DNA from: Salinivirgaceae bacterium
GTDB taxonomy: Bacteria > Bacteroidota > Bacteroidia > Bacteroidales > SZUA-534
Reading direction: 5' to 3'
NCBI GenBank assembly: GCA_017557785.1
Contig: JAFYYA010000037.1
Span: forward strand, 1 to 58,627
DNA length: 58,627 bases
Every line of letters begins with the position of its first letter. Positions within the stretch are counted from its first letter, which is position 1. Below, piece by piece: positions 1-58,627 of this stretch. Position numbers and translations under genes: made by a program. The notes below the pieces were generated by a model, which was not told the origin of the DNA, ran no database searches, and saw only the letters and a list, made by a program, of their open reading frames with translations.

Positions 1-738
1 ATAATCCTCGAAGATGGCCGGAAGCGCGTCGTAGTAAGGGTTGCACGCCTCACGAACCTGGAAGAACACGTCGGGGTTCTGCACCGTTCCGCGCATAAGC
101 GGATGCTCCGGATTGAGCGCGTGGGCGCGGAAAGCCTGCAGTGCGTTGCGGTCGAGCAGTGCGGCAAGTTTCTCCGTGTCGATGGCTTCAACGGTATTAA
201 TCTCGTGCGATGTGCGGAAACCGTCGAAGAAGTGCATTACCGGTGTCTGACCTTTGACGGCGGCCAAGTGAGCCACGCCGGCCAAATCCATAACATCCTG
301 AACGCTGCCCGTGCAGAGCATTGCAAAACCAGTGTTACGGCAGCCCATTACGTCGGAATGGTCGCCGAAGATGCTCATTGCGTGGGTGCCCACGGTGCGT
401 GCGGCAACGTGCAGAACCACTGGCAGACGCTCGCCCGCAATACGGTGAAGCACCGGAATCATAAGCATAAGACCCTGGCTCGAAGTGAAACTTGTGGCAA
501 GCGAGCCTGTCTGCGCCGCTCCGTGAACGGCACCAATTGCGCCGGCCTCCGACTGCATTTCAATCAGCGTAACCTGCTGACCGAAAATGTTCTTGCGTCC
601 TTTTGCCGACCAGGCGTCGGTGAGCTCCGCCATAGGTGACGACGGTGTGATGGGGTAGATTGCGGCAATCTCCGTAAACTCATACGCAACGTGCGATGCA
701 GCCTCGTTGCCGTCAATTGTTACAAAATTCTTCGACAT
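1..738 (-). CDS. nifJ: Pyruvate:ferredoxin (flavodoxin) oxidoreductase, N-terminal part
   Basis: Oxidises pyruvate and coenzyme A to acetyl-CoA and CO2, passing electrons to ferredoxin or flavodoxin. It is a central step of anaerobic metabolism in the cytoplasm. Only the first 246 codons lie in the window; the gene continues past base 1. The frame opens with MSKNFVTIDGNEAASHVAYE, followed by YPITPSSPMAE at about residues 28-38 and FTSSQGL at 84-90, both typical of the thiamine-pyrophosphate-binding N-terminal domain of single-chain enzymes. The ATG at 738 is the natural start because it directly precedes the conserved N-terminus. No neighbour is close enough upstream to share a transcript. 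The family is clear; the symbol assumes the usual single large polypeptide, which cannot be confirmed here. Confidence 0.93.
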   Translation of the reverse strand, partial: MSKNFVTIDGNEAASHVAYEFTEIAAIYPITPSSPMAELTDAWSAKGRKNIFGQQVTLIEMQSEAGAIGAVHGAAQTGSLATSFTSSQGLMLMIPVLHRIAGERLPVVLHVAARTVGTHAMSIFGDHSDVMGCRNTGFAMLCTGSVQDVMDLAGVAHLAAVKGQTPVMHFFDGFRTSHEINTVEAIDTEKLAALLDRNALQAFRAHALNPEHPLMRGTVQNPDVFFQVREACNPYYDALPAIFEDY

Positions 739-1067
739 AATCTTTTTGTTTAACTGGTGAATCGGATAACCGGTGAATTGAATGGTAGTGTTAAGATTTA
801 TCCCGATAACTATCGGGGGCTTCGTTGTAAAAAAGTTGAACAGGTTTAAACGCCTCGCTGTTTAACGGGTTTAAAGCTTTATCTCAATCGCAACGTTTTG
901 AATCACTGTTCATTAACTATCTCAAATTCAATTCTCTGATTATCAAAAATCCCCTTATTTAAATTTGCCGCAAAAATATAAATTCATTTGAACGCAGATG
1001 TTGCGGAACTAACTGATTTTTGCTGATTTTTCTATGCTGCACTAATGCCTGCCGCCCCTCGCCGCCT
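739..1067. other. Non-coding leader region upstream of nifJ
   Basis: No convincing gene is seen. On the minus strand a TATTTTTG box (plus 971-978) fits the Bacteroidetes -7 consensus and could drive nifJ with a leader of roughly 220 bases, but no good -33 element is present. The stretch holds a short inverted repeat TCCCGATAACTATCGGGG at 801-818, and at 751-780 a sequence rich in GGTGAATCGG/CCGGTGAATT that resembles the repeat-rich stretch upstream of deoC. Confidence 0.4.
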
Positions 1068-1095
1068 GTAGAGACGTGGCGCGCCGCGTCTCTAC
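1068..1095. repeat. REP-like palindrome, GGCGCGCC subtype
   Basis: A 28-base near-perfect palindrome with outer arms GTAGAGACG and CGTCTCTAC and a GGCGCGCC core; only one symmetric pair mismatches. The outer arms match the palindromes in and around the neighbouring transposase gene, but the core differs. A degenerate copy with a GGCGCC core lies at 3474-3499. Confidence 0.75.
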
Positions 1096-1153
1096 GTTAA
1101 GGGTGCAGATTTATGCGGAAACACGAATGGTGCCACCGAATTACAACAATTGC

Positions 1154-1801
1154 TCAACTATAAAATTCATCAGATTCCCACCGCAGCACATTGGTCTCGA
1201 TGTATTCGGCAACGCGGTTCATCTCATCGGTTTGGCGGATGATATGGTCGTGGAAACGCGGCTGCCAACCGAACATGATGTGGTTTTGGTTGGCGAAACA
1301 GGTGACAGCACGTTTAAAACACCCGATGGCGGTTGATAACAATCCTCGATGGTGCGAAATGGATTGCATCCGTTCATTTACACAATCATTTTTCCATCGC
1401 CTTTGTAGAGACGATGTATACATCGTCTCCGTTTGTTTTTTGTCTATTATTTGAGACGATGTGTACATCGTCTCTACGGTGGAAACATCCAATTTATTTG
1501 CACCATGATTTTCGGATGGAATATTATCGCCATCAATCGAAACAATTAAATGAATGTGGTTGGGCATTATAACGTACAATGGAACATTGGCATACGGATT
1601 ATGTTGTGGTATATTTTTGATGCATTCGTTGGTATAACGCCCAATATCCGACAAATGCATTTCTCCGTTTGTTATTTCGCCGAAATAATGCCCGCGACCT
1701 GCGGTGCAGATGGTCACGAAATAGATTCCGCCACTGTAATTGTGCCACGCGGCGCGTGCCGATGGTATCAGAAAACGGTTTTGAAACAAATCGCGCGACA
1801 T
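1154..1801 (-). CDS. REP-associated tyrosine transposase (RAYT, Y1_Tnp/Transposase_17 family)
   Basis: A single-strand DNA transposase-like protein of 215 residues. Relatives bind and nick palindromic REP sequences using an HUH metal-binding motif and a tyrosine. The HUH motif is visible as PNHIHLI at about residues 80-86. The C-terminal block FGWQPRFHDHIIR (about 177-189), followed by NRVAEYIETNVLRWE, is typical of the Bacteroidetes branch. The catalytic tyrosine cannot be assigned with certainty, and the residue before the DHIIR motif is His, so activity is unproven. Residues 108-132 are encoded by a pair of REP palindromes lying inside the gene, giving two copies of ETMYTSS. This expands the variable linker between the HUH motif and the C-terminal helices without breaking the frame. 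Related palindromes lie on both sides of the gene. The family call is strong; present function is uncertain. Confidence 0.85.
   Translation of the reverse strand: MSRDLFQNRFLIPSARAAWHNYSGGIYFVTICTAGRGHYFGEITNGEMHLSDIGRYTNECIKNIPQHNPYANVPLYVIMPNHIHLIVSIDGDNIPSENHGANKLDVSTVETMYTSSQIIDKKQTETMYTSSLQRRWKNDCVNERMQSISHHRGLLSTAIGCFKRAVTCFANQNHIMFGWQPRFHDHIIRQTDEMNRVAEYIETNVLRWESDEFYS
1405..1477. repeat. Pair of REP palindromes inside the transposase gene
   Basis: Two palindromes face each other. Copy one spans 1405-1429, with the perfect 22-base core GAGACGATGTA/TACATCGTCTC at 1408-1429. Copy two spans 1453-1477. They are separated by 23 bases. The GTA extension sits at the outer end of each copy, so the pair is inverted like a BIME. 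The pair adds 25 in-frame codons to the transposase. Confidence 0.85.
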
Positions 1802-1876
1802 TGTTCATTGCGTTGATTATCAAACCCAAATATAACAATTACCCCAACAATTCTCAAACAACCACCGCCGCCGCTT

Positions 1877-1958
1877 GTAGAGACGATGTACACATCGTCT
1901 CCTTCGCATCCATACGCATTGTTTTGTGATTTTGAGACGATGTATACATCGTTTCTAC
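1877..1958. repeat. Pair of REP palindromes upstream of the transposase gene
   Basis: Copy one is 1877-1901 and copy two is 1934-1958, the latter with one C-to-T change in its right arm. The inverted arrangement is the same as in the pair at 1405-1477, with a 32-base spacer of different sequence. It lies in the 246-base gap between the KilA-N gene end and the transposase start. Confidence 0.85.
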
Positions 1959-2047
1959 GGTATCATGCACCCAACAAAACCCCGCAAGGCCACCATTTCT
2001 GGCAGCCCTGCGGTATTTTTTTCGTTGCGTTTTTGTGGTGCGACAAT

Positions 2048-2857
2048 CTATTTCAGCAATTCTCTTGTTTCGGCATTCTCCAAAATCCGCATTTGCTGAA
2101 TGGCTATTTTGTTCAGTTCAGTCAGTCTTTCCTGCTGACTCATTCCTTTGTTGATGAACACTGCGTTCAGGTTTTCCATATTGGCAAGGCAAATCAGTTG
2201 GTTTATTGTTGCGTAATCGCGGATGTTGCCTTTTTGGTCGGGATAGGTGTCACGCCACTCTTTGGCAGTCATACCGAAAAGGGCGACATTGAGCATATCG
2301 GCCTCATCGGCATAGACATACGATTTCTGCTGCGGGGTGAGTTCCTGCGGTATCAGATTCTGTTTGATGGCATCGGTGTGGATGTGGTAGTTGATTTTGG
2401 CGAGTTCGCGTTTGGCAGTCCACCCGAGCACTTTTTGCTCTTCGGCCTTAAGACGTTGAAATTCTTTGATGAGATAAAGTTCGAACTCGACCGACACCCA
2501 ACTTGCAAATTTAAAGGCTATGTCTTTCTGAGCATACGTTCCGCCGTTGGCTCCATTTTTTAGTATTAATCCTATTGCTCCGGTTGTCTCAATCCACCGT
2601 GACGGACTCATTGTAAATGCATGACTGCCTGCATCTCTCAAAAGGGGGTCGAATTCGACCCCTTTAAAATCCGGATTATTCAGTTTTTCCCAAAGTCCAA
2701 GATACTCAATGGTGTTTTTTGAACGAAGCCAATTTTTCACAACATCTTTTGGCTCTATAGGATTTTTCTGTCGCGCAATATCTGTAATGCAGATATAGTC
2801 GGTTCCATTAGATTGAAGTGTTCTGATTGTTGTGTCTTGCACTGTGATTTTTGCCAT
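2048..2857 (-). CDS. KilA-N domain protein
   Basis: A 269-residue protein with the KilA-N fold, a DNA-binding domain spread by phages and mobile elements. Visible signatures are YICITDIAR near residues 21-29, NTIEYLGLWEKLNNPDFK around 48-65, and TYAQKDIAFKFASWVSVEFELYLIKEF around 107-133. The C-terminal half is probably helical and has no recognised domain. The ATG at 2857 gives a complete N-terminus (MAKITVQDTTIRTLQSNGTD). A perfect 24-base palindrome lies about 50 bases upstream and may be its operator. Proteins of this kind are common in Bacteroidetes accessory regions. The cellular role is unknown; DNA binding is inferred from the family. Confidence 0.85.
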   Translation of the reverse strand: MAKITVQDTTIRTLQSNGTDYICITDIARQKNPIEPKDVVKNWLRSKNTIEYLGLWEKLNNPDFKGVEFDPLLRDAGSHAFTMSPSRWIETTGAIGLILKNGANGGTYAQKDIAFKFASWVSVEFELYLIKEFQRLKAEEQKVLGWTAKRELAKINYHIHTDAIKQNLIPQELTPQQKSYVYADEADMLNVALFGMTAKEWRDTYPDQKGNIRDYATINQLICLANMENLNAVFINKGMSQQERLTELNKIAIQQMRILENAETRELLK

Positions 2858-2906
2858 AGTAGGTTGCGTATCAAATAATTCGACAGATTTTTTTCGCCAC
2901 TTATCT

Positions 2907-2930
2907 AATTGTACCGAATTCGGTACAATT
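2907..2930. promoter_or_regulatory. Perfect 24-bp palindrome upstream of the KilA-N gene
   Basis: The half-site AATTGTACCGAA is followed directly by its exact complement. It sits 50 bases before the KilA-N start codon on the minus strand, a position suited to repression or autoregulation. No U-rich tail follows, so an operator is more likely than a terminator. Confidence 0.5.
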
Positions 2931-3588
2931 GATTTTCACCATCCTTTATTCCGTTTACGCAAATATACCTTTTTGCCCGCAAATAACAACTCTTTCGCAC
3001 AGACAACACTGTCCCGATAACTATCGGGAACACAGTTTCTTACCACGGAACACGCGGAATCCCGATTGTTATCGGGGACGGAATTAGCAACCTGACGGTT
3101 GCTCTTTTTTCGAACGCCGATGACGCTATTTTTTATGCTCTAACCGATTCGGGCAGATTTTAATCCGAATAATATCCAATAACCTCATCTGCCGCGATAT
3201 TTACCGCGCCTAAAGCGCAAAACAACATAGCCCAAGGCAAGCGAAGCGGCGCCTTGGGTACGTTACCACGTAACGTTGGCGCCCTACAGGGGCAATTCAT
3301 AAAAACGGCTCTATGGGTTGCGCCTTCAGCGCGCTATAATGTTGGGGGCGGCATTATACCCAACGTGACGTTCGCTGCGCTCTCTCTGCGTTGGGCTATA
3401 TAGTGAATTGCGCTTTCAGCGCGTTTTCTTTCGAATATGCATGGCTGCCTGCATCTCACCACCAACGCCATCTGTATAGACATGGCGCCGCGTCTCTACG
3501 TTACGCCACGTTCTGTAATGCTACAAGCGGCGCAAAGGTTGCTCGCTTTTTGCATGGTTTGGCATTTTGTTTCTTTAACGGACGGATT
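2931..3588. other. Repeat-rich non-coding stretch
   Basis: No supportable gene. Short reading frames here lack family resemblance and overlap repeats. Visible structures are TCCCGATAACTATCGGGA at 3012-3029, a variant CCCGATTGTTATCGGGG at 3061-3077, an inverted repeat CCCAAGGC/GCCTTGGG at 3231-3258, several alternating GGGTTGCGCC/TTCAGCGCGC segments between about 3310 and 3425, and a degenerate REP palindrome at 3474-3499. The stretch looks like an accumulation of dispersed elements or decayed sequence. Confidence 0.5.
3474..3499. repeat. Degenerate REP-like palindrome
   Basis: Arms GTATAGAC and CGTCTCTAC around a GGCGCC core. The right arm is intact and the left arm has one change plus a shortened core compared with the copy at 1068-1095. 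Confidence 0.55.
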
Positions 3589-3819
3589 TTATGGGTTATT
3601 CAATCCTATTAAATCATGAACATCATTTTTGCATTGAATGGTGTAGCAAAATTCAGTTTCTCTTTCAATGACTTTATTAACAAACACAATATCCACTTTA
3701 CCTGTTTCTTCATCATGCTTTGTAGATAAGTGCTGATAGCCATAACTATTGCAAAAAAAATCCTTTGAAAATAAGGTGTCTTGATAAAGTTTTCGTTTGC
3801 TTAAAAGATTCATAAACAT
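3589..3819 (-). CDS. Small hypothetical protein downstream of the toxin pair
   Basis: A 76-residue frame without a recognised family, predicted soluble and moderately charged. It follows the putative immunity gene on the same strand after 56 bases. Two in-frame Met codons (3819 and 3813) are candidate starts. The surrounding DNA is AT-rich, like the toxin C-terminal region. It may be a second immunity gene or a remnant of a larger gene. Position is the only clue. Confidence 0.4.
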   Translation of the reverse strand: MFMNLLSKRKLYQDTLFSKDFFCNSYGYQHLSTKHDEETGKVDIVFVNKVIERETEFCYTIQCKNDVHDLIGLNNP

Positions 3820-3875
3820 TTATTCTTCATAGATTATTTCTATTGTAAAAAAATGCTTCTCCTTGATTAAACGAA

Positions 3876-4205
3876 TTACCATCTTATTACATGTTCTAAT
3901 TCTTCTTGTATCATATAAGTTTCCTTTGTTATTTCTTCAAACTGTTTTTCTAAATCAGAATTATTAAAACGCTCAATGCCTCTAACAATCGCTGTAAATC
4001 CATAATATATGATTTTCAATTGTTTGTTAGCAGGCTTCTTTTTATATGCCACCATAGCATTTTTCATACACGATATACAACTTAATCCGTATTCTACCCC
4101 AGCGCCAGTACATGAAACATCTTGATGGTTTGAATTATAAATCAACCCACTAAAGAAGTTTTCTAATTCCAACACCTTTTGCTCTATTTTCATAATGTCT
4201 ACCAT
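3876..4205 (-). CDS. Putative immunity protein for the adjacent polymorphic toxin
   Basis: A 109-residue, mostly helical, soluble protein without a recognised family. It has a Cys-containing segment, YGLSCISCMKNAM, at about residues 39-51. Its ATG overlaps the toxin stop codon (ATGGTAG, bases 4199-4205), an arrangement typical of toxin-immunity pairs, where coupled translation ensures that the protector is made. Low GC content matches the toxin C-terminus. The immunity role is inferred from position and overlap, not from sequence similarity. Confidence 0.55.
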   Translation of the reverse strand: MVDIMKIEQKVLELENFFSGLIYNSNHQDVSCTGAGVEYGLSCISCMKNAMVAYKKKPANKQLKIIYYGFTAIVRGIERFNNSDLEKQFEEITKETYMIQEELEHVIRW

Positions 4206-6919
4206 GTTGTTTTTTCTGTTTTAACATTAATACCAAAATTTATGTCTTGCTTTTCTATATGCCCAATAAACAATTGTTCATCTCCTCCTGGCAAATAATA
4301 ATTACTCGGAAGTGGTGTTCCGTCTGAATTGTAAGAAACAGGTTGACTTGAAGTTCTACCTTTCCAGCACTTAATGGTAACACCATCAGGGATAATATAT
4401 TCATGAATATACTCAAAATTGTTCCATTCTGGTAATACAGCTGTACCTCCTATAACATCATCTAATTGTTGTGGTTTTGTCCTAGTCCAATATACACCGT
4501 TCACACCATCCTTATTGCTAACACGATATATTCTATCCCCTTTTTTTAGTTCTAATGGCTCAATTGTGCCTGTAAAGTTTTCAATATGGCTCTCTGGTAA
4601 ATCAAATTCGCTAGACCAATTTTTTGGTAGTGCTATTTTGTCTATTAATTTAGAACCATTGGGTTTATATCTGCCTTTGACAACACCTGGGATATTGTCG
4701 TAATCCTTTATCAATATTTGTGCATGAACTTTACTTTTGGCTAATCCTAAATCTTCAATTAATTTTTGTTTGTTTTTTGATTTTGCTATAGCATCAGTAA
4801 TCTTTTGTTTATCAAAATCTTCTTTTAACCATTTACCTATATTTTCAAGATTAGAAATGTTTTTTCTTAATGTTGGATTATTTTCAATAACTTCCCATGC
4901 ATCCACCAACTCAGGCTTCTCATTAAATTTGCGAAGCAAATCTTCGTCCTTTAAGTCTGATATTATTTTCTTGAATTTAGCAGGGTCGAAATCATCAAGT
5001 TTATTTTTTAAAGCATCTGGCATTTTCTTGAGTACATCGGCTATTTCCTTGCCAAATTTCTCACCAACTTCTTCTGCTACTTCTTTACCTTTACTCAAGC
5101 CGCCAAAACCAAGCATCATGCTTGCAATTTGCACGGCATCCCTGCCCCCTTCGTGTTTTGCAATGGCACCTCCACGCTGATAAACGGCAATTTTATCTTT
5201 TGCCATTTTCACTGGAAAGTTTTTCACATCTTCCCACGAAATGGATTTAATGGAATTCCAAAGGCTGGCTCTTATGTCTTTGTCAAAAGCAACGTCTAAG
5301 GCAAGGGTTATTAATTCAGGTATGCTTTTTAATTCTTCAAATGTTCCATCTCCAACTCCCGAAAGAATAGGTTCAACGTGCACAGGACTTCTGTCATAAG
5401 CGTCCTTGTTGTCCATGTCGTTCCATACCGCTTGTGGAACTTCCATTTTTTCACAAATGGTTTTCGTCCATGTTTTGGCCGCAACAATACATTTAACAGC
5501 AGAGTTGAACAACGTTTGCTTTTTCTCTCCGCTCGATGTTGCATTATTAAGAGCCTTCTCTGCATATGTCTTGCTTAAACCTAGGATTTCATCGACTGTG
5601 GTTCCCTGTACAGGTTCATTCAAAGCGGTAACCGTTGGTATCGCAATTGCTCCGATTTTGTAATTGTGGCAGATTGTTATTTTCTTATCATTTTCGTCAA
5701 AATGTACAGCAATGTTTATATCGGCATTAGAGTTTTCTGGCTGGTTGAGTGAAATTGTTGGTATTTCCTTGTTATTTACAGCCGGATAACCTGTATAACT
5801 GTAATCTATGGTTAAATCATTATCCCCCGCAAATGCCGACACCCATTCTTTAACATCATTCGGGTTTATTTCTAATGCGGAACTGATACCAAGTTCTGCG
5901 TAAGTCAAATCCAAACAATCACTTCTATCTAATAGTGGATTACTAAGCAATATTGGTATTAAATCGTCTATAAATGATTCTACCTGTGCTTCATTCGTTT
6001 GTCCAATGATTTCCCATTCTTTATATGCTGCCGTACTTTCTTGGTTCTTAAAAGATTCTGCGCGTATAAGCAAATCGGGCGTCTCTTGTAAAGGAAGATT
6101 GTTTGCATTAACGAGTTTGTAACCAATCGCCACAATAACAACAATATTATCATTGGTTTCTCTTAACGCCTGGACTTGTTTGTCTACATCAATTTTAACT
6201 TGGTCAACATCTTTTGTTTCAGTGCAAGTAAACAAATCTGTTATTACATAAACTTGTTGCCCATTGTCATTTACCGATTTAAGTTTGCTGTTTATTTTTT
6301 GTACCAAAGCATTTGAAAACAAATTGATTGTTCCGTTATTATCAACAACAAAATAATCATTCGTCATTTGGGCCTTAGCAAGTTGTTCTGTTACGTTGTA
6401 AGTAAATTTATATCTATCAATAATTATCTCACTTTCTTCCTCATCCGCCAAGAACCCAAACAACCCGCTGCCATGCTTCTCATGCATCCAACTCCATTGC
6501 TTATAGTTAAGGGTTGCGCCTTCGGCGTAATCCATAAGGTTGTTGGTGGTGCCTTCGTTGGCATGGAAACTCTCGCTGTTTTCCGAGAAGGTGTGATGCA
6601 GGGCAAAGGCGCCGTGCGATAACTCGTGGGCGTAGGTTCGCACAACATTAAACTGCTCAAAAATGAAGCCGTGCTGGTAGCCTACTGGCATGTAGCCTGA
6701 AACCACGGTGTTATTGCCGTCGGCATCGAGTTTGGTAACGTTTTTTACTAAAAACAGGTAATAGGTGTCGTCGTCGGTGCCGGTCAGGGCGTTAATGGCG
6801 GCTTTCTCATCGTCGCTGTAAACGGTGAGCGGGCCGCTGCCGCCGTGCACAAAGCCGCTGCCGTTGGCGTAGTCAATGGTTATGCCGCTGTGGGTGCTAT
6901 CTGTCCGCAAAGTTGTCAT
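4199..6919 (-). CDS. Polymorphic toxin with metzincin-like segment, probably N-terminally truncated
   Basis: A 906-residue protein. Residues 97-110 (AHELSHGAFALHHT) and NNLMDY at 126-131 form a zinc-protease-like HExxH module of the kind found in large Bacteroidetes polymorphic toxins. The middle (about 540-760) is Lys/Asp/Leu-rich and probably helical. The last about 125 residues form a compact C-terminal domain with GDRIYRV (about 794-800), GVYWTRTKP (808-816), TAVLPEWNN and LPGGDEQLF (876-884). Such domains end known toxins, and the spacing of Arg, Thr and Glu/Gln residues hints at an ADP-ribosyltransferase-like fold, a weak guess. There is no signal peptide or delivery domain, and an in-frame stop lies three codons before the ATG, so the gene has probably lost its 5' part. 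The first 500 bases are GC-richer than the rest. The next gene is the putative immunity gene. Confidence 0.75.
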   Translation of the reverse strand: MTTLRTDSTHSGITIDYANGSGFVHGGSGPLTVYSDDEKAAINALTGTDDDTYYLFLVKNVTKLDADGNNTVVSGYMPVGYQHGFIFEQFNVVRTYAHELSHGAFALHHTFSENSESFHANEGTTNNLMDYAEGATLNYKQWSWMHEKHGSGLFGFLADEEESEIIIDRYKFTYNVTEQLAKAQMTNDYFVVDNNGTINLFSNALVQKINSKLKSVNDNGQQVYVITDLFTCTETKDVDQVKIDVDKQVQALRETNDNIVVIVAIGYKLVNANNLPLQETPDLLIRAESFKNQESTAAYKEWEIIGQTNEAQVESFIDDLIPILLSNPLLDRSDCLDLTYAELGISSALEINPNDVKEWVSAFAGDNDLTIDYSYTGYPAVNNKEIPTISLNQPENSNADINIAVHFDENDKKITICHNYKIGAIAIPTVTALNEPVQGTTVDEILGLSKTYAEKALNNATSSGEKKQTLFNSAVKCIVAAKTWTKTICEKMEVPQAVWNDMDNKDAYDRSPVHVEPILSGVGDGTFEELKSIPELITLALDVAFDKDIRASLWNSIKSISWEDVKNFPVKMAKDKIAVYQRGGAIAKHEGGRDAVQIASMMLGFGGLSKGKEVAEEVGEKFGKEIADVLKKMPDALKNKLDDFDPAKFKKIISDLKDEDLLRKFNEKPELVDAWEVIENNPTLRKNISNLENIGKWLKEDFDKQKITDAIAKSKNKQKLIEDLGLAKSKVHAQILIKDYDNIPGVVKGRYKPNGSKLIDKIALPKNWSSEFDLPESHIENFTGTIEPLELKKGDRIYRVSNKDGVNGVYWTRTKPQQLDDVIGGTAVLPEWNNFEYIHEYIIPDGVTIKCWKGRTSSQPVSYNSDGTPLPSNYYLPGGDEQLFIGHIEKQDINFGINVKTEKTTW

Positions 6920-7017
6920 AGGCCAAAGTTAAGAAAACTTTTTGCACTATTATGCAGACGCTGCGGAAGTTGAAATGGTTGCGCGAGTAGTGTGGCGGAT
7001 TACTCCACCGCCCGGCA

Positions 7018-7740
7018 TCACTTCAGCAGTTTAAGAATCTGTTTTTCCGTTGCTTCGGGCAGTATGCTGTGGAAGTGTGCCGTGAGTCGGTCGAGCGATT
7101 CTTGGGGCGTGCGGTTGCATTGGCAGGCGGTGCGGCCCAGCTGCCGCTCGGGTGTGGTGAGCAGCGCCCAGCCGAAGCCGTACTCGCGTCCGTGCTTGTC
7201 GGTGGGATAGACAAAATCTTCGGTAACAATGTAGCAGGCCATTTGCAGGCGGGTGACAAAGGCGTCGAACTTGCTGCGCATTTTCGGTCCGGTGAACCCG
7301 CAGGCCGCTCTGAGCTCGCGTGTTATCATGCTGCCGTTCATCTGCAGGGTGGCCACAATGGCTTCCTCAATGCCGCCTTCTTCCAAAACGGGCGTCTGGC
7401 TGCGCCGCCAGTTGTAGAAGTCGGGCCACCAGTCAAGACTGATAAACCCAGCCTTTCCAGCGAAAAACTTGCCATAAACGCAGCCGCCGTTCTTTATCAC
7501 CGAGCTTTTCCATGTCCAGAGCGGCCACTCCCAGCTGCCGTCGTCGAACTGCACAAAACGGCACTCCTCGGCCATCAGCCCCTCGGCGCAGAAACCGCTG
7601 ATGCCGCTGTCGAGCAACGGCAGAAACCCCAGCTGGCCGACACGCTCAATGAGCTCGGGGCACGAGTGGATTTCCATTCTGCTGAAACGGCTTGCCCCGC
7701 TGCTGTGCTGGTTTTCAAAATAATCGGTCATATCACACAA
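7018..7740 (-). CDS. Winged-helix protein, possibly AlkZ-related
   Basis: A 240-residue cytoplasmic protein. It contains GFLPLLDSGISGFCAEG (about 33-49), a WEWPLWTWK segment and YGKFFAGKAGFISLDWWPDF (about 89-108), then a probable winged-helix region with MITRELRAACGF. This pattern resembles proteins grouped with the AlkZ/YcaQ DNA glycosylase superfamily, but the glycosylase catalytic motif is not evident to me. The start at 7740 is two bases from the rnr stop codon, so the two are almost certainly co-transcribed. That it binds nucleic acid is inference from the fold guess; a conserved hypothetical label would be the safe alternative. Confidence 0.6.
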   Translation of the reverse strand: MCDMTDYFENQHSSGASRFSRMEIHSCPELIERVGQLGFLPLLDSGISGFCAEGLMAEECRFVQFDDGSWEWPLWTWKSSVIKNGGCVYGKFFAGKAGFISLDWWPDFYNWRRSQTPVLEEGGIEEAIVATLQMNGSMITRELRAACGFTGPKMRSKFDAFVTRLQMACYIVTEDFVYPTDKHGREYGFGWALLTTPERQLGRTACQCNRTPQESLDRLTAHFHSILPEATEKQILKLLK

Positions 7741-7742
7741 TT

Positions 7743-9917
7743 TTAAAACGGCACTTCCATCCGCACCATCTCAAAATCGAGTTGCTTTTTCTCCATGTTG
7801 GCGGCCACAACGCGCACTGATACCTTGTCGCCCATAGTGTAGCGGCGTTTGGTGCGGTGGCCGATGACGGCAAATTCGGCTTCGTCGTACTCGTAGAAAT
7901 CGTCGGTCAGCGAGCGCACCGAGACCATGCCCTCGCACTTGCTGTCGTTCAGTTCCACGTAGATGCCCCACTGCGTAACGCCCGAAATCACGCCGTCGAA
8001 AATCTTGCCCACGTTGTCTTTCATGAACTCAACCTGCTTGTATTTTATCGACGCGCGCTCGGCGCTTGTGGCCAGTTGCTCCATCTCCGACGAGTGCTTG
8101 CACATCTGCTCGTAGGTTTCGGCGGGCACGCTCTTGCCGTTCTCCAGATAGTGCGCCAGCAGGCGGTGTACCATCATGTCGGGGTAGCGGCGGATGGGCG
8201 ATGTGAAATGCGTGTAGTAGTCGAACGCCAGGCCGTAGTGCCCGATGTTCTTGGTGGAATATTCGGCACGCGCCATTGTGCGGATGGCCAGCGTCTCAAC
8301 CACCGTCTGCTCGGTTTTGCCGTTGACGTCGGACAGCAGTGCGTTCATCGAACTTGCAATCTTCTTTTTCGATTTTGTCTGAATCTGATAGCCGAACCGC
8401 TTGATAAACTGCGCGAAAGCAGTAAGTTTTTCGCTGTTGGGTTCGCCGTGGATACGATAGACGAACGTGCGTTTGCCCTTGCCATCGGCGGGTTTGCCCA
8501 CAAACTCGGCCACCTTGCGGTTTGCCAGCAGCATGAATTCCTCAATAAGCTGGTTAGCCTCTTTCTGCTCCTTCAGATAGACACCGATTGGGCGGGCCTC
8601 CTCGTCGAGCTTGAATTTCACCTCACTGCGCTCGAACGATATGGCTCCGGCGGCAAAACGCTTTTCACGAAGTTTTTGCGCCAAGTCGTTGAGTGTCAGC
8701 AATTCTTCGGCAAGCGGACCTTCTTTGGTTTCAATTACCTGCTGTGCGTCTTCATACGCAAAGCGATGGTCGGAATTGATGACCGTGCGGCCGAACCACT
8801 GACTCAAAACGTTGGCTTCGGCATCGAGTTCAAAAACGGCCGAGAAGCAGAGTTTCTCCTCGTTCGGACGGAGCGAGCAGACCTTGTTCGACAGTTTCTC
8901 GGGCAGCATTGGCACCGTGCGGTCAACCAGATAGACCGATGTGGCACGCTGATAAGCCTCTTTCTCGAGAGCCGTGTTGGGGCGCACGTAGAAAGTCACG
9001 TCGGCAATATGCACGCCCACCTCAAAGCGGTCGCCATCAAGGCGGCGGAACGATATGGCGTCGTCGAAATCCTTGGCGTCGGCTGGGTCGATGGTGAAGG
9101 TTGTCTCCTGACGGAAATCGCGGCGGCGGGCAATCTCTTCTTCCGAAATCCGCTCATCCACTTCGGCGGCAGCGTCTTCAACGCGTTTCGGGAAGCGGTA
9201 TGGCAGCCCGTATTCGGCCAGAATGGCGTGCATCTCGGTGTTGTTCTCGCCCGGATTGCCCAGAACTTCAACAATCTCGCCAATCGGATTTTTCTGTTTC
9301 TCAGTCCATTCCACAATGCGTGCAGTGGCTTTCTGTCCGCGTTGCGCGCCCTTCATCTTGTCCAAAGGAATGAAGATGTCGAACGGCATCTGCGTGCGGT
9401 CGGGCACCAGGAACGCAAAGTGTTTCGATGTCTCGACAACGCCCACAAAAAGTTCGCGCTTGCGCTTGATAATCTCAATCACTTCGCCTTCAACGTGCTT
9501 GCGGCTGCGGTCGGCATAGATGAAAACCTTCACCGTGTCGCCGTTCAGGGCGTGGTGCAGGTTGCTTGCCGAAATGTAGATGTCGCCTTCAAACTCATCG
9601 GAAACCACAAACGCCGCGCCGCTCGATGTCAGGTCAACGGTGCCGGTCACGTAGGCCGATTTCTGCGTCATGCGGAATTTCCCGCGCGACGGCTCGTCAA
9701 GGTCGCCATCGGCCGCCAGTTCGTTCAGGCAGGTGTTGAGCAGTTTGCGCGTCTCGTCGTCGGCAATGCCCATCAACTTCGACAACTGCTTGTAGTTCAG
9801 CAGTCTGCCGTCGTTCTGATTGAAAGTTGAGAGAATGCGGTTTTTGAGCGATTTCTTGTTGTCGCCAGCCGGTTTCTTCGCCTTTGCCTTTTTGGCCGGT
9901 TGTGATTTTTTTACCAT
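7743..9917 (-). CDS. rnr: Ribonuclease R (RNase II/RNB family)
   Basis: A 3'-to-5' exoribonuclease that degrades structured RNA, of 724 residues. A Lys/Ala-rich N-terminal tail is followed by a winged-helix segment (about 24-85), cold-shock-type beta barrels (about 85-220), the RNB catalytic domain with the metal-binding motif DPADAKDFDDAISF at 277-290, the TSPIRRYPDMMVH block near 590, and a C-terminal S1 domain (about 640-715: GVISGVTQWGIYVEL). All key Asp residues are present. It sits in a tight minus-strand block, 10 bases after a PAP2-like gene and 2 bases before a winged-helix gene. Confidence 0.96.
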   Translation of the reverse strand: MVKKSQPAKKAKAKKPAGDNKKSLKNRILSTFNQNDGRLLNYKQLSKLMGIADDETRKLLNTCLNELAADGDLDEPSRGKFRMTQKSAYVTGTVDLTSSGAAFVVSDEFEGDIYISASNLHHALNGDTVKVFIYADRSRKHVEGEVIEIIKRKRELFVGVVETSKHFAFLVPDRTQMPFDIFIPLDKMKGAQRGQKATARIVEWTEKQKNPIGEIVEVLGNPGENNTEMHAILAEYGLPYRFPKRVEDAAAEVDERISEEEIARRRDFRQETTFTIDPADAKDFDDAISFRRLDGDRFEVGVHIADVTFYVRPNTALEKEAYQRATSVYLVDRTVPMLPEKLSNKVCSLRPNEEKLCFSAVFELDAEANVLSQWFGRTVINSDHRFAYEDAQQVIETKEGPLAEELLTLNDLAQKLREKRFAAGAISFERSEVKFKLDEEARPIGVYLKEQKEANQLIEEFMLLANRKVAEFVGKPADGKGKRTFVYRIHGEPNSEKLTAFAQFIKRFGYQIQTKSKKKIASSMNALLSDVNGKTEQTVVETLAIRTMARAEYSTKNIGHYGLAFDYYTHFTSPIRRYPDMMVHRLLAHYLENGKSVPAETYEQMCKHSSEMEQLATSAERASIKYKQVEFMKDNVGKIFDGVISGVTQWGIYVELNDSKCEGMVSVRSLTDDFYEYDEAEFAVIGHRTKRRYTMGDKVSVRVVAANMEKKQLDFEMVRMEVPF

Positions 9918-9927
9918 AATGAACTGA

Positions 9928-10545
9928 TTAAAAATGTAATCCGAAGACAGGGATAATTACAAAAGCAATCCAGATGAAGGCAAAGCCAATAGCATATCCT
10001 GCATAAACCTGCCACGGTTTGTGCTCATCGAGATAGATGCGTGCCGTTCCGGCCAGACCGGCCAGCAGCACAACGACGGCCAGCAGCGGCGAAATCCACG
10101 GATGCGAGAACGTCAGGAACGACACCAGAGCCGTCAGGCCGCCCCATCCAATGGCATGCAGGCTGATGCGCGTGAAAAAAGCCAGCAGGGCGGCAATAAC
10201 CAGCGTTACGGACACACCCATCACAAATGTCTGCATCACCGTCGGTGCATGCCAACTGCTCAGCAACCGGCAGAAGGCAATAATGCTGATGGCGTTCACA
10301 ACCAGCGCAAAGACACGCGAGCGCTTGCTTCGCATACGCAGGTCGTCGACGTAGCCCAGAATGCGCGCAAACCCGATGAAAGCCAGCGGCATCAGAATGG
10401 AATAGCCGGCGCAGAAGGCCAGAAGTATCCATTGGCTAGACAAAGAGCCCGGCAGCAGCACACTGATGATGATAATCATGCCCAGGGTGAGTGTGAACAC
10501 CGGATGCAGAATGATTGATATGCAGTTGAAAATCCTGTTTGCCAT
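9928..10545 (-). CDS. PAP2-like integral membrane protein with degenerate motifs
   Basis: A 205-residue protein with about six membrane segments. It resembles the Bacteroidetes branch of the type 2 phosphatidic acid phosphatase superfamily: RSKRSRV (about 72-78) stands where the first motif would be, SLHAIGWGG (about 128-136) replaces the usual PSGH, and ARIYLDEHKPWQVYAG (about 167-182) corresponds to the SRxxxxxHxxxD block. The Ser and Asp of the third block are changed, so a phosphatase reaction is doubtful. Its stop is 10 bases before rnr, which suggests one transcript. A lipid-related role is inferred only from the superfamily. Confidence 0.7.
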   Translation of the reverse strand: MANRIFNCISIILHPVFTLTLGMIIIISVLLPGSLSSQWILLAFCAGYSILMPLAFIGFARILGYVDDLRMRSKRSRVFALVVNAISIIAFCRLLSSWHAPTVMQTFVMGVSVTLVIAALLAFFTRISLHAIGWGGLTALVSFLTFSHPWISPLLAVVVLLAGLAGTARIYLDEHKPWQVYAGYAIGFAFIWIAFVIIPVFGLHF

Positions 10546-10740
10546 AGCGTTTTTACAACGTAGTAAAAGTAAGGTAACTTCTGAAATTATGGCCGCCTTG
10601 CGAAAAATTTTGAAAGCATTTATTATACCAATATATCAATCAGCCAATTCTTCCGAATCAATTAAACTAATTCTTTAATGAGTGAATAAACACCATCATT
10701 TTTAGTTTATCCAGATTAAGCGCTAAAAGCGTCCGTGGTC

Positions 10741-10894
10741 AGAAGTCTGTTGTCCGTAGTCTTCAACCATATTCAGTCAATCAGTCAATCAATAAATAAA
10801 AAACGCCCCAGCGGCATCCGCCAGAGCGTTTTTAGATTATTCAGATTGGCCACAGAAAGCGTTCTGTAGTCTGAAGTCTGTTGTCTTTAGTCTT
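10741..10894. repeat. Two GAAGTCTGTTGTC repeats around the hppA terminator
   Basis: Copies at 10741-10763 and 10873-10894 share GAAGTCTGTTGTC followed by GTAGTCTT or TTTAGTCTT. The second copy ends at the hppA stop codon. A related stretch ends at the ompA-like stop codon at 42090. The rest of 10546-10740 is AT-rich and holds no gene that I can support. Confidence 0.55.
10798..10831 (-). terminator. Probable hppA transcription terminator
   Basis: An imperfect hairpin with an AAACGC/GCGTTT base and a GCGG/CCGC inner stem. Read on the minus strand it ends in a run of T. It lies about 65 bases after the hppA stop. Confidence 0.65.
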
Positions 10895-13071
10895 TAAAAC
10901 AGCGTAAACGCAGCCGTCAGGCCAGCCATCACGATTGAAACCATACTCATCAGTTTGATAAGAATGTTGAGCGACGGACCCGAAGTGTCTTTGAACGGGT
11001 CGCCAACGGTGTCGCCAACCACGGTGGCCTTGTGGCAGTCAGAGCCCTTGCCGCCGAAGTTGCCTTCTTCAACATACTTCTTGGCGTTGTCCCAGGCACC
11101 GCCTGCGTTGGCCATAAACACGGCCAGAACAAATCCGCAGCCCAGTCCGCCAATGAGCAGGCCAAGCACGCCGCCCACGCCAAGAACCACGCCAACCAGA
11201 ATGGGGACAATGATTGCCAGCAGCGACGGGAACAGCATCTCGTGCTGTGCGCCTTTGGTCGAAATCTCAACGCAGCGTGCGTAGTCGGGGTCGGCCTTGC
11301 CTTCCAGAATGCCTTTAATGGTGCTGAACTGACGGCGAACTTCTTCAACCATCTTCTGTGCGGCGCGTCCCACGGCGTTCATTGTCAGGCCGCAGAACAG
11401 GAACGCCATCATTGCGCCAATGAAAACGCCCACCAGCACAATCGGGTTCATCAGGTTCACGTTGTAGGCTTCCATAAAATCGACCAGCGTGGCCTTTGCG
11501 GCTTCAACACCGTTCGGCAGTGCTTCGCCCATACGGATAAGCGCCATCTTAATCTCTTCGACATACGAAGCCAGCAGAGCCAGAGCCGTGAGTGCGGCCG
11601 AGCCAATGGCGAATCCCTTGCCCGTGGCGGCGGTGGTGTTGCCCAGAGCGTCGAGAGCGTCGGTGCGCTTGCGGACTTCAGGTTCCAGACCGCTCATTTC
11701 GGCGTTGCCGCCAGCGTTGTCGGCAATCGGGCCATAAGCGTCGGTGGCCAAGGTAATGCCAAGCGTCGAGAGCATTCCCACAGCCGCAATGCCGATTCCG
11801 TAAAGGCCCATCGACAGGTTGGCGGCCGTGAACTCAACGTGGAAACCGTTGGCGCACAAGTAAGAGAGCACGATAGCCGCGCCCACCGTCACAACAGGAA
11901 TGGCGGTTGAAATCATACCCAGACCAAGGCCCGAAATGATAACCGTTGCGGGACCCGTTTGCGAACTTTCGGCCACCTTCTGCGTCGGCTTATAGGTTTG
12001 CGAAGTATAGTATTCGGTTGATTTACCGATAATTACGCCAGCCAGCAGGCCCACAACCACCGAGAACGAAATGCCAAGCCAGTTCTCGATTCCAAGAGCC
12101 CAGAGAATGACGAATGTTGCTATGGCGATAAGCACTGCGGCGGTGTTTGTTCCGCGGCTCAAGGCCGAAAGCAGTTGCTTCATTCCTGCGCCTTCCTTCG
12201 TCTTGACAAGGAAAATGCCCAGAATCGACAGAGCCACGCCCACAGCCGCAATCATCGACGGTGCCAGCACGGCCTTCAGTTGCAAGTCGGCAGCCGAAGC
12301 GGCAAATGCCGAAGCGCCCAGCGCCATTGTGGCCAGAATCGAGCCTGCGTACGACTCGTACAGGTCGGCGCCCATACCAGCCACGTCGCCCACATTGTCG
12401 CCCACATTGTCGGCAATGGTGGCAGGGTTGCGCGGGTCGTCTTCAGGAATGTTGTATTCGGTTTTCCCGACAAGGTCAGCACCCACATCGGCAGCCTTTG
12501 TGTAGATACCGCCGCCCACACGAGCGAACAGCGCCTGCGTTGAAGCACCCATACCAAAGGTCAGCATTGTTGTGGTGATTATAATCAGGTGATTTTCAGC
12601 AGGAATGAAGTGGTCGAGAACCAGGAACCACACCGAGACATCGAGCAGTGCCAGACCAACAACCGTCAGGCCCATAACGGCGCCCGAGCGGAACGCAACC
12701 TGCAGGCCGCTGTTCAGCGTCTGCCGAGCCGCATTGGCCGTGCGCGCCGAAGCGTAGGTGGCCGTCTTCATTCCGAAGAAACCCGCCAGGCCCGAGAAGA
12801 AGCCGCCCGTCAGGAACGCAAACGGAACCCAACTGTTCTGCAATCCGAAGAAGGCCATCACGGTGAAAATGGCGGCCAGCACCACAAAGACGATAATCAC
12901 CACCTTGTACTGCTGTTTCAGATAGGCCATCGCGCCCTTGCGCACGTGAGCCGCAATCTGTTTCATCAGGTCGGTGCCTTCACTTTCCTTCATCATCTGA
13001 CGGAAGAACAGGTAGGCGAAACTCAACGCCACCACCGAAGCCGCCAGAACAATGTAAATCAATTTTTCCAT
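10894..13071 (-). CDS. hppA: Membrane-bound proton/sodium-pumping pyrophosphatase
   Basis: Couples pyrophosphate hydrolysis to export of H+ and/or Na+ across the inner membrane. It has 725 residues and about 16 membrane segments. Diagnostic motifs are KAADVGADLVGKTEYNIPED, DDPRNPATIADNVGDNVGD, GNTTAATGKGF and GDTVGDPFKDTSGP near the C-terminus. The Ala in GNTTAATGKG, where potassium-independent enzymes carry Lys, marks the K+-dependent class. The ion transported cannot be read with certainty; Bacteroides relatives are known to move Na+ as well as H+. The start MEKLIYIV at 13071 is preferred over an upstream in-frame ATG at 13119, because the extra 16 residues are not part of the family. It is transcribed alone and has its own terminator. 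Confidence 0.96.
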   Translation of the reverse strand: MEKLIYIVLAASVVALSFAYLFFRQMMKESEGTDLMKQIAAHVRKGAMAYLKQQYKVVIIVFVVLAAIFTVMAFFGLQNSWVPFAFLTGGFFSGLAGFFGMKTATYASARTANAARQTLNSGLQVAFRSGAVMGLTVVGLALLDVSVWFLVLDHFIPAENHLIIITTTMLTFGMGASTQALFARVGGGIYTKAADVGADLVGKTEYNIPEDDPRNPATIADNVGDNVGDVAGMGADLYESYAGSILATMALGASAFAASAADLQLKAVLAPSMIAAVGVALSILGIFLVKTKEGAGMKQLLSALSRGTNTAAVLIAIATFVILWALGIENWLGISFSVVVGLLAGVIIGKSTEYYTSQTYKPTQKVAESSQTGPATVIISGLGLGMISTAIPVVTVGAAIVLSYLCANGFHVEFTAANLSMGLYGIGIAAVGMLSTLGITLATDAYGPIADNAGGNAEMSGLEPEVRKRTDALDALGNTTAATGKGFAIGSAALTALALLASYVEEIKMALIRMGEALPNGVEAAKATLVDFMEAYNVNLMNPIVLVGVFIGAMMAFLFCGLTMNAVGRAAQKMVEEVRRQFSTIKGILEGKADPDYARCVEISTKGAQHEMLFPSLLAIIVPILVGVVLGVGGVLGLLIGGLGCGFVLAVFMANAGGAWDNAKKYVEEGNFGGKGSDCHKATVVGDTVGDPFKDTSGPSLNILIKLMSMVSIVMAGLTAAFTLF

Positions 13072-13275
13072 AATTCTGATAATTAAGAATTTATAAAACA
13101 ATGTAAAAACCGCGGCCATTGCCCAAACAAGGCCGACAAACTTTTGTTTAAAGGTATGGATTTAATATTAAGATTGTTGCATAGGGAAGGGGAAATTTTT
13201 TTAGGATGTGGTAAAATTGCGGCAGTTGTTTTTTTTCGGACAATTGAGCACGTCTTCCTTATTAAAAAAGTGTTT

Positions 13276-13283
13276 TATATTTG
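13276..13283 (+). promoter_or_regulatory. Possible -7 box for hsdR
   Basis: TATATTTG matches the Bacteroidetes TAnnTTTG element and lies 42 bases before the hsdR ATG. No clear TTTG is found 19-21 bases further upstream, so the support is partial. Confidence 0.5.
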
Positions 13284-13325
13284 TATAATGGCTAAAAATG
13301 TTTAAAGCGCAGAGAAACAACGCGT

Positions 13326-16127
13326 ATGAATCAAAATCCCGAGCAGATAGCGCGTGATAAGATTGACGCCTTGCTTGAACAGGCAGGGTGGAAAATCCAG
13401 TCGAAAAACAAGATAGATTTTTCGGCGGGGATAGGCGTTGCCGTGCGTGAGTATCAGACTGATGTGGGGCCTGCCGACTATGTTTTGTTTGTCAATCGGA
13501 AGCCAGTGGGCATAATTGAGGCGAAGCGTGAGGAGGAAGGCGTGAACCTGACCGTTGTTGCAGAGCAGTCGGTGCGCTATGCCAACGCCAAACTGAAATA
13601 TCTGAACAACGAGCCGTTGAATTACATTTATGAAACAACGGGAACCCTGACTCATTTCACTGACTATAGCGACCCCAAACCGCGTAGCCGCGCTGTCTTT
13701 GCGTTCCATAAACCCGAAACAATTGCCGAATGGATTCGCAACGGGCGGAGTTTGAGAAACCGCTTGCAGGATTTTCCCGAGTTGGACACCACGGGTTTGC
13801 GTCCAGCGCAGATAAAGGCTGTTGTGAATCTTGAGGAATCTTTCAAAAACAACCGTCCGCGCGCGCTGATTCAGATGGCTACAGGCGCAGGCAAAACCTT
13901 CACCGCCATTACATTCATTTACCGTCTGTTGAAATTCGCGAAAGCGAAACGCATTCTGTTCCTTGTCGATACCCGCAATTTGGGCGAGCAGGCGGAACAG
14001 GAGTTTATGAATTTCCGCCCGAACGACGACAACCGCAAATTCACCGAACTGTACAATGTGCAACGGCTCTCGTCGAGTTATATTGCCAACGACAGCCAGG
14101 TGTGCATATCGACCATACAGCGGTTGTATTCAATACTGAAAGGCGAGGAACTTGACGAGAACGCCGAGAACGACAACCCGAACGAATCGACGTGGTTGCA
14201 GCAAAAAACCAAAGAACAGCAGGCAGTTCCAGTGGAATATACAGAGAAAGTGCCTATCGAGCAGTTTGATTTTGTGGTGATTGACGAATGTCACCGCAGC
14301 ATTTACAATCTTTGGAAACAGGTGCTCGACTATTTCGACGCGTTCCTTATCGGCTTGACCGCTACGCCCGATAAGCGTACCTTTGGTTTCTTCAACGAGA
14401 ATGTGGTGAGCGAATACACTTACGAGCAGTCGGTGGTTGACGGCGTGAACGTGCCGTACGATGTCTATTCCATTGAAACGGAAATATCGAAAAACGGCGG
14501 ACTCATAAAGGCGGGTTGGCATATCGACTATCGCGACAAAGCCACACGCAAAACCCGTTGGCAGCAGGTTGACGAGGACATTGAATATAAGAAGAACGAT
14601 TTGGACAAGTCGGTGGTGAATCCGAGCCAGATACGCACCGTCATTCGCCAGTTCCGCAAGGCTCTGATGGAAGAGATTTTCCCGAACCGATACGATGAAA
14701 ACGGACAGTACGAGGTGCCTAAAACGCTCATTTTTGCCAAGACCGACAGCCACGCCGACGACATTATAAAGATTGTCCGCGAGGAGTTTGACGAGGGCAA
14801 CGACTTCTGCAAAAAGGTGACCTACAAAATCGACGAGGACCCGAAATCGGTGCTGAACCGTTTCCGAAACCAATACTACCCGCGTATTGCCGTAACCGTT
14901 GATATGATTGCCACGGGTACCGATGTGAAGCCGCTCGAGGTGCTTCTGTTTATGCGCGATGTGCGCAGCGCCAACTACTTTGAGCAGATGAAGGGGCGCG
15001 GAACCCGCACCATAAGCGGCGATTCGCTGCAGTTGGTGAGCCGCACGGCGCAGTCGAAGACTCACTTTGTGATTGTTGACGCAGTGGGCGTTACCCAAAC
15101 GCAGAAAACCGACAGCCGTCCGCTTGAGCGCAAGCCGACAGTGCCTTTGAAAGACCTGTTGGGCGCTGTTACAATGGGCGTTGCCGAAGAAGATTTGTTC
15201 ACTTCGCTTGCCAACCGCCTGATTCGACTTAACAAGGAAGTTACCGAAAAGGAGAAGGAACGGATAGAATTCCTGTCGAAAGGCAAGACATTGGGGCAGA
15301 TGAGCGCTGAACTGTTGGCGGCCTTCGACCCCGACAAAATCGACGATGAGGCGCAAAAGGAGTTGGGCAAAATTCCGCCAACCGAAATCACACCAGCCAT
15401 TGAGGAGAAAATACGCCAGGCCGCGCGAAGCCGTTTGGCCGAGATTGCCAGCAGCACCTTCAATGGCGAACTGAACGAGTATATTGTCACCGTCCGCAAT
15501 CTGCACGACCAGAAGATTGACACCGTGAATATGGATTCGGTGGTGGCGAGCGGTTTCAACAGTTTCACCAAAGAGAAAGCGCGCGAAACGGTCAAATCGT
15601 TTGCCGAATATCTTGAGCAGCACAAAGACGAGATTATGGCGTTGAGCATATTCTACAACCAGCCGTACAACCGCCGCAACCTGACGCTGAAAATGGCGCA
15701 GGAACTTCTCGAGAAACTGAAACAGGACAAACCCCTGTTGGCGCCCGCCTACGTATGGGACGCCTATTGCGCCATTGAGAATGTTAAGGCGGCGCAGCCC
15801 AAGACCGAACTCACGGCTCTTGTATCGCTTGTGCGCCACGCCTGCGGAATCGATAAGAATTTGGCGGCCTTCGACAGCGTTATCAACGCCAATTTCCAGC
15901 GGTGGATTCTGCGGCAGAACGCGGGAAACCACACACGCTTCACACCCGAGCAGATGAATTGGCTGCGAATGATAAAAGACCACATTGTAAGCAGTTATCA
16001 CCTTGATGTTGACGATTTGGACTACACGCCATTCGATGCCCAAGGCGGCCGCGGCAAGATGTACCAGTTGTTCGGCGAGGAAATGATGACGATTATTGAT
16101 GAGTTGAATGAAGTATTAGTAGCGTAG
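13326..16127 (+). CDS. hsdR: Type I restriction enzyme, R (motor/nuclease) subunit
   Basis: The ATP-dependent translocase and endonuclease subunit of a type I restriction-modification complex, 933 residues. The N-terminal nuclease shows a PD-(D/E)xK pattern, with Asp51 in GPADYVLF and Glu66/Lys68 in GIIEAKRE. The helicase core has Walker A MATGAGKTF (about 184-192), VIDECHRS, LTATPDKRT and a motif VI-like QMKGRGTRTI. The helical C-terminal part resembles the EcoEI R C-terminal domain. It opens the island; rhuM follows after 11 bases, while hsdS and hsdM lie 2.4 and 4.2 kb further on. Nothing appears broken, so the subunit is probably active with the distal S and M subunits. Confidence 0.95.
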   Translation: MNQNPEQIARDKIDALLEQAGWKIQSKNKIDFSAGIGVAVREYQTDVGPADYVLFVNRKPVGIIEAKREEEGVNLTVVAEQSVRYANAKLKYLNNEPLNYIYETTGTLTHFTDYSDPKPRSRAVFAFHKPETIAEWIRNGRSLRNRLQDFPELDTTGLRPAQIKAVVNLEESFKNNRPRALIQMATGAGKTFTAITFIYRLLKFAKAKRILFLVDTRNLGEQAEQEFMNFRPNDDNRKFTELYNVQRLSSSYIANDSQVCISTIQRLYSILKGEELDENAENDNPNESTWLQQKTKEQQAVPVEYTEKVPIEQFDFVVIDECHRSIYNLWKQVLDYFDAFLIGLTATPDKRTFGFFNENVVSEYTYEQSVVDGVNVPYDVYSIETEISKNGGLIKAGWHIDYRDKATRKTRWQQVDEDIEYKKNDLDKSVVNPSQIRTVIRQFRKALMEEIFPNRYDENGQYEVPKTLIFAKTDSHADDIIKIVREEFDEGNDFCKKVTYKIDEDPKSVLNRFRNQYYPRIAVTVDMIATGTDVKPLEVLLFMRDVRSANYFEQMKGRGTRTISGDSLQLVSRTAQSKTHFVIVDAVGVTQTQKTDSRPLERKPTVPLKDLLGAVTMGVAEEDLFTSLANRLIRLNKEVTEKEKERIEFLSKGKTLGQMSAELLAAFDPDKIDDEAQKELGKIPPTEITPAIEEKIRQAARSRLAEIASSTFNGELNEYIVTVRNLHDQKIDTVNMDSVVASGFNSFTKEKARETVKSFAEYLEQHKDEIMALSIFYNQPYNRRNLTLKMAQELLEKLKQDKPLLAPAYVWDAYCAIENVKAAQPKTELTALVSLVRHACGIDKNLAAFDSVINANFQRWILRQNAGNHTRFTPEQMNWLRMIKDHIVSSYHLDVDDLDYTPFDAQGGRGKMYQLFGEEMMTIIDELNEVLVA

Positions 16128-16138
16128 AAGGAAGCATT

Positions 16139-17137
16139 ATGGAAAACAATCAACATAGCATAGTCCTTTATCAGACCGACAGCACAAATGTGTGCGTAAG
16201 TGTGTGTTATGCCAATGAAACATTTTGGCTGACGCAGAAAGCAATGGCGGAATTATTCGGTGTGCAAAAAGCTGCCATCTCAAAGCATTTGAAAAACATA
16301 TTCGAAGACGGAGAACTCGAAGAAAATTCAGTTGTTTCCAAAATGGAAACAACTGCCACAGACGGGAAAAAATACAATACGAGTTTTTATAATCTCGACG
16401 CAATCATAGCCGTTGGGTATCGTGTGAACTCAAGGCAGGCAACGGCGTTTCGCATTTGGGCGACAAAAACATTGAAAGAGTATATCACCAAAGGTTTTGT
16501 GCTCAACGATGATATGCTGAAAAACGGCAAGCCTTTTGGCAAGGATTATTTTGACGAGTTACTTGAGCGGATACGCGAGATTCGCGCCAGTGAGCGACGC
16601 GCCTACCAAAAAATAGCCGATGTGTTTGAACAATGCAGTTATGATTATGATAAAAACAGCGAGACAACAAAAGCATTCTATGCATACGTGCAAAATAAGT
16701 TACATTTTGCTGTAACAGGAAAAACGGCTGCTGAACTGATTTACGAACGAGCTGATTCTACGCAACCCACTATGGGACTGACTACGTGGAGCGCAGCCCC
16801 CGATGGAAAAATACTGAAACGTGATGTGACGGTGGCCAAGAACTATCTGAACGAAAAAGAGTTATCGCGACTGAACCGTCTTGTAACTATGTTTATCGAC
16901 TATGCCGAGCTGATGGCCGAAGATGAGGTGCTGATGAGTATGAAGGATTGGCTTGCCCAAACCAATGTATTCCTGACCAACAACCGCCGAAACGTTCTTG
17001 AAGGAAAGGGAACCGTATCGCACGAGCAAGCCTTGGACAAAGCAACCAAGGAATATGAGGTTTTCCGCATCCGCCAAGACAAAGAGTACATTTCCGAGTT
17101 CGACAAGGAAATGGAAAAGTATTTGAAAGGGGATTAA
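16139..17137 (+). CDS. RhuM family protein
   Basis: A 332-residue protein of the RhuM (virulence-associated) family, frequently embedded in type I restriction loci and pathogenicity islands. Recognisable blocks are FWLTQKAMAELFGV (about 29-42), AISKHLKNIFEDGEL, SFYNLDAIIAVGYRVNS (about 81-97), FRIWATKTLKEYITKGF and FVLNDDMLKNG. The N-terminal part looks like a helix-turn-helix DNA-binding module. The biochemical role is not established for the family. It starts 11 bases after hsdR and is probably co-transcribed with it. Repeats begin about 50 bases after its stop. Confidence 0.88.
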   Translation: MENNQHSIVLYQTDSTNVCVSVCYANETFWLTQKAMAELFGVQKAAISKHLKNIFEDGELEENSVVSKMETTATDGKKYNTSFYNLDAIIAVGYRVNSRQATAFRIWATKTLKEYITKGFVLNDDMLKNGKPFGKDYFDELLERIREIRASERRAYQKIADVFEQCSYDYDKNSETTKAFYAYVQNKLHFAVTGKTAAELIYERADSTQPTMGLTTWSAAPDGKILKRDVTVAKNYLNEKELSRLNRLVTMFIDYAELMAEDEVLMSMKDWLAQTNVFLTNNRRNVLEGKGTVSHEQALDKATKEYEVFRIRQDKEYISEFDKEMEKYLKGD

Positions 17138-17188
17138 TGGAATCGATAATTGAAGAATTGAATGAGGTGTTGGTGGCGTAACTGATAC

Positions 17189-17399
17189 GGTGGCTTCGAC
17201 AGGCTCAGCCACCGAGGAGAGCGGGCTGCCACCAGTGAGGTCGTTGAGCGTGTCGAAACGACCGATGCAAATCCAGCCACCGAGTAGCGATGCCTGAGCT
17301 TGTCGAAGGCAGAGTGGAGAAACGTGGCTTCGGCAAGCTCAGCCACCCATAGATGCAAATCCAGCCACCGAGTAGCGATGTCTGAGCTAGTCGAAGGCA
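17189..17399. repeat. Cluster of five hairpin repeats with a common 11-base loop
   Basis: Hairpins at 17189-17213 (stem GGTGGCT/AGCCACC), 17239-17263 (GGTCGTT/AACGACC), 17291-17311 (TGCCT/AGGCA), 17324-17346 (GTGGCT/AGCCAC) and 17379-17399 (TGTCT/AGGCA, one wobble pair). The loop is TCGACAAGCTC, a close variant, or its complement, so units occur in both orientations. Stems differ between units but pair within each unit. A spacer containing ATGCAAATCCAGCCACCGAG occurs twice. They fill the 282 bases between rhuM and the GIY-YIG gene. Confidence 0.85.
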
Positions 17400-17419
17400 G
17401 AGCGTTAAAAAGAATGATT

Positions 17420-18037
17420 ATGAAAGGTTATATGTACATATTGCTCTGCAACGATGACAGTTATTACACAGGAAGCACCAACGATTTGGAGCGCCGTATG
17501 GCCGAGCATTTTTCAGGGCAAGGAGCCAACCACACAAAGAAACACCCGCCCATTAAATTATTGTATTACGAAGAGTTCCAAAGAATTGATGAGGCTTTTT
17601 ATAGAGAAAAGCAAGTACAAGGATGGAGCCGCAAAAAGAAAGAAGCATTGATAAACGGACAATACGAGAAATTGCCAGAATTATCGAAATGCTACTCGCA
17701 GAAGGAAGCGGATGCGGGGGCTTCTGCAGGCTCAGTAACGGTGGCTTCGACAGGCTCAGCCACCGAGGAAACAGGCTCAGCCACCGAGGAAACAGGCTCA
17801 GCCACCGAGGAAACAGGCTCAGCCACCGAGGAAACAGGCTCAGCCACCGAGGAAACAGGCTCAGCCACCGAGGAAACGGCCACGACCACCACGACAGCGA
17901 TGCCTGAACGAAACGAAGCGATGCCTGAACGAAACGAAGCGATGCCTGAGCTTGTCGAAGGCAGAGCGGAAAGTGGTCATTTCGACAAGCTCAATGACCA
18001 TAGACTAAAGGCAGAACGCAAAAGCCAAAAGAAATAA
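17420..18037 (+). CDS. GIY-YIG nuclease-family protein with repeat-encoded C-terminal tail
   Basis: A 205-residue protein in two parts. Residues 1-95 are a compact GIY-YIG domain of the UPF0213/YhbQ type: GYMYILL (3-9), SYYTGST (14-20), the Arg-containing ERRMAEH (24-30), and FYREKQVQGWSRKKKEALI with the candidate metal-binding Glu63. Residues 96-205 come from translated DNA repeats: six TGSATEE units, two AMPERNE units, then MPELVEGRAE and a final hairpin repeat. Such tails are not part of the family. ATG at 17420 or 17414 (adding MI) is the likely start; further upstream the frame only runs through repeats. It lies between rhuM and the zinc-ribbon gene. Single-strand or branched DNA cutting is plausible from the family but unproven. 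Confidence 0.85.
   Translation: MKGYMYILLCNDDSYYTGSTNDLERRMAEHFSGQGANHTKKHPPIKLLYYEEFQRIDEAFYREKQVQGWSRKKKEALINGQYEKLPELSKCYSQKEADAGASAGSVTVASTGSATEETGSATEETGSATEETGSATEETGSATEETGSATEETATTTTTAMPERNEAMPERNEAMPELVEGRAESGHFDKLNDHRLKAERKSQKK
17740..18000. repeat. In-gene repeat block: hairpins and two tandem arrays
   Basis: Begins with a full hairpin at 17740-17764 (GGTGGCT/AGCCACC). Six exact tandem copies of a 21-base unit starting CAGGCTCAGCCACC occupy 17751-17876. Two copies of another 21-base unit starting GCGATGCCTGAACG cover 17897-17938. Hairpins follow at 17943-17963 (TGCCT/AGGCA) and 17974-18000 (TGGTCATT/AATGACCA, loop TCGACAAGCTC). Unit length is a multiple of three, so copy-number changes keep the GIY-YIG reading frame. 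Confidence 0.9.
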
Positions 18038-18084
18038 TGTAATTTTGCATAATAAGACAATTGAATATAAGAGGGTTTTATGAT

Positions 18085-18465
18085 ATGGGACTTTACGAGG
18101 GTATAAAAGATGTTGCAAAAATCGTTCAGCAGGCCGATAATGTAGATTTATATCGTAAACTGATAGATTTAAGTGCGCAAGCGTTAGAAATGCAAAACAC
18201 AATAAACAATTTAACACAAGAAAATCTACAATTAAAGCAAGTTAAATCTCTTGAAGAGGATATAGAGAGAAGCGATAAATTATTTGTTACACGAAAAAGT
18301 GATACAAACCCTGACAAACTTATGTATTGCTCAAAATGTTGGGATGTGGAAAGGAAACTCGTGCAAATGAGAAAAAATAATGGGGAGATTCATTGCCCTA
18401 ATTGTAATGCGTATGATATATATGATGAATCGAAACATAAAACATACGGTATCTCAATAAGATAA
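18085..18465 (+). CDS. Small coiled-coil protein with C-terminal zinc ribbon
   Basis: A 126-residue cytoplasmic protein. Residues 1-65 form a helical, probably coiled-coil region (MGLYEGIKDVAKIVQQADN, then Gln/Asn/Leu-rich heptads). The C-terminal part has two Cys pairs, CSKC and CPNC, about 27 residues apart, typical of a zinc ribbon. The ATG at 18085 is preferred over an upstream TTG because MGLYEGIKD is the usual opening of such proteins. It sits 20 bases before hsdS. Similar small proteins accompany mobile and defence loci. Nucleic-acid or subunit binding is a guess from the zinc ribbon. Confidence 0.7.
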   Translation: MGLYEGIKDVAKIVQQADNVDLYRKLIDLSAQALEMQNTINNLTQENLQLKQVKSLEEDIERSDKLFVTRKSDTNPDKLMYCSKCWDVERKLVQMRKNNGEIHCPNCNAYDIYDESKHKTYGISIR

Positions 18466-18485
18466 ACATTGAATGACAAATTTTA

Positions 18486-19724
18486 ATGAGTAATTACCCA
18501 ACATACAAATTAGGCCAAATCTGTGAAACCACCAGTGGAGGAACGCCTAACCGAAAGAATGACGCATACTATGGCGGTTATATTCCGTGGGTTAAATCAG
18601 GCGAATTGGGCAAGGGAACTATTTATGACACCGAAGAAAAAATCACAGAAGAAGCCGTAAAAGAATCCAGCGCCAAAATATTCCCTAAAGGTACGCTTTT
18701 GATAGCCTTATATGGCGCAACTATTGGAAAATTAGGTTTTTTGGGCGTTCCTGCCGCAACCAATCAAGCCGTATGTGGCATTTTTGAGAACGAAAAGATT
18801 GATTTGCAGTTTTTGAGTTATTATTTGTTTCATAAAAGAAACGATTTGATAGCCCAAGGAACAGGCGGAGCGCAGCCAAATATTAGTCAAACAATACTTA
18901 AGAACCTTTCCATTCCCCTTCCCCCCCTTGCCACCCAGCACCAAATAGTTTCCCGCATAGAAACCCTTTTTGCCGAACTCGACAAGGCCGAGGAGCGCCT
19001 GCGCACCGCACAACAGCAACTCAAAACATACAAGCAGGCCGTGCTCAACCATTGGCTGAATAATGACGAGGGGAAGTGGGAAACGGTGAAATTGGGAGAG
19101 GTTTTGCAGAAAATCGAAGCAGGAAAGAGTTTTAGATGCAATGAAAAAGTTCCCGCATTACACGAAAAAGGAATTGTAAAGATTAGTGCCGTTACGTGGG
19201 GTGAATTTATGGAAGACGAATGTAAAACCATAATAAATGAGGAATTATACAATCCCAAATACAGAATCCATAAGGGAGATTTATTGATGAGTAGAGCAAA
19301 TACGATTCAATTGGTAGGAAATTGTGTACTTGTCAAAGAAGAACCTAGAAGAGACATTTTATTGAGTGATAAAGTTTTGAGATTGGTACTTTGCGATGAA
19401 ATTGATTCTAACTATATTCTATATAGTCTCAAAACGTCAAATTGTAGAAATCAAATACAAATTATGTCTACAGGTAATCAAGACTCTATGAGGAATATAG
19501 GTCAAGACAGAATAAAAAAAATTGAAATACCCCTTCCCCCGCTTTCCGAGCAGCAGCGCATAGTTGAGGAGATAGAATCGCGCCTGTCGCAGGCTTCGAA
19601 AAGTTCTGCCTGCATTGAGGAAGCCCTGCAACAAACCGAGGCACTGCGGCAAAGCATACTCAAAAAGGCGTTTAGTGGGGAGTTGGTCGTTTCGACAAGC
19701 TCAACGACCACCAAAGGTGGCTGA
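18486..19724 (+). CDS. hsdS: Type I restriction-modification specificity subunit
   Basis: Recognises the two halves of the target site and holds the M and R subunits together; 412 residues. It has two target-recognition domains (about 5-145 and 200-345), each followed by a helical conserved region opened by the same motif: LSIPLPPLATQHQIVSRIE (about 140-158) and IEIPLPPLSEQQRIVEEIE (about 348-366). The last 12 residues, VVSTSSTTTKGG, are encoded by a repeat hairpin (19685-19709) rather than by family sequence; the usual end is SGEL. The domains are AT-richer than hsdR and hsdM, as is common for S subunits that exchange domains. hsdM follows after 557 bases, an unusually long gap. Confidence 0.94.
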   Translation: MSNYPTYKLGQICETTSGGTPNRKNDAYYGGYIPWVKSGELGKGTIYDTEEKITEEAVKESSAKIFPKGTLLIALYGATIGKLGFLGVPAATNQAVCGIFENEKIDLQFLSYYLFHKRNDLIAQGTGGAQPNISQTILKNLSIPLPPLATQHQIVSRIETLFAELDKAEERLRTAQQQLKTYKQAVLNHWLNNDEGKWETVKLGEVLQKIEAGKSFRCNEKVPALHEKGIVKISAVTWGEFMEDECKTIINEELYNPKYRIHKGDLLMSRANTIQLVGNCVLVKEEPRRDILLSDKVLRLVLCDEIDSNYILYSLKTSNCRNQIQIMSTGNQDSMRNIGQDRIKKIEIPLPPLSEQQRIVEEIESRLSQASKSSACIEEALQQTEALRQSILKKAFSGELVVSTSSTTTKGG

Positions 19725-19871
19725 GCACGTCGAAGCCACCACTGTCGTTTCGACAAGCTCAGCCACCAATGACGCAAGCCCTACCACTAACGAAGCGGTG
19801 CCTGAGCCTGTCGAAGGCACCGCGTCAGAGTTTGTCGAAGGCACCGCGTCAGAGTTTGTCGAAGGCACCGC
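19685..19871. repeat. Hairpin repeat cluster at and beyond the hsdS 3' end
   Basis: Hairpins at 19685-19709 (GGTCGTT/AACGACC), 19716-19740 (GGTGGCT/AGCCACC, inverted loop) and 19795-19823 (GCGGTGCCT/AGGCACCGC, inverted loop). The unit at 19744-19767 has a GTCGTT arm facing an AGCCACC arm and does not pair fully, as if formed by joining two different units. Two 24-base direct copies containing GAGTTTGTCGAAGGCACC follow at 19824-19871. The hsdS stop codon lies inside the cluster. Confidence 0.85.
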
Positions 19872-20281
19872 GACAAAGCCTGTCAAAGCCCCCGATGCTA
19901 TAATGACGAAATTTATCGGTTTTTTAAAGTTTCGTCATTATCGTAAAAAGAAGCGTACCTTTAATTAAGGAAATCCATATTTAACTGTCGGACCGATAAA
20001 CTTAAATATGGATAGTTATATTTAACTTTGCACTACCTAAAGTTAAATATGGCATTCAAATATGAGTATGGCTTTATTTGACCGCAAAGAATATTTACTA
20101 ATGTAAAACAATATAACATTCTGAAAAACAGCAATATTTTTATTTGACGGTTATTTGACTGAAAGAAATTTTCGTAAGATAAAAGTTTATGTAATGGTTA
20201 TGTAACTGAGAGATTTGGGAATTATTATAAATAATTGAAAATCAAATGCGTTTTATATAGCGTTTATGTAATTGAGAGTTT
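19872..20281. promoter_or_regulatory. Structured AT-rich region upstream of hsdM
   Basis: No gene is supported. An inverted repeat ATAATGACGAAA/TTTCGTCATTAT spans 19900-19941. A 10-base motif CCATATTTAA or its complement TTAAATATGG occurs at 19975-19984, 20002-20011 and 20043-20052, and a shifted copy ATATTTAACT lies at 20018-20027. TAACTTTG at 20023-20030 fits a -7 box and overlaps one copy. TTATTTGAC occurs three times between 20073 and 20160. Two similar 20-base segments containing ATGTAAnTGAGAG end at about 20216 and 20281; the second supplies GAGAG just before the hsdM ATG. The layout suggests a regulated hsdM promoter. Confidence 0.5.
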
Positions 20282-21787
20282 ATGACAGAATCAGCAATCA
20301 TTTCGAAAATATGGAATATGGCCAACGTCCTTCGCGACGATGGCGTTAGTTACGGCGATTATCTTGAGCAAATCACCTATTTGCTTTTCCTTAAGATGGC
20401 CGACGAGATGAACCGCCCGCCATACAACAAGGGGCTGAAGTTTCCGCATTTGAAAGATGCCGAGGGCAGGGAAATCCCCGACGGCGAAATGTGCGATTGG
20501 GAGACGCTCACAAGCAAGCGCGGTGCCGAGTTGGAGGCCTACTATGTGCAGATGCTTCGCAGCCTTGCCACCGAGAAGGGAATGTTGGGACAAATCTACA
20601 CCAAAAGCCAGAACAAGATTCAAGACCCAGCCAAGTTGCTTCGCGTAATCGATATGATTAACCGCGAGAATTGGTCGCTGATGGGTTCCGATGTCAAGGG
20701 CAAGATTTACGAGGGATTGCTCGAGAAGAATGCCGAAGACACCAAAAGCGGCGCGGGCCAGTATTTTACGCCACGTGCGCTGATTCGTGCAATGGTTGAG
20801 TGCGTGCGTCCGAAACCCGAGAAAACCATAATCGACCCAGCCTGTGGAACGGGCGGTTTCTTCCTTGCTTCATACGACCATATTGCCGCCCAGCCTTTGA
20901 ACAAAGACCAGAAACTGTTCCTAAAGAAAAAGACCTTCTTCGGCAACGAGATTGTGGCCAACACCCGCCGTCTGTGCCTGATGAACCTTTATCTGCACAA
21001 CATTGGCGAACTCGACAGCGAGGACTTCATTTCGCCCAACGATGCCCTTGTGTCCGACACAGGCAACCGCTACGACTATGTGCTCACCAATCCGCCTTTC
21101 GGCAAAAAGAGCAGCATTACCATAACCAACGAGGACGGCGAGGTTGAGAAAGAGGATTTGAGTTACAACCGTCAGGATTTTTGGGAGACCACTTCCAACA
21201 AACAGTTGAATTTCCTTCAGCATATCAAGACCTTGCTGAAAGTCACAGGTCAGGCGGCTGTCGTTCTGCCCGACAATGTTCTTTTCGAAGGTGGTGCGGG
21301 CGAGGAAATCCGCAAGCAGTTGATGAAAACCACCGAACTGCACACCATTCTTCGCCTGCCGACAGGTATTTTCTACGCCAACGGCGTGAAGGCCAACGTG
21401 CTGTTCTTCGACAACCGTCCTGCGAGCAAGGATGTGCAGACCCGCGACATTTGGTTCTACGACTACCGCACCAACATTCACCACACGCTCAAGAAGTCGC
21501 CGCTCACATTTGAGGATTTGGCCGATTTTATCAAGTGCTACAATCCAGAGAATCGCAATCTGCGCACCGAAACGTGGAGCGAGGCGAATCCCGAAGGCCG
21601 TTGGCGCAAGTTCACCTACGACGAGATTATCGCCCGCGACAAAACCAATCTCGACATTTTTTGGATAAAGGACAAGAGCCTTACCGACCTTGACAATCTT
21701 CCCGAACCCGATGAGATTGCCGCCGAGATAATCGAGAATTTGGAGGAGGGAATTGCTTGTTTTAAGAAGGTGTTGGCAAATGCATAG
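20282..21787 (+). CDS. hsdM: Type I restriction-modification DNA methyltransferase subunit
   Basis: Transfers a methyl group from S-adenosylmethionine to adenine N6 in the site chosen by the S subunit; 501 residues. The N-terminal helical domain (about 1-150) precedes the catalytic domain, with motif I DPACGTGGFF (185-194) and motif IV NPPFGK (270-275). GAGQYFTPRALIRAM (157-171) is the usual bridge between the two. All expected parts are present. The start ATG at 20282 follows GAGAG by six bases. It is the last gene of the island and is separated from hsdS by a long regulatory stretch, so it may have its own promoter. That would allow protective methylation before restriction. Confidence 0.96.
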   Translation: MTESAIISKIWNMANVLRDDGVSYGDYLEQITYLLFLKMADEMNRPPYNKGLKFPHLKDAEGREIPDGEMCDWETLTSKRGAELEAYYVQMLRSLATEKGMLGQIYTKSQNKIQDPAKLLRVIDMINRENWSLMGSDVKGKIYEGLLEKNAEDTKSGAGQYFTPRALIRAMVECVRPKPEKTIIDPACGTGGFFLASYDHIAAQPLNKDQKLFLKKKTFFGNEIVANTRRLCLMNLYLHNIGELDSEDFISPNDALVSDTGNRYDYVLTNPPFGKKSSITITNEDGEVEKEDLSYNRQDFWETTSNKQLNFLQHIKTLLKVTGQAAVVLPDNVLFEGGAGEEIRKQLMKTTELHTILRLPTGIFYANGVKANVLFFDNRPASKDVQTRDIWFYDYRTNIHHTLKKSPLTFEDLADFIKCYNPENRNLRTETWSEANPEGRWRKFTYDEIIARDKTNLDIFWIKDKSLTDLDNLPEPDEIAAEIIENLEEGIACFKKVLANA

Positions 21788-21862
21788 TTTGAAACGTTAT
21801 GTTCAAAACGCAGTGTATCAACCGTATATGCAAATACTTTTTGCTATTAAAAATCTAATAAT

Positions 21863-22120
21863 ATGGAATGCCGCCCAGGATGTGCAGCGTGCTGCATTGT
21901 GATTTCGATAAGTTCGCCCATTCCAGGAATGCCCAACGGCAAGCCTGCGGGCGTGCGCTGCGTGAACCTGACTGATGATTTGCGCTGCAGTATTTTCGGG
22001 CAGCCCGAGCGCCCGCGCATTTGCGGTGCCTTCCAGCCCGACCCGCTCATCTGCGGCCAGTCGCGTGCCGAGGCCATCAAGATTATGTCGGAGTTGGAGG
22101 ATATTGAGTACAACGATTGA
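21863..22120 (+). CDS. YkgJ-like cysteine cluster protein
   Basis: An 85-residue protein with the pattern of the YkgJ/zinc- or iron-chelating family: CRPGCAACC near residues 3-11, GVRCVNL (about 30-36), RCSIFGQPERPRIC (about 41-54), and a later Cys in PLICGQSR. Eight or so Cys residues probably bind a metal ion or cluster. ISSPIPGMPNGKPAGVRC is characteristic of this small subgroup. The metal and role are not established. It is alone between hsdM and dxs, with 75 bases on the left. Confidence 0.85.
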   Translation: MECRPGCAACCIVISISSPIPGMPNGKPAGVRCVNLTDDLRCSIFGQPERPRICGAFQPDPLICGQSRAEAIKIMSELEDIEYND

Positions 22121-22164
22121 AGGCGGCACTAAAATAAATCTTTAGCGGCGACGATAATTCTGTA

Positions 22165-22172
22165 TATCTTTG
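22165..22172 (+). promoter_or_regulatory. -7 promoter element of dxs
   Basis: TATCTTTG matches TAnnTTTG and lies 22 bases before the dxs ATG. No good -33 TTTG is present, so the match rests on one element. Confidence 0.55.
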
Positions 22173-22194
22173 CGGGATTTTTAAAAACAACGCA

Positions 22195-24153
22195 ATGCCG
22201 GACGCAGGTAACTATCTTTCGAAAATCAATTCGCCTGACGACCTTAAGAAATTCAAGGCCGAGGAGTTGCCTGCCATTTGCGCCGAACTGCGGCAGTACA
22301 TCATCGATGTTGTGAGCAAGCACCCAGGCCATTTTGGTTCAAGTTTAGGTGTAGTTGAACTCACGGTTGCCCTTCATTATGTGTATAATACGCCTTACGA
22401 CCAGATTGTGTGGGACGTTGGGCACCAGGCTTACGGACACAAGATTCTCACCGGTCGCCGCGACCAGTTCCCGTCGAACCGGCTGCTGCACGGCATATCA
22501 GGTTTCCCCAAGCGCAGCGAGAGCGAGTACGACTCGTTTGGTGCCGGGCATGCATCAACTTCAATATCAGCCGCTTTAGGGTTGGCCATGGGCGCAAAAC
22601 TCAAAGGCGAGACCGACCGCAACGTGGTGGCCGTCATCGGCGACGGCTCGATGACCGGCGGATTGGCTTTCGAAGGACTCAACAACGCAGGCGTGCAAAA
22701 GACCAATTTGCTTGTGGTTCTGAACGATAACAATATGGCCATCGACCCGAGCGTGGGCGCTTTCAAAGACTATCTGGTTGATGTGTCGACATCGCAGCGC
22801 TACAACAAACTGAAGGAAGATGTTTGGAACGTGTTAGGAAAACTGAACCGCTTCGGGCCTAACACTCAATCGCTTATACAGAAAATCGACCATGGCGTGA
22901 AGGCCATCCTTATGAAGCAGGGCAATCTGTTCGAGGCCTTGAACTTCCGCTATTTCGGCCCCATCGACGGCCACGATGTCATCTACATGGCACGCGTACT
23001 CGAAGACCTGAAACGCATTCCGGGTCCGAAACTGCTGCACATCAAGACCGTTAAGGGCAAGGGCTTTCCGCAGGCCGAGCAAGACCAGACCACATGGCAC
23101 GCACCGGGCTTGTTCGACAAAAAGACGGGCGAAATCATCAAAGGCAAGACCGACAACCGTCCGCGTTATCAGGATGTGTTCGGACACACGCTGCTCGAAC
23201 TTGCCGAGCGCAACCCGAAGATTGTGGGCATCACGCCCGCCATGCCAACGGGATGCAGCATGAACATCATGATGGAGAAACTGCCCGAACGCACGTTCGA
23301 TGTGGGCATTGCCGAGGAGCACGCCGTGACCTTTGCCGCAGGACTTGCTGCGCAGGGCATGGTGCCGTTCTGCAACATCTACTCAACATTCATGCAGCGC
23401 GCCTACGATCAGATTATTCACGATGTGGCGCTGCAAAACCTGAATGTGGTCTTCTGTTTGGACCGCGCCGGAATTGTTGGTGCCGACGGCCCCACACACC
23501 ACGGTGCCTTCGATATAGCCTTCATGCGCAGCATCCCCAACATGACCATTGCCGCCCCGATGGACGAGCACGAGTTGCGCAACATGATGTACACCGCACA
23601 GCACAAGCCCACAGGGCCGTTCTCAATCCGCTATCCGCGCGGAAAAACGCCAGGCGACAATTGGCACGGCCCATTTGAGCTGATACCGATAGGCAAGGCC
23701 CGCACTATCCGCGAAGGCACCGATGTAGCCATTCTCACCATTGGCAACACCGGCAACTTTGTAAAAGAAGTGGCCGATAAGATTTTAGAGCACGGCATCG
23801 ATTACGCTCACTACGATATGCGGTTCGTCAAGCCGATGGATACCGAATTGTTACTCAGTGTTTTTAAACGGTTCAATAAAATCGTTACTATAGAAGACGG
23901 CGTGCTGGCAGGCGGCTTCGGCAGTGCCGTTCTCGAGTTCATGACCGATCATGGTTTCACAGCCAGCGTGGTGCGTCTGGGCATCCCCGACAAGTTTGTG
24001 GAGCACGGCGCATCGCACGAACTTTATGAGATTTGCGGCTACTCGCCCGACAACATTTACGAGGCCGTTGTGAAACTAATGCAGCCCACCCCCGACCTTC
24101 ACGTCGGCCACCGCATCAAACTTTTCAACGCGTTTCACTTCCTGAAACAGTAG
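22195..24153 (+). CDS. dxs: 1-deoxy-D-xylulose-5-phosphate synthase
   Basis: Condenses pyruvate and glyceraldehyde 3-phosphate to 1-deoxyxylulose 5-phosphate, the first step of the MEP isoprenoid pathway, using thiamine pyrophosphate. It has 652 residues. The cofactor-binding motif runs from GDGSMTGGLAFEGLNNAG (about 149-166) to VLNDNNMAIDPSVG. HFGSSLGVVELTVALHYV lies near 42-59. The transketolase central block includes FDVGIAEEHAVTFAAGLA and DRAGIVGADGPTHHGAFD. The DVGHQAYGHKILTGR segment is also standard. It is a single gene with its own promoter; an S41 protease gene follows 58 bases later. Confidence 0.97.
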   Translation: MPDAGNYLSKINSPDDLKKFKAEELPAICAELRQYIIDVVSKHPGHFGSSLGVVELTVALHYVYNTPYDQIVWDVGHQAYGHKILTGRRDQFPSNRLLHGISGFPKRSESEYDSFGAGHASTSISAALGLAMGAKLKGETDRNVVAVIGDGSMTGGLAFEGLNNAGVQKTNLLVVLNDNNMAIDPSVGAFKDYLVDVSTSQRYNKLKEDVWNVLGKLNRFGPNTQSLIQKIDHGVKAILMKQGNLFEALNFRYFGPIDGHDVIYMARVLEDLKRIPGPKLLHIKTVKGKGFPQAEQDQTTWHAPGLFDKKTGEIIKGKTDNRPRYQDVFGHTLLELAERNPKIVGITPAMPTGCSMNIMMEKLPERTFDVGIAEEHAVTFAAGLAAQGMVPFCNIYSTFMQRAYDQIIHDVALQNLNVVFCLDRAGIVGADGPTHHGAFDIAFMRSIPNMTIAAPMDEHELRNMMYTAQHKPTGPFSIRYPRGKTPGDNWHGPFELIPIGKARTIREGTDVAILTIGNTGNFVKEVADKILEHGIDYAHYDMRFVKPMDTELLLSVFKRFNKIVTIEDGVLAGGFGSAVLEFMTDHGFTASVVRLGIPDKFVEHGASHELYEICGYSPDNIYEAVVKLMQPTPDLHVGHRIKLFNAFHFLKQ

Positions 24154-24211
24154 TGGGCGAACAGGTGTAATCGAAAAAATCGTATTATTGCACCTATTAA
24201 AAATAAACATT

Positions 24212-25561
24212 ATGAAGAAACATTTGCTTTTATTCGGTCTGATGGCCGTTTTGTTCGCATCATGTGAGAAAAAGGAAGAAAGTTACGACTGCAAGGCGGT
24301 CAACACGTGCGTTTATGAGATAATGGACACATATTATCTGTGGAACAGAGAGATGCCGCAGCAGAGAAAGTTGAATTTCGATGATGAGCCCGATGTTTTC
24401 TTCGACAAGCTGCTCTACTCAGCTGACCATTGGTCGTTCATTGATGATGACAGCGAATCCACCAATGCCCAGCTTGAAGGTTCTCCTTATTCTATGGGTT
24501 ACTCGCCGCAGTTTCATTTGTATGATGGGGGCGAACACGTGCTGATTCTGGTAGAGTTTGTTTATCCGGGCTCGCCGGCCGATTTGGCAGGGTTGAAACG
24601 TGGCGACATCATTCTCGACATCAATGGAACGCCGCTGACCCCCAAGAACTATTATGACCTTTATCAAGAAAAAAAGGCAACATATACATGTGCCACTTAT
24701 GATGCATCAACCAACACGCTCAACGAAACAGGAAAACTCACCATGGAGGCCACAGTTGTTAAAGCCGATCCGTCGATTTACGATACCATTTTTTATGTTG
24801 GCAACAAACCTGTGGGTTATTATGTGTTCACGGCTTTTGCTTCTGACAAATCGTATTTAGCCACAATGGACAATGTGTTTGACAAGTTTAAAGATGCAGG
24901 AGTAAAAGACCTTATTCTTGATTTGCGCTACAACGGTGGCGGAGACATTGGTGTTGCTTCGCATCTGGCTTCAGCCATTGCTCCGGCAAATGTCGTGAAA
25001 AACCATAATGTGCTTGTTACTTATGTGTACAACGATTTGTTGACAAGCTATTTTGAAGAAGATGAAGACGAAATACTCGTTCGTTTCCCTGATAACGACT
25101 ATAATGCCGACATCGAGAATTTATATGTGCTCTGTACTGAAGGAACGGCTTCGGCCAGTGAGTTGGTGGCTATCGGACTAGAACCGTATATGAACGTAAA
25201 ACTCATTGGAACAAACACATACGGCAAATACACAGGAATGTTCATTTTTGACAAAGATGTTCGTGGGTGCAAAGATCTTGAAAACTGGATTCTTCTGCCC
25301 GTTTGTATGAAATACGCTAATTCTGAAGGATTTAGTGATTTTGTTGATGGTTTGGAGCCTGATTATAAGGTTGAGGACGATTTGCTGAGCGGCTATCAGT
25401 TTGGCGATGCCAACGATCCGATGCTTGCTACGGCACTCGATGTTATTGGCGGACTGCCACTTACTGCCAAGGCTGCAAGAGTCAAACCGTTCGAATCATT
25501 GGGCCGCGACCGATCGATTGTGGGCAACAACTTGATTATCAGACCATCAAGTTTGAGATAA
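24212..25561 (+). CDS. Lipoprotein S41-family (C-terminal processing) peptidase
   Basis: A 449-residue cell-envelope serine protease. The N-terminus MKKHLLLFGLMAVLFASC is a lipoprotein signal with the lipid-attachment Cys at 18, followed by a charged EKKEE. A PDZ-like segment, EFVYPGSPADLAGLKRGDIILDING, lies at about 113-137. The S41 core has DLILDLRYNGGGDIGVASHLA (about 237-257) and the Ser/Lys pair in GTASASELVAIGL and GTNTYGKYTG. The start at 24212 is chosen because the 8 preceding in-frame residues would spoil the signal peptide. Tex follows 86 bases later, apparently unrelated. Substrates are unknown. Confidence 0.92.
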   Translation: MKKHLLLFGLMAVLFASCEKKEESYDCKAVNTCVYEIMDTYYLWNREMPQQRKLNFDDEPDVFFDKLLYSADHWSFIDDDSESTNAQLEGSPYSMGYSPQFHLYDGGEHVLILVEFVYPGSPADLAGLKRGDIILDINGTPLTPKNYYDLYQEKKATYTCATYDASTNTLNETGKLTMEATVVKADPSIYDTIFYVGNKPVGYYVFTAFASDKSYLATMDNVFDKFKDAGVKDLILDLRYNGGGDIGVASHLASAIAPANVVKNHNVLVTYVYNDLLTSYFEEDEDEILVRFPDNDYNADIENLYVLCTEGTASASELVAIGLEPYMNVKLIGTNTYGKYTGMFIFDKDVRGCKDLENWILLPVCMKYANSEGFSDFVDGLEPDYKVEDDLLSGYQFGDANDPMLATALDVIGGLPLTAKAARVKPFESLGRDRSIVGNNLIIRPSSLR

Positions 25562-25647
25562 TAAGCGGAAAGATGATTGTAAAGCAGGCTTAAAACTGTT
25601 CGTTAAGTAAAGCCTATAAAATTTTTGAACCACTGTTTGTTATCACT

Positions 25648-27780
25648 ATGCTCAAATACCTAAAAGCAATAGCCGAAGCGCTCGGCATCAAACTCGAACA
25701 GGTCGAGGCTGTTACCGGCCTGCTTGACGACGGAGCCACAGTGCCGTTCATCAGCCGCTACCGCAAAGAGGCAACCGGCGGGCTCGACGAAGTGGCTGTC
25801 TTCAACATCGAGAGCCAATACCACAAATTTGTCGAGCTTGACAAACGCAAGCAAACCATCGTTGAGACCATTGCCGAGCAAGGCAAGCTCACTGATGAGC
25901 TGCGCCGCAAGATTGACGACACGCTCGACAGCACCACGCTCGAGGACATCTATCTGCCCTACAAGCCCAAAAAACGCACTCGCGCAACAGTGGCCAAAGA
26001 GCAAGGCTTGGAACCGCTTGCCGGTTGGCTTATGAAACAGCTGCCAGGCAGCGCCGAGCAGATAGCCGAACGCTTTATCAAGGGTGATATCGATTCAACG
26101 GAGAAAGCTCTTGCCGGTGCACGCGACATCATCGCTGAATGGGTAAGTGAGAACGCTGTTGCCCGTCAACGGGTGCGTAACTGCTTTAGCCACAATGCGG
26201 TTGTGATTTCGAAAGTTGTTAAAGGCAAGGAGTCGGACGCCATCAAATACGGCGACTACTACGACTTTTCGGAACCGCTGCGCCGCTGCCCGTCGCACAG
26301 GATGCTGGCCATGCGCCGCGGTGAGAACGAAGGATTCCTGCGCATCAGCATCGAGCCGCAGGGATCTGACGTGACCGACCTGCTGCACCGTCAGTTTCTG
26401 AAGGCCGACAACGAAGCCGCCCGTCAGGTTGAGATGGCCATCGACGACAGTTACAAGCGGCTCATCCAACCATCTATCGAAAACGAATTCAAAAAGATAG
26501 CCAAAGACAAGGCCGACAAGGAAGCCATCAGCGTTTTCTCGACCAATCTGCGGCAACTGCTTCTGGCGGCGCCGCTCGGCCGCAAGAGCATTCTGGCTCT
26601 CGACCCCGGATTCCGCACGGGCTGCAAGGTGGTCTGCCTTGACGAGACGGGCAACCTGCTGCACCATCAGGCCATCTTCCCGCATCCGCCGCAGAACGAG
26701 TGGCGCGAGTCGCAGGAAACCATTGCCGCGCTGGTGAAAAAATACGGCTGCAAGGCCATCGCCATTGGCAACGGCACGGCGAGCCGCGAGACGGAAGCGT
26801 TTGTGAAATCGATAAAATTCGACACCGATGTGCAGATATTCGTTGTGAGCGAGAACGGCGCGTCGGTTTACAGCGCGTCGCAGGTGGCACGCGACGAGTT
26901 CCCCGACCAAGATGTGACGGTGCGCGGTGCGGTGTCGATTGGCCGCCGACTGATGGACCCGCTGGCCGAACTGGTTAAAATCGACCCGAAATCGATAGGC
27001 GTGGGACAGTATCAGCACGATGTTGACCAAACGGCGCTCAAAGAGAGCCTTGATTTTGTGGTTGAGAGTTGCGTGAACTCGGTGGGCGTGAACCTGAATA
27101 CGGCAAGCATGCATCTGCTTGGCTATGTGAGTGGTCTGGGGCCGAAACTGGCGCAGAGCATTGTCGATTACCGCACAGAGAACGGTGCCTTCACATCGCG
27201 GCAGCAACTGAAAAAAGTGCCGCGCCTTGGCGACAAGGCTTTTGAGCAGTGCGCCGCCTTCCTGCGGATACCCGAATCGCGTAACCCGCTCGACAACAGC
27301 GCCGTACACCCCGAGAGTTACCATATTGTGGACCAAATGGCAGGCGACCTTGGCTGCACCGTGTCGGACCTGATTACCGACAGCAAGTTGCGCTCACGCA
27401 TCGACCTGAAACGCTATGTGACGCCGACCGTGGGACTGCCTACTTTGCAGGACATCAAGGCTGAACTGGAAAAGCCTGGCCGCGACCCGCGCTCTGAAAT
27501 TCAGGAATTTGCGTTTGCCGAAGGCGTGAACACCATCGACGACCTGCAAGAAGGAATGGTTCTGCCCGGCATTGTGACCAACATCACCAACTTCGGTGCG
27601 TTTGTCGACATTGGCGTGCATCAGGACGGACTGGTGCACATCTCGCAGTTGGCCAACAAGTATGTGAGCAACCCCAACGATGTTGTCACGCTGCATCAGC
27701 ACGTGATGGTGAAGGTTGAGAGCGTGGACAACCGCCGCAACCGCATCAGCCTGACAATGAAAGGGGTGAAGCAGAATTAG
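25648..27780 (+). CDS. tex: Tex family RNA-binding protein (YhgF)
   Basis: A conserved nucleic-acid-binding protein that affects transcription in several bacteria; 710 residues. The N-terminal Tex domain has VPFISRYRKEATGGLDE (about 31-47). A YqgF/RNase H-like domain holds ILALDPGFRTGCKVVCLD (about 316-333) and AIAIGNGTASRETE. The helix-hairpin-helix part shows VGVNLNTASMHLLGYVSGLG and QLKKVPRLGDKAFEQ. A C-terminal S1 domain begins GMVLPGIVTNITNFGAFVDI (about 637-656). All modules are in the usual order. A small C_GCAxxG_C_C gene follows after 30 bases and may be co-transcribed. Confidence 0.96.
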   Translation: MLKYLKAIAEALGIKLEQVEAVTGLLDDGATVPFISRYRKEATGGLDEVAVFNIESQYHKFVELDKRKQTIVETIAEQGKLTDELRRKIDDTLDSTTLEDIYLPYKPKKRTRATVAKEQGLEPLAGWLMKQLPGSAEQIAERFIKGDIDSTEKALAGARDIIAEWVSENAVARQRVRNCFSHNAVVISKVVKGKESDAIKYGDYYDFSEPLRRCPSHRMLAMRRGENEGFLRISIEPQGSDVTDLLHRQFLKADNEAARQVEMAIDDSYKRLIQPSIENEFKKIAKDKADKEAISVFSTNLRQLLLAAPLGRKSILALDPGFRTGCKVVCLDETGNLLHHQAIFPHPPQNEWRESQETIAALVKKYGCKAIAIGNGTASRETEAFVKSIKFDTDVQIFVVSENGASVYSASQVARDEFPDQDVTVRGAVSIGRRLMDPLAELVKIDPKSIGVGQYQHDVDQTALKESLDFVVESCVNSVGVNLNTASMHLLGYVSGLGPKLAQSIVDYRTENGAFTSRQQLKKVPRLGDKAFEQCAAFLRIPESRNPLDNSAVHPESYHIVDQMAGDLGCTVSDLITDSKLRSRIDLKRYVTPTVGLPTLQDIKAELEKPGRDPRSEIQEFAFAEGVNTIDDLQEGMVLPGIVTNITNFGAFVDIGVHQDGLVHISQLANKYVSNPNDVVTLHQHVMVKVESVDNRRNRISLTMKGVKQN

Positions 27781-27810
27781 AAAATCCATACAATCAAAAA
27801 CCTAAACAGT

Positions 27811-28254
27811 ATGACAAAACAGGAAGCGATAGACAAGGCACTGGCCTATTTCAAGGAAGGCTATGCGTGCTCGCAGTCGGTGGCAATGACGTTTGCGCCC
27901 GAGTTCGGGACCGATGTTGACACGGTGAAAATGATTTCGGCACCGTTTGGTGGCGGCATGGGACGCTTGCGCGGAAAATGCGGTGCCGTGACGGGTGCGT
28001 TCATGGTGCTTGGAATGGCCACTGGCAAGTACGGCCCGAAAGATATGGACACAAAACTGGCACAGTACAAAAAGGTTCAGGACCTGAATGCGGCCATTGT
28101 CGGAATCTATGGAACAGCCGAGTGCGGCGAGTTGCTGAAGAAGAAGGTGAACAAAGAGCAGGTCGAAGCCCGCGACCATCATCAGATTGTCTGCACAGGC
28201 ATTATTGCCGATGCTGTGGCGGTTCTCTACGACATTCTCTATCCCGAAAAATAG
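27811..28254 (+). CDS. C_GCAxxG_C_C family protein
   Basis: A 147-residue protein whose family name reflects its Cys pattern, seen here as GYACSQSV (about 17-24), FGGGMGRLRGKCGAVTGAFMVLG (about 46-68), TAECGELL and HQIVCTGIIADAV. The Cys residues suggest metal or redox-cofactor binding. The family is common in anaerobes and is sometimes linked to electron transfer, but no reaction is established. It starts 30 bases after tex on the same strand. The start is supported by the family-typical TKQEAIDKALAYFKEGYACSQS opening. Confidence 0.9.
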   Translation: MTKQEAIDKALAYFKEGYACSQSVAMTFAPEFGTDVDTVKMISAPFGGGMGRLRGKCGAVTGAFMVLGMATGKYGPKDMDTKLAQYKKVQDLNAAIVGIYGTAECGELLKKKVNKEQVEARDHHQIVCTGIIADAVAVLYDILYPEK

Positions 28255-28304
28255 GCTCGGGTGCAATAATCGGGCTGACATATAGAGAGAAAACGAAAAA
28301 AATA

Positions 28305-28312
28305 TACTTTTG
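28305..28312 (+). promoter_or_regulatory. -7 promoter element before the coiled-coil gene
   Basis: TACTTTTG matches TAnnTTTG and is 24 bases before the GTG start at 28336, which gives a short leader. It supports an independent transcript for this gene. Confidence 0.5.
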
Positions 28313-28335
28313 CCCCACACTAAAAATGTATCACC

Positions 28336-29247
28336 GTGGACAACTTAAAGGATTTTGAATCGACATCGGGCGGCAGCAACAAGAAGTTGGTCGCCATAAT
28401 CATTGTGGAATCGGTATTGCTTGCCGTAATGTGCTTTTTGTACTTCACAAAGACCTACACAAGCCACATTCAGACCATAACCATCAATCAGGTTTCGGAA
28501 GAGAAAGACTCGCTGACAGTGCAGTATCACCTGCTGCTGGCCGATTACGAGAACATCGAGACCAATAACGACAGCATATCGGCACAACTCGAAAAAGAGA
28601 AAGCCCATATCAAGGAACTTATGACAGAGTTGAAGGCCACCAAGTCGGAAAACAAGGCTCAAATCAACAAACTCAAGAAGGAACTGAAAACCCTGCGCGA
28701 CGTGATGAAGAGTTTTGTTCACACGATTGACTCGCTCAACACTCTGAACATCCAACTCACCGAAGAGAACACCAAGGTGAAGAAGCAGATAACCGAAGCC
28801 AAGAAAGAGAACAAGCAACTCACGCAGAAATACGAAGAAGCCGCAACCAAAGTGGCAAAGGCGTCGGTAATCAAGGCCATCAACACATCGATGGATAGTT
28901 ACTCGTCGAAAGGAAAACCTGCTAACAAAGCCAAGAAGGTTAAACGTCTGGCCGTGAAGTTCACGCTCGACGAGAACCCGATAGCACCGCAGGGCAACAA
29001 AAAGGTTTACATCCGAATCATCACGCCCGACGGCTTGATGCTGGTGAACAAAGAGCAAGACACATTCAAGTTCGAAGACGATAAAATCACCTTCTCAGCC
29101 TTGCGCGAAGTTGATTACAAAGGCGAACGCGTTGATATGGTCATCTACTACGAGTGCGACGAAGGCGAATTGGCATCGGGCACTTACAAGACCGAAATCT
29201 TCTGCGACGGCAGCTTGATTGGCTCAACCGACATTGCCTTGAAGTAA
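28336..29247 (+). CDS. Membrane-anchored coiled-coil protein
   Basis: A 303-residue protein of unknown function. Residues 17-40 form one membrane segment (LVAIIIVESVLLAVMCFLYF). Residues 55-175 are a long Lys/Glu-rich coiled coil. The C-terminal about 105 residues (AVKFTLDENPIAPQGNKKVY onward) look like a compact beta-rich domain with YIRIITPDGLMLV and DMVIYYECDEGELASGTYK. The start is GTG at 28336, placed by the -7 box 24 bases upstream and the absence of an in-frame ATG. The domain probably faces the periplasm. trpS follows 28 bases later. Similar proteins appear conserved in Bacteroidales; no role is assigned. Confidence 0.75.
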   Translation: MDNLKDFESTSGGSNKKLVAIIIVESVLLAVMCFLYFTKTYTSHIQTITINQVSEEKDSLTVQYHLLLADYENIETNNDSISAQLEKEKAHIKELMTELKATKSENKAQINKLKKELKTLRDVMKSFVHTIDSLNTLNIQLTEENTKVKKQITEAKKENKQLTQKYEEAATKVAKASVIKAINTSMDSYSSKGKPANKAKKVKRLAVKFTLDENPIAPQGNKKVYIRIITPDGLMLVNKEQDTFKFEDDKITFSALREVDYKGERVDMVIYYECDEGELASGTYKTEIFCDGSLIGSTDIALK

Positions 29248-29275
29248 CACCAAAAAACTTAGGAAACAGTAATTT

Positions 29276-30265
29276 ATGGAAACAGTCGTAAGCGGAATCC
29301 GGCCAACCGGAAATCTTCACTTAGGAAACTACTATGGCGCAGTAACGAGTTTTGTGAAAATGCAGGAACAGTATAACTGTCTGTATTTCATTGCCGATTG
29401 GCACTCGCTCACTACGCACCCCACACCCGAAAACATTCAGAACAGCGCACGCACCATTCTGGCTGAGTATCTAGCCTGCGGAATCGACCCCGACAAGGCA
29501 ACAATCTACATTCAGAGCGACGTGCCCGAGACCATCGAACTCTATCTCTACCTGAATATGAACACCTACATTGGCGAGTTGGGACGCGTGACAACCTTCA
29601 AAGAGAAGGCCCGCAAGCAGCCCGACAATGTGAACGCAGGACTCTTCACCTATCCAACGCTGATGGCTGCCGACATTCTGCAGCACCGTGCTGCGAAGGT
29701 ACCTGTGGGCAAAGACCAAGAGCAGAATATGGAAATGGCCCGCAAGTGCGCACGCCGTTTCAATAATATCTATAAGGTTGAGTTCTTCCCCGAGCCGCAG
29801 AATTTCCACTTCAGCGACAAGGCCATAAAGATTCCGGGACTCGACGGCAGCGGCAAGATGGGCAAGAGCGAAGGCAACTGTATCTATCTGTTCGAAGACG
29901 CCAAAACCATCACCAAGAAGGTTATGCGCGCCGTAACCGATGCCGGTCCGCAGACACCCAACAGCCCAAAACCCGAAGTGATTCAGAATCTGTTCACGCT
30001 GATGGAAATCGCTAGCACGCCCGACACTTACAAATACTTCGACGAGAAATGGAACGACTGCACACTGCGCTACGGTGATATGAAAAAGCAGTTGGCCGAA
30101 GACATTGTCAAGACTCTGGCGCCAATCCGCGAGCGCATTCTCGAGTATTCGGGCAACACCGACCTGCTCGATAAAATCGCCCGTCAGGGTGCCGAGAAAG
30201 CACGTGAGAGCGCAGCAAAAACGCTTAAAGAAGTGCGTAAGATAATCGGTTTCAAAGTTTACTAA
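29276..30265 (+). CDS. trpS: Tryptophanyl-tRNA synthetase
   Basis: Charges tRNA-Trp with tryptophan; 329 residues, the usual length for the class I enzyme. The HIGH-type motif is in RPTGNLHLGNYYGAV (about 9-23) and the KMSKS-type motif in GSGKMGKSEGN (about 196-206). The tryptophan-pocket region has FIADWHSLTT (about 39-48) and LMAADILQHRAAKVPVGKDQ (about 128-147). The heptose kinase gene follows after 11 bases and is probably in the same transcript. Confidence 0.97.
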   Translation: METVVSGIRPTGNLHLGNYYGAVTSFVKMQEQYNCLYFIADWHSLTTHPTPENIQNSARTILAEYLACGIDPDKATIYIQSDVPETIELYLYLNMNTYIGELGRVTTFKEKARKQPDNVNAGLFTYPTLMAADILQHRAAKVPVGKDQEQNMEMARKCARRFNNIYKVEFFPEPQNFHFSDKAIKIPGLDGSGKMGKSEGNCIYLFEDAKTITKKVMRAVTDAGPQTPNSPKPEVIQNLFTLMEIASTPDTYKYFDEKWNDCTLRYGDMKKQLAEDIVKTLAPIRERILEYSGNTDLLDKIARQGAEKARESAAKTLKEVRKIIGFKVY

Positions 30266-30276
30266 ATCATACGATT

Positions 30277-31275
30277 ATGAGCAGCAATCAACTAATTGCC
30301 GATGCATTTGCCCGCTGCAGCCAATTCAACATTCTGGTTGTGGGTGATGTGATGATTGATGCTTATATGTGGGGCAAGGTGGAACGTATCTCGCCCGAAG
30401 CACCGGTGCCAATCATATCAATCAAAAGCCACGAAGAGCGCCTGGGCGGTGCCGCCAATGTGGGACTGAACGTGAAGGCGATGGGCGCCAACCCGGTGAT
30501 GTGCGCCGTCATTGGCAGCGACGAGAAGGGCGACCAACTCTGTCGCCTGCTCGAGCAGAATGGAATGACAGCCGACGGTATCATCCGTTCCGACAAGCGC
30601 AAGACAACCGTCAAAACGCGCGTCATCAGCAGCAATCAGCACCTTCTGCGCATCGACGACGAGCAGACCGCACCGCTGACCGAGAACATTGAAAAACAAT
30701 TCATAAGCCATATCGACAGCCTGTTTGGCAAATACAAGTTCGATGCGGTGATTTTTGAAGACTACGACAAGGGCAACATCACCCCTGCGGTGATAGAGCA
30801 CGTTGTGGATCAGGCAAAAAAGCACAACATCCCGACACTTGTCGACCCAAAGAAGCGCAACTTTACAAACTACAAAGGCGTCACGCTTTTCAAACCCAAC
30901 TTCAAAGAGATTTGCGAAGGTCTGAAAATCAGTCTTGCCAAAGGCGATTTCGACGCTCTCAATGCCGCCGCACAGCAACTTAAAACAATGCTCGGCGCAG
31001 GCTATGTGATGGTTACGCTGTCAGAGTTGGGTGTTTTCATCACCGATGGCGACAGTTACTCGCGCACACCTGCCGAAGTGCGTGACATTGCCGATGTGTC
31101 GGGTGCGGGCGACACTGTTATCAGTGTGGCAGCATGCTGCATGGCAGCCGGTCTGCCGCCGGTGCTCACCGCACAGATTGCCAACATTGCCGGTGGTCTG
31201 GTCTGCGAAAAGGTAGGTGTTGTGCCTATCGACAAGGAAGCATTGCTTGCCGATGTGGTGGAAAAACTGGCCTGA
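30277..31275 (+). CDS. rfaE1: PfkB-family heptose 7-phosphate kinase (HldE kinase domain type)
   Basis: Phosphorylates D-glycero-beta-D-manno-heptose 7-phosphate in the pathway to ADP-heptose for lipopolysaccharide; 332 residues. It covers only the kinase half of the bifunctional HldE found in enterobacteria. Motifs are ILVVGDVMIDAYMWGKVERISPEAP (about 14-38, a strong family signature), RLGGAANVGLNVKAMGA and VSGAGDTVISVAACCMAAG (about 273-291), with the catalytic Asp in GAGD. No cytidylyltransferase domain is attached, so a separate protein would be needed. It starts 11 bases after trpS; the convergent trmB gene ends 13 bases beyond it. Confidence 0.88.
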   Translation: MSSNQLIADAFARCSQFNILVVGDVMIDAYMWGKVERISPEAPVPIISIKSHEERLGGAANVGLNVKAMGANPVMCAVIGSDEKGDQLCRLLEQNGMTADGIIRSDKRKTTVKTRVISSNQHLLRIDDEQTAPLTENIEKQFISHIDSLFGKYKFDAVIFEDYDKGNITPAVIEHVVDQAKKHNIPTLVDPKKRNFTNYKGVTLFKPNFKEICEGLKISLAKGDFDALNAAAQQLKTMLGAGYVMVTLSELGVFITDGDSYSRTPAEVRDIADVSGAGDTVISVAACCMAAGLPPVLTAQIANIAGGLVCEKVGVVPIDKEALLADVVEKLA

Positions 31276-31288
31276 AGCGCAAAATCAT

Positions 31289-32002
31289 TCAATCAATTTC
31301 CCCGTCAAAATCCGGTTCAATCAACGGCTTGCTGGCCGGAAGTCTGAATTTCAGGTAGTGGATGGTGTTTCCATCGTCGATGTGCAGTTGCTCGTAGTAG
31401 GTCTTGATGCCAAGCACGTCATCAATCCACGGTTCGCTGTAAAGGTCGGCCGACTGGCGGACAATCTCAAGTCCGTTCTGCGCCGCAACTTCACATGAAT
31501 ATTTATAAAGGAAACGGCTGTCGGTTTTCAGGTTGACAAAACCATTGTCGGTCAGCAACTGCTGGTACATTGTCAGGAAAAGGCTCGATGTCAGGCGTTT
31601 TTTGGCGCGCCGTTTCTTCATCTGCGGGTCGGGGAAGGTTATCCATATTTCGCTCACTTCGCCTGGCGCAAAGAATGCTCTTATTATCTCGATGCGAGTC
31701 CGCAAAAAGGCCACATTGCTCATCTGCTCAAGGTTCGACGCCTTTGCGCCGGTCCATATGCGGGCACCTTTGATGTCAACACCGATGAAATTCTTGTCGG
31801 GAAACATACGTGCCATGCCGACGGTGTATTCGCCCTTGCCGCAGCCTAGTTCAAGCACAATCGGGTTGTTGTTTTTGAACACATTGCTGTGCCACGTGCC
31901 CTTGAGTTCGTGTGTGAAATTGGTGAAGTCGGAAACTTCGGGCTGAAAAACATTTGCGAAAGTTTCGTTTTCTCTGAATTTGGCTAATTTCCCCTTGCCC
32001 AC
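31289..32002 (-). CDS. trmB: tRNA (guanine-N7-)-methyltransferase
   Basis: Methylates G46 in the variable loop of tRNAs using S-adenosylmethionine; 237 residues. The cofactor-binding motif is VLELGCGKGEYTVGMA (about 49-64), and the family block WITFPDPQMKKRRAKKRLTS lies at about 119-138. The late TYYEQLHIDDGNTIHYLKF segment is typical of the Bacteroidetes form. The start MGKGKLAKFRENETF matches the family. It is the last gene of a minus-strand set with gldH (17 bases upstream) and ricT. Confidence 0.95.
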   Translation of the reverse strand: MGKGKLAKFRENETFANVFQPEVSDFTNFTHELKGTWHSNVFKNNNPIVLELGCGKGEYTVGMARMFPDKNFIGVDIKGARIWTGAKASNLEQMSNVAFLRTRIEIIRAFFAPGEVSEIWITFPDPQMKKRRAKKRLTSSLFLTMYQQLLTDNGFVNLKTDSRFLYKYSCEVAAQNGLEIVRQSADLYSEPWIDDVLGIKTYYEQLHIDDGNTIHYLKFRLPASKPLIEPDFDGEID

Positions 32003-32019
32003 AGTTTGCTGATATTAAA

Positions 32020-32493
32020 TTATTTGGCTTTCTCGATTTTAAGTCCTGCATCGAGCACATGCTCAAGATTCTCAATGCGCATGGCCTGCTCAATGTAGAA
32101 GGTATAGGTGCCGCTTTGCGGGAAAACAATGTTCCGTTTGTAGACGATGCTGTTTGACCATACATTGCCAAATCCCTTGCCGAGCCATTTTCCGCGCTTG
32201 TCGGCTAGCATGCATTCGAGTGTGTCGGTCTGGTGCGAGCGGTCGGGCGCCGTGATGGTTATGAAAAGGAACATGTTGCTGTAAGGATATTGGCCTGTTA
32301 TCCGGTTGCAGAACAGGATGTTATAAGGCGTTGTGGTGTCCGTTACCGGCACTTCGAAAATCAGCACGCTGTCGCGGTTCCACTGTTCGCCACGCATATC
32401 AACGTTGTTCTCATACAAAGTCGATTGATTTGAGCACGATAAAACACTTGCCGTCAATGCAATAACGGCTAATATCTTAAGCATTTGTTTCAT
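32020..32493 (-). CDS. gldH: GldH-family gliding motility lipoprotein
   Basis: A 157-residue lipoprotein of the GldH family, needed for gliding in Flavobacterium but also kept in non-gliding Bacteroidales, where its role is unclear. The N-terminus MKQMLKILAVIALTASVLSC is a lipoprotein signal with Cys at 20. The core has EVPVTDTTTPYNILF, RITGQYPYSNMFLFITI and TDTLECMLADKRGKWLGKGFG. The start at 32493 is chosen for the signal peptide; the frame stays open upstream, but that part is the shadow of ricT. It overlaps the ricT 3' end by 17 bases, so translation is probably coupled. Confidence 0.9.
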   Translation of the reverse strand: MKQMLKILAVIALTASVLSCSNQSTLYENNVDMRGEQWNRDSVLIFEVPVTDTTTPYNILFCNRITGQYPYSNMFLFITITAPDRSHQTDTLECMLADKRGKWLGKGFGNVWSNSIVYKRNIVFPQSGTYTFYIEQAMRIENLEHVLDAGLKIEKAK

Positions 32494-33661
32494 TGTTGCC
32501 TGCGTTATTGCCACCACGGTTGGAATCCTGCTGATTGTTGCCGCGGTTTTGTCTGTTGCGATGTTTTTTCTTCTTGCGGCGCGACGAGTCGAATCGTGTA
32601 AGGCTGTCTTGACCAACCACCTGTGTGAAATCAATTTCTTCAGGTGCGTTGCTGTTGTCAGAATCTGTTTGTGCTTCAAGTTCAACCTTTATTCCGCGTT
32701 TGTTCATTTCAAGGTATTCCTTCACTTTCTCAACCGAAACGGGAATCATGTCAAGGCTGTTGGCGTCGCCCACAGAGTACCACATCAGACGGCGGAACAC
32801 ATCGGTTTTTTGGTGGTATGCTTTGCCGTTGGTGGTCATTATGGCTTCCGATGGCGGGAAGTCCTTCCGCTCGTCGATGTAAGAGTCGACTTCGTAATTC
32901 AGGCAGCACTTCAGTTTGCAGCACTGTCCGGCCAGCTTTTGCGGGTTGGGCGACAGTTCCTGATAGCGGGCGGCTGTTGTAGTTACCGACACAAAATTGC
33001 TCATCCAGGTTGCGCAGCACAGCTCGCGGCCGCACGACCCGATACCGCCAATGCGCCCTGCTTCCTGGCGGGCACCAATCTGGCGCATCTCAACGCGGAT
33101 GTGGAACCGGTCGGCCAGCACTTTGATAAGCTGCCGGAAATCGACACGGTCATCGGCAATATAATAGAAGATGGCTTTGGTCTTGTCGCCCTGATACTCA
33201 ACATCACCGATTTTCATATTCAGTTTCAGGTCGACAGCAATCTTGCGTGACTCAATCATGGTGTCGGTCTCGAGAGCGATGGCTTCTTTCCATTTCTCAA
33301 TGTCGACCGGTTTCACCTTGCGATAGATGGTTTTGAACTCGCTCTGCGGATTAATGTTGTGCTTGCGCAACTGGCAGAGCACCAGTGGCCCTTTCAGCGA
33401 CACAATGCCTATGTCGTGTCCTGGCGACGCTTCAACAGCCACAATGTCGCCCGGAACCAGACGCAGTTTGTTCGAATTGTAGTAGAAACCCTTGCGCGTG
33501 TTCTTGAACCGCACTTCGTAAATTTCGTTCTTGTCGATTCCTTCCGGAATGTCGCTCAGCCAATCGAAAACATTGAGTTTGCCCGAGTAGGACATCTTGC
33601 AGCACGTTGTTTCCGAATCAATATTTTCAATGGGGAATCCCCGTGTTATATCGTTATTCAT
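32477..33661 (-). CDS. ricT: PSP1-domain protein (RicT/YaaT-like)
   Basis: A 394-residue relative of Bacillus RicT (YaaT), part of a complex that influences RNA processing. The PSP1 core includes VRFKNTRKGFYYNSNKL (about 48-64), RVEMRQIGARQEAGRIGGIG (about 193-212), CGRELCCATWMSNF (about 213-226) and QCCKLKCCLNYE (about 244-255), with several Cys residues that could bind an iron-sulfur cluster as in RicT. The last about 40 residues are basic and Asn/Gly-rich (SRRKKKKHRNRQNRG), likely disordered and possibly RNA-binding. In many Bacteroidetes this gene lies beside holB and gldH; here gldH is adjacent but holB is 21 kb away. Confidence 0.88.
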   Translation of the reverse strand: MNNDITRGFPIENIDSETTCCKMSYSGKLNVFDWLSDIPEGIDKNEIYEVRFKNTRKGFYYNSNKLRLVPGDIVAVEASPGHDIGIVSLKGPLVLCQLRKHNINPQSEFKTIYRKVKPVDIEKWKEAIALETDTMIESRKIAVDLKLNMKIGDVEYQGDKTKAIFYYIADDRVDFRQLIKVLADRFHIRVEMRQIGARQEAGRIGGIGSCGRELCCATWMSNFVSVTTTAARYQELSPNPQKLAGQCCKLKCCLNYEVDSYIDERKDFPPSEAIMTTNGKAYHQKTDVFRRLMWYSVGDANSLDMIPVSVEKVKEYLEMNKRGIKVELEAQTDSDNSNAPEEIDFTQVVGQDSLTRFDSSRRKKKKHRNRQNRGNNQQDSNRGGNNAGNNETNA

Positions 33662-33856
33662 AATAAATCAAAAAATCGGGTAAATATAGACAATAGTTGG
33701 TATTTGAAAATTATTAAAGCAAAGAATGTTGGACAAACTGCGGCAAAAGCGGTTTTTTACGGGCCTTTTTGGCAAAAAAACCATCCTTTGCACAAAACGT
33801 AATCGGCTGATTAGCAATTCGTAACGAAAAAACATCAAAAAAAACTCATTCATATG

Positions 33857-33886
33857 TTGCACGAAACGTATTTTGCCATACATTTG
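33857..33886 (+). promoter_or_regulatory. Promoter of tRNA-Gly and tRNA-Leu(TAA)
   Basis: TTG at 33857-33859, a 19-base spacer, and TACATTTG at 33879-33886 fit the Bacteroidetes sigma consensus. Transcription would start within a few bases of the mature tRNA-Gly 5' end at 33898. Confidence 0.8.
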
Positions 33887-33897
33887 CAACCGCAAAC

Positions 33898-33970
<73 letters not shown>

Positions 33971-33996
33971 CTTTTTTTTTGTTCTATTTCAAGGTT

Positions 33997-34082
33997 GCCC
34001 TGATGGCGGAATTGGTAGACGCGCCGGACTTAAAATCCTGTGTCCAGTAATGGACGTGCCGGTTCGATCCCGGCTCCGGGTA
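33997..34082 (+). tRNA. tRNA-Leu(TAA)
   Basis: An 86-base class II tRNA with a long variable arm. The acceptor GCCCTGA faces TCCGGGT, with one T-C mismatch and a G-T end pair. The anticodon loop CTTAAAA gives TAA, which reads UUA. The T-arm contains GGTTCGATCCC. CCA is not encoded. Confidence 0.95.
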
Positions 34083-34090
34083 CAAGATCT

Positions 34091-34129
34091 AAACTCTTTG
34101 TGAACGATGGTTTGCAAAGAGTTTTTTTG
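34091..34129 (+). terminator. Terminator after the tRNA pair
   Basis: A perfect 10-bp stem, AAACTCTTTG/CAAAGAGTTT, with a 14-base loop is followed by a T run. Confidence 0.85.
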
Positions 34130-34199
34130 TTTTTATACGGTTGATTGTATAAATCAATAAAAAACGACGTCTGTCACATGTTTTGTAAGATGGCATTTT

Positions 34200-34207
34200 T
34201 ATCTTTG
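34200..34207 (+). promoter_or_regulatory. -7 promoter element of the PBP1A gene
   Basis: TATCTTTG matches TAnnTTTG and lies 22 bases before the ATG at 34230. A TTTG at 34182-34185 is nearer than the usual 19 bases. Confidence 0.5.
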
Positions 34208-34229
34208 TGGCTTAAATAAAATTTTTGCA

Positions 34230-36593
34230 ATGGCAATATCTATCTCGAAACGGCTGCAATGGAAGATAATCATTTGGTCGTTAGTGGTTTTCCCGGTCGT
34301 GCTTACGGTAGTGATGTTCTATAACATCTGGAATGGGAATCTTGGCTTTATGCCGTCGTTTGAAGAACTAGAGAATCCGAAGAGCAATCTGGCTTCAGAA
34401 GTTTATTCTGAAGATGGCGTTCTTCTGGGCACATATTTCAAAGAAAACCGTTCAACAGGCACATACAATGAATTGTCGCCATATTTGGTCGATGCCTTGG
34501 TTTCCACTGAAGACCAGCGCTATTACAAGCATTCGGGTGTCGATTTTCCAGGACTGGTGCGTGTATTTTTCAAGACCATTGTTTCGGGCAACAAGAACTC
34601 TGGCGGCGGCAGTACCATATCGCAGCAGTTGGCCAAGATGCTTTTCCCGCGCGAGAATTTCACCAACTCACTTCAGATGGTGAACCGTAAGTTCCGCGAG
34701 TGGGTTATTGCCATCAAACTCGAGCGCAGTTATACTAAAGAAGAGGTTATAGCAATGTACCTTAACCAGTTCGATTTTCTGAATCTGGCTGTGGGTGTAA
34801 AATCGGCAGCAAAAATATACTTCAACACCACACCGCAGGATTTGCGCGTTGAGCAAGCGGCCATGCTCGTGGGAATGGCAAAGAACCCGGCGCTCTACAA
34901 CCCAATCCGCCGGCCAGAACAAACTCTGCAGCGCCGCAATGTCGTGCTTTTTCAAATGCTGAATAACGACAAACTGACTCGCGCCGAATATGACTCGCTC
35001 AAGCAACTGCCCTTGGGTCTCGACTTCCACAAGGTTGACCACAAACTGGGCTCGGCAACCTATTTCCGCGAGTTCCTGCGCATAGAAATGAACGCAAAAA
35101 AACCAGAACGCAAAAACTATCAGGATAAGGCAAAATACATTGAGGATTCAGTGGAGTGGTTCACCAATCCGCTGCGTGGCTGGTGTAACCGCAACCTGAA
35201 ACCCGATGGCACGCCGTACGACATCTACAAAGATGGTTTGAAAATCTACACCACTGTCAACTCGAAGATGCAGGACTACGCCGAGGCAGCCGTCAGCGAC
35301 CATCTGAAAAAAACTCTTCAGAAACAGTTTGACCTTATAGAAAAGGACAAGGAGAACGCACCTTTCTCAAGCGAACTTACGCCAGAGCAGGTGAACACCA
35401 TTATGACTAATTCGATGAAGTGGAGCGAGCGCTACCGTGTGCTCTACAAGGTGAAGAAGATGCCATACGACGATGTTGTGAAAAACTTTAACACCCCAAC
35501 CGAGATGACAGTATTCAGCTGGCACGGCGATGTGGACACCGTAATGACGCCAATGGACTCGATGCGCTACTATAAGCACTTCCTGCAGTCGGGATTTATG
35601 GCTATGGACCCGCACTCAGGCTACGTGAAGGCATATGTGGGCGGCATCGACTACCGTCATTTCCAATACGACCACGTTACAAAAGCCAAACGGCAAGTGG
35701 GATCAACCTTCAAACCATTCCTATACACGCTGGCTATGATGGACGGATTCACCCCCTGCGACCGCGTGCTTAACGTGCCTATCACCATCACCGACCCCGA
35801 GACTGGCGTTGTTTGGGCTCCTAAATCGGGCAGCAGCTCGTTCCTTGATGGCCGCGAACTCTCGTTGCAATACGGCTTGGCGCAGTCACTCAACAACATT
35901 TCTGCCTGGCTGATGAACCGTTTCAAACCGAAAGCCGTAATACAACTGGCCCATAACATGGGTATTAAAAGCGATATTCCACGAGTGCCGGCAATTTGTC
36001 TGGGTGTGGCCGACCTTAATCTCTGCGAGATGGTGAGCGCCTATTGCTGCTTTGCAAACAAAGGTGTTTACACTCAGCCTATTTTTGTTACTCGCATCGA
36101 GGACAAGAACGGTAACGTGCTGGCCAACTTCCAGCCGGTGAAACACGAGGCAATCAGCGAACGCACCGCCTATCTGATGCTCACAATGCTGCAAGGTGTT
36201 GTTCGAAAGGGAACAGGCGTACGTCTTTGGAGCGACAAATATCCGTGGCAGTTTAAAGCACAGATTGCAGCCAAAACCGGAACCACCAACGAGCAATCCG
36301 ATGGCTGGTTTATGGGCGTGACCCCGAACCTGGTTGGCGGTGTGTGGACTGGAGCCGAAGACCGCAGCGTGCATTTCGAGTCAATCACATATGGCCAAGG
36401 CGCGAATATGGCGCTTCCTATTTGGGCCAACTTTATGCGCAAGGTTTACGACGATCCGGCTTTGCCTTACAGCGAGTCAGATGTGTTTGAGAAGCCTGCC
36501 GATTGGAATGAGACTTTCGACTGCCCCGATTACGATGAGAAGCAAAGCGGCAGCAGCCAGAGCGACGACATTGAAGACGAATTCTATTTTTAG
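34230..36593 (+). CDS. Class A penicillin-binding protein (PBP1A type)
   Basis: A bifunctional peptidoglycan synthase of 787 residues, anchored in the inner membrane by one N-terminal segment (about 11-33). The glycosyltransferase (GT51) domain shows ALVSTEDQRYYKHSGVDFPG with the catalytic Glu near residue 92, GGGSTISQQLAKMLFPRENF and ERSYTKEEVIAMYLNQFDF. The transpeptidase domain has the active-site Ser in GSTFKPFLY (about 491-499), SLNN for the SxN motif and KTGTTN for the KTG motif. All catalytic residues are present. It has its own promoter and is followed after 38 bases by a large conserved protein, which may function with it at the cell envelope (inferred from position). Confidence 0.96.
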   Translation: MAISISKRLQWKIIIWSLVVFPVVLTVVMFYNIWNGNLGFMPSFEELENPKSNLASEVYSEDGVLLGTYFKENRSTGTYNELSPYLVDALVSTEDQRYYKHSGVDFPGLVRVFFKTIVSGNKNSGGGSTISQQLAKMLFPRENFTNSLQMVNRKFREWVIAIKLERSYTKEEVIAMYLNQFDFLNLAVGVKSAAKIYFNTTPQDLRVEQAAMLVGMAKNPALYNPIRRPEQTLQRRNVVLFQMLNNDKLTRAEYDSLKQLPLGLDFHKVDHKLGSATYFREFLRIEMNAKKPERKNYQDKAKYIEDSVEWFTNPLRGWCNRNLKPDGTPYDIYKDGLKIYTTVNSKMQDYAEAAVSDHLKKTLQKQFDLIEKDKENAPFSSELTPEQVNTIMTNSMKWSERYRVLYKVKKMPYDDVVKNFNTPTEMTVFSWHGDVDTVMTPMDSMRYYKHFLQSGFMAMDPHSGYVKAYVGGIDYRHFQYDHVTKAKRQVGSTFKPFLYTLAMMDGFTPCDRVLNVPITITDPETGVVWAPKSGSSSFLDGRELSLQYGLAQSLNNISAWLMNRFKPKAVIQLAHNMGIKSDIPRVPAICLGVADLNLCEMVSAYCCFANKGVYTQPIFVTRIEDKNGNVLANFQPVKHEAISERTAYLMLTMLQGVVRKGTGVRLWSDKYPWQFKAQIAAKTGTTNEQSDGWFMGVTPNLVGGVWTGAEDRSVHFESITYGQGANMALPIWANFMRKVYDDPALPYSESDVFEKPADWNETFDCPDYDEKQSGSSQSDDIEDEFYF

Positions 36594-36631
36594 ACTAACA
36601 AAAGTCTGCTGACAGACTAAAAACTGATAGA

Positions 36632-39358
36632 ATGAAAAAAGGAATATTCATAGCGGCGGTGGTGGTTGTGGTTGCAGCAATGGCAACATCGTACTTCTAC
36701 TTCAAGAAGCAGCAGAACGGTGCTGTGTCGGCCATCGATGCAGTGCCGGTCAATTCGGCGGCCATCATCGAGATACGTGATATTCCGGGGCTGCTCAAGA
36801 AAACACAGGCAAGCAAGGTGATGGACGACATCAGCCAGATTGGTGAAGGCAGGCAGTTCGCGCAGAACTTGCTGGCGCTCGACTCTCTGCTGAAAAGCGA
36901 TGCCGAATTTGCCGATATGTTCAAAGGATTGCCGCTTGTGGTGTCGTTTCACAACACAACAATGTCGAACTACGAGCCGCTGGCTGTGATGGCCTTCAGT
37001 TCGAATATGCACGGAAAACGTGCTGTTGATGTGATTACGCGCAGGCTCGAGCCAAACGGGAAAATCAGTTACACGAAATACGACCAGGCCAAAATCAACA
37101 AGTTTGAGCACAGCAACGGCAAAACAGCAGTTTACATGACGTTCCATCAGGGCTATCTGATTGCATCGACAAACGAGATGCTGATTCAAGATGCTGTGCG
37201 CCAGACCGAGAGCGGCTACGGAATGAGCCAAAATCCAGCGTTTGTGAAGGTGAAGCAGTGGTCGGGAAAGAACGTTGACGCAAACGTCTATTTGCAGTTC
37301 AAATTTCTTAACCCGTTCATTCAGAAACAGTTTGTCAACAATCTGTTTAGTGATATGGCCATCCAGACCTTCTCTGACTGGGGCGGGTTCGATGTCAGCA
37401 TAAAAGGCGACAACTGGCTTGTCAACGGATTTACGCTGCAGAGTGCGGTTCGGAACCAATGGTCGCAGTTGTTCGAAGGGCAGGAAGCCGTGCCCTGCGA
37501 ACTTACCAAGAAGATACCGATGGGCATCAATGGCTTTACGTGGTTGGGAATCAGTAACTTCCAAAAATACCAACGTTCGCTCGAATCGTATATGGAAAAT
37601 GTGGGGCAACTTGCGCGCCATCAGACAAACATCAACTCGGTAAAAGAGACGTTTGGCAAGCAGATTGTTAGCCAGATGGCCGACAATTTCGGCCGCGGCG
37701 TGATGCAGATATCAATGCCCGACGGCTCGTCAATCTGCGTGATTGAAGCCAAAAGCGGTTACGAAGCACGGCAGTTGCTCGAGAATCTGATAAGCGGCAA
37801 GACGCCAAGTCCGTCGAAGCAGGAATTCAAAATCGACAGCGACACCAAATATTTCATCTATGAGATGCCGCTGCAGCAGGTGCCGGCACGGCTTTTCGGT
37901 CCGTGGATGGGACAGTGCAAGGCACAGTTTGTTTGCGCCATCGACAATATGGTGGTTTTTGGCGACACCTACTCAGTTGTTTCGCGCTTTGTGTACGACA
38001 ACGTGCTGCACAAAAGACTTCACTATGACCCCGATTACGACCAGTTCAGCAATTACATCACCAACCGCTCGAACTTCTTTGCCTACGTGTCGCTGGCAGG
38101 TTCCGAAGGGTTGCTGAACCGAATTCTCTCGAGTGCCAATATCACCAGTTTCCACAACAATCAGGCAGCCTACAGCAATTTCTACGGCTTGGCCTGGCAG
38201 TTCTCGTCGGAAGATGGATTCTTGTATCACAACGCCTTTTTGCGCCATCAGCCGGCGCGCTCAAACGCGGCTTCTACTCTGTGGGAAACGCACCTTGACA
38301 CTTTGGCGGCCTTCAAGCCGGTGCTGGTTGAGAACCACAATACCGGCGAGCGCGAAATCTTCATTCAGGACCTGCGCAACAACATCTACCTGATAAACGC
38401 CGCAGGCCGCATAATGTGGAAGAAGCACATCGACGAACCCATAATTGGCAGTGTTCAGCAAATTGATTATTACCGGAATGGCAAACTTCAAATATTCTTC
38501 AACACTGCCACCAAAATGTATTTGTTCGACCGCAACGGCAACCATGTTGAGCGTTACCCGATAACGCTGCCAAGCCCGACAAGCCTGCCTGTTTCGGTGT
38601 TCGATTATGCCAAAAACCGCAATTACCGCCTGTTTGTTGAGTGCGATAATGCTGATGTGCACATCTACTCAATCGACGGCAAGACGCTGCCCGACTTCTC
38701 GCTGCAGCGCGCCAACATGGTGCCCATTGAGCCGGCCCAGCATTTTCTCGACAATGGAAAAGACTACATCTCGATAACCGATACTTCGCGAGTATATCTG
38801 ATTGATCGTCGGGGAAATATGCGTGTTGACTTCAAGGAAAGAATTCACCCGTCGGTGAACAACAGCGTTTCTTATCTGAAGCCCATGGGCGGAACAGAAG
38901 CAATGCTGGTACGCACATCGACTGACGGCACGCTTTGCTTCCTGCACTTCGACGGCACTGTCACCAAGCGCAAGGTTGCCGATTTCTCGCCGAACCATTT
39001 CTTCGACATCGAAGACATCTGCGGCGATGCTCGCCCCGAACTCATCTATGTTGACAGCAATATTCTCTCGGTATTCACATTCGACGGCAAGAAGATTTTC
39101 GACCGTAAGTTTGCCGAACCGATAACTCAGCGTCCGGCGTTCTACCGGCTCTCGAGCGGCAATGTGGCTATCGGAATCACCGAAACCGAATCGGCTAATA
39201 TCTATTTGATTGATTCAAAAGGACAGGCCTTGTCGGGATTCCCATTGCGTGGCAAGACGCGTTTCAGCATTGGTGTGATGCAGGCCGGACAATCGTACTA
39301 CAACCTGATTGTGGGCGGCAACGACCAGTATCTGTTCAATTACAAGATTAACAAATAG
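36632..39358 (+). CDS. Large membrane-anchored protein with beta-propeller-like C-terminal half
   Basis: A 908-residue protein of unknown function. The N-terminal segment (about 4-26) is a membrane anchor or uncleaved signal. Residues about 35-480 resemble DUF3352-type proteins (VPVNSAAIIEIRDIPGLLKK, then long alpha/beta segments). From about 570 on there are repeated strands such as IFIQDLRNNIYLINAAGRIMW, LQIFFNTATKMYLFDRNGNHV, VHIYSIDGKTLPDF and VYLIDRRGNMRVDF, which look like blades of a beta-propeller (PQQ/WD-like). The C-terminus continues with ANIYLIDSKGQALSGFPLRG. It follows the PBP1A gene and precedes a small membrane protein by 2 bases. An envelope role is a guess from context. Confidence 0.8.
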   Translation: MKKGIFIAAVVVVVAAMATSYFYFKKQQNGAVSAIDAVPVNSAAIIEIRDIPGLLKKTQASKVMDDISQIGEGRQFAQNLLALDSLLKSDAEFADMFKGLPLVVSFHNTTMSNYEPLAVMAFSSNMHGKRAVDVITRRLEPNGKISYTKYDQAKINKFEHSNGKTAVYMTFHQGYLIASTNEMLIQDAVRQTESGYGMSQNPAFVKVKQWSGKNVDANVYLQFKFLNPFIQKQFVNNLFSDMAIQTFSDWGGFDVSIKGDNWLVNGFTLQSAVRNQWSQLFEGQEAVPCELTKKIPMGINGFTWLGISNFQKYQRSLESYMENVGQLARHQTNINSVKETFGKQIVSQMADNFGRGVMQISMPDGSSICVIEAKSGYEARQLLENLISGKTPSPSKQEFKIDSDTKYFIYEMPLQQVPARLFGPWMGQCKAQFVCAIDNMVVFGDTYSVVSRFVYDNVLHKRLHYDPDYDQFSNYITNRSNFFAYVSLAGSEGLLNRILSSANITSFHNNQAAYSNFYGLAWQFSSEDGFLYHNAFLRHQPARSNAASTLWETHLDTLAAFKPVLVENHNTGEREIFIQDLRNNIYLINAAGRIMWKKHIDEPIIGSVQQIDYYRNGKLQIFFNTATKMYLFDRNGNHVERYPITLPSPTSLPVSVFDYAKNRNYRLFVECDNADVHIYSIDGKTLPDFSLQRANMVPIEPAQHFLDNGKDYISITDTSRVYLIDRRGNMRVDFKERIHPSVNNSVSYLKPMGGTEAMLVRTSTDGTLCFLHFDGTVTKRKVADFSPNHFFDIEDICGDARPELIYVDSNILSVFTFDGKKIFDRKFAEPITQRPAFYRLSSGNVAIGITETESANIYLIDSKGQALSGFPLRGKTRFSIGVMQAGQSYYNLIVGGNDQYLFNYKINK

Positions 39359-39360
39359 TT

Positions 39361-39918
39361 ATGTTCGACGGACTGTTTATTTTGTTTGTTGTGGCAACCG
39401 GACTCGATGTGGTGGCTCTTGGCCTTACTGCCGCCTTTCTCGATAGCCGCTGGTCGATAAAGAACCAGCTGCTCAGGTTTGCTGTCACGGTGGTGGTTGT
39501 GGTTGCGCTCTCGGCCGGTGGTCTGGCTTTGGGGCACATGGGCACGGCATACGTCGATGGCCAGATAGCCACGTGGTTTGCTGCCAGCCTTATGTTCCTG
39601 CTCACTGTGAAGTTGGTTTACGACGGGCTCAAGACGGCCAAAATCCGCCGTTCAATCAATCCCACCGTTATGAGCGGACTGCTCACGCTCTCGTGCCTGA
39701 CTGGCATTAACACCTTCATCTATTCAATAGGTTTCGGCTTGCTTGGAACAAGCTGCTCGCAAGTTGTGTGGTATGCACCAGTGTTTTTGGCGGCACTGCT
39801 GCTGACAAGCATTTTCGGTGCCAGGCAGCAACGGCTTCATCACGTCTACAACGGCTGGATTCAAGCCGCTGTGGCGCTATTCAGTTCAATACTAATCATC
39901 TATAACAATCAGATATGA
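39361..39918 (+). CDS. Six-helix membrane protein, MntP-like
   Basis: A 185-residue integral membrane protein with about six segments in two three-helix halves. The first segment holds an Asp in GLDVVALGLTAAF (about 14-26) and the fourth a similar GINTFIYSIGFGLLG (about 118-132). This duplication with a polar residue resembles MntP (DUF204) manganese exporters, but the second half lacks the matching Asp. It starts 2 bases after the previous gene and overlaps the next by 4 bases (ATGA), so the three form an operon. The transported substrate is unknown. Confidence 0.65.
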   Translation: MFDGLFILFVVATGLDVVALGLTAAFLDSRWSIKNQLLRFAVTVVVVVALSAGGLALGHMGTAYVDGQIATWFAASLMFLLTVKLVYDGLKTAKIRRSINPTVMSGLLTLSCLTGINTFIYSIGFGLLGTSCSQVVWYAPVFLAALLLTSIFGARQQRLHHVYNGWIQAAVALFSSILIIYNNQI

Positions 39919-40148
39919 TAATTACCGGATTGATATTCTTTTTTGCACTAATATATGTTTTAGTGTTTTTTGGCATTGCCATTTTTAAATTCAAGGTGCG
40001 TCGAATGCAACGCCGCGCTCAGGAACAGGCCGACGAAGGCCGCACAGAGTATGCCGACGGGCATATTATCTACTCGAAAACCGACAACGCCAAAAAACAC
40101 TTCCGCGAAACCGACGGTGAATACGTTGATTATGAAGAAGTAAAGTAA
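39915..40148 (+). CDS. DUF4834 family small membrane protein
   Basis: A 77-residue protein with one N-terminal membrane segment (about 3-27), followed by a basic stretch KFKVRRMQRRAQEQ and an acidic/aromatic tail ending GEYVDYEEVK. This matches the DUF4834 pattern of Bacteroidetes, in which the tail has a (D/E)YxxY/F-like end. The ATG overlaps the previous stop codon by 4 bases, so translation is coupled. Function unknown. Confidence 0.85.
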   Translation: MIITGLIFFFALIYVLVFFGIAIFKFKVRRMQRRAQEQADEGRTEYADGHIIYSKTDNAKKHFRETDGEYVDYEEVK

Positions 40149-40159
40149 GACAAAAAAAG

Positions 40160-40190
40160 TTTGTCGAGTTTTTGAATTTATCTATATTTG
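40160..40190 (+). promoter_or_regulatory. Promoter of tRNA-Leu(CAA)
   Basis: TTTG at 40160-40163, a 19-base spacer and TATATTTG at 40183-40190 give a full match to the Bacteroidetes consensus, 14 bases before the tRNA 5' end. Confidence 0.85.
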
Positions 40191-40204
40191 CACGCTCAAA
40201 TGAG

Positions 40205-40288
40205 GCCCGGATGGCGGAATCGGTAGACGCGCTGGTCTCAAACACCAGTAGGTTCACCCCTGTGCCGGTTCGACCCCGGCTCCGGGTA
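40205..40288 (+). tRNA. tRNA-Leu(CAA)
   Basis: An 84-base class II tRNA with a perfect acceptor stem GCCCGGA/TCCGGGT, anticodon stem CTGGT/ACCAG around CTCAAAC (anticodon CAA, reads UUG), a long variable arm, and T-arm GGTTCGACCCC. CCA is not encoded. Confidence 0.97.
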
Positions 40289-40294
40289 CAACGG

Positions 40295-40330
40295 AAACCC
40301 TTCTAACAAGCAGTTGGAAGGGTTTTTGTT
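40295..40330 (+). terminator. Terminator of tRNA-Leu(CAA)
   Basis: A perfect 9-bp stem, AAACCCTTC/GAAGGGTTT, with a 13-base loop, followed by TTGTTTTT. Confidence 0.85.
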
Positions 40331-40459
40331 TTTAATTAATGGCTTGAATTAGAATACTATTCGTTAAAATAATATATGGACAAAGGTTCGCCTTTCGTTG
40401 TGTTTTCGAAAACAACCATTTTTCTAAAAAATGACCGTTTCAGACAATCATCTTTTTTG

Positions 40460-40467
40460 TACCTTTG
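40460..40467 (+). promoter_or_regulatory. -7 promoter element of the small secreted protein gene
   Basis: TACCTTTG matches TAnnTTTG and lies 22 bases before the ATG at 40489. It excludes the earlier in-frame TTG start, which falls inside the box itself. Confidence 0.6.
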
Positions 40468-40488
40468 CGATCGGAAAAAACCAGAATA

Positions 40489-40956
40489 ATGAGCGGAATC
40501 TGTAAATCAACGATTACAAAATTGTGTGCGACAGCGTGTTTGTGTATTGCTATGTGCGTTTGCGCAAAATCATCGTCGGCACAGTGCGGTATAGCTCTGA
40601 AAGATGAAGTAGTTAAAGAGATAGGCAAATCGACCTATCTGAAGGATTTCCGCGTAAGACTGGAACCTGTAACAACATCGAAAAAGCAGAAAGAAGAATT
40701 TTCAATTCTGCTCAACAAGGGCACGCAGTACCGCTTCACCGTCAAGGCCGATTCCGCCTGCACCGACCAAGTGGTGCTCAAGCTCTACGATTTCACAAAA
40801 TTCTACGGCAGCAACTACGATGAGTCGGATGGAATGTCATACACCAGTTTCGACTTCTTCTGCGCCAAAACGCAGGTTTATTACATCTCGCTGTCGTTTG
40901 CGGGCGGAAAAGAAGGCTGTGCCGCCGCTGTGGTTTCCTACGTGAAAAACTATTAA
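40489..40956 (+). CDS. Small secreted protein of unknown function
   Basis: A 155-residue protein with a Cys-rich signal peptide (MSGICKSTITKLCATACLC, cleavage probably after SSA near residue 32). The mature part has SKKQKEEFSILLNKGTQYRFTV and then VVLKLYDFTKFYGSNYDE, a beta-rich pattern. Paired Cys residues near the end could form disulfides in the periplasm. Similar small proteins occur in Bacteroidetes, but no function is known to me. It is monocistronic, with its own promoter and a shared terminator downstream. Confidence 0.75.
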   Translation: MSGICKSTITKLCATACLCIAMCVCAKSSSAQCGIALKDEVVKEIGKSTYLKDFRVRLEPVTTSKKQKEEFSILLNKGTQYRFTVKADSACTDQVVLKLYDFTKFYGSNYDESDGMSYTSFDFFCAKTQVYYISLSFAGGKEGCAAAVVSYVKNY

Positions 40957-40999
40957 TCGGCATCAGCCGCAAATCATTTTGCTTTGCTTAAAACAAAAA

Positions 41000-41022
41000 A
41001 GCCAATCGCGTTGCGACTGGCT
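41000..41022. terminator. Terminator between convergent genes
   Basis: A stem AGCCAATCGC/GCGACTGGCT with one mismatch and a GTT loop, preceded by AAAAAA on the plus strand. It would serve deoC on the minus strand and possibly the secreted-protein gene on the plus strand. Confidence 0.7.
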
Positions 41023-41048
41023 CGAATCGTTTTGTCCGATTGTCGGAA

Positions 41049-41924
41049 TCAGAAATATTTCACCGTTTGAACCTTGCCCGACTCAATGCTAACGATGTCT
41101 GACAGAATGTTGTTGGCCATACGGCTTGCGCCCAGACGGAACATACGGTTGTTGAGCCAATCGTTACCCAGAGTAGCCTCAACAATAGCCATATAGAGCA
41201 GTGCATCCTCCGAGACGGTCATTCCGCCGGCAGGTTTGATACCCACCTTGCGGCCAGTCTTTGCGGCATAGGCCTTGATAGCCTCGCACATCACGCTGAT
41301 GGCCTCAGGTGTGGCGGCAGGCTCCAGTTTGCCTGTCGATGTCTTGATGAAATCGGCACCGGCTTCCATTGCCACAATGCTTGCGTTCCAGATGTCCTCA
41401 ACCGAACGCAGAACGCCTGTTTCGAGAATCACTTTCAGGTGAGCCTTGCCCACAGCCTTGCGGATGGCTTTTATCTCGTCGAAAACAGTCTGCACATCTC
41501 CAGCGAGCCAAGCGCCTTGCGAGATGACAATATCAATGTCAGTTGCACCAGCCTCAACGGCCATACGGCACTCCAGTTCCTTCACCTCGATGAACGACTG
41601 CGATGCCGGGAAGCACGCCGCAACCGAAGCCACGCCCACACCCTCGCATTTGAGCGTGGTGGCCACAGTCTTCACCAGCGACGGATAGACGCAGATGGCA
41701 GCCACATTGGGCAGGTCGGGGAAGTTGCTCTTAAAGTTGTTCACGTTTTCGGCAAACTTTGCGCCTTTGGCCTGCGTGTCAACCGAGTTGAGCGTTGTCA
41801 GGTCGATAAGGCTGAGAGCCAGTTTCAGGTGCTCAACATCGAACAGTTGGCGGGCACGTGTTTTGGCATCGAACACTTTTTGCTCAATGTCGGCCGCAGT
41901 GAATGGCATTGGGATGGATATCAT
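41049..41924 (-). CDS. deoC: Deoxyribose-phosphate aldolase
   Basis: Cleaves 2-deoxyribose 5-phosphate to acetaldehyde and glyceraldehyde 3-phosphate in deoxynucleoside breakdown; 291 residues. The Schiff-base Lys is in GADFIKTSTGKLEP (about 192-205), the second active-site Lys in VGIKPAGGM (about 231-239), and DIDIVISQGAWLAG supplies the catalytic Asp region. It belongs to the longer subgroup of Bacteroidetes, with an N-terminal extension of about 40 residues. It stands alone, with a hairpin terminator behind it and a repeat-rich upstream region. Confidence 0.95.
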   Translation of the reverse strand: MISIPMPFTAADIEQKVFDAKTRARQLFDVEHLKLALSLIDLTTLNSVDTQAKGAKFAENVNNFKSNFPDLPNVAAICVYPSLVKTVATTLKCEGVGVASVAACFPASQSFIEVKELECRMAVEAGATDIDIVISQGAWLAGDVQTVFDEIKAIRKAVGKAHLKVILETGVLRSVEDIWNASIVAMEAGADFIKTSTGKLEPAATPEAISVMCEAIKAYAAKTGRKVGIKPAGGMTVSEDALLYMAIVEATLGNDWLNNRMFRLGASRMANNILSDIVSIESGKVQTVKYF

Positions 41925-41969
41925 AGTTGTAAGTTTTAAGTTTTCGAAGTTATAAGTTTTTAAGGTGTT

Positions 41970-42089
41970 TTTGTTGAATCGGTGAATTGTATAATCGTCT
42001 AATCGATTGAACCAAAAATCAATTCACCGATTGACCGATTCACCAGTTCACCAAACGTCTGTTGTCGTAGTCCGTTGTCTAAAGTCTTA
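41970..42089. repeat. Repeat-rich stretch between the ompA-like gene and deoC
   Basis: Variants of GAATCGGTGAATT and its complement AATTCACCGATT occur between about 41977 and 42052, including ACCGATTCACCAGTTCACC. They are followed by two related GTCTGTTGTC/GTCCGTTGTC units (42057-42089), the second ending at the ompA-like stop codon. Similar pieces lie upstream of nifJ (751-780) and after hppA (10741-10894). Confidence 0.55.
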
Positions 42090-43115
42090 TTAGTTCGTTT
42101 CCAAAATTCTGAAAATCTCGTCGAGTTTCGGTGTCAGGATGATTTCGGTACGGCGGTTTTTAGCGCGGGCCTCGGCGGTTTTGGCCGGGTCAATTGGCGC
42201 GTACTGCGAACGACCGGCAGCCGATACGCGTTTCGGGTTGATTTTGCCGTCGGCGATGAGCAGCTTCACAATGGCTGTGGCGCGTTTGGCACTCAAATCC
42301 CAGTTGTCCTGAATGTCGCCGGTTCCTTTCATCGGCACGTCGTCGGTGTGGCCTTCAATCAGGATGTTCACATCGGTGTTGTTGGCCAGAACGCCTGCAA
42401 TCTGCTTGATGGCTGACTGTCCTTTGGGGTCGACATCCCACTTGCCCGATTTGAAGAGCAGTTTCTCGTCCATTGTGACGTAAACCTTGCCGTTGCGCTG
42501 CTCCACTGTCAGGCCCTTGTCCTCGAAACCGAGCAGAGCCTGGCTGATTTTCTGCTTCAGCGCACGCACCGATGAGTCTTTCTGATTCAGAATATTCTCC
42601 AACTCCTGCACGCGGCGGTTCTTCTCGGCCAGTTCGCGGCGTTGGACGTTAAGGTTCGAGTCGAGAGCCACCAGAATGGCATCGCGCTCCTCGAGTTCCT
42701 GCTGCTTGGCTTTCAGGTCGCGCTCCTTCTCAAGCAAATCCTGCTTCGACACCTGAAGGTCGGCCATCAGCTGGCGAAGTTCGGCTTCGTTGCTTGTGGT
42801 CTGCTTGTCGGTCTCGTCGCTCAAGTCGTCGTACATTGTTTTGAACACTTTGTACTGCTTCTTGTAGAACTGTGCCGAGTCGCGGATAGTTGTTTTCGTG
42901 TTTGCTTCCTTCTCAAGTTTCTTGTTGAGTTCCTCAACCTTTGCCTCAAGTTCGGTTGTCTGCACGGTAAGGTCCTCGTTCAGGCTTTTGATTGAGTCGC
43001 GTTCGTTGCAGATGGCCACGTTCTTCTCCTTCAACTCCTGAAACTGTTTCGACGGCACGCACGCTGTGAGTCCTGCAAGTGCTGTAGCCATCACTATTTT
43101 GCTAAATTTCGACAT
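42090..43115 (-). CDS. OmpA-family lipoprotein with long coiled coil
   Basis: A 341-residue outer-membrane protein that probably tethers to peptidoglycan. MSKFSKIVMATALAGLTAC is a lipoprotein signal with Cys at 19. Residues about 25-200 are a continuous coiled coil rich in Glu, Lys and Gln. The OmpA C-like domain (about 215-335) has LFKSGKWDVDPKGQSAIKQI, ILIEGHTDDVP and RVSAAGRSQYAP, including the Asp and Arg residues that bind diaminopimelate in the family. Bacteroidetes often carry several such proteins. It is separated from the S46 peptidase gene by a terminator-like hairpin. Confidence 0.92.
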   Translation of the reverse strand: MSKFSKIVMATALAGLTACVPSKQFQELKEKNVAICNERDSIKSLNEDLTVQTTELEAKVEELNKKLEKEANTKTTIRDSAQFYKKQYKVFKTMYDDLSDETDKQTTSNEAELRQLMADLQVSKQDLLEKERDLKAKQQELEERDAILVALDSNLNVQRRELAEKNRRVQELENILNQKDSSVRALKQKISQALLGFEDKGLTVEQRNGKVYVTMDEKLLFKSGKWDVDPKGQSAIKQIAGVLANNTDVNILIEGHTDDVPMKGTGDIQDNWDLSAKRATAIVKLLIADGKINPKRVSAAGRSQYAPIDPAKTAEARAKNRRTEIILTPKLDEIFRILETN

Positions 43116-43174
43116 AGATATGTTTGATAGTTAAACGGTTCGGCCAAGCGGTCGAATCCAACCATAAAAATAAA

Positions 43175-43205
43175 GCGGCGGAAAAGCACTTTTCTTTCCC
43201 GCCGC
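43175..43205 (-). terminator. Terminator of the S46 peptidase gene
   Basis: A stem GCGGCGG/CCGCCGC with a 17-base loop, followed on the minus strand by TTTATTTTTA. It lies about 40 bases after the peptidase stop codon. Confidence 0.7.
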
Positions 43206-43246
43206 AGAATTTATCAACCGATGGTTGTTTAAGAGATTTTCTTGGT

Positions 43247-45406
43247 CTAATTCGCAAACTTCATCTCACCAATCAGGTTCTGCGCATCGAAATACTTGTC
43301 GAGAATGAGCAGCACGTAGCGGATGTCGACAACAATACACTTCTGAAGTTCGGGCTCGAAGGTGATGTCACCGCTCATCGACTCCCAGTTGCCGTCGAAG
43401 GCCAGACCGATGAGTTCGCCTTTAGCGTTCATGACAGGGCTGCCCGAGTTGCCGCCAGTGATGTCGTTGTTGGTTGTGAAGCAGACATTCATTGTGCCAT
43501 CAGGATTGCCGTAGCGGCCGTAATCCTTCTTCTGCCAAATCTCTTTGAGTTTGGCCGGAACGTTGAACTCGCGCTCTGCCGGGTTTTCTTTTTCCATCAC
43601 GCCGTCGAGTGTGGTCTTATAATCGTAGGTGACAGCATCGGCAGGATGGTAACCGCCTATGGTGCCGTAGGTCAGGCGCATGGTGCTGTTGGCGTCGGGG
43701 CTGAAGAGTTTGTCGGGCTGCATTTCCATCAGTCCGGCCACAAACAGGCGCATTCCTTCTTGACGTTTGTCTTCGCCATTATAGCACAACCCGTTCAGGA
43801 ACACATATTTATCATAGTTGTCGTTGCCGGCAATAGCAAGCGGGTCGTTGAGCAGCACTTTGCTGGTCGGATTTTTGGCAAAGGCTTCGAATTTTGCCTT
43901 GTCGCAGAACACCGATTTTGCATAGGCATCATCCACGAATTTGTCAACATTTCCTTTGTATTTGCCTAACACTGTTTTGGTTATGTATTCCGGATAGAAT
44001 TCCGACGGCACATTTTTCATAAACAGCCTGATCATCTCTTTTGCTGTCTGGCGGTCGACTTCGTGGTTGTAATCCTTGAAAAATTCGGCAGCCTTTTCAT
44101 CAACTTGCTGACGGATGGTTTCCACATATTCGGGGTCGGCGCCTTTTTGTGTCAGATTTTGCAGATAGCGCGAAAGTTTAAGTGCAAAATAGGCCGACTC
44201 AAAGCCATAAAATTGTGTTTCAACAAAATAGGTAATGGCTTCGTTGTAGGCAAGATTCTGCATCACGCCGTCTTCAATCTTGTCGAGAGCGTTGCCGTAT
44301 TTTGCCTTGCGGGCTTCGTCGGCATTCATCCATTTTGTGAATTCCGCTTCAAGTTCACGCTTCTTGTCGACAACGTGCAGGCGTTTCAGGCTGCGGTTCT
44401 GGCCAATTGAGTATTTCCAGTAGTTCGACGACCGTGCGAATTTCGATGCGTACTGAATACGGATCTTCTCGTCACCGTCCATGAATTTCTCCCAGATGTC
44501 CTGCTTTGCGCCACGCACCATTGCGCGCACGTCGTTCACAGCCTTCATCTCGGCTTCGGTTTCCCACGACGAGAAGTAGCGGTCAGTTGAGCCCGGATAG
44601 CCCATTACAAAAGCAAAATCGTTCTCTTTGTATCCGCCAAGCGATATGGGCAGGAAATGTTTCGGATGGTAGGGCACGTTCTCTTCGGCATATTCGGCAG
44701 GCGTGCTGTCTGGTGCGCAATAGACGCGGAACATCGAGAAATCGCCCGTATGGCGCGGCCACATCCAGTTGTCGGTGTCAGCACCGAATTTGCCAACCGA
44801 CTCGGGCGGCGCGGCTACCAATCTGACATCGTTGAAAATCTCATAAATAAACAGATAGTAGTAGTTTCCGAAGAACATTGCTTCAATTTCGGCCGAGTAG
44901 TGTGTGCTGTCGGTGGCGTGGCTGATGATGGTGTCGCACAGGGGTCCGATAATCGAGTCACGCACAGCTTCAGTTGAGCCTTCGGGAATCTGGCTCAAAA
45001 TCTGGTCTGTAATATCTTCAGCACGGACCAGCAGCCATGCCGACTTGCCGGGATTTGGCAACTCTTCGGCCTTGCTACGCGCCACAAATCCGTTGGTGAG
45101 CAGGTCGTTCTCGACGGTGCTGTGGCTCTGAATCTCGCTGTAGCCGCAGTGGTGGTTGGTCATGAGTAGGCCGTCGGCCGACACAAACGACGCAGTGCAA
45201 CTGCCGCCATCCAATGCCACAATGGCGTCTTTCACACAGGCCTGATTAATGTTGTAGATGTCGTTGGCCGTGAGTTGGAAGCCCAGCTCGGTCATTGTGG
45301 CCATGTTTTTCTCGAGAAGAATAGGCAGCCACATTCCTTCGTCGGCACGCGACATGAAGGGGCTTGCCATCAGTGCTGAAATCAGCAGTAAAGTTGTTTT
45401 TCGCAT
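43247..45406 (-). CDS. S46-family dipeptidyl peptidase (DPP7-like)
   Basis: A secreted serine peptidase that removes dipeptides from oligopeptide N-termini in the periplasm; 719 residues with a signal peptide (MRKTTLLLISALMASPFMSR). The catalytic His lies in LLMTNHHCGYS and the catalytic Ser in TGGNSGSPVMNAKGELIGL. In GLAFDGNWESMSGDI the residue that separates DPP7 from DPP11 appears to be Gly, as in DPP7, which favours hydrophobic rather than acidic P1 residues. The start at 45406 is chosen for the signal peptide; 18 further in-frame codons upstream do not fit. Such enzymes support growth on proteins and peptides. Confidence 0.93.
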   Translation of the reverse strand: MRKTTLLLISALMASPFMSRADEGMWLPILLEKNMATMTELGFQLTANDIYNINQACVKDAIVALDGGSCTASFVSADGLLMTNHHCGYSEIQSHSTVENDLLTNGFVARSKAEELPNPGKSAWLLVRAEDITDQILSQIPEGSTEAVRDSIIGPLCDTIISHATDSTHYSAEIEAMFFGNYYYLFIYEIFNDVRLVAAPPESVGKFGADTDNWMWPRHTGDFSMFRVYCAPDSTPAEYAEENVPYHPKHFLPISLGGYKENDFAFVMGYPGSTDRYFSSWETEAEMKAVNDVRAMVRGAKQDIWEKFMDGDEKIRIQYASKFARSSNYWKYSIGQNRSLKRLHVVDKKRELEAEFTKWMNADEARKAKYGNALDKIEDGVMQNLAYNEAITYFVETQFYGFESAYFALKLSRYLQNLTQKGADPEYVETIRQQVDEKAAEFFKDYNHEVDRQTAKEMIRLFMKNVPSEFYPEYITKTVLGKYKGNVDKFVDDAYAKSVFCDKAKFEAFAKNPTSKVLLNDPLAIAGNDNYDKYVFLNGLCYNGEDKRQEGMRLFVAGLMEMQPDKLFSPDANSTMRLTYGTIGGYHPADAVTYDYKTTLDGVMEKENPAEREFNVPAKLKEIWQKKDYGRYGNPDGTMNVCFTTNNDITGGNSGSPVMNAKGELIGLAFDGNWESMSGDITFEPELQKCIVVDIRYVLLILDKYFDAQNLIGEMKFAN

Positions 45407-45612
45407 AATCGGTAACAAAGTTGTGTTTAAAATTTTGCCAAAAGTAGCAAACGTTTGCAATCGGCGGGCGTTTTGGTCAGTTTTTCGCTGCCGATTATGG
45501 CCGTTTTAGCAAAAAAAACCGATAATTGTTTGAAATACCGCTATGATTCAATAGATTTGTGATTGCGGAAGCCGAAAAGCACACAGAGTAGGCATATTTA
45601 AAACTATTTTTT

Positions 45613-46263
45613 ATGAAGAAATTAGGATTAGCACTTATGGGATTGTTGATGATTTCATCGACAGGTGCGTTTGCTCAAATGTCGTTTGGCGTTAAAGCCG
45701 GACTTAACTTTTCAAAGATGACATTGAAAGCTGGTGGCGAAAAAGTTGACGACATCAAATTCAAACCAGGTCTTGCTGTTGGCGCTTTCGCCGATTTCGA
45801 GTTGAGCGATTTGCTCGCTGTTGAGGCTGGACTTAACGTTGAGACAAAGGGCTTATTGATGAAAGACAGTGAAGAATTTATGGGTAAAAAGATGAAATCT
45901 AAAGCCACAACAAATTTGGTTTATGTTACCGTTCCTGTTGATGTAAAACTCACTTTCGGAAGTTTTTATGTTTTGGCTGGTCCATACGTCGGTGTGGCTG
46001 CAACGGGAAAAGCTAAGTCAAAGATGGAATATGATGGTGAAACCGAGAAGCATGACGAAAGCTTGGATTTAGGCGGTGATGACGATGATGATTTGAAACG
46101 CTTGGATTTGGGCTTGGGCATTGGTGCCGGCTATGAAATCAACGATAATTTAGGTGTTCGCGCAGGTTATGACCTTGGTTTGGCAAATCTGAATCCTGGT
46201 GGTGATAGCAAGAACAGCGCAAAGAACGGTTCTATCAATCTTTCGGTAACTTACAAGTTCTAA
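45613..46263 (+). CDS. Outer-membrane beta-barrel (porin-like) protein
   Basis: A 216-residue protein with a signal peptide ending AFAQ near residue 22, followed by alternating beta strands such as MSFGVKAGLNFSKM and GLAVGAFADFELSDLLAVEAGLN, a Gly/Asp-rich loop with SLDLGGDDDDD, and the final strand SINLSVTYKF with a terminal Phe, as required for barrel assembly. This fits the OMP_b-brl_2 group of Bacteroidetes. The barrel probably has eight strands. Ligand unknown. It is divergent from the S46 gene and convergent with crcB. Confidence 0.9.
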   Translation: MKKLGLALMGLLMISSTGAFAQMSFGVKAGLNFSKMTLKAGGEKVDDIKFKPGLAVGAFADFELSDLLAVEAGLNVETKGLLMKDSEEFMGKKMKSKATTNLVYVTVPVDVKLTFGSFYVLAGPYVGVAATGKAKSKMEYDGETEKHDESLDLGGDDDDDLKRLDLGLGIGAGYEINDNLGVRAGYDLGLANLNPGGDSKNSAKNGSINLSVTYKF

Positions 46264-46286
46264 ACAGAAACCTTGCAATAACACAA

Positions 46287-46316
46287 AAAGCCTTGCCTTG
46301 CGGCAGGGCTTTTTTG
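46287..46316. terminator. Terminator shared by convergent barrel and crcB genes
   Basis: A stem AAAGCCTTGCC/GGCAGGGCTTT with one mismatch and a short TTGC loop, T-rich on both strands. It is 24 bases after the barrel gene stop codon. Confidence 0.85.
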
Positions 46317-46321
46317 TTGCC

Positions 46322-46687
46322 TTACTTGCTCAAATGATACCCTGCTGCAACCATCAGCAGCCCAAGCGCAACACTGCCGACCACATAGAGCGCAAACCAA
46401 AACCAGTTGCCGGCTTGCAGCATTGCAAAATTCTCTTTCGAGAAGGTGGAAAAAGTGGTGAATCCGCCGCAGATGCCAACAGTTAGAAAAAGATTGACAT
46501 ACTGCGAGTTGCTGTATCGCGAAAGCGCACCCCACAGCAACCCGATGGCAAGGCAACCAGCAATGTTCACCGTGAATGTGGCCCACGGAAAGCCCTTGTC
46601 TGCTGTGCGCATTGCCACCGCAACGGCATAGCGCAGTGCCCCACCAATGAAACTTCCCGCACCCACACACAATATCTCTTTAAGCAT
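46322..46687 (-). CDS. crcB: Fluoride exporter CrcB (Fluc family)
   Basis: A 121-residue four-helix membrane channel that lowers intracellular fluoride; functional as an antiparallel dimer. Typical motifs are GAGSFIGGALRY (about 9-20), the Asn-containing WATFTVNIAGCLAIGLLWG (about 35-53) and GICGGFTTFSTFSKE (about 71-85) with the conserved Thr/Ser/Phe track. No fluoride riboswitch is evident upstream. It follows the AspT-like gene by 33 bases and may be read from the same transcript. Confidence 0.94.
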   Translation of the reverse strand: MLKEILCVGAGSFIGGALRYAVAVAMRTADKGFPWATFTVNIAGCLAIGLLWGALSRYSNSQYVNLFLTVGICGGFTTFSTFSKENFAMLQAGNWFWFALYVVGSVALGLLMVAAGYHLSK

Positions 46688-46720
46688 AATTGTTCGTGTT
46701 TTTTGTTTGCGTTTGTGTTC

Positions 46721-48382
46721 TTAAGCGAAAATCAGTATCAGCGTCTGCGCCAGCACAATACGCAGAAACATTGCCAGCGGATAGACCGTCGAATATGCCA
46801 CCGACGGGCGGTCGTTTTCGGCAATCATATTCGAGTAGTAGAGCGCGGGCGGATTGGTGTTGGTGCCCGAAATCATTCCCACAATGGTGAAATAGTTCAG
46901 TTTGAAGCACTTGCGAGCAATACACGATATGATGAGCATCGGAATCATTGTTATGAGAAGGCCGTAGCCAACCCAGAGCAAGCCGTCGCCGTTGATGAGC
47001 GTATCGAAGAACTTTTCGCCTGCTTCCAAGCCCACGCAGGCAAGGAACAGCGAGATGCCTATTTCGCGAATCATTAGGTTGGCGCTCTGCGTGGTGTAGC
47101 ACGACAGGCCGATTTTATGTCCGAAGGCACCCATCAGCAACGAGACAATGAGCGGACCGCCAGCAAGACCGAGTTTGGCAGGCTGCGGCATTCCAGGGAA
47201 GGCTATTGGAATATAGCCCACAATGATGCCCAGGAAGATGCCGAGGAAAAGTGGCGAAAGATGTGGCTCGTTGAGGTGCTTGACCGAGTTGCCAAGGAAT
47301 TTTTCGACAATTCCGAGGCTCTCGTCGCCGCCCACAACTTTCACTTTGTCGCCCATGTGCAGCACAAGGTCGGGGGTGACCGAAAGTTCAACGCCCGAAC
47401 GGAAAACGCGCGTCACGCTCACGTTGAACGCCTTGCGCAGTTGCAGGTTCTGAAGGCTCTTGCCGTCGAGGCGCTTGTTGGTTACCAATATTTTACGCGA
47501 CTTCAACTCGCCTGTCTGCTCGTTTAACTCTTCGGTGGTCAACTTTTCGCCGAACATTTTGTCGAGTTCGGCTTCACGCTGCTTTGGTGCGATGATTCGC
47601 ACAAGGTCGCCCTGGCCGAGCACGGTGTCGCCATTGGGCACAGACACTCGCCCGTTTTGACTGATACGTGCAAAGACAACTTCTTTGTCGAACTGCCTTG
47701 AAATCTCTTTTATCTGCTTGCCAATCACCGAGCTGCTTGTTATGCGATAACTGCAGCGTGCAGGCTCTTCGGTGTTGCCGCCAGTGGCTACGGTGCGTTC
47801 TTTTTCATAATCGATTCGGAAGATGCGTTTCACAATCACCATTCCAAGAATGATGCCCACTACGCCCATTGGATATGCTACTGCATAACCAAGTGATATT
47901 GAAGGTGTTGACGCACCTGATATAGACAATTGGTTTAAGGCTTGCTGCGCTGCGCCAAGACCAGGCGTGTTGGTCACGGCACCCTGCATAACGCCTATGA
48001 GCATTGGAAAGTCGATGCCGCCTAACAAATAGAAAATCAGCAGTGTTACCGCGATATTGAGAGCCACGCTGCCTGCCGCCAGCCCGTTGAGCATCAGCCC
48101 CGACTGCTTGAACGACGAGAAGAAGTTCGGGCCAACCTGCAAACCAATGCTGAATACAAAGAGTATCAAGCCGAAATCCTTCATAAAATGCAGAATCGAC
48201 GGCGTGACCGTGAAGCCGAAATGCGACACCAGAATGCCCACGAAAAGCACAAACGTTGAGCCGAGCGAGATGCCTTTCAACTTGAGTTTGCCCAGCATCG
48301 AGCCAATGGCAATCACAAACGCAAAAATCATCACCGTGCGCCCAACCGACTCGTTAAACAGCAGCGAAGTAAACCAATTCAT
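46721..48382 (-). CDS. AspT/YidE-type transporter with two TrkA-C domains
   Basis: A 553-residue inner-membrane protein of the aspartate:alanine exchanger family. It has about five membrane segments at the N-terminus (residues 5-190), two regulatory TrkA-C domains (about 205-285 and 290-375), and five or more membrane segments at the C-terminus (about 375-553). Motifs include LILFVFSIGLQVGPNFFSSF (about 71-90) and GISLFLACVGLEAGEKFFDT. Substrates of Bacteroidetes members are not established; amino or dicarboxylic acids are likely. A LysR regulator is divergently transcribed 143 bases away and is the natural candidate controller. Confidence 0.92.
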   Translation of the reverse strand: MNWFTSLLFNESVGRTVMIFAFVIAIGSMLGKLKLKGISLGSTFVLFVGILVSHFGFTVTPSILHFMKDFGLILFVFSIGLQVGPNFFSSFKQSGLMLNGLAAGSVALNIAVTLLIFYLLGGIDFPMLIGVMQGAVTNTPGLGAAQQALNQLSISGASTPSISLGYAVAYPMGVVGIILGMVIVKRIFRIDYEKERTVATGGNTEEPARCSYRITSSSVIGKQIKEISRQFDKEVVFARISQNGRVSVPNGDTVLGQGDLVRIIAPKQREAELDKMFGEKLTTEELNEQTGELKSRKILVTNKRLDGKSLQNLQLRKAFNVSVTRVFRSGVELSVTPDLVLHMGDKVKVVGGDESLGIVEKFLGNSVKHLNEPHLSPLFLGIFLGIIVGYIPIAFPGMPQPAKLGLAGGPLIVSLLMGAFGHKIGLSCYTTQSANLMIREIGISLFLACVGLEAGEKFFDTLINGDGLLWVGYGLLITMIPMLIISCIARKCFKLNYFTIVGMISGTNTNPPALYYSNMIAENDRPSVAYSTVYPLAMFLRIVLAQTLILIFA

Positions 48383-48470
48383 CTTTTTCCGAATTTTAAC
48401 CTATTGATAATCAGACAAAATATTCTTTCTCGTTTTCGACCGCAAAATTACCGCTTACTTTTTATTTTCA

Positions 48471-48478
48471 TACATTTG
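48471..48478 (+). promoter_or_regulatory. -7 promoter element of the LysR gene
   Basis: TACATTTG matches TAnnTTTG and is 47 bases before the LysR ATG. It lies in the 143-base divergent intergenic region, which is the expected place for a LysR binding site, although no clear T-N11-A palindrome is seen. Confidence 0.45.
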
Positions 48479-48525
48479 TAAAAATGATTTATTCGATTGA
48501 AACAATAGTTAAAACCGATTGATTT

Positions 48526-49401
48526 ATGGAACTGCGACAACTCAAGTATTTCATTAAAACCGCTGAGACTCTGAATTTTACCGAGGCAGCACGGCAACTG
48601 TTCATTACGCAGAGCACGCTGTCGCAGCAGATTCGCCAACTCGAGACCGAACTGCAGGTGCAACTTTTCGACCGCATCGGCAAACGCACCTATCTGACCG
48701 AGGCGGGCACCGAGTTTCTGCCTTACGCCAAGCAGACCGTGGCCGACAGCGAAGGCGGCGTGCAGCGCCTACGCGACCTGCAGAACATCCAGACGGGTGA
48801 GTTACGCATAGGCGTGGTATTCACCTTGAGCGACCTGCTTACCAGTACAATCATCTCATTCTCAAAGCAATATCCCAATATCAAACTTGTGGTTATAAGC
48901 CGCCCGGTGAACGAGTTGCTCGACCTGCTCAAAGAGCGCAAATTAGACCTTATCCTGTCATACCGTCCCGATGAGGACGACAGCCAGATTGAGTTCTTTC
49001 CGTTGTTCGACTCAAATCTTTCTGTTATAGTCAATTACAATCATCCACTTGTAGCACAACGTGAAGTGTCGCTCGAGTTGCTGAAGCAGTATCCGCTGGT
49101 GCTGCCGTCGGTGGGCTCACAGGCACGCTCAATGATTGACAAACTGCTCGACAGCCGCCACGTCAGGCTTGCACCGCAGATTGAGATTACAAGTATGACC
49201 ATCATGATGAACCTTGTTGAAACCGGCCACTGGATTGCCGTAATGTCGGAAATGCTCATCCGCGGCCACGAGAAACTACGAGCCATCCCCATCGCCGGCC
49301 GCAAGACGCAGATGCACCCGTCGGTGATTGTGCTGAAAGACATCTACCAAAAACTGTCGGCCAAAGAGTTTATGCGGATTTTGCTTGAAGTTGAGCAATA
49401 G
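48526..49401 (+). CDS. LysR-family transcriptional regulator
   Basis: A 291-residue regulator. The N-terminal helix-turn-helix (about 1-60) reads MELRQLKYFIKTAETLNFTE, then AARQLFITQSTLSQQIRQLE, typical of the CynR/OxyR-like branch. The substrate-binding domain (about 88-290) starts GELRIGVVFTLSDLLTSTII. Two Cys residues of OxyR type are not present, so a small-molecule inducer is more likely than redox sensing. It is divergent from the AspT-like transporter gene, whose product may carry the inducer (inferred). The PfkB kinase gene lies 104 bases downstream. Confidence 0.92.
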   Translation: MELRQLKYFIKTAETLNFTEAARQLFITQSTLSQQIRQLETELQVQLFDRIGKRTYLTEAGTEFLPYAKQTVADSEGGVQRLRDLQNIQTGELRIGVVFTLSDLLTSTIISFSKQYPNIKLVVISRPVNELLDLLKERKLDLILSYRPDEDDSQIEFFPLFDSNLSVIVNYNHPLVAQREVSLELLKQYPLVLPSVGSQARSMIDKLLDSRHVRLAPQIEITSMTIMMNLVETGHWIAVMSEMLIRGHEKLRAIPIAGRKTQMHPSVIVLKDIYQKLSAKEFMRILLEVEQ

Positions 49402-49505
49402 GGTTGAATCAAACTTTGTCCGACAGCACCATATTTTTGACAAATGTCGATTGATGGTTGTGTATACTCTTTGTAAATTAGCGGCTTGAAATAAACTGAA
49501 CAGCA

Positions 49506-50480
49506 ATGAAAAAGATTTTAGGAATGGGCAATGCCCTTGTCGATATTATGACCACCCTGCCCGATGACAATGTACTATCGGAATTCAACTTGCCTAAAGG
49601 CAGTATGCAGTTGGTTGACAGTGGTTTATGTGACAGAATCAACAAACGCATTGAGTGCTACAACCCGAAAATCTCGGCGGGCGGCTCGGCGGCCAACACC
49701 ATCAAGGCTTTGGCGCACCTTGGCGCACCGTGCGGGTTCATTGGAAAAACCAGCCGCGACAAACTGGGAACTCTTTTCCGCCAGGACCTTGCCAATGCGG
49801 GCGTTGCACTGCACGTTCTCGATAGCCAGTCGGCCACAGGGCACGCCATTGCACTTGTGTCGCCTGACTCAGAACGCACGTTTGCAACCCATCTGGGCGC
49901 GGCTGTCGAACTGTCGGCAGGCGAAATCGATCCGGCGGTTTTTGCCAAATACGATTATTTCTATATCGAAGGCTATCTGGTTCAGAACCACGAACTTATT
50001 GAGAATGCCGTGAAAACCGCACGCTCGCTGAATATGAAGGTTGCCATTGATCTTGCAAGTTACAATGTGGTGGCCGAAAACCTTGATTTTCTGCACCGTA
50101 TATCGAAAGAATATGTCGACATTATTTTCGCCAACGAGGAAGAGGCCAAAGCCTTTACAGGCAAAGATGCTGAAGCTGCCGTCGATGATATTGCCGCTTT
50201 GTGCGACATTGCAGTGGTGAAAGTCGGCAAGCGCGGTTCCATTATCCGTCAGGGCGGCAAAGAGTTCCGCACAGGAATCATCGATGCCAACTGCATAGAC
50301 ACCACCGGCGCAGGCGACTTCTACGCCGCCGGATTCATGTTCGGTCTGGCATCGGGCTATAGCCTTGACCGCTGCGGACGGCTTGGTGCGCTGCTTTCGG
50401 GTAAGGTGATTGAAAGTCTTGGCGCACAAATATCGGCGGAAGGATGGAATTTCGTTGACAAGGAATTGAAAAATATATAA
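49506..50480 (+). CDS. PfkB-family carbohydrate/adenosine kinase
   Basis: A 324-residue ribokinase-like kinase. The N-terminus MKKILGMGNALVDIMTTLPD and the ISAGGSAANTIKALAHLGAP block (about 56-75) are typical of adenosine kinase-like members. The catalytic Asp is in CIDTTGAGDFYAAGFMFGL (about 261-279). IIFANEEEAKAFTGKD (about 200-215) is the conserved NxxE region. The exact substrate cannot be read: adenosine or another ribonucleoside is most likely, a sugar the alternative. It is followed after 63 bases by the M14 carboxypeptidase gene, with no clear functional link. Confidence 0.9.
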   Translation: MKKILGMGNALVDIMTTLPDDNVLSEFNLPKGSMQLVDSGLCDRINKRIECYNPKISAGGSAANTIKALAHLGAPCGFIGKTSRDKLGTLFRQDLANAGVALHVLDSQSATGHAIALVSPDSERTFATHLGAAVELSAGEIDPAVFAKYDYFYIEGYLVQNHELIENAVKTARSLNMKVAIDLASYNVVAENLDFLHRISKEYVDIIFANEEEAKAFTGKDAEAAVDDIAALCDIAVVKVGKRGSIIRQGGKEFRTGIIDANCIDTTGAGDFYAAGFMFGLASGYSLDRCGRLGALLSGKVIESLGAQISAEGWNFVDKELKNI

Positions 50481-50543
50481 TCTGCAATTATACCGGATTA
50501 ATTTTTAACTGATAAAATGCGATTATCTAAATAAAAATGTGAA

Positions 50544-53240
50544 GTGACGGGTTTAAAAAAAATAGCGTTTACCATTGTTTTTGCACTGACACTGCTCGGT
50601 GGCAAAGCGTATGCGCAGCCAGATGAATATCAATTCACATTTGAGGTGGACAGTCGTGCCCTGCTCGATAGTTTGTCACAAATCATCTCAATTGACCGTG
50701 TGGATGGCAAGCGCGTGTGGGCCTACGCCAATGTTGATGAGATGGAACAATTTGTGCAAACCGGCATCAGTTTCGAGTTCTGCACAAACAAGAGTGCCGC
50801 AAAAGCAATTCCAATGGCAAAGACCGTCAGCCAAATGCAGAATATCGACCGCTACCCGACCTACGAGGTTTACGACACGCTGATGCGGAACTTCGAGCGC
50901 GATTATCCGCAACTGTGCCAGCTCGAGGTTGTTACTACGCTGCCTTCGGGGCGACAGATTCTGGCCGTGAAAATTTCGAATGATGTGGCGCTCAATAACA
51001 CCACCAAACCTGAAGTTCTCTGCACTTCGACCATGCACGGCGACGAGGGCATCTGCGCCACAACCGCACTCAGTTTCTGCAAATACCTTCTGACCAGTTA
51101 CGGCACCGACAGCCGCGTCAACCGTCTGCTGGATAGTGTTGAGTTTTGGATAATTCCGATTATGAATCCCGACGGAATGTATAAAGGCGGCAACAGCTCG
51201 ATTAGCGGCTCGACTCGCTCGAATGGTAATTCGAAAGATTTGAACCGTAATTATCCGACTGTCAACGGCGGCAGTGGCACAAACCAGCCTGAAATTGTGG
51301 GCATGAAGGAATTCTTTGGAAAACATCATTTTACACTTTCAACAAATCTGCACGCAGGCAACGAGTGCTTCAACTATCCGTGGGACACATGGAGTGACCG
51401 CGTAACTGCTGACGATGATTGGTGGCAGTTTGTGGGTGCCGCTTATCGCGATACAGCGCAGCATTATGGTTCAAACGGTTACTTCGACGATGGATGCGGT
51501 CACTCGGCCAACGGACTTACTATTGGTTATGCTTGGTATACAATTTCGGGCGGACAGCAGGACTGGGCCAACTATTTTATGCACTGCCGTGAGGTTACCA
51601 TTGAGGTGTGTGGGACAAAAGAACCGACATCTACAACAACCATTGCCAACATCTGGCAGTACAACAAAAACTCAATGCTGAACTTCTACGCTGAGAGTTT
51701 GAACGGCGTGCGCGGAATAGTGACGAATGCTGCTGGATCACCACTTGCAGCACGCATCACCATCGCAGGGCACGATATTGACAATTCGTGGATTGAGACA
51801 GATTCCCGCGTAGGCGATTATCACCGATTGCTAAAGGCTGGCACTTACAACCTGACATTCGAAGCCGACGGCTATCTGTCGCAAACCATAGCCGTGACTG
51901 TGGTTGACGGCAAACCGACTTGGCGCGATGTGATTCTTTATAAAGATGTGGCAAGTACAGTACAAACAAACATTACCAACATTAGTGTTACACTTCCGCA
52001 TAGGTCGCAAACCACGCGGCAGATAACCGTTTCTAACCTTGGATCAAATGCAACCGAATATGCCATTAATAATCTAACCGCTGATTGGCTCTCGATTGAT
52101 TATATGGGTGGACTGCTCGGTAGTGGAGTAACCGATACACTCACAGCAATCATCAGCAGTGGCCAACTCAGCGATGGAACTTACACTTCCGTGATGATGT
52201 TGGAATCGGTTAGCAAAACCATCACCGTGAATTTCCGTCTTGAAGTCAGGGAAACGCCCGATGAGGTAGGCATAGCCGATTTGCCGCAGAAAACGGTTTA
52301 TTCGGTTGGCGATACACTCGATGTAACAGGCGGTCGGGTCTTTCTGCGCTATTGCAACGACTCAGTAGCCTATCGCCCAATCACGCGCCAGATGGTGAGC
52401 GGATTCAACAGTGCAACACCAGGTGTCAAGAAACTTGAAGTGGCCGTTGACACCCTGACATTGACTTTTAGCGTGATTGTCCGCGACAACATTTCAATAA
52501 TTCCCGAACCGATTGTAGTTAAGAGTGTTTCCGTTCATAAACTGCCAAGCAAACTCACCTATAAGATGGGCGATACGCTTGATGTGACTGGCGGCGTGCT
52601 TGTGGCGACTTACAGCGACGGCAAAATCGACACTGTTGCCATGCAGAGCACCATGATTGGCGGATTCAGCAGCAAGCAGGCAGGTACCATATTGCTGACC
52701 GTGAAATACGACATGTTTACCAATGCGTTCAGTGTAAAAGTGATAGATCCAAGCAAGCCGATCGAACAGCCAACCGTTGTCTCGGTTGAGTTGACGTCAC
52801 TTCCTTTGAAGTTAGAGTACAAAATAGGGCAGGTGATTGACGTGGGCGGCGGCATTCTGACCGTAACCTACAGCAACGACTCAATATCCGAAATTGCCTT
52901 GCAAGGCAACATGATTCGTGATTTCGACAGCAGCAAGGCGGGAATGCAGTGGGTGACCATAGAATTTGCCGGAACGTTCAGCATGTTCACTGTCAATATA
53001 ATCGGTGGCGATGACACCGGCGTCGACCTTAACACCGTCGCAGAACCGATTGTTTATGCTGTAAATGGTGATATTGTGATTGAGAACGCAGATGCGCCCA
53101 TAATGGTTTACGACCTTGCAGGCCGTTGTGTGGCTGTCAGAAACAATGCCGAGTCTGTGGTTAGAATCGCCATAGGCAAAAGCGGAATCTATATTGTTCG
53201 TATTGGTGCTGCAGCAAAGAAAGTTAGCGTGAGCCAGTAA
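50544..53240 (+). CDS. Secreted M14 zinc carboxypeptidase with Ig-like repeats and T9SS-like tail
   Basis: An 898-residue exported protein starting with GTG. The signal peptide ends near AYAQ (residue 25). The M14 domain (about 110-385) has zinc ligands in TMHGDEGICATT and NLHAGNECF, NPDGMYKGGN, SKDLNRNYPT, and the catalytic Glu in EVTIEVCGTKEP. A carboxypeptidase regulatory-like domain follows (about 393-472), then a BACON-like segment (about 475-570), then three Ig-like (Big_3) repeats, each opening like LPSKLTYKMGDTLDVTGG. The last about 65 residues (PIMVYDLAGRCVAVR, then GIYIVRIG) resemble a type IX secretion sorting domain. Role: digestion of proteins or cell-wall peptides outside the cell (inferred). 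It is followed by a convergent gene. Confidence 0.92.
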   Translation: MTGLKKIAFTIVFALTLLGGKAYAQPDEYQFTFEVDSRALLDSLSQIISIDRVDGKRVWAYANVDEMEQFVQTGISFEFCTNKSAAKAIPMAKTVSQMQNIDRYPTYEVYDTLMRNFERDYPQLCQLEVVTTLPSGRQILAVKISNDVALNNTTKPEVLCTSTMHGDEGICATTALSFCKYLLTSYGTDSRVNRLLDSVEFWIIPIMNPDGMYKGGNSSISGSTRSNGNSKDLNRNYPTVNGGSGTNQPEIVGMKEFFGKHHFTLSTNLHAGNECFNYPWDTWSDRVTADDDWWQFVGAAYRDTAQHYGSNGYFDDGCGHSANGLTIGYAWYTISGGQQDWANYFMHCREVTIEVCGTKEPTSTTTIANIWQYNKNSMLNFYAESLNGVRGIVTNAAGSPLAARITIAGHDIDNSWIETDSRVGDYHRLLKAGTYNLTFEADGYLSQTIAVTVVDGKPTWRDVILYKDVASTVQTNITNISVTLPHRSQTTRQITVSNLGSNATEYAINNLTADWLSIDYMGGLLGSGVTDTLTAIISSGQLSDGTYTSVMMLESVSKTITVNFRLEVRETPDEVGIADLPQKTVYSVGDTLDVTGGRVFLRYCNDSVAYRPITRQMVSGFNSATPGVKKLEVAVDTLTLTFSVIVRDNISIIPEPIVVKSVSVHKLPSKLTYKMGDTLDVTGGVLVATYSDGKIDTVAMQSTMIGGFSSKQAGTILLTVKYDMFTNAFSVKVIDPSKPIEQPTVVSVELTSLPLKLEYKIGQVIDVGGGILTVTYSNDSISEIALQGNMIRDFDSSKAGMQWVTIEFAGTFSMFTVNIIGGDDTGVDLNTVAEPIVYAVNGDIVIENADAPIMVYDLAGRCVAVRNNAESVVRIAIGKSGIYIVRIGAAAKKVSVSQ

Positions 53241-53268
53241 CCCCGACAGTTTCCGAAACCATATGGTC

Positions 53269-53302
53269 AAAAAAAACAGGCGGAAGAAAACCAACCGCCT
53301 GT
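53269..53302 (-). terminator. Terminator of the Spy-like gene
   Basis: A perfect stem ACAGGCGG/CCGCCTGT with an 11-base loop, followed on the minus strand by a run of seven T. Confidence 0.85.
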
Positions 53303-53324
53303 ATCCAAATCAGTTAAGCAACTA

Positions 53325-53693
53325 TTAGAAGCCGCCACCGCCCCAGTTACGACGCATCTCTTGCTGGTGCTCATCCCATTTTTTGTATTGCTCAGGGGTG
53401 AGGATTTCCTGCAGTTTCTTGTTCTGCTCTTCCTGCATTTTGCCGAACTCGCTCATGTCGGGTTGGCCACCGCCTTGGAACATCTTCTGCATTTTCTCGC
53501 CTTGCTCTTTGTAAACAACAAGCACTTTGTTGTACTGGTCGTCAGTCAGGTTAACAGTCTGTTTCATCTGGTCAGCCTGCATTTTTGCCATTTCGTCTGG
53601 TGAAGGCATTTGACCCATTTGCGCATTGGCAATGTTCACACCCAATACGAGCGCCAAGCTCATGATTGCGGTTCTAAAAAAATTCTTTTTCAT
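53325..53693 (-). CDS. Spy/CpxP-like periplasmic protein (DUF4890 type)
   Basis: A 122-residue protein with a signal peptide (cleaved after ANA near residue 24). The mature part is helical and Met/Gln/Lys-rich. It has two LTxxQ-like motifs, LTDDQYNKV (about 49-57) and LTPEQYKKW (about 97-105), as in Spy/CpxP periplasmic chaperones, and a Gly-rich end (WGGGGF). A role in envelope stress is inferred from the family. It is monocistronic with a strong terminator. Confidence 0.85.
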   Translation of the reverse strand: MKKNFFRTAIMSLALVLGVNIANAQMGQMPSPDEMAKMQADQMKQTVNLTDDQYNKVLVVYKEQGEKMQKMFQGGGQPDMSEFGKMQEEQNKKLQEILTPEQYKKWDEHQQEMRRNWGGGGF

Positions 53694-54166
53694 AAAAAAT
53701 AAAATTTAGAGTTATTAAATAGTATCGGCAAAACGCCGGTATTTTCAAAACACTGATGTAAAAGTATAGAATGTTGAAAAACAAGGCAAGCAACTCTCGA
53801 CTAAAAAATGATTTTTGCCGATACATATCCCCAAACGGCTTACGAGCCGACAAAATGAGCCATTTTTGGTCTAAATGGCTAAAAAATGCCGATAAAACGG
53901 GATGTATAAGTGCGAAAAAGACAATAGGAGTTGTTGTGTAATTATTTGATTACCAATAGAGTCGTAATAACAAGGTTTGACACTCTAAGTGATGACGAAA
54001 CCGACAAAAAAGCAGATTATGGATGAAAAGATTTTCACACAAAAAAGGTCGGTTTTCATCGGCTTCGTTTTTGCTCCCCTTGTCCCGATAGTTATCGAGG
54101 TTCTCCTATATAGAAATTTTCGATGGAGGGCTGTATATCACAATATTAAAAATCATAAAAACAAAA
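53694..54166. other. Intergenic region with several hairpins and a tRNA-end-like copy
   Basis: No supportable gene. The sequence holds an AGCCATTT/AAATGGCT hairpin (53858-53880), a CGGCT/AGCCG hairpin near 53836-53849, and a partial copy of the tRNA-Asn 3' flank at 54040-54081 (AAAAAAGGTCG, then TTGCTCCCCTT). A TCCCGATAGTTATCGAG palindrome-like unit lies at 54083-54099. A small RNA cannot be excluded. Confidence 0.45.
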
Positions 54167-54189
54167 AAGGTCGATTCATCATCGACCTT
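54167..54189 (-). terminator. Terminator of tRNA-Asn
   Basis: A perfect 9-bp stem, AAGGTCGAT/ATCGACCTT, with a 5-base loop, T-rich on the minus strand, just after the tRNA 3' end. Confidence 0.85.
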
Positions 54190-54193
54190 CTTG

Positions 54194-54267
54194 CTCCCCT
54201 TCTTGGACTTGAACCAAGGACCCCCTGATTAACAGTCAGGTGCTCTAACCAACTGAGCTAAAGAGGA
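54194..54267 (-). tRNA. tRNA-Asn(GTT)
   Basis: A 74-base cloverleaf on the minus strand with acceptor TCCTCTT/AAGGGGA (one T-G pair), D-arm TAGCTCAGTTGGTTAGAGCA, anticodon stem CCTGA/TCAGG around CTGTTAA (anticodon GTT), and T-arm TTGGTTCAAGTCCAA. CCA is not encoded. Confidence 0.97.
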
Positions 54268-54410
54268 ATTTTCCAACAATCTCGGATAACCCCTTAATTG
54301 CGGGTGCAAAAATAGACGCGCGTTTTTAATTTGCAAAACTTTTTTCAAAAAAAACTGATGGCGTCTTAAAACATTTTGATGATTCGAATTTCGGTTGTTT
54401 CTTTGTTCGT

Positions 54411-55544
54411 ATGAGATTTGCAGATATTATAGGGCAAGACGACATCAAGCGGCACTTGATTGGCACGGTTAAAGAGAACCGCATCAGCCATGCGCAGATG
54501 TTTTTGGGGCGCGAAGGTTTCGGCTCGCTTCCGCTGGCCATCGCCTATGCGCAATACATCAACTGCCAGCACCGGACCGACAGCGATTCGTGCGGCGAGT
54601 GTCCAAGTTGCCGGCAGATTTCACAACTGGCCTTCCCCGACCTGCATTTTGTGTTCCCTGTCCCGACAGCAGGGTCTGAAGATAAGAGCGTGAGCGATAA
54701 CTTCTTCGACAAATGGTCGGAATTCATAAAGCAGAAACCGTACGGTAATTATCAGCAGTGGCTCGATTTTGTTGGGGCCGGCAACTCGCAAGGACTCATC
54801 CGCGTTAAAGAGAGCAACGAGATTATCCGCAAACTCTCGATGAAGACCTTCAATGCCGAGTATAAGATAATGATTATCTGGATGCCAGAGAAGATGCACC
54901 CCGATGCCGCCAACAAACTGCTTAAACTCATTGAAGAGCCTTATCCGAAAACATTGTTTCTGCTTGTGGCCGAAAGTGCCGAGTTCATCTTGCCAACCAT
55001 AATCTCGCGCACACAACTTGTGAGAGTTTCACGCATTGCCGACAGCGACATCAAAGCCGGTCTTCAGCAACGTGCTGGTATTAGTGAGAATGCTGCCGAG
55101 AAAATCGCCAGCATCAGCGAAGGCAATTTTGGAAAGGCTCTGGAATACTGCGATCATACGGCTGATCTGGCTCAGAATCTCGAATTCTTTATGAAACTGA
55201 TGCGCACCAGTTACTCGTTCAAGGCACCTGATATGATAGCCCTTGCCGAAGAACTCGGCGCACTGGGGCGCGAGAAGCAGAAAGCCTTCCTGACATATTG
55301 TGAGCGGATGGTGCGCGAGAATCTGATTATGAACCGCCATCTTGAAAAAATGACGCATCTGACAGACGATGAAGGAAATTTTGCACAAAAATTCTCGCGG
55401 TTCATTCATCCGCAAAATTCCATGCTCATTGCTGAAGCGCTCGACAAGGCCATCTACCACATTTCGCGCAATGCAAGTACAAAAATAGTATTCATGGACA
55501 CCATCATCACGCTGGCGCGATGCCTGCGTATGCCTGCCGAATAA
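54411..55544 (+). CDS. holB: DNA polymerase III subunit delta'
   Basis: A clamp-loader subunit of the replicative polymerase; 377 residues. It opens MRFADIIGQDDIKRHLIGTV and NRISHAQMFLGREGFGSLPL, where the P-loop lysine is absent, as expected for delta', which does not hydrolyse ATP. A zinc-binding cluster, CGECPSCRQI, lies at about 63-72. EKMHPDAANKLLKLIEEPYPKTLFLLV (about 162-188) and TIISRTQLVRVSRI (about 199-212) are the standard AAA+ sensor region. Unlike in many Bacteroidetes, ricT and gldH are not next to it. The small membrane-protein gene follows by 11 bases. Confidence 0.93.
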   Translation: MRFADIIGQDDIKRHLIGTVKENRISHAQMFLGREGFGSLPLAIAYAQYINCQHRTDSDSCGECPSCRQISQLAFPDLHFVFPVPTAGSEDKSVSDNFFDKWSEFIKQKPYGNYQQWLDFVGAGNSQGLIRVKESNEIIRKLSMKTFNAEYKIMIIWMPEKMHPDAANKLLKLIEEPYPKTLFLLVAESAEFILPTIISRTQLVRVSRIADSDIKAGLQQRAGISENAAEKIASISEGNFGKALEYCDHTADLAQNLEFFMKLMRTSYSFKAPDMIALAEELGALGREKQKAFLTYCERMVRENLIMNRHLEKMTHLTDDEGNFAQKFSRFIHPQNSMLIAEALDKAIYHISRNASTKIVFMDTIITLARCLRMPAE

Positions 55545-55555
55545 AATCTGCTGCA

Positions 55556-55936
55556 ATGGATAACAGAGTTGTTAAATCGATTACAGGCGTGCTGGTGATT
55601 CCGGCCGCTCATTTTTTGGCTGCGGTGCTTTGGCCGTCGTTTGTAAAGATTCAGATACCGCACCTGCTGCTCATTTACGGTATTCTGGGCGCACTCACCG
55701 TGCTGCATCTGTTTGTGGTGCGGATTGTGGCGCAACGCCACCGCCAGCAGGCAGCAATGATTGTGATGGCGCTGAACATGCTTAAAATGCTGCTGAGTGT
55801 CATTCTGCTGTTTGTGGTAGTTGTCCCCTTCACGGGAAAAAGCGGCGCCGTGGGCGTCAACTTTGCCGTAGCCTACGTTTTCTATCTTGTTTTCGATTCA
55901 CAGATTGTGATACTGTTGCTGAACGGCCGGGATTGA
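55556..55936 (+). CDS. Small four-helix membrane protein
   Basis: A 126-residue integral membrane protein with four predicted segments (about 9-28, 35-54, 70-90 and 98-118). There is no recognised domain; the short loops have Lys/Arg residues (HRQQA, KSGAVG). The ATG at 55556 is taken because the open frame upstream is inside holB. It starts 11 bases after holB and ends convergent with rlmB, 4 bases away. Function unknown. Confidence 0.7.
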   Translation: MDNRVVKSITGVLVIPAAHFLAAVLWPSFVKIQIPHLLLIYGILGALTVLHLFVVRIVAQRHRQQAAMIVMALNMLKMLLSVILLFVVVVPFTGKSGAVGVNFAVAYVFYLVFDSQIVILLLNGRD

Positions 55937-55940
55937 GCGT

Positions 55941-56696
55941 CTATCCCCGCTGACGTACGACTTCGTACAGCAGGACCGCAGCGGCGGCTGAAACATTGAG
56001 CGATTCAATTTCGCCAAGAATCGGAATCTTAACCAATGGTTCGCAAAGACGCATCACTTCGTCGCTCAGACCAGTGTCTTCAGCGCCCATTACTAGACAA
56101 ACCGGTCCCGTAAGGTCTTGATTATAATAGAAATTGTCGGTTTTTTCGGTTGCACCGCACACTTTCAATCCCGAATCCATCAGCGTTTGTAATGTCTTTT
56201 TCATCGACGATGTGCGGCAGATGGGAACCTTATGCAGAGCACCGGCCGAAGTCTTAACGGCATCGGGACCAATGCGTGACGCGCCTTTCTCCGGAACCAC
56301 AATGGCGTCCACTCCGGCGCATTCCGCCGAACGGACAATGGCACCGAAATTACGAACATCGGTAACACCGTCGAGAGCAACAATAAACGGCATTTTCCCG
56401 TTTTCGAACGCTTGAGCCACAACATCCTCAACCTTGCAAAAAGCTATCGGCGACATAAGAGCTATAACTCCCTGATGGTTTTTGCGGGTTATGCGGTCGA
56501 GACGCTCAACAGGCACACGCTGAACGGGAATATTGTTCTGGCGGATTAGCTCCGTGAGTTCCTGCGTCAGATCGTTGTTCTGGCCGATTTTCATCAAAAT
56601 TTTATCGACCTGCTTGCCAAACCTGATAGCTTCAATTATGGCGCGAATACCGAAGATATAATCATCGGTGTGGCGGTTTTGATTCTGTTGCTCCAT
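55941..56696 (-). CDS. rlmB: 23S rRNA (guanosine-2'-O)-methyltransferase RlmB (TrmH family)
   Basis: Methylates the 2'-hydroxyl of a guanosine in 23S rRNA (G2251 in E. coli); 251 residues. The N-terminal substrate-binding domain (about 10-85) has DYIFGIRAIIEAIRFGKQVD. The SPOUT catalytic domain has DGVTDVRNFGAIVRSAECAG (about 110-129), VCLVMGAEDTGLSDEVMRLC (about 194-213) and IPILGEIESLNVSAAAAVLL (about 218-237), including the residues that form the trefoil knot and bind S-adenosylmethionine. It lies 23 bases after ileS and may be co-transcribed. Confidence 0.94.
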   Translation of the reverse strand: MEQQNQNRHTDDYIFGIRAIIEAIRFGKQVDKILMKIGQNNDLTQELTELIRQNNIPVQRVPVERLDRITRKNHQGVIALMSPIAFCKVEDVVAQAFENGKMPFIVALDGVTDVRNFGAIVRSAECAGVDAIVVPEKGASRIGPDAVKTSAGALHKVPICRTSSMKKTLQTLMDSGLKVCGATEKTDNFYYNQDLTGPVCLVMGAEDTGLSDEVMRLCEPLVKIPILGEIESLNVSAAAAVLLYEVVRQRG

Positions 56697-56719
56697 ACAG
56701 CGGCCTATACTAAGTTATT

Positions 56720-58627
56720 CTAAACCTTCTCAACCGTAACAAACAGATTCACATCGTCTTCGATGTCAATAGTGATAGCATTGTCAGCATTCAAATCTTT
56801 TACAACCTCGATTTTGTTGGCGAGCGTCTGACTTGCAATGTATTGCCCAAAGGCCTCGATGGCGCCGTTTGAGTAGGCGTTGTCCGAGATGCGGATGTTG
56901 ATTTTGTCCGTTACCTCGAAGCCGCTGTCCTTGCGGATATTCTGAATGCGGTTTACAAGTTCGCGGGCCACACCCTCGTTCTTCAGTTCGTCGGTCAGAG
57001 TGATGTCGAGAGCCACGGTGAGCGTGCCCTCGTTGGTCACAAGCCAGCCAGGAATGTCTTCCGACACAATCTCAACGTCGGTGCGGACAAGCGTGATGGT
57101 CTCGCCCTCAACCTTAATGTCGAACTTCTCGTCGGCCTCAAGTTGGGCGATATCCTCTTGCGACATTTGGGCGATGGCGGCCGAAATCTGTTTCATAATC
57201 TTGCCGTACTTCGGTCCCAGAACCTTGAAATCGGGTTTGATGCGCTTAACCAGAATGCCCGTTGTATTTTCCAGAAGTTCAATCTCTTTCACATTCACTT
57301 CGGTCATAATTATCGGCTTGACCGCCTCAAGCTGACGGCGCATTGTCTCGTTGTGGATGGGCACCATAATCTTGCTCAATGGCTGACGAACCTTCAGGCT
57401 CACTTTTCGGCGAAGACCGAGAACCATTGATGATATGCGCTGTGCCAGTGCCATACGCTCCTCAAGGTCGGTGTCGATGGCCGACGCGTCGGCTTTGGGG
57501 AACTGCGCAAGGTGAACCGATGTGGCGGCGCGGCCAGTGGCCGATGTCAGGTCGCGGAAAAGACGGTCCATATAGAACGGCGCGATTGGACTGCCCAGAA
57601 CGGCCACCGTCTCAAGGCAGGTGTAGAGTGTCTGATAGGCGGCAATCTTGTCGTTGTCGTACTGTCCGCCCCAGAAGCGTTTGCGGTTCAGACGCACATA
57701 CCAGTTGCTCAAGTTGTCGATGACGAAATCCTGAATGGCGCGGCCCGCGCGGGTTGGCTCGTAGTTGTCGAGAGCGTCCTGAACCTCGTTAATCAGCGAG
57801 TTCAAGAGCGACAGAATCCAACGGTCAATCTCGGGGCGCTCGGCCAGCGGAATGTCCTTCTCACGGTAAGTGAAACCGTCGACATTCGCGTAAAGCGCAA
57901 AGAAACTGTATGTGTTATAGAGAGTTCCGAAGAACTTGCGTTTAACCTCGTCAACGCCTTCAATATCGAATTTCAGGTTGTCCCACGGCTGCGCGTTGGT
58001 AATCATATACCAGCGAAGCGGGTCGGAACCGTATTTCTCGATTGTCGAGAACGGGTCGACGGCGTTGCCCAGACGTTTCGACATTTTGCTGCCGTTCTTG
58101 TCGAGCACAAGGCCGTTCGAGATGATGTTCTTGAAGGCCACCTTGCCGTTAATCATTGTGCTGATGGCGTGCAGAGTGTAGAACCAGCCGCGTGTTTGGT
58201 CGACACCTTCGGCAATGAAGTCGGCGGGATAGAGCGAGTTGAAATCGTCTTTGTGCTCAAACGGCCAGTGGCGCTGTGCGAACGGCATTGCGCCCGAATC
58301 GAACCAGACGTCAATCAGGTCTTTCTCGCGGTACATTGGTTTTCCGCTTGGCGCGACAAGCACCACAGCGTCGATGTACGGGCGGTGCAGGTCGATTTTA
58401 TCGTAGTTCTCCTGCGAGTAGTCGCCAACCTTGAAGCCCTTGGCCGTGTACGGATTCTCTTTCATAACGCCTGCGGCCACAGCCTTGTCGATTTCGTTGC
58501 AGAGTTCCTCAACAGAGCCGATGCAGAGTTGCTCGGCGCCGTCGTCGGTGCGCCAGATTGGCAGCGGCGTGCCCCAATAGCGCGAGCGGCTCAAGTTCCA
58601 GTCGTTGATGTTCTCGAGCCATTTGCC
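56720..58627 (-). CDS. ileS: Isoleucyl-tRNA synthetase, C-terminal part
   Basis: Charges tRNA-Ile with isoleucine; class I synthetase. Only the last 635 codons are in the window; the open frame continues past base 58627 without a start. The visible part begins GKWLENINDWNLSRSRYWG, an internal stretch before the catalytic site. KMSKRLGNAVDPF carries the KMSKS motif, and PADFIAEGVDQTRGWFYTLH is the adjacent conserved block. The anticodon-binding domain follows, with a long C-terminal extension (LVTNEGTLTVALDITLTDELKNEG) typical of Bacteroidetes enzymes. Confidence 0.96.
   Translation of the reverse strand, partial: GKWLENINDWNLSRSRYWGTPLPIWRTDDGAEQLCIGSVEELCNEIDKAVAAGVMKENPYTAKGFKVGDYSQENYDKIDLHRPYIDAVVLVAPSGKPMYREKDLIDVWFDSGAMPFAQRHWPFEHKDDFNSLYPADFIAEGVDQTRGWFYTLHAISTMINGKVAFKNIISNGLVLDKNGSKMSKRLGNAVDPFSTIEKYGSDPLRWYMITNAQPWDNLKFDIEGVDEVKRKFFGTLYNTYSFFALYANVDGFTYREKDIPLAERPEIDRWILSLLNSLINEVQDALDNYEPTRAGRAIQDFVIDNLSNWYVRLNRKRFWGGQYDNDKIAAYQTLYTCLETVAVLGSPIAPFYMDRLFRDLTSATGRAATSVHLAQFPKADASAIDTDLEERMALAQRISSMVLGLRRKVSLKVRQPLSKIMVPIHNETMRRQLEAVKPIIMTEVNVKEIELLENTTGILVKRIKPDFKVLGPKYGKIMKQISAAIAQMSQEDIAQLEADEKFDIKVEGETITLVRTDVEIVSEDIPGWLVTNEGTLTVALDITLTDELKNEGVARELVNRIQNIRKDSGFEVTDKINIRISDNAYSNGAIEAFGQYIASQTLANKIEVVKDLNADNAITIDIEDDVNLFVTVEKV

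Follow-up and report, generated by a model that had tools for sequence, protein, structure and literature searches.

A GIY-YIG nuclease family as candidate partner of REP-like hairpins in a Salinivirgaceae bacterium and other bacteria

A small GIY-YIG nuclease gene of a Salinivirgaceae bacterium was found within a cluster of short hairpins, and three kinds of evidence strongly support a link between this nuclease subfamily and the hairpins: proximity, genome-wide co-occurrence and co-variation of the hairpin 3' foot with the protein clade. The DNA analysed, referred to here as the window, is a stretch of 58,627 nt (GCA_017557785.1, contig JAFYYA010000037.1, positions 1-58,627, forward strand). 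With a probability of roughly 0.68, the hairpins represent non-autonomous elements of a REP-like type whose dedicated enzyme is the GIY-YIG protein, in the role that RAYT, an HUH tyrosine transposase flanked by GTAG REPs, has for those repeats. Judged from sequence, this suggests that a GIY-YIG nuclease family is the partner of a repeat class long thought partnerless. An earlier note on this DNA had proposed that the GIY-YIG protein recognises or mobilises hairpins with a fixed loop; this interpretation is supported in part, as the evidence favours the link but the loop did not prove to be the fixed part. Proximity, the clade-specific foot, in-frame hairpin differences in hsd genes, and the presence or absence of the nuclease gene in a hairpin cluster were computed here.

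The loop TCGACAAGCTC was matched 14 times in the window with at most one mismatch (shuffled sequence: mean 0.94, maximum 4), 13 times within 17,196-19,862 and once as a stray copy at 24,402. Ten TCG..CTC hairpins with at least four uninterrupted pairs occupy 17,196-19,814, in agreement with the count of at least ten near the GIY-YIG gene in the earlier note, and the stem sequences named there are present in the cluster. Its confinement of the units to 17.2-19.9 kb holds for 13 of the 14 loop copies, but not for the stray one or for the only TCG..CTC hairpin in the rest of the 58.6-kb window, which has a 4-bp stem at 617. The window hairpins have 5-9 bp stems and 11-nt loops; at four of the 13 cluster loop copies (17,384; 19,750; 19,828; 19,852) the stem has 0-2 pairs.

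The GIY-YIG gene (17,414-18,037, + strand) is an ORF of 207 aa from the ATG at 17,414. A type I restriction-modification (RM) island surrounds it, with hsdR (13,326-16,127, +), hsdS (18,486-19,724, +) and hsdM (20,282-21,787, +); a RhuM-family gene lies at 16,139-17,137 (+). Hairpin 1 (17,188-17,214, +; loop TCGACAGGCTC, 8-bp stem, foot ACC) is followed by hairpin 2 (17,239-17,263, -; loop TCGACACGCTC, 7-bp stem), hairpin 3 (17,291-17,311, -; loop TCGACAAGCTC, 5-bp stem, foot ATC) and hairpin 4 (17,324-17,346, +; loop TCGGCAAGCTC, 6-bp stem), the last two being inverted with respect to each other and 34 bp apart. Hairpin 5 (17,739-17,765, +) lies within the tail of the GIY-YIG ORF, where its 3' half is repeated in tandem in 21-bp steps (17,750-17,875, +). 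Hairpin 6 (17,943-17,963, -; 5-bp stem) and hairpin 7 (17,974-18,000, +; 8-bp stem, foot ACC) are again inverted and repeat the 34-bp offset seen for hairpins 3 and 4. At its 3' end, the hsdS ORF extends into hairpin 8 (19,684-19,710, +), and hairpin 9 (19,716-19,740, -; loop TCGACGTGCTC, 7-bp stem) and hairpin 10 (19,795-19,823, -; 9-bp stem, foot ACC) follow. The poorly stemmed loop copies at 19,750, 19,828 and 19,852, together with 24-bp tandem steps (19,804-19,894), form a stretch without assigned strand at 19,749-19,894. Tandem duplication accounts for part of the cluster.

In the window protein the GIY-YIG domain lies within about the first 94 aa (PF01541, 2.7e-19), and the C-terminal tail consists of translated hairpin repeats. 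Residues Y6, Y16, G18, R26, H30 and E63 were invariant in an alignment of 24 GIY-YIG sequences, and the Tyr, Arg and Glu among them are those we take to be catalytic. The protein, which has the domain with Tyr, Arg and Glu, is predicted to be a GIY-YIG nuclease. Its AlphaFold model has a pLDDT of 95, and its nearest folds are UPF0213 and SLX1. NCBIfam contains no family for it and gave one weak match only for 20 sister-clade members. Both small GIY-YIG genes of this genome sit among type I RM genes, none of six neighbouring window proteins scanned was a RAYT, and plasmid or phage carriage of the gene was seen only in relatives below 60% identity.

In the window's own 3.0-Mb genome, C10 and C67, the contigs carrying its two small GIY-YIG genes, account for 13 of the 14 exact cores; the copies are few and clustered at these two loci, not dispersed as in REPs. 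The third PF01541 match of the genome is a 635-aa frame on C44. The earlier note had asked whether such hairpins cluster near this subfamily in relatives, and they do: at 80 loci of GIY-YIG relatives, picked by protein alone, 199 hairpins were counted in the 23.9 kb within 150 bp of the gene (8.3/kb), compared with about 0.1/kb at 2-6 kb and 0-2 per bin in shuffled sequence. At least two hairpins within 1 kb were found at 73 of these 80 close loci, 17 of 20 sister-clade loci, 15 of the 29 nearest loci in 395 genomes and one of 20 distant GIY-YIG genes (54-62 bits); the reversed-loop control gave 0 loci in the close, nearest, sister and distant sets. No such hairpin was present at 12 of the 29 nearest loci, eight of which are one close clade in family f19. 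A flank test that accepted only fully paired 7-bp stems with 8-mers in common, and was too stringent for the Bacteroidota classes, was positive at 20/80 close, 0/20 mid, 1/20 far and 1/9 and 1/20 Pseudomonadota loci and in 5/10 of a mixed plasmid set (shuffled 0 throughout).

The tandem steps would fit local duplication of one chance palindrome, unrelated to the nuclease. This is barely credible, given the density profile around the 80 protein-chosen loci and the like architecture beside GIY-YIG relatives in Bacteroidota, Planctomycetota (L117), Spirochaetota (L166) and Thermodesulfobacteriota (L154), where controls with the loop reversed gave none. The hairpins near the gene might also be regulatory (attenuators, terminators or self-control sites of the nuclease), their wider spread being incidental, and it would suit such a role that hairpins closely frame the gene left and right at 47 of 69 testable loci. 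That account is very improbable, however, since hairpins are also part of the reading frames of hsdS, hsdM and hsdR and of the nuclease tail itself, and exceed 100 copies in some genomes.

Around the GIY-YIG genes the hairpins have the form of REPs, 20-40 bp long with a conserved, unpaired terminal tag on one strand. The covariation of stems described before was reproduced, as pairing at pairs 2-6 reached 70-91% among 348 distinct occurrences and fell to 37-64% when partners were shuffled. The foot lies 3' of the stem on one strand only and is partly paired in the window's own hairpins. Its C at position 7 was present in 94% of the 348 occurrences and was kept in 170 of the 188 cases in which position 7 is unpaired. 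A foot A.CC characterises the window's clade and TGAC its sister clade. This one-strand 3' foot was absent from the description in the earlier note, where the loop was the constant part; among relatives, the hairpins fall into three loop classes (I, II, III) and it is the foot that is conserved. The loop was rejected as the main specificity element because all three classes occur with both feet, although class I and II labels do cluster on the protein tree (15 changes vs 28 shuffled). Loop positions 5 and 8 are G-C in 136, C-G in 104 and otherwise in 4 of 244 cases. DNA folding gave an inner stem in one class II hairpin, with 5 paired to 9 rather than 8, gave none in two class I hairpins, and for a class III example was no better than shuffles (76/200 as good). 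The loop may pair internally, but two old lineages could also account for the position 5/8 counts. Inverted hairpin pairs at nearly fixed spacing occur (those listed for G371 are 60-63 bp apart), and the comparison with REP and RAYT drawn in the earlier note is apt in this respect.

Equal abundance of the repeats in genomes lacking the nuclease had been named beforehand as an outcome that would speak against the link. The answer obtained is partial: a relative of the nuclease gene was present in 70 of 79 repeat-rich genomes and in 172 of 316 others, counts that ignore relatedness; nine of the 79 had none at E<=1e-3, eight of them still negative by profile search, and these include the single-contig G002 with 195 class III copies. 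The foot follows the protein: the close set has 324 A.CC, 2 TGAC and 20 other feet, and the sister set has 66 TGAC, 11 A.CC and 10 others. A single change accounts for the two feet on a tree of 171 GIY-YIG proteins with 128 footed loci. In genomes with footed hairpins at loci of both clades the foot matches the clade in 4/4 (G012, G226, G140, G057); a third locus of G226 (L239) has hairpins with neither foot. When genomes were sorted by the foot most common genome-wide, a close-clade gene was found in 7 of the 10 with an A.C majority and in 2 of the 20 with a GAC majority (p=0.0017). Two genomes with many A.CC hairpins, G137 and G046, have distant GIY-YIG genes only, the framed ones carrying other, TGAC-footed hairpins; in G016 A.C feet are abundant and no such hairpin lies near its best GIY-YIG locus (L325). 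Copies reach about 200 in some sampled Bacteroidota genomes. G371 has 201 GAC-footed copies, and many dispersed ones are also present in G363.

Comparison of sites provided further evidence. HsdM and HsdR differ from their kin by in-frame length differences made of hairpin stretches. At locus L095 the nuclease gene stands between two direct copies of the hairpin stretch of the window, each about 97 bp long (96% and 88% identical), and the corresponding site in the window (19,749-19,894) has the hairpin cluster without the gene. This would be expected if the GIY-YIG gene were a homing-type element inserting at hairpins of other origin, which it targets and does not move, and the repeat-rich genomes without the gene point the same way. 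Homing is nevertheless unlikely, as the foot tracks the protein clade with a single change on the tree, and does so within single genomes as well, and the gene is commoner in copy-rich genomes.

Locus L096 shares the chromosomal site of the window (86% identity over 2,208 bp to one side of it and 87% over 214 bp to the other) and has hairpins and a GIY-YIG gene without the hsd genes, which fill 8.5 kb in the window. Inserts replace some bases, and therefore no clean insertion site or target duplication could be defined. For dispersed copies, empty sites were sought by comparing a 20-kb G363 region with four congeners, and flank ends were examined in three of these. The gene and GAC-footed hairpins are absent from both G363 flanks in G379 and G214, where the flanks are rearranged; in G261 the left flank alone was re-found, with one GAC-footed hairpin nearby. 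It is about an even chance that the hairpins are cut sites tuning DNA uptake and recombination, not mobile elements, the nuclease cutting incoming or exposed single strands so that the hairpin-framed genes, here restriction-modification, are exchanged more or less often. In favour of this are the hairpins at the junctions of a variable island, seen by comparison with L096, the residence of both small GIY-YIG genes among type I RM genes and the G363 cassette, whose site is also a rearrangement breakpoint. Against it, the many dispersed copies and the uniformity of the inverted pairs in G371 suggest copying of units, beyond cutting. Ssn of Neisseria is said to be a GIY-YIG family cutting single-stranded DNA at a repeat of hundreds of copies and to modulate transformation, each of the other homologs having a cognate sequence; Ssn and its repeat are reportedly a cut-site system tuning uptake and recombination. 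Such cut sites and the reading of the hairpins as REP-like elements with a dedicated enzyme are compatible, not exclusive.

For that dedicated enzyme, we infer hairpin recognition, single-strand cutting and a route of movement as follows. A DNA strand would turn single on the lagging strand, during DNA uptake or in a cruciform; the GIY-YIG protein would recognise the single-stranded hairpin with its 3' foot and nick beside the foot; and repair or strand transfer would copy, insert or delete nearby hairpins. Single hairpins, inverted pairs or the hairpin-framed nuclease gene could spread in this way.

CGTC REPs are described as short hairpins with the unpaired end tetranucleotide CGTC, often TGTC, which form inverted pairs, include intragenic copies and 'apparently lack a dedicated transposase' (Di Nocera, De Gregorio and Rocco 2013, PMC3733652). 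That article raised the question of what mobilises them, no transposase having been found beside them, and the term GIY-YIG does not occur in it; A. lipoferum and N. aromaticivorans are named as CGTC species, the Neisseria repeat dRS3 is equated with CGTC-1, and the Rickettsia palindromic elements RPE-4 and RPE-6 are filed as CGTC repeats. A literature search, with preprints and most subscription papers outside its scope, gave among the matches listed none joining GIY-YIG with REP repeats. On the other strand, the TGAC foot of the sister clade is the CGTC/TGTC tag, which most sister-clade hairpins carry. Furthermore, canonical CGTC REPs frame distant GIY-YIG genes on three alphaproteobacterial plasmids, of Azospirillum, Novosphingobium and Sphingobium, including those of A. 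lipoferum and N. aromaticivorans. Their geometry (8-9 bp stem, 4-5 nt loop) occurs at L291, L266, L298, L299 and L301 and not in the window, whose genome has 0 GAC-footed and 12 A.C-footed class I cores; among 20 Pseudomonadota loci at 56-72 bits, three have at least two TCG..CTC hairpins and one has CGTC REPs. It is conceivable, at slightly less than even odds, that nucleases of this GIY-YIG superfamily supply, throughout bacteria, the dedicated enzymes so far missing for CGTC-type REPs, with a foot particular to each clade (CGTC/TGTC tag, CGGT tag, a GTTC-like tag in some Proteobacteria) that was switched alongside protein changes (Ser19, Gly35, Asn37, Lys40, Phe60, Arg62, Gln67), as a second, independently evolved REP-enzyme system beside RAYT. 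These results put forward a candidate enzyme for CGTC REPs, with a testable specificity code of foot and protein residues, and extend the candidate system to Bacteroidota, where hairpins enter genes in frame. Small nucleases with readable hairpin preferences could serve as single-strand cutters.

Compared with CGTC REPs, the window hairpins carry the tag CGGT (foot ACCG), have 11-nt rather than 4-5-nt loops, and are few and clustered whereas CGTC REPs are dispersed. They resemble Rickettsia palindromic elements as short palindromes inserted in genes, but no nuclease is paired with RPE in the passages of PMC3733652 consulted. The window protein is similar in fold and profile to UPF0213 (PDB 1zg2, 1ywl) and to SLX1, which, according to PDB entry titles, acts together with SLX4 on branched DNA; a pair of the hairpins is missing at 19 of the 20 loci of distant GIY-YIG relatives (54-62 bits). 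The Ssn (site-specific single-strand) nucleases of Neisseria would, by their reported properties, be the closest known kind. As in REP/RAYT systems (REPtrons, REPINs), an enzyme gene is framed by matching hairpins, with tag-specific pairing and fixed-spacing inverted pairs, but the framed gene here is not a RAYT; it encodes a PF01541 GIY-YIG protein.

The loop TCGACAAGCTC, with at most one mismatch, occurred in 13 copies at 17,196-19,862 and as one stray (0.94 expected for the entire window), and stems of at least 4 pairs were formed in ten hairpins of this cluster, with just one such structure in the rest of the window. A small GIY-YIG gene (17,414-18,037; PF01541, 2.7e-19) had the hairpins upstream of, within and downstream of its tail, and belongs to a type I restriction-modification island with the gene order hsdR, RhuM-family gene, GIY-YIG, small ORF, hsdS and hsdM. 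Salinivirgaceae MAGs from ruminants were the closest public relatives. The hsdS-hsdM gap (19,900-20,057) held different inverted repeats (ATAATGACGAAATTT / AAGTTTCGTCATTAT and TTAAATATGG words), which do not resemble the hairpin family. The genome of the window is a draft of 153 contigs (94% complete, 7% contamination), in which exact TTCGACARGCTCA was found 14 times: eight on the window's contig, five on contig C67 and one on C121. Its three PF01541 matches were the window's gene, a C67 gene whose product is 87% identical to the window's protein, and a 635-aa frame on C44, presumably UvrC. From these placements, both small GIY-YIG genes lie within the two hairpin clusters. A type I locus also houses the C67 cluster; it comprises, in turn, genes for an N6 methylase, a Fic protein, the GIY-YIG protein, a specificity subunit and the N-terminus of HsdR. 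The gene between hsdM and the second GIY-YIG gene at locus L034 (1146-2264) is of the Fic family; in the window, the RhuM-family gene stands between hsdR and GIY-YIG.

An earlier note had described hairpins with a fixed loop and stems rebuilt by paired changes. The stems behaved as described: pairs 2-6 were formed in 70-91% of the 348 distinct occurrences, versus 37-64% with shuffled partners. The loop, however, was not the constant part, as three classes were found (I, TCGACARGCTC; II, TCGAGNRCCTC; III, TCG[AG]CTNCGCTC); that role fell to the foot, the conserved one-strand bases 3' of the stem. The seventh base 3' of the loop was C in 94%, and among the 188 cases with this base unpaired it was still C in 170; therefore, one strand is marked. 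At 80 loci of the window's protein clade (close loci), the foot was A.CC in 324 hairpins, TGAC in 2 and other in 20, while the sister set had 66 TGAC, 11 A.CC and 10 other feet, the A.CC rule being the looser one since it accepts C at position 7. The loop classes were found with both feet.

The 80 close loci, the best 80 of more relatives, were chosen by protein similarity alone. Under a narrow definition (loop TC[GA]N5CTC, at least 5 pairs), hairpin density was 3.61/kb within 250 bp of the gene, 0.84 at 250-500 bp, 0.16 at 500-1000 bp and 0.015-0.085 beyond 1 kb, and the reversed-loop control gave zero in all distance bins. Under a wider definition, density fell from 8.3/kb within 150 bp to about 0.1/kb between 2 and 6 kb, and shuffled sequences gave 0-2 hairpins per bin; of 69 testable loci, 47 had hairpins on both flanks. 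Two or more hairpins within 1 kb were present at 73/80 close loci, 15/29 nearest loci from 395 sampled Bacteroidota genomes, 17/20 loci at 83-107 bits (mostly sister clade) and 1/20 loci at 54-62 bits; the reversed-loop control gave zero loci in these sets. The association drawn in the earlier note is right; it is real, far above chance and extends well beyond the window, and it concerns a GIY-YIG subfamily, not GIY-YIG in general. Hairpin-bearing loci were also found outside Bacteroidota (including Kuenenia, Desulfobacterales, Leptospiraceae and a deltaproteobacterium). A close GIY-YIG clade of family f19 (L074, L076, L077, L079, L087-L089, L094) had no TCG..CTC hairpins. At L074, L076, L077 and L079, the gene is adjoined by different repeated words (CGTATCGAAG or CGGTCGCCGA, for example).

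Across the 395 genomes, true hairpin counts reached 107 forward and 103 reverse, against at most 4 per strand for reversed-pattern controls. At least ten copies of some class were carried by 79 genomes, and a gene relative (E<=1e-3) was present in 70 of them versus 172 of the 316 others (odds ratio 6.5, p=5e-9, kinship ignored). Nine of the 79 repeat-rich genomes had no match; profile search added a weak one in G017 and left eight negative. For example, genome G002, a single contig, held 195 class III hairpins and no GIY-YIG relative by either search; these hairpins may be relics, or may be served by another enzyme.

The foot was near-uniform within each of 33 class-I-rich genomes, 20 having a GAC majority and 10 an A.C majority (the short forms), with 0-1 footed copies in the other 3. 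A close-clade gene (at least 108 bits) was present in 7/10 A.C-majority versus 2/20 GAC-majority genomes (p=0.0017), and the two GAC-majority exceptions, G012 and G140, carry both clades. As to the A.C-majority exceptions, such hairpins were absent from the best GIY-YIG locus of G016, and the distant GIY-YIG genes of G137 and G046 were partly adjacent to other, TGAC-footed hairpins (L326, L330, L332). These three loci hold weak GIY-YIG relatives (41-70 bits) between TGAC-footed hairpins of still other loops, e.g. TCGATTCCTC. On a 171-protein tree, which rests on few columns and includes near-copies, A.CC (100 loci) and TGAC (28 loci) were separated by one change; with unlabelled rows counted, TGAC needed 5 changes (26 shuffled) and A.CC 10 (55 shuffled). 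The A.CC label of two distant loci, L222 and L234, looks like chance. Four genomes (G012, G226, G140 and G057) offered footed hairpins beside genes of both clades, which were distinguished by identity to the window's protein (65-72% vs 47-54%). In these, every gene had its own clade's foot; a further G226 locus, L239, had hairpins with neither. Residues separating the clades (98 and 27 sequences compared) include Ser19, Gly35, Asn37, Lys40, Phe60, Arg62 and Gln67. At five proteobacterial loci (L175, L269, L273, L276, L277), hairpins adjoining GIY-YIG genes carry a third foot, TGAAC, CGAAC, TGAGC or TGAAG.

The window's protein has the GIY-YIG residues and a confidently predicted fold nearest to UPF0213 and SLX1, and its Pfam scan returned PF01541 alone, with no second domain. 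A foot marked on one strand, a stem free in sequence and the chemistry of GIY-YIG enzymes together suggest that the protein would recognise the folded single strand of the hairpin and nick it near the foot. GIY-YIG 'Ssn' nucleases reportedly cut single-stranded repeats in Neisseria (a 2025 study); if this account is correct, the biochemistry is supplied for one member, and the pairing of GIY-YIG with repeats is less new as a kind.

Several differences between related loci bear on movement. The C67 HsdM has 40 residues where the otherwise 97-99% identical L098 gene has 8, and this stretch holds three copies of the loop, of which two have good stems. HsdR has 1,001 aa at L097 and 933 in the window; a hairpin stretch that keeps the frame accounts for the additional 68 aa. 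At L095, a GIY-YIG gene is flanked by two ~97-bp direct copies of a stretch that is single and gene-free in the window (19,749-19,846). The chromosomal site of the window's island recurs at L096 (2,208 bp at 86% on the H+-pyrophosphatase gene side, and 214 bp at 87% on the opposite side), where the hairpins and a GIY-YIG gene are present and the hsd genes absent. These differences read as gains and losses, which on their own do not prove the mover. Of the earlier proposal that the GIY-YIG protein recognises or mobilises the hairpins, the association with the subfamily stands, and mobilisation is likely but unproven. At L306 (13361-14279, genome G363), a nuclease and 13 GAC-footed hairpins lie at a breakpoint whose flanking blocks are apart in congeners.

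Inverted hairpin pairs occurred at near-constant spacing in G072 (60-68 bp), G076 and G111 (36-41 bp) and G371 (60-63 bp), mostly with GTCA...TGAC ends, and in this they are like REPINs. Three plasmids were selected from eight plasmid records for showing the CGTC tag, which was absent in the remaining five. The 49 kb of Azospirillum lipoferum AZO_p3 held five tagged hairpins, four of which were no more than 500 bp from a GIY-YIG gene; this gene and its four CGTC REPs occupy the sufB-sufC gap of the suf operon (L302, 22891-25745). An inverted CGTC pair frames the GIY-YIG gene in Novosphingobium aromaticivorans pNL2 (2/7 tagged hairpins) and in a Sphingobium plasmid (2/4). The reversed-sequence control (49 kb each) gave 2, 1 and 2, respectively. 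Loci L291 and L266 had five CGTC REP copies each. As evidence to the contrary, among 29 Pseudomonadota loci (L269-L297), at least two TCG..CTC hairpins were found at 6 and at least two CGTC REPs at 1. In Di Nocera 2013 (PMC3733652), CGTC/TGTC is the terminal tag of the REPs described there, and the sister-clade foot TGAC, which is GTCA on the opposite strand, gives this tag together with the preceding base.
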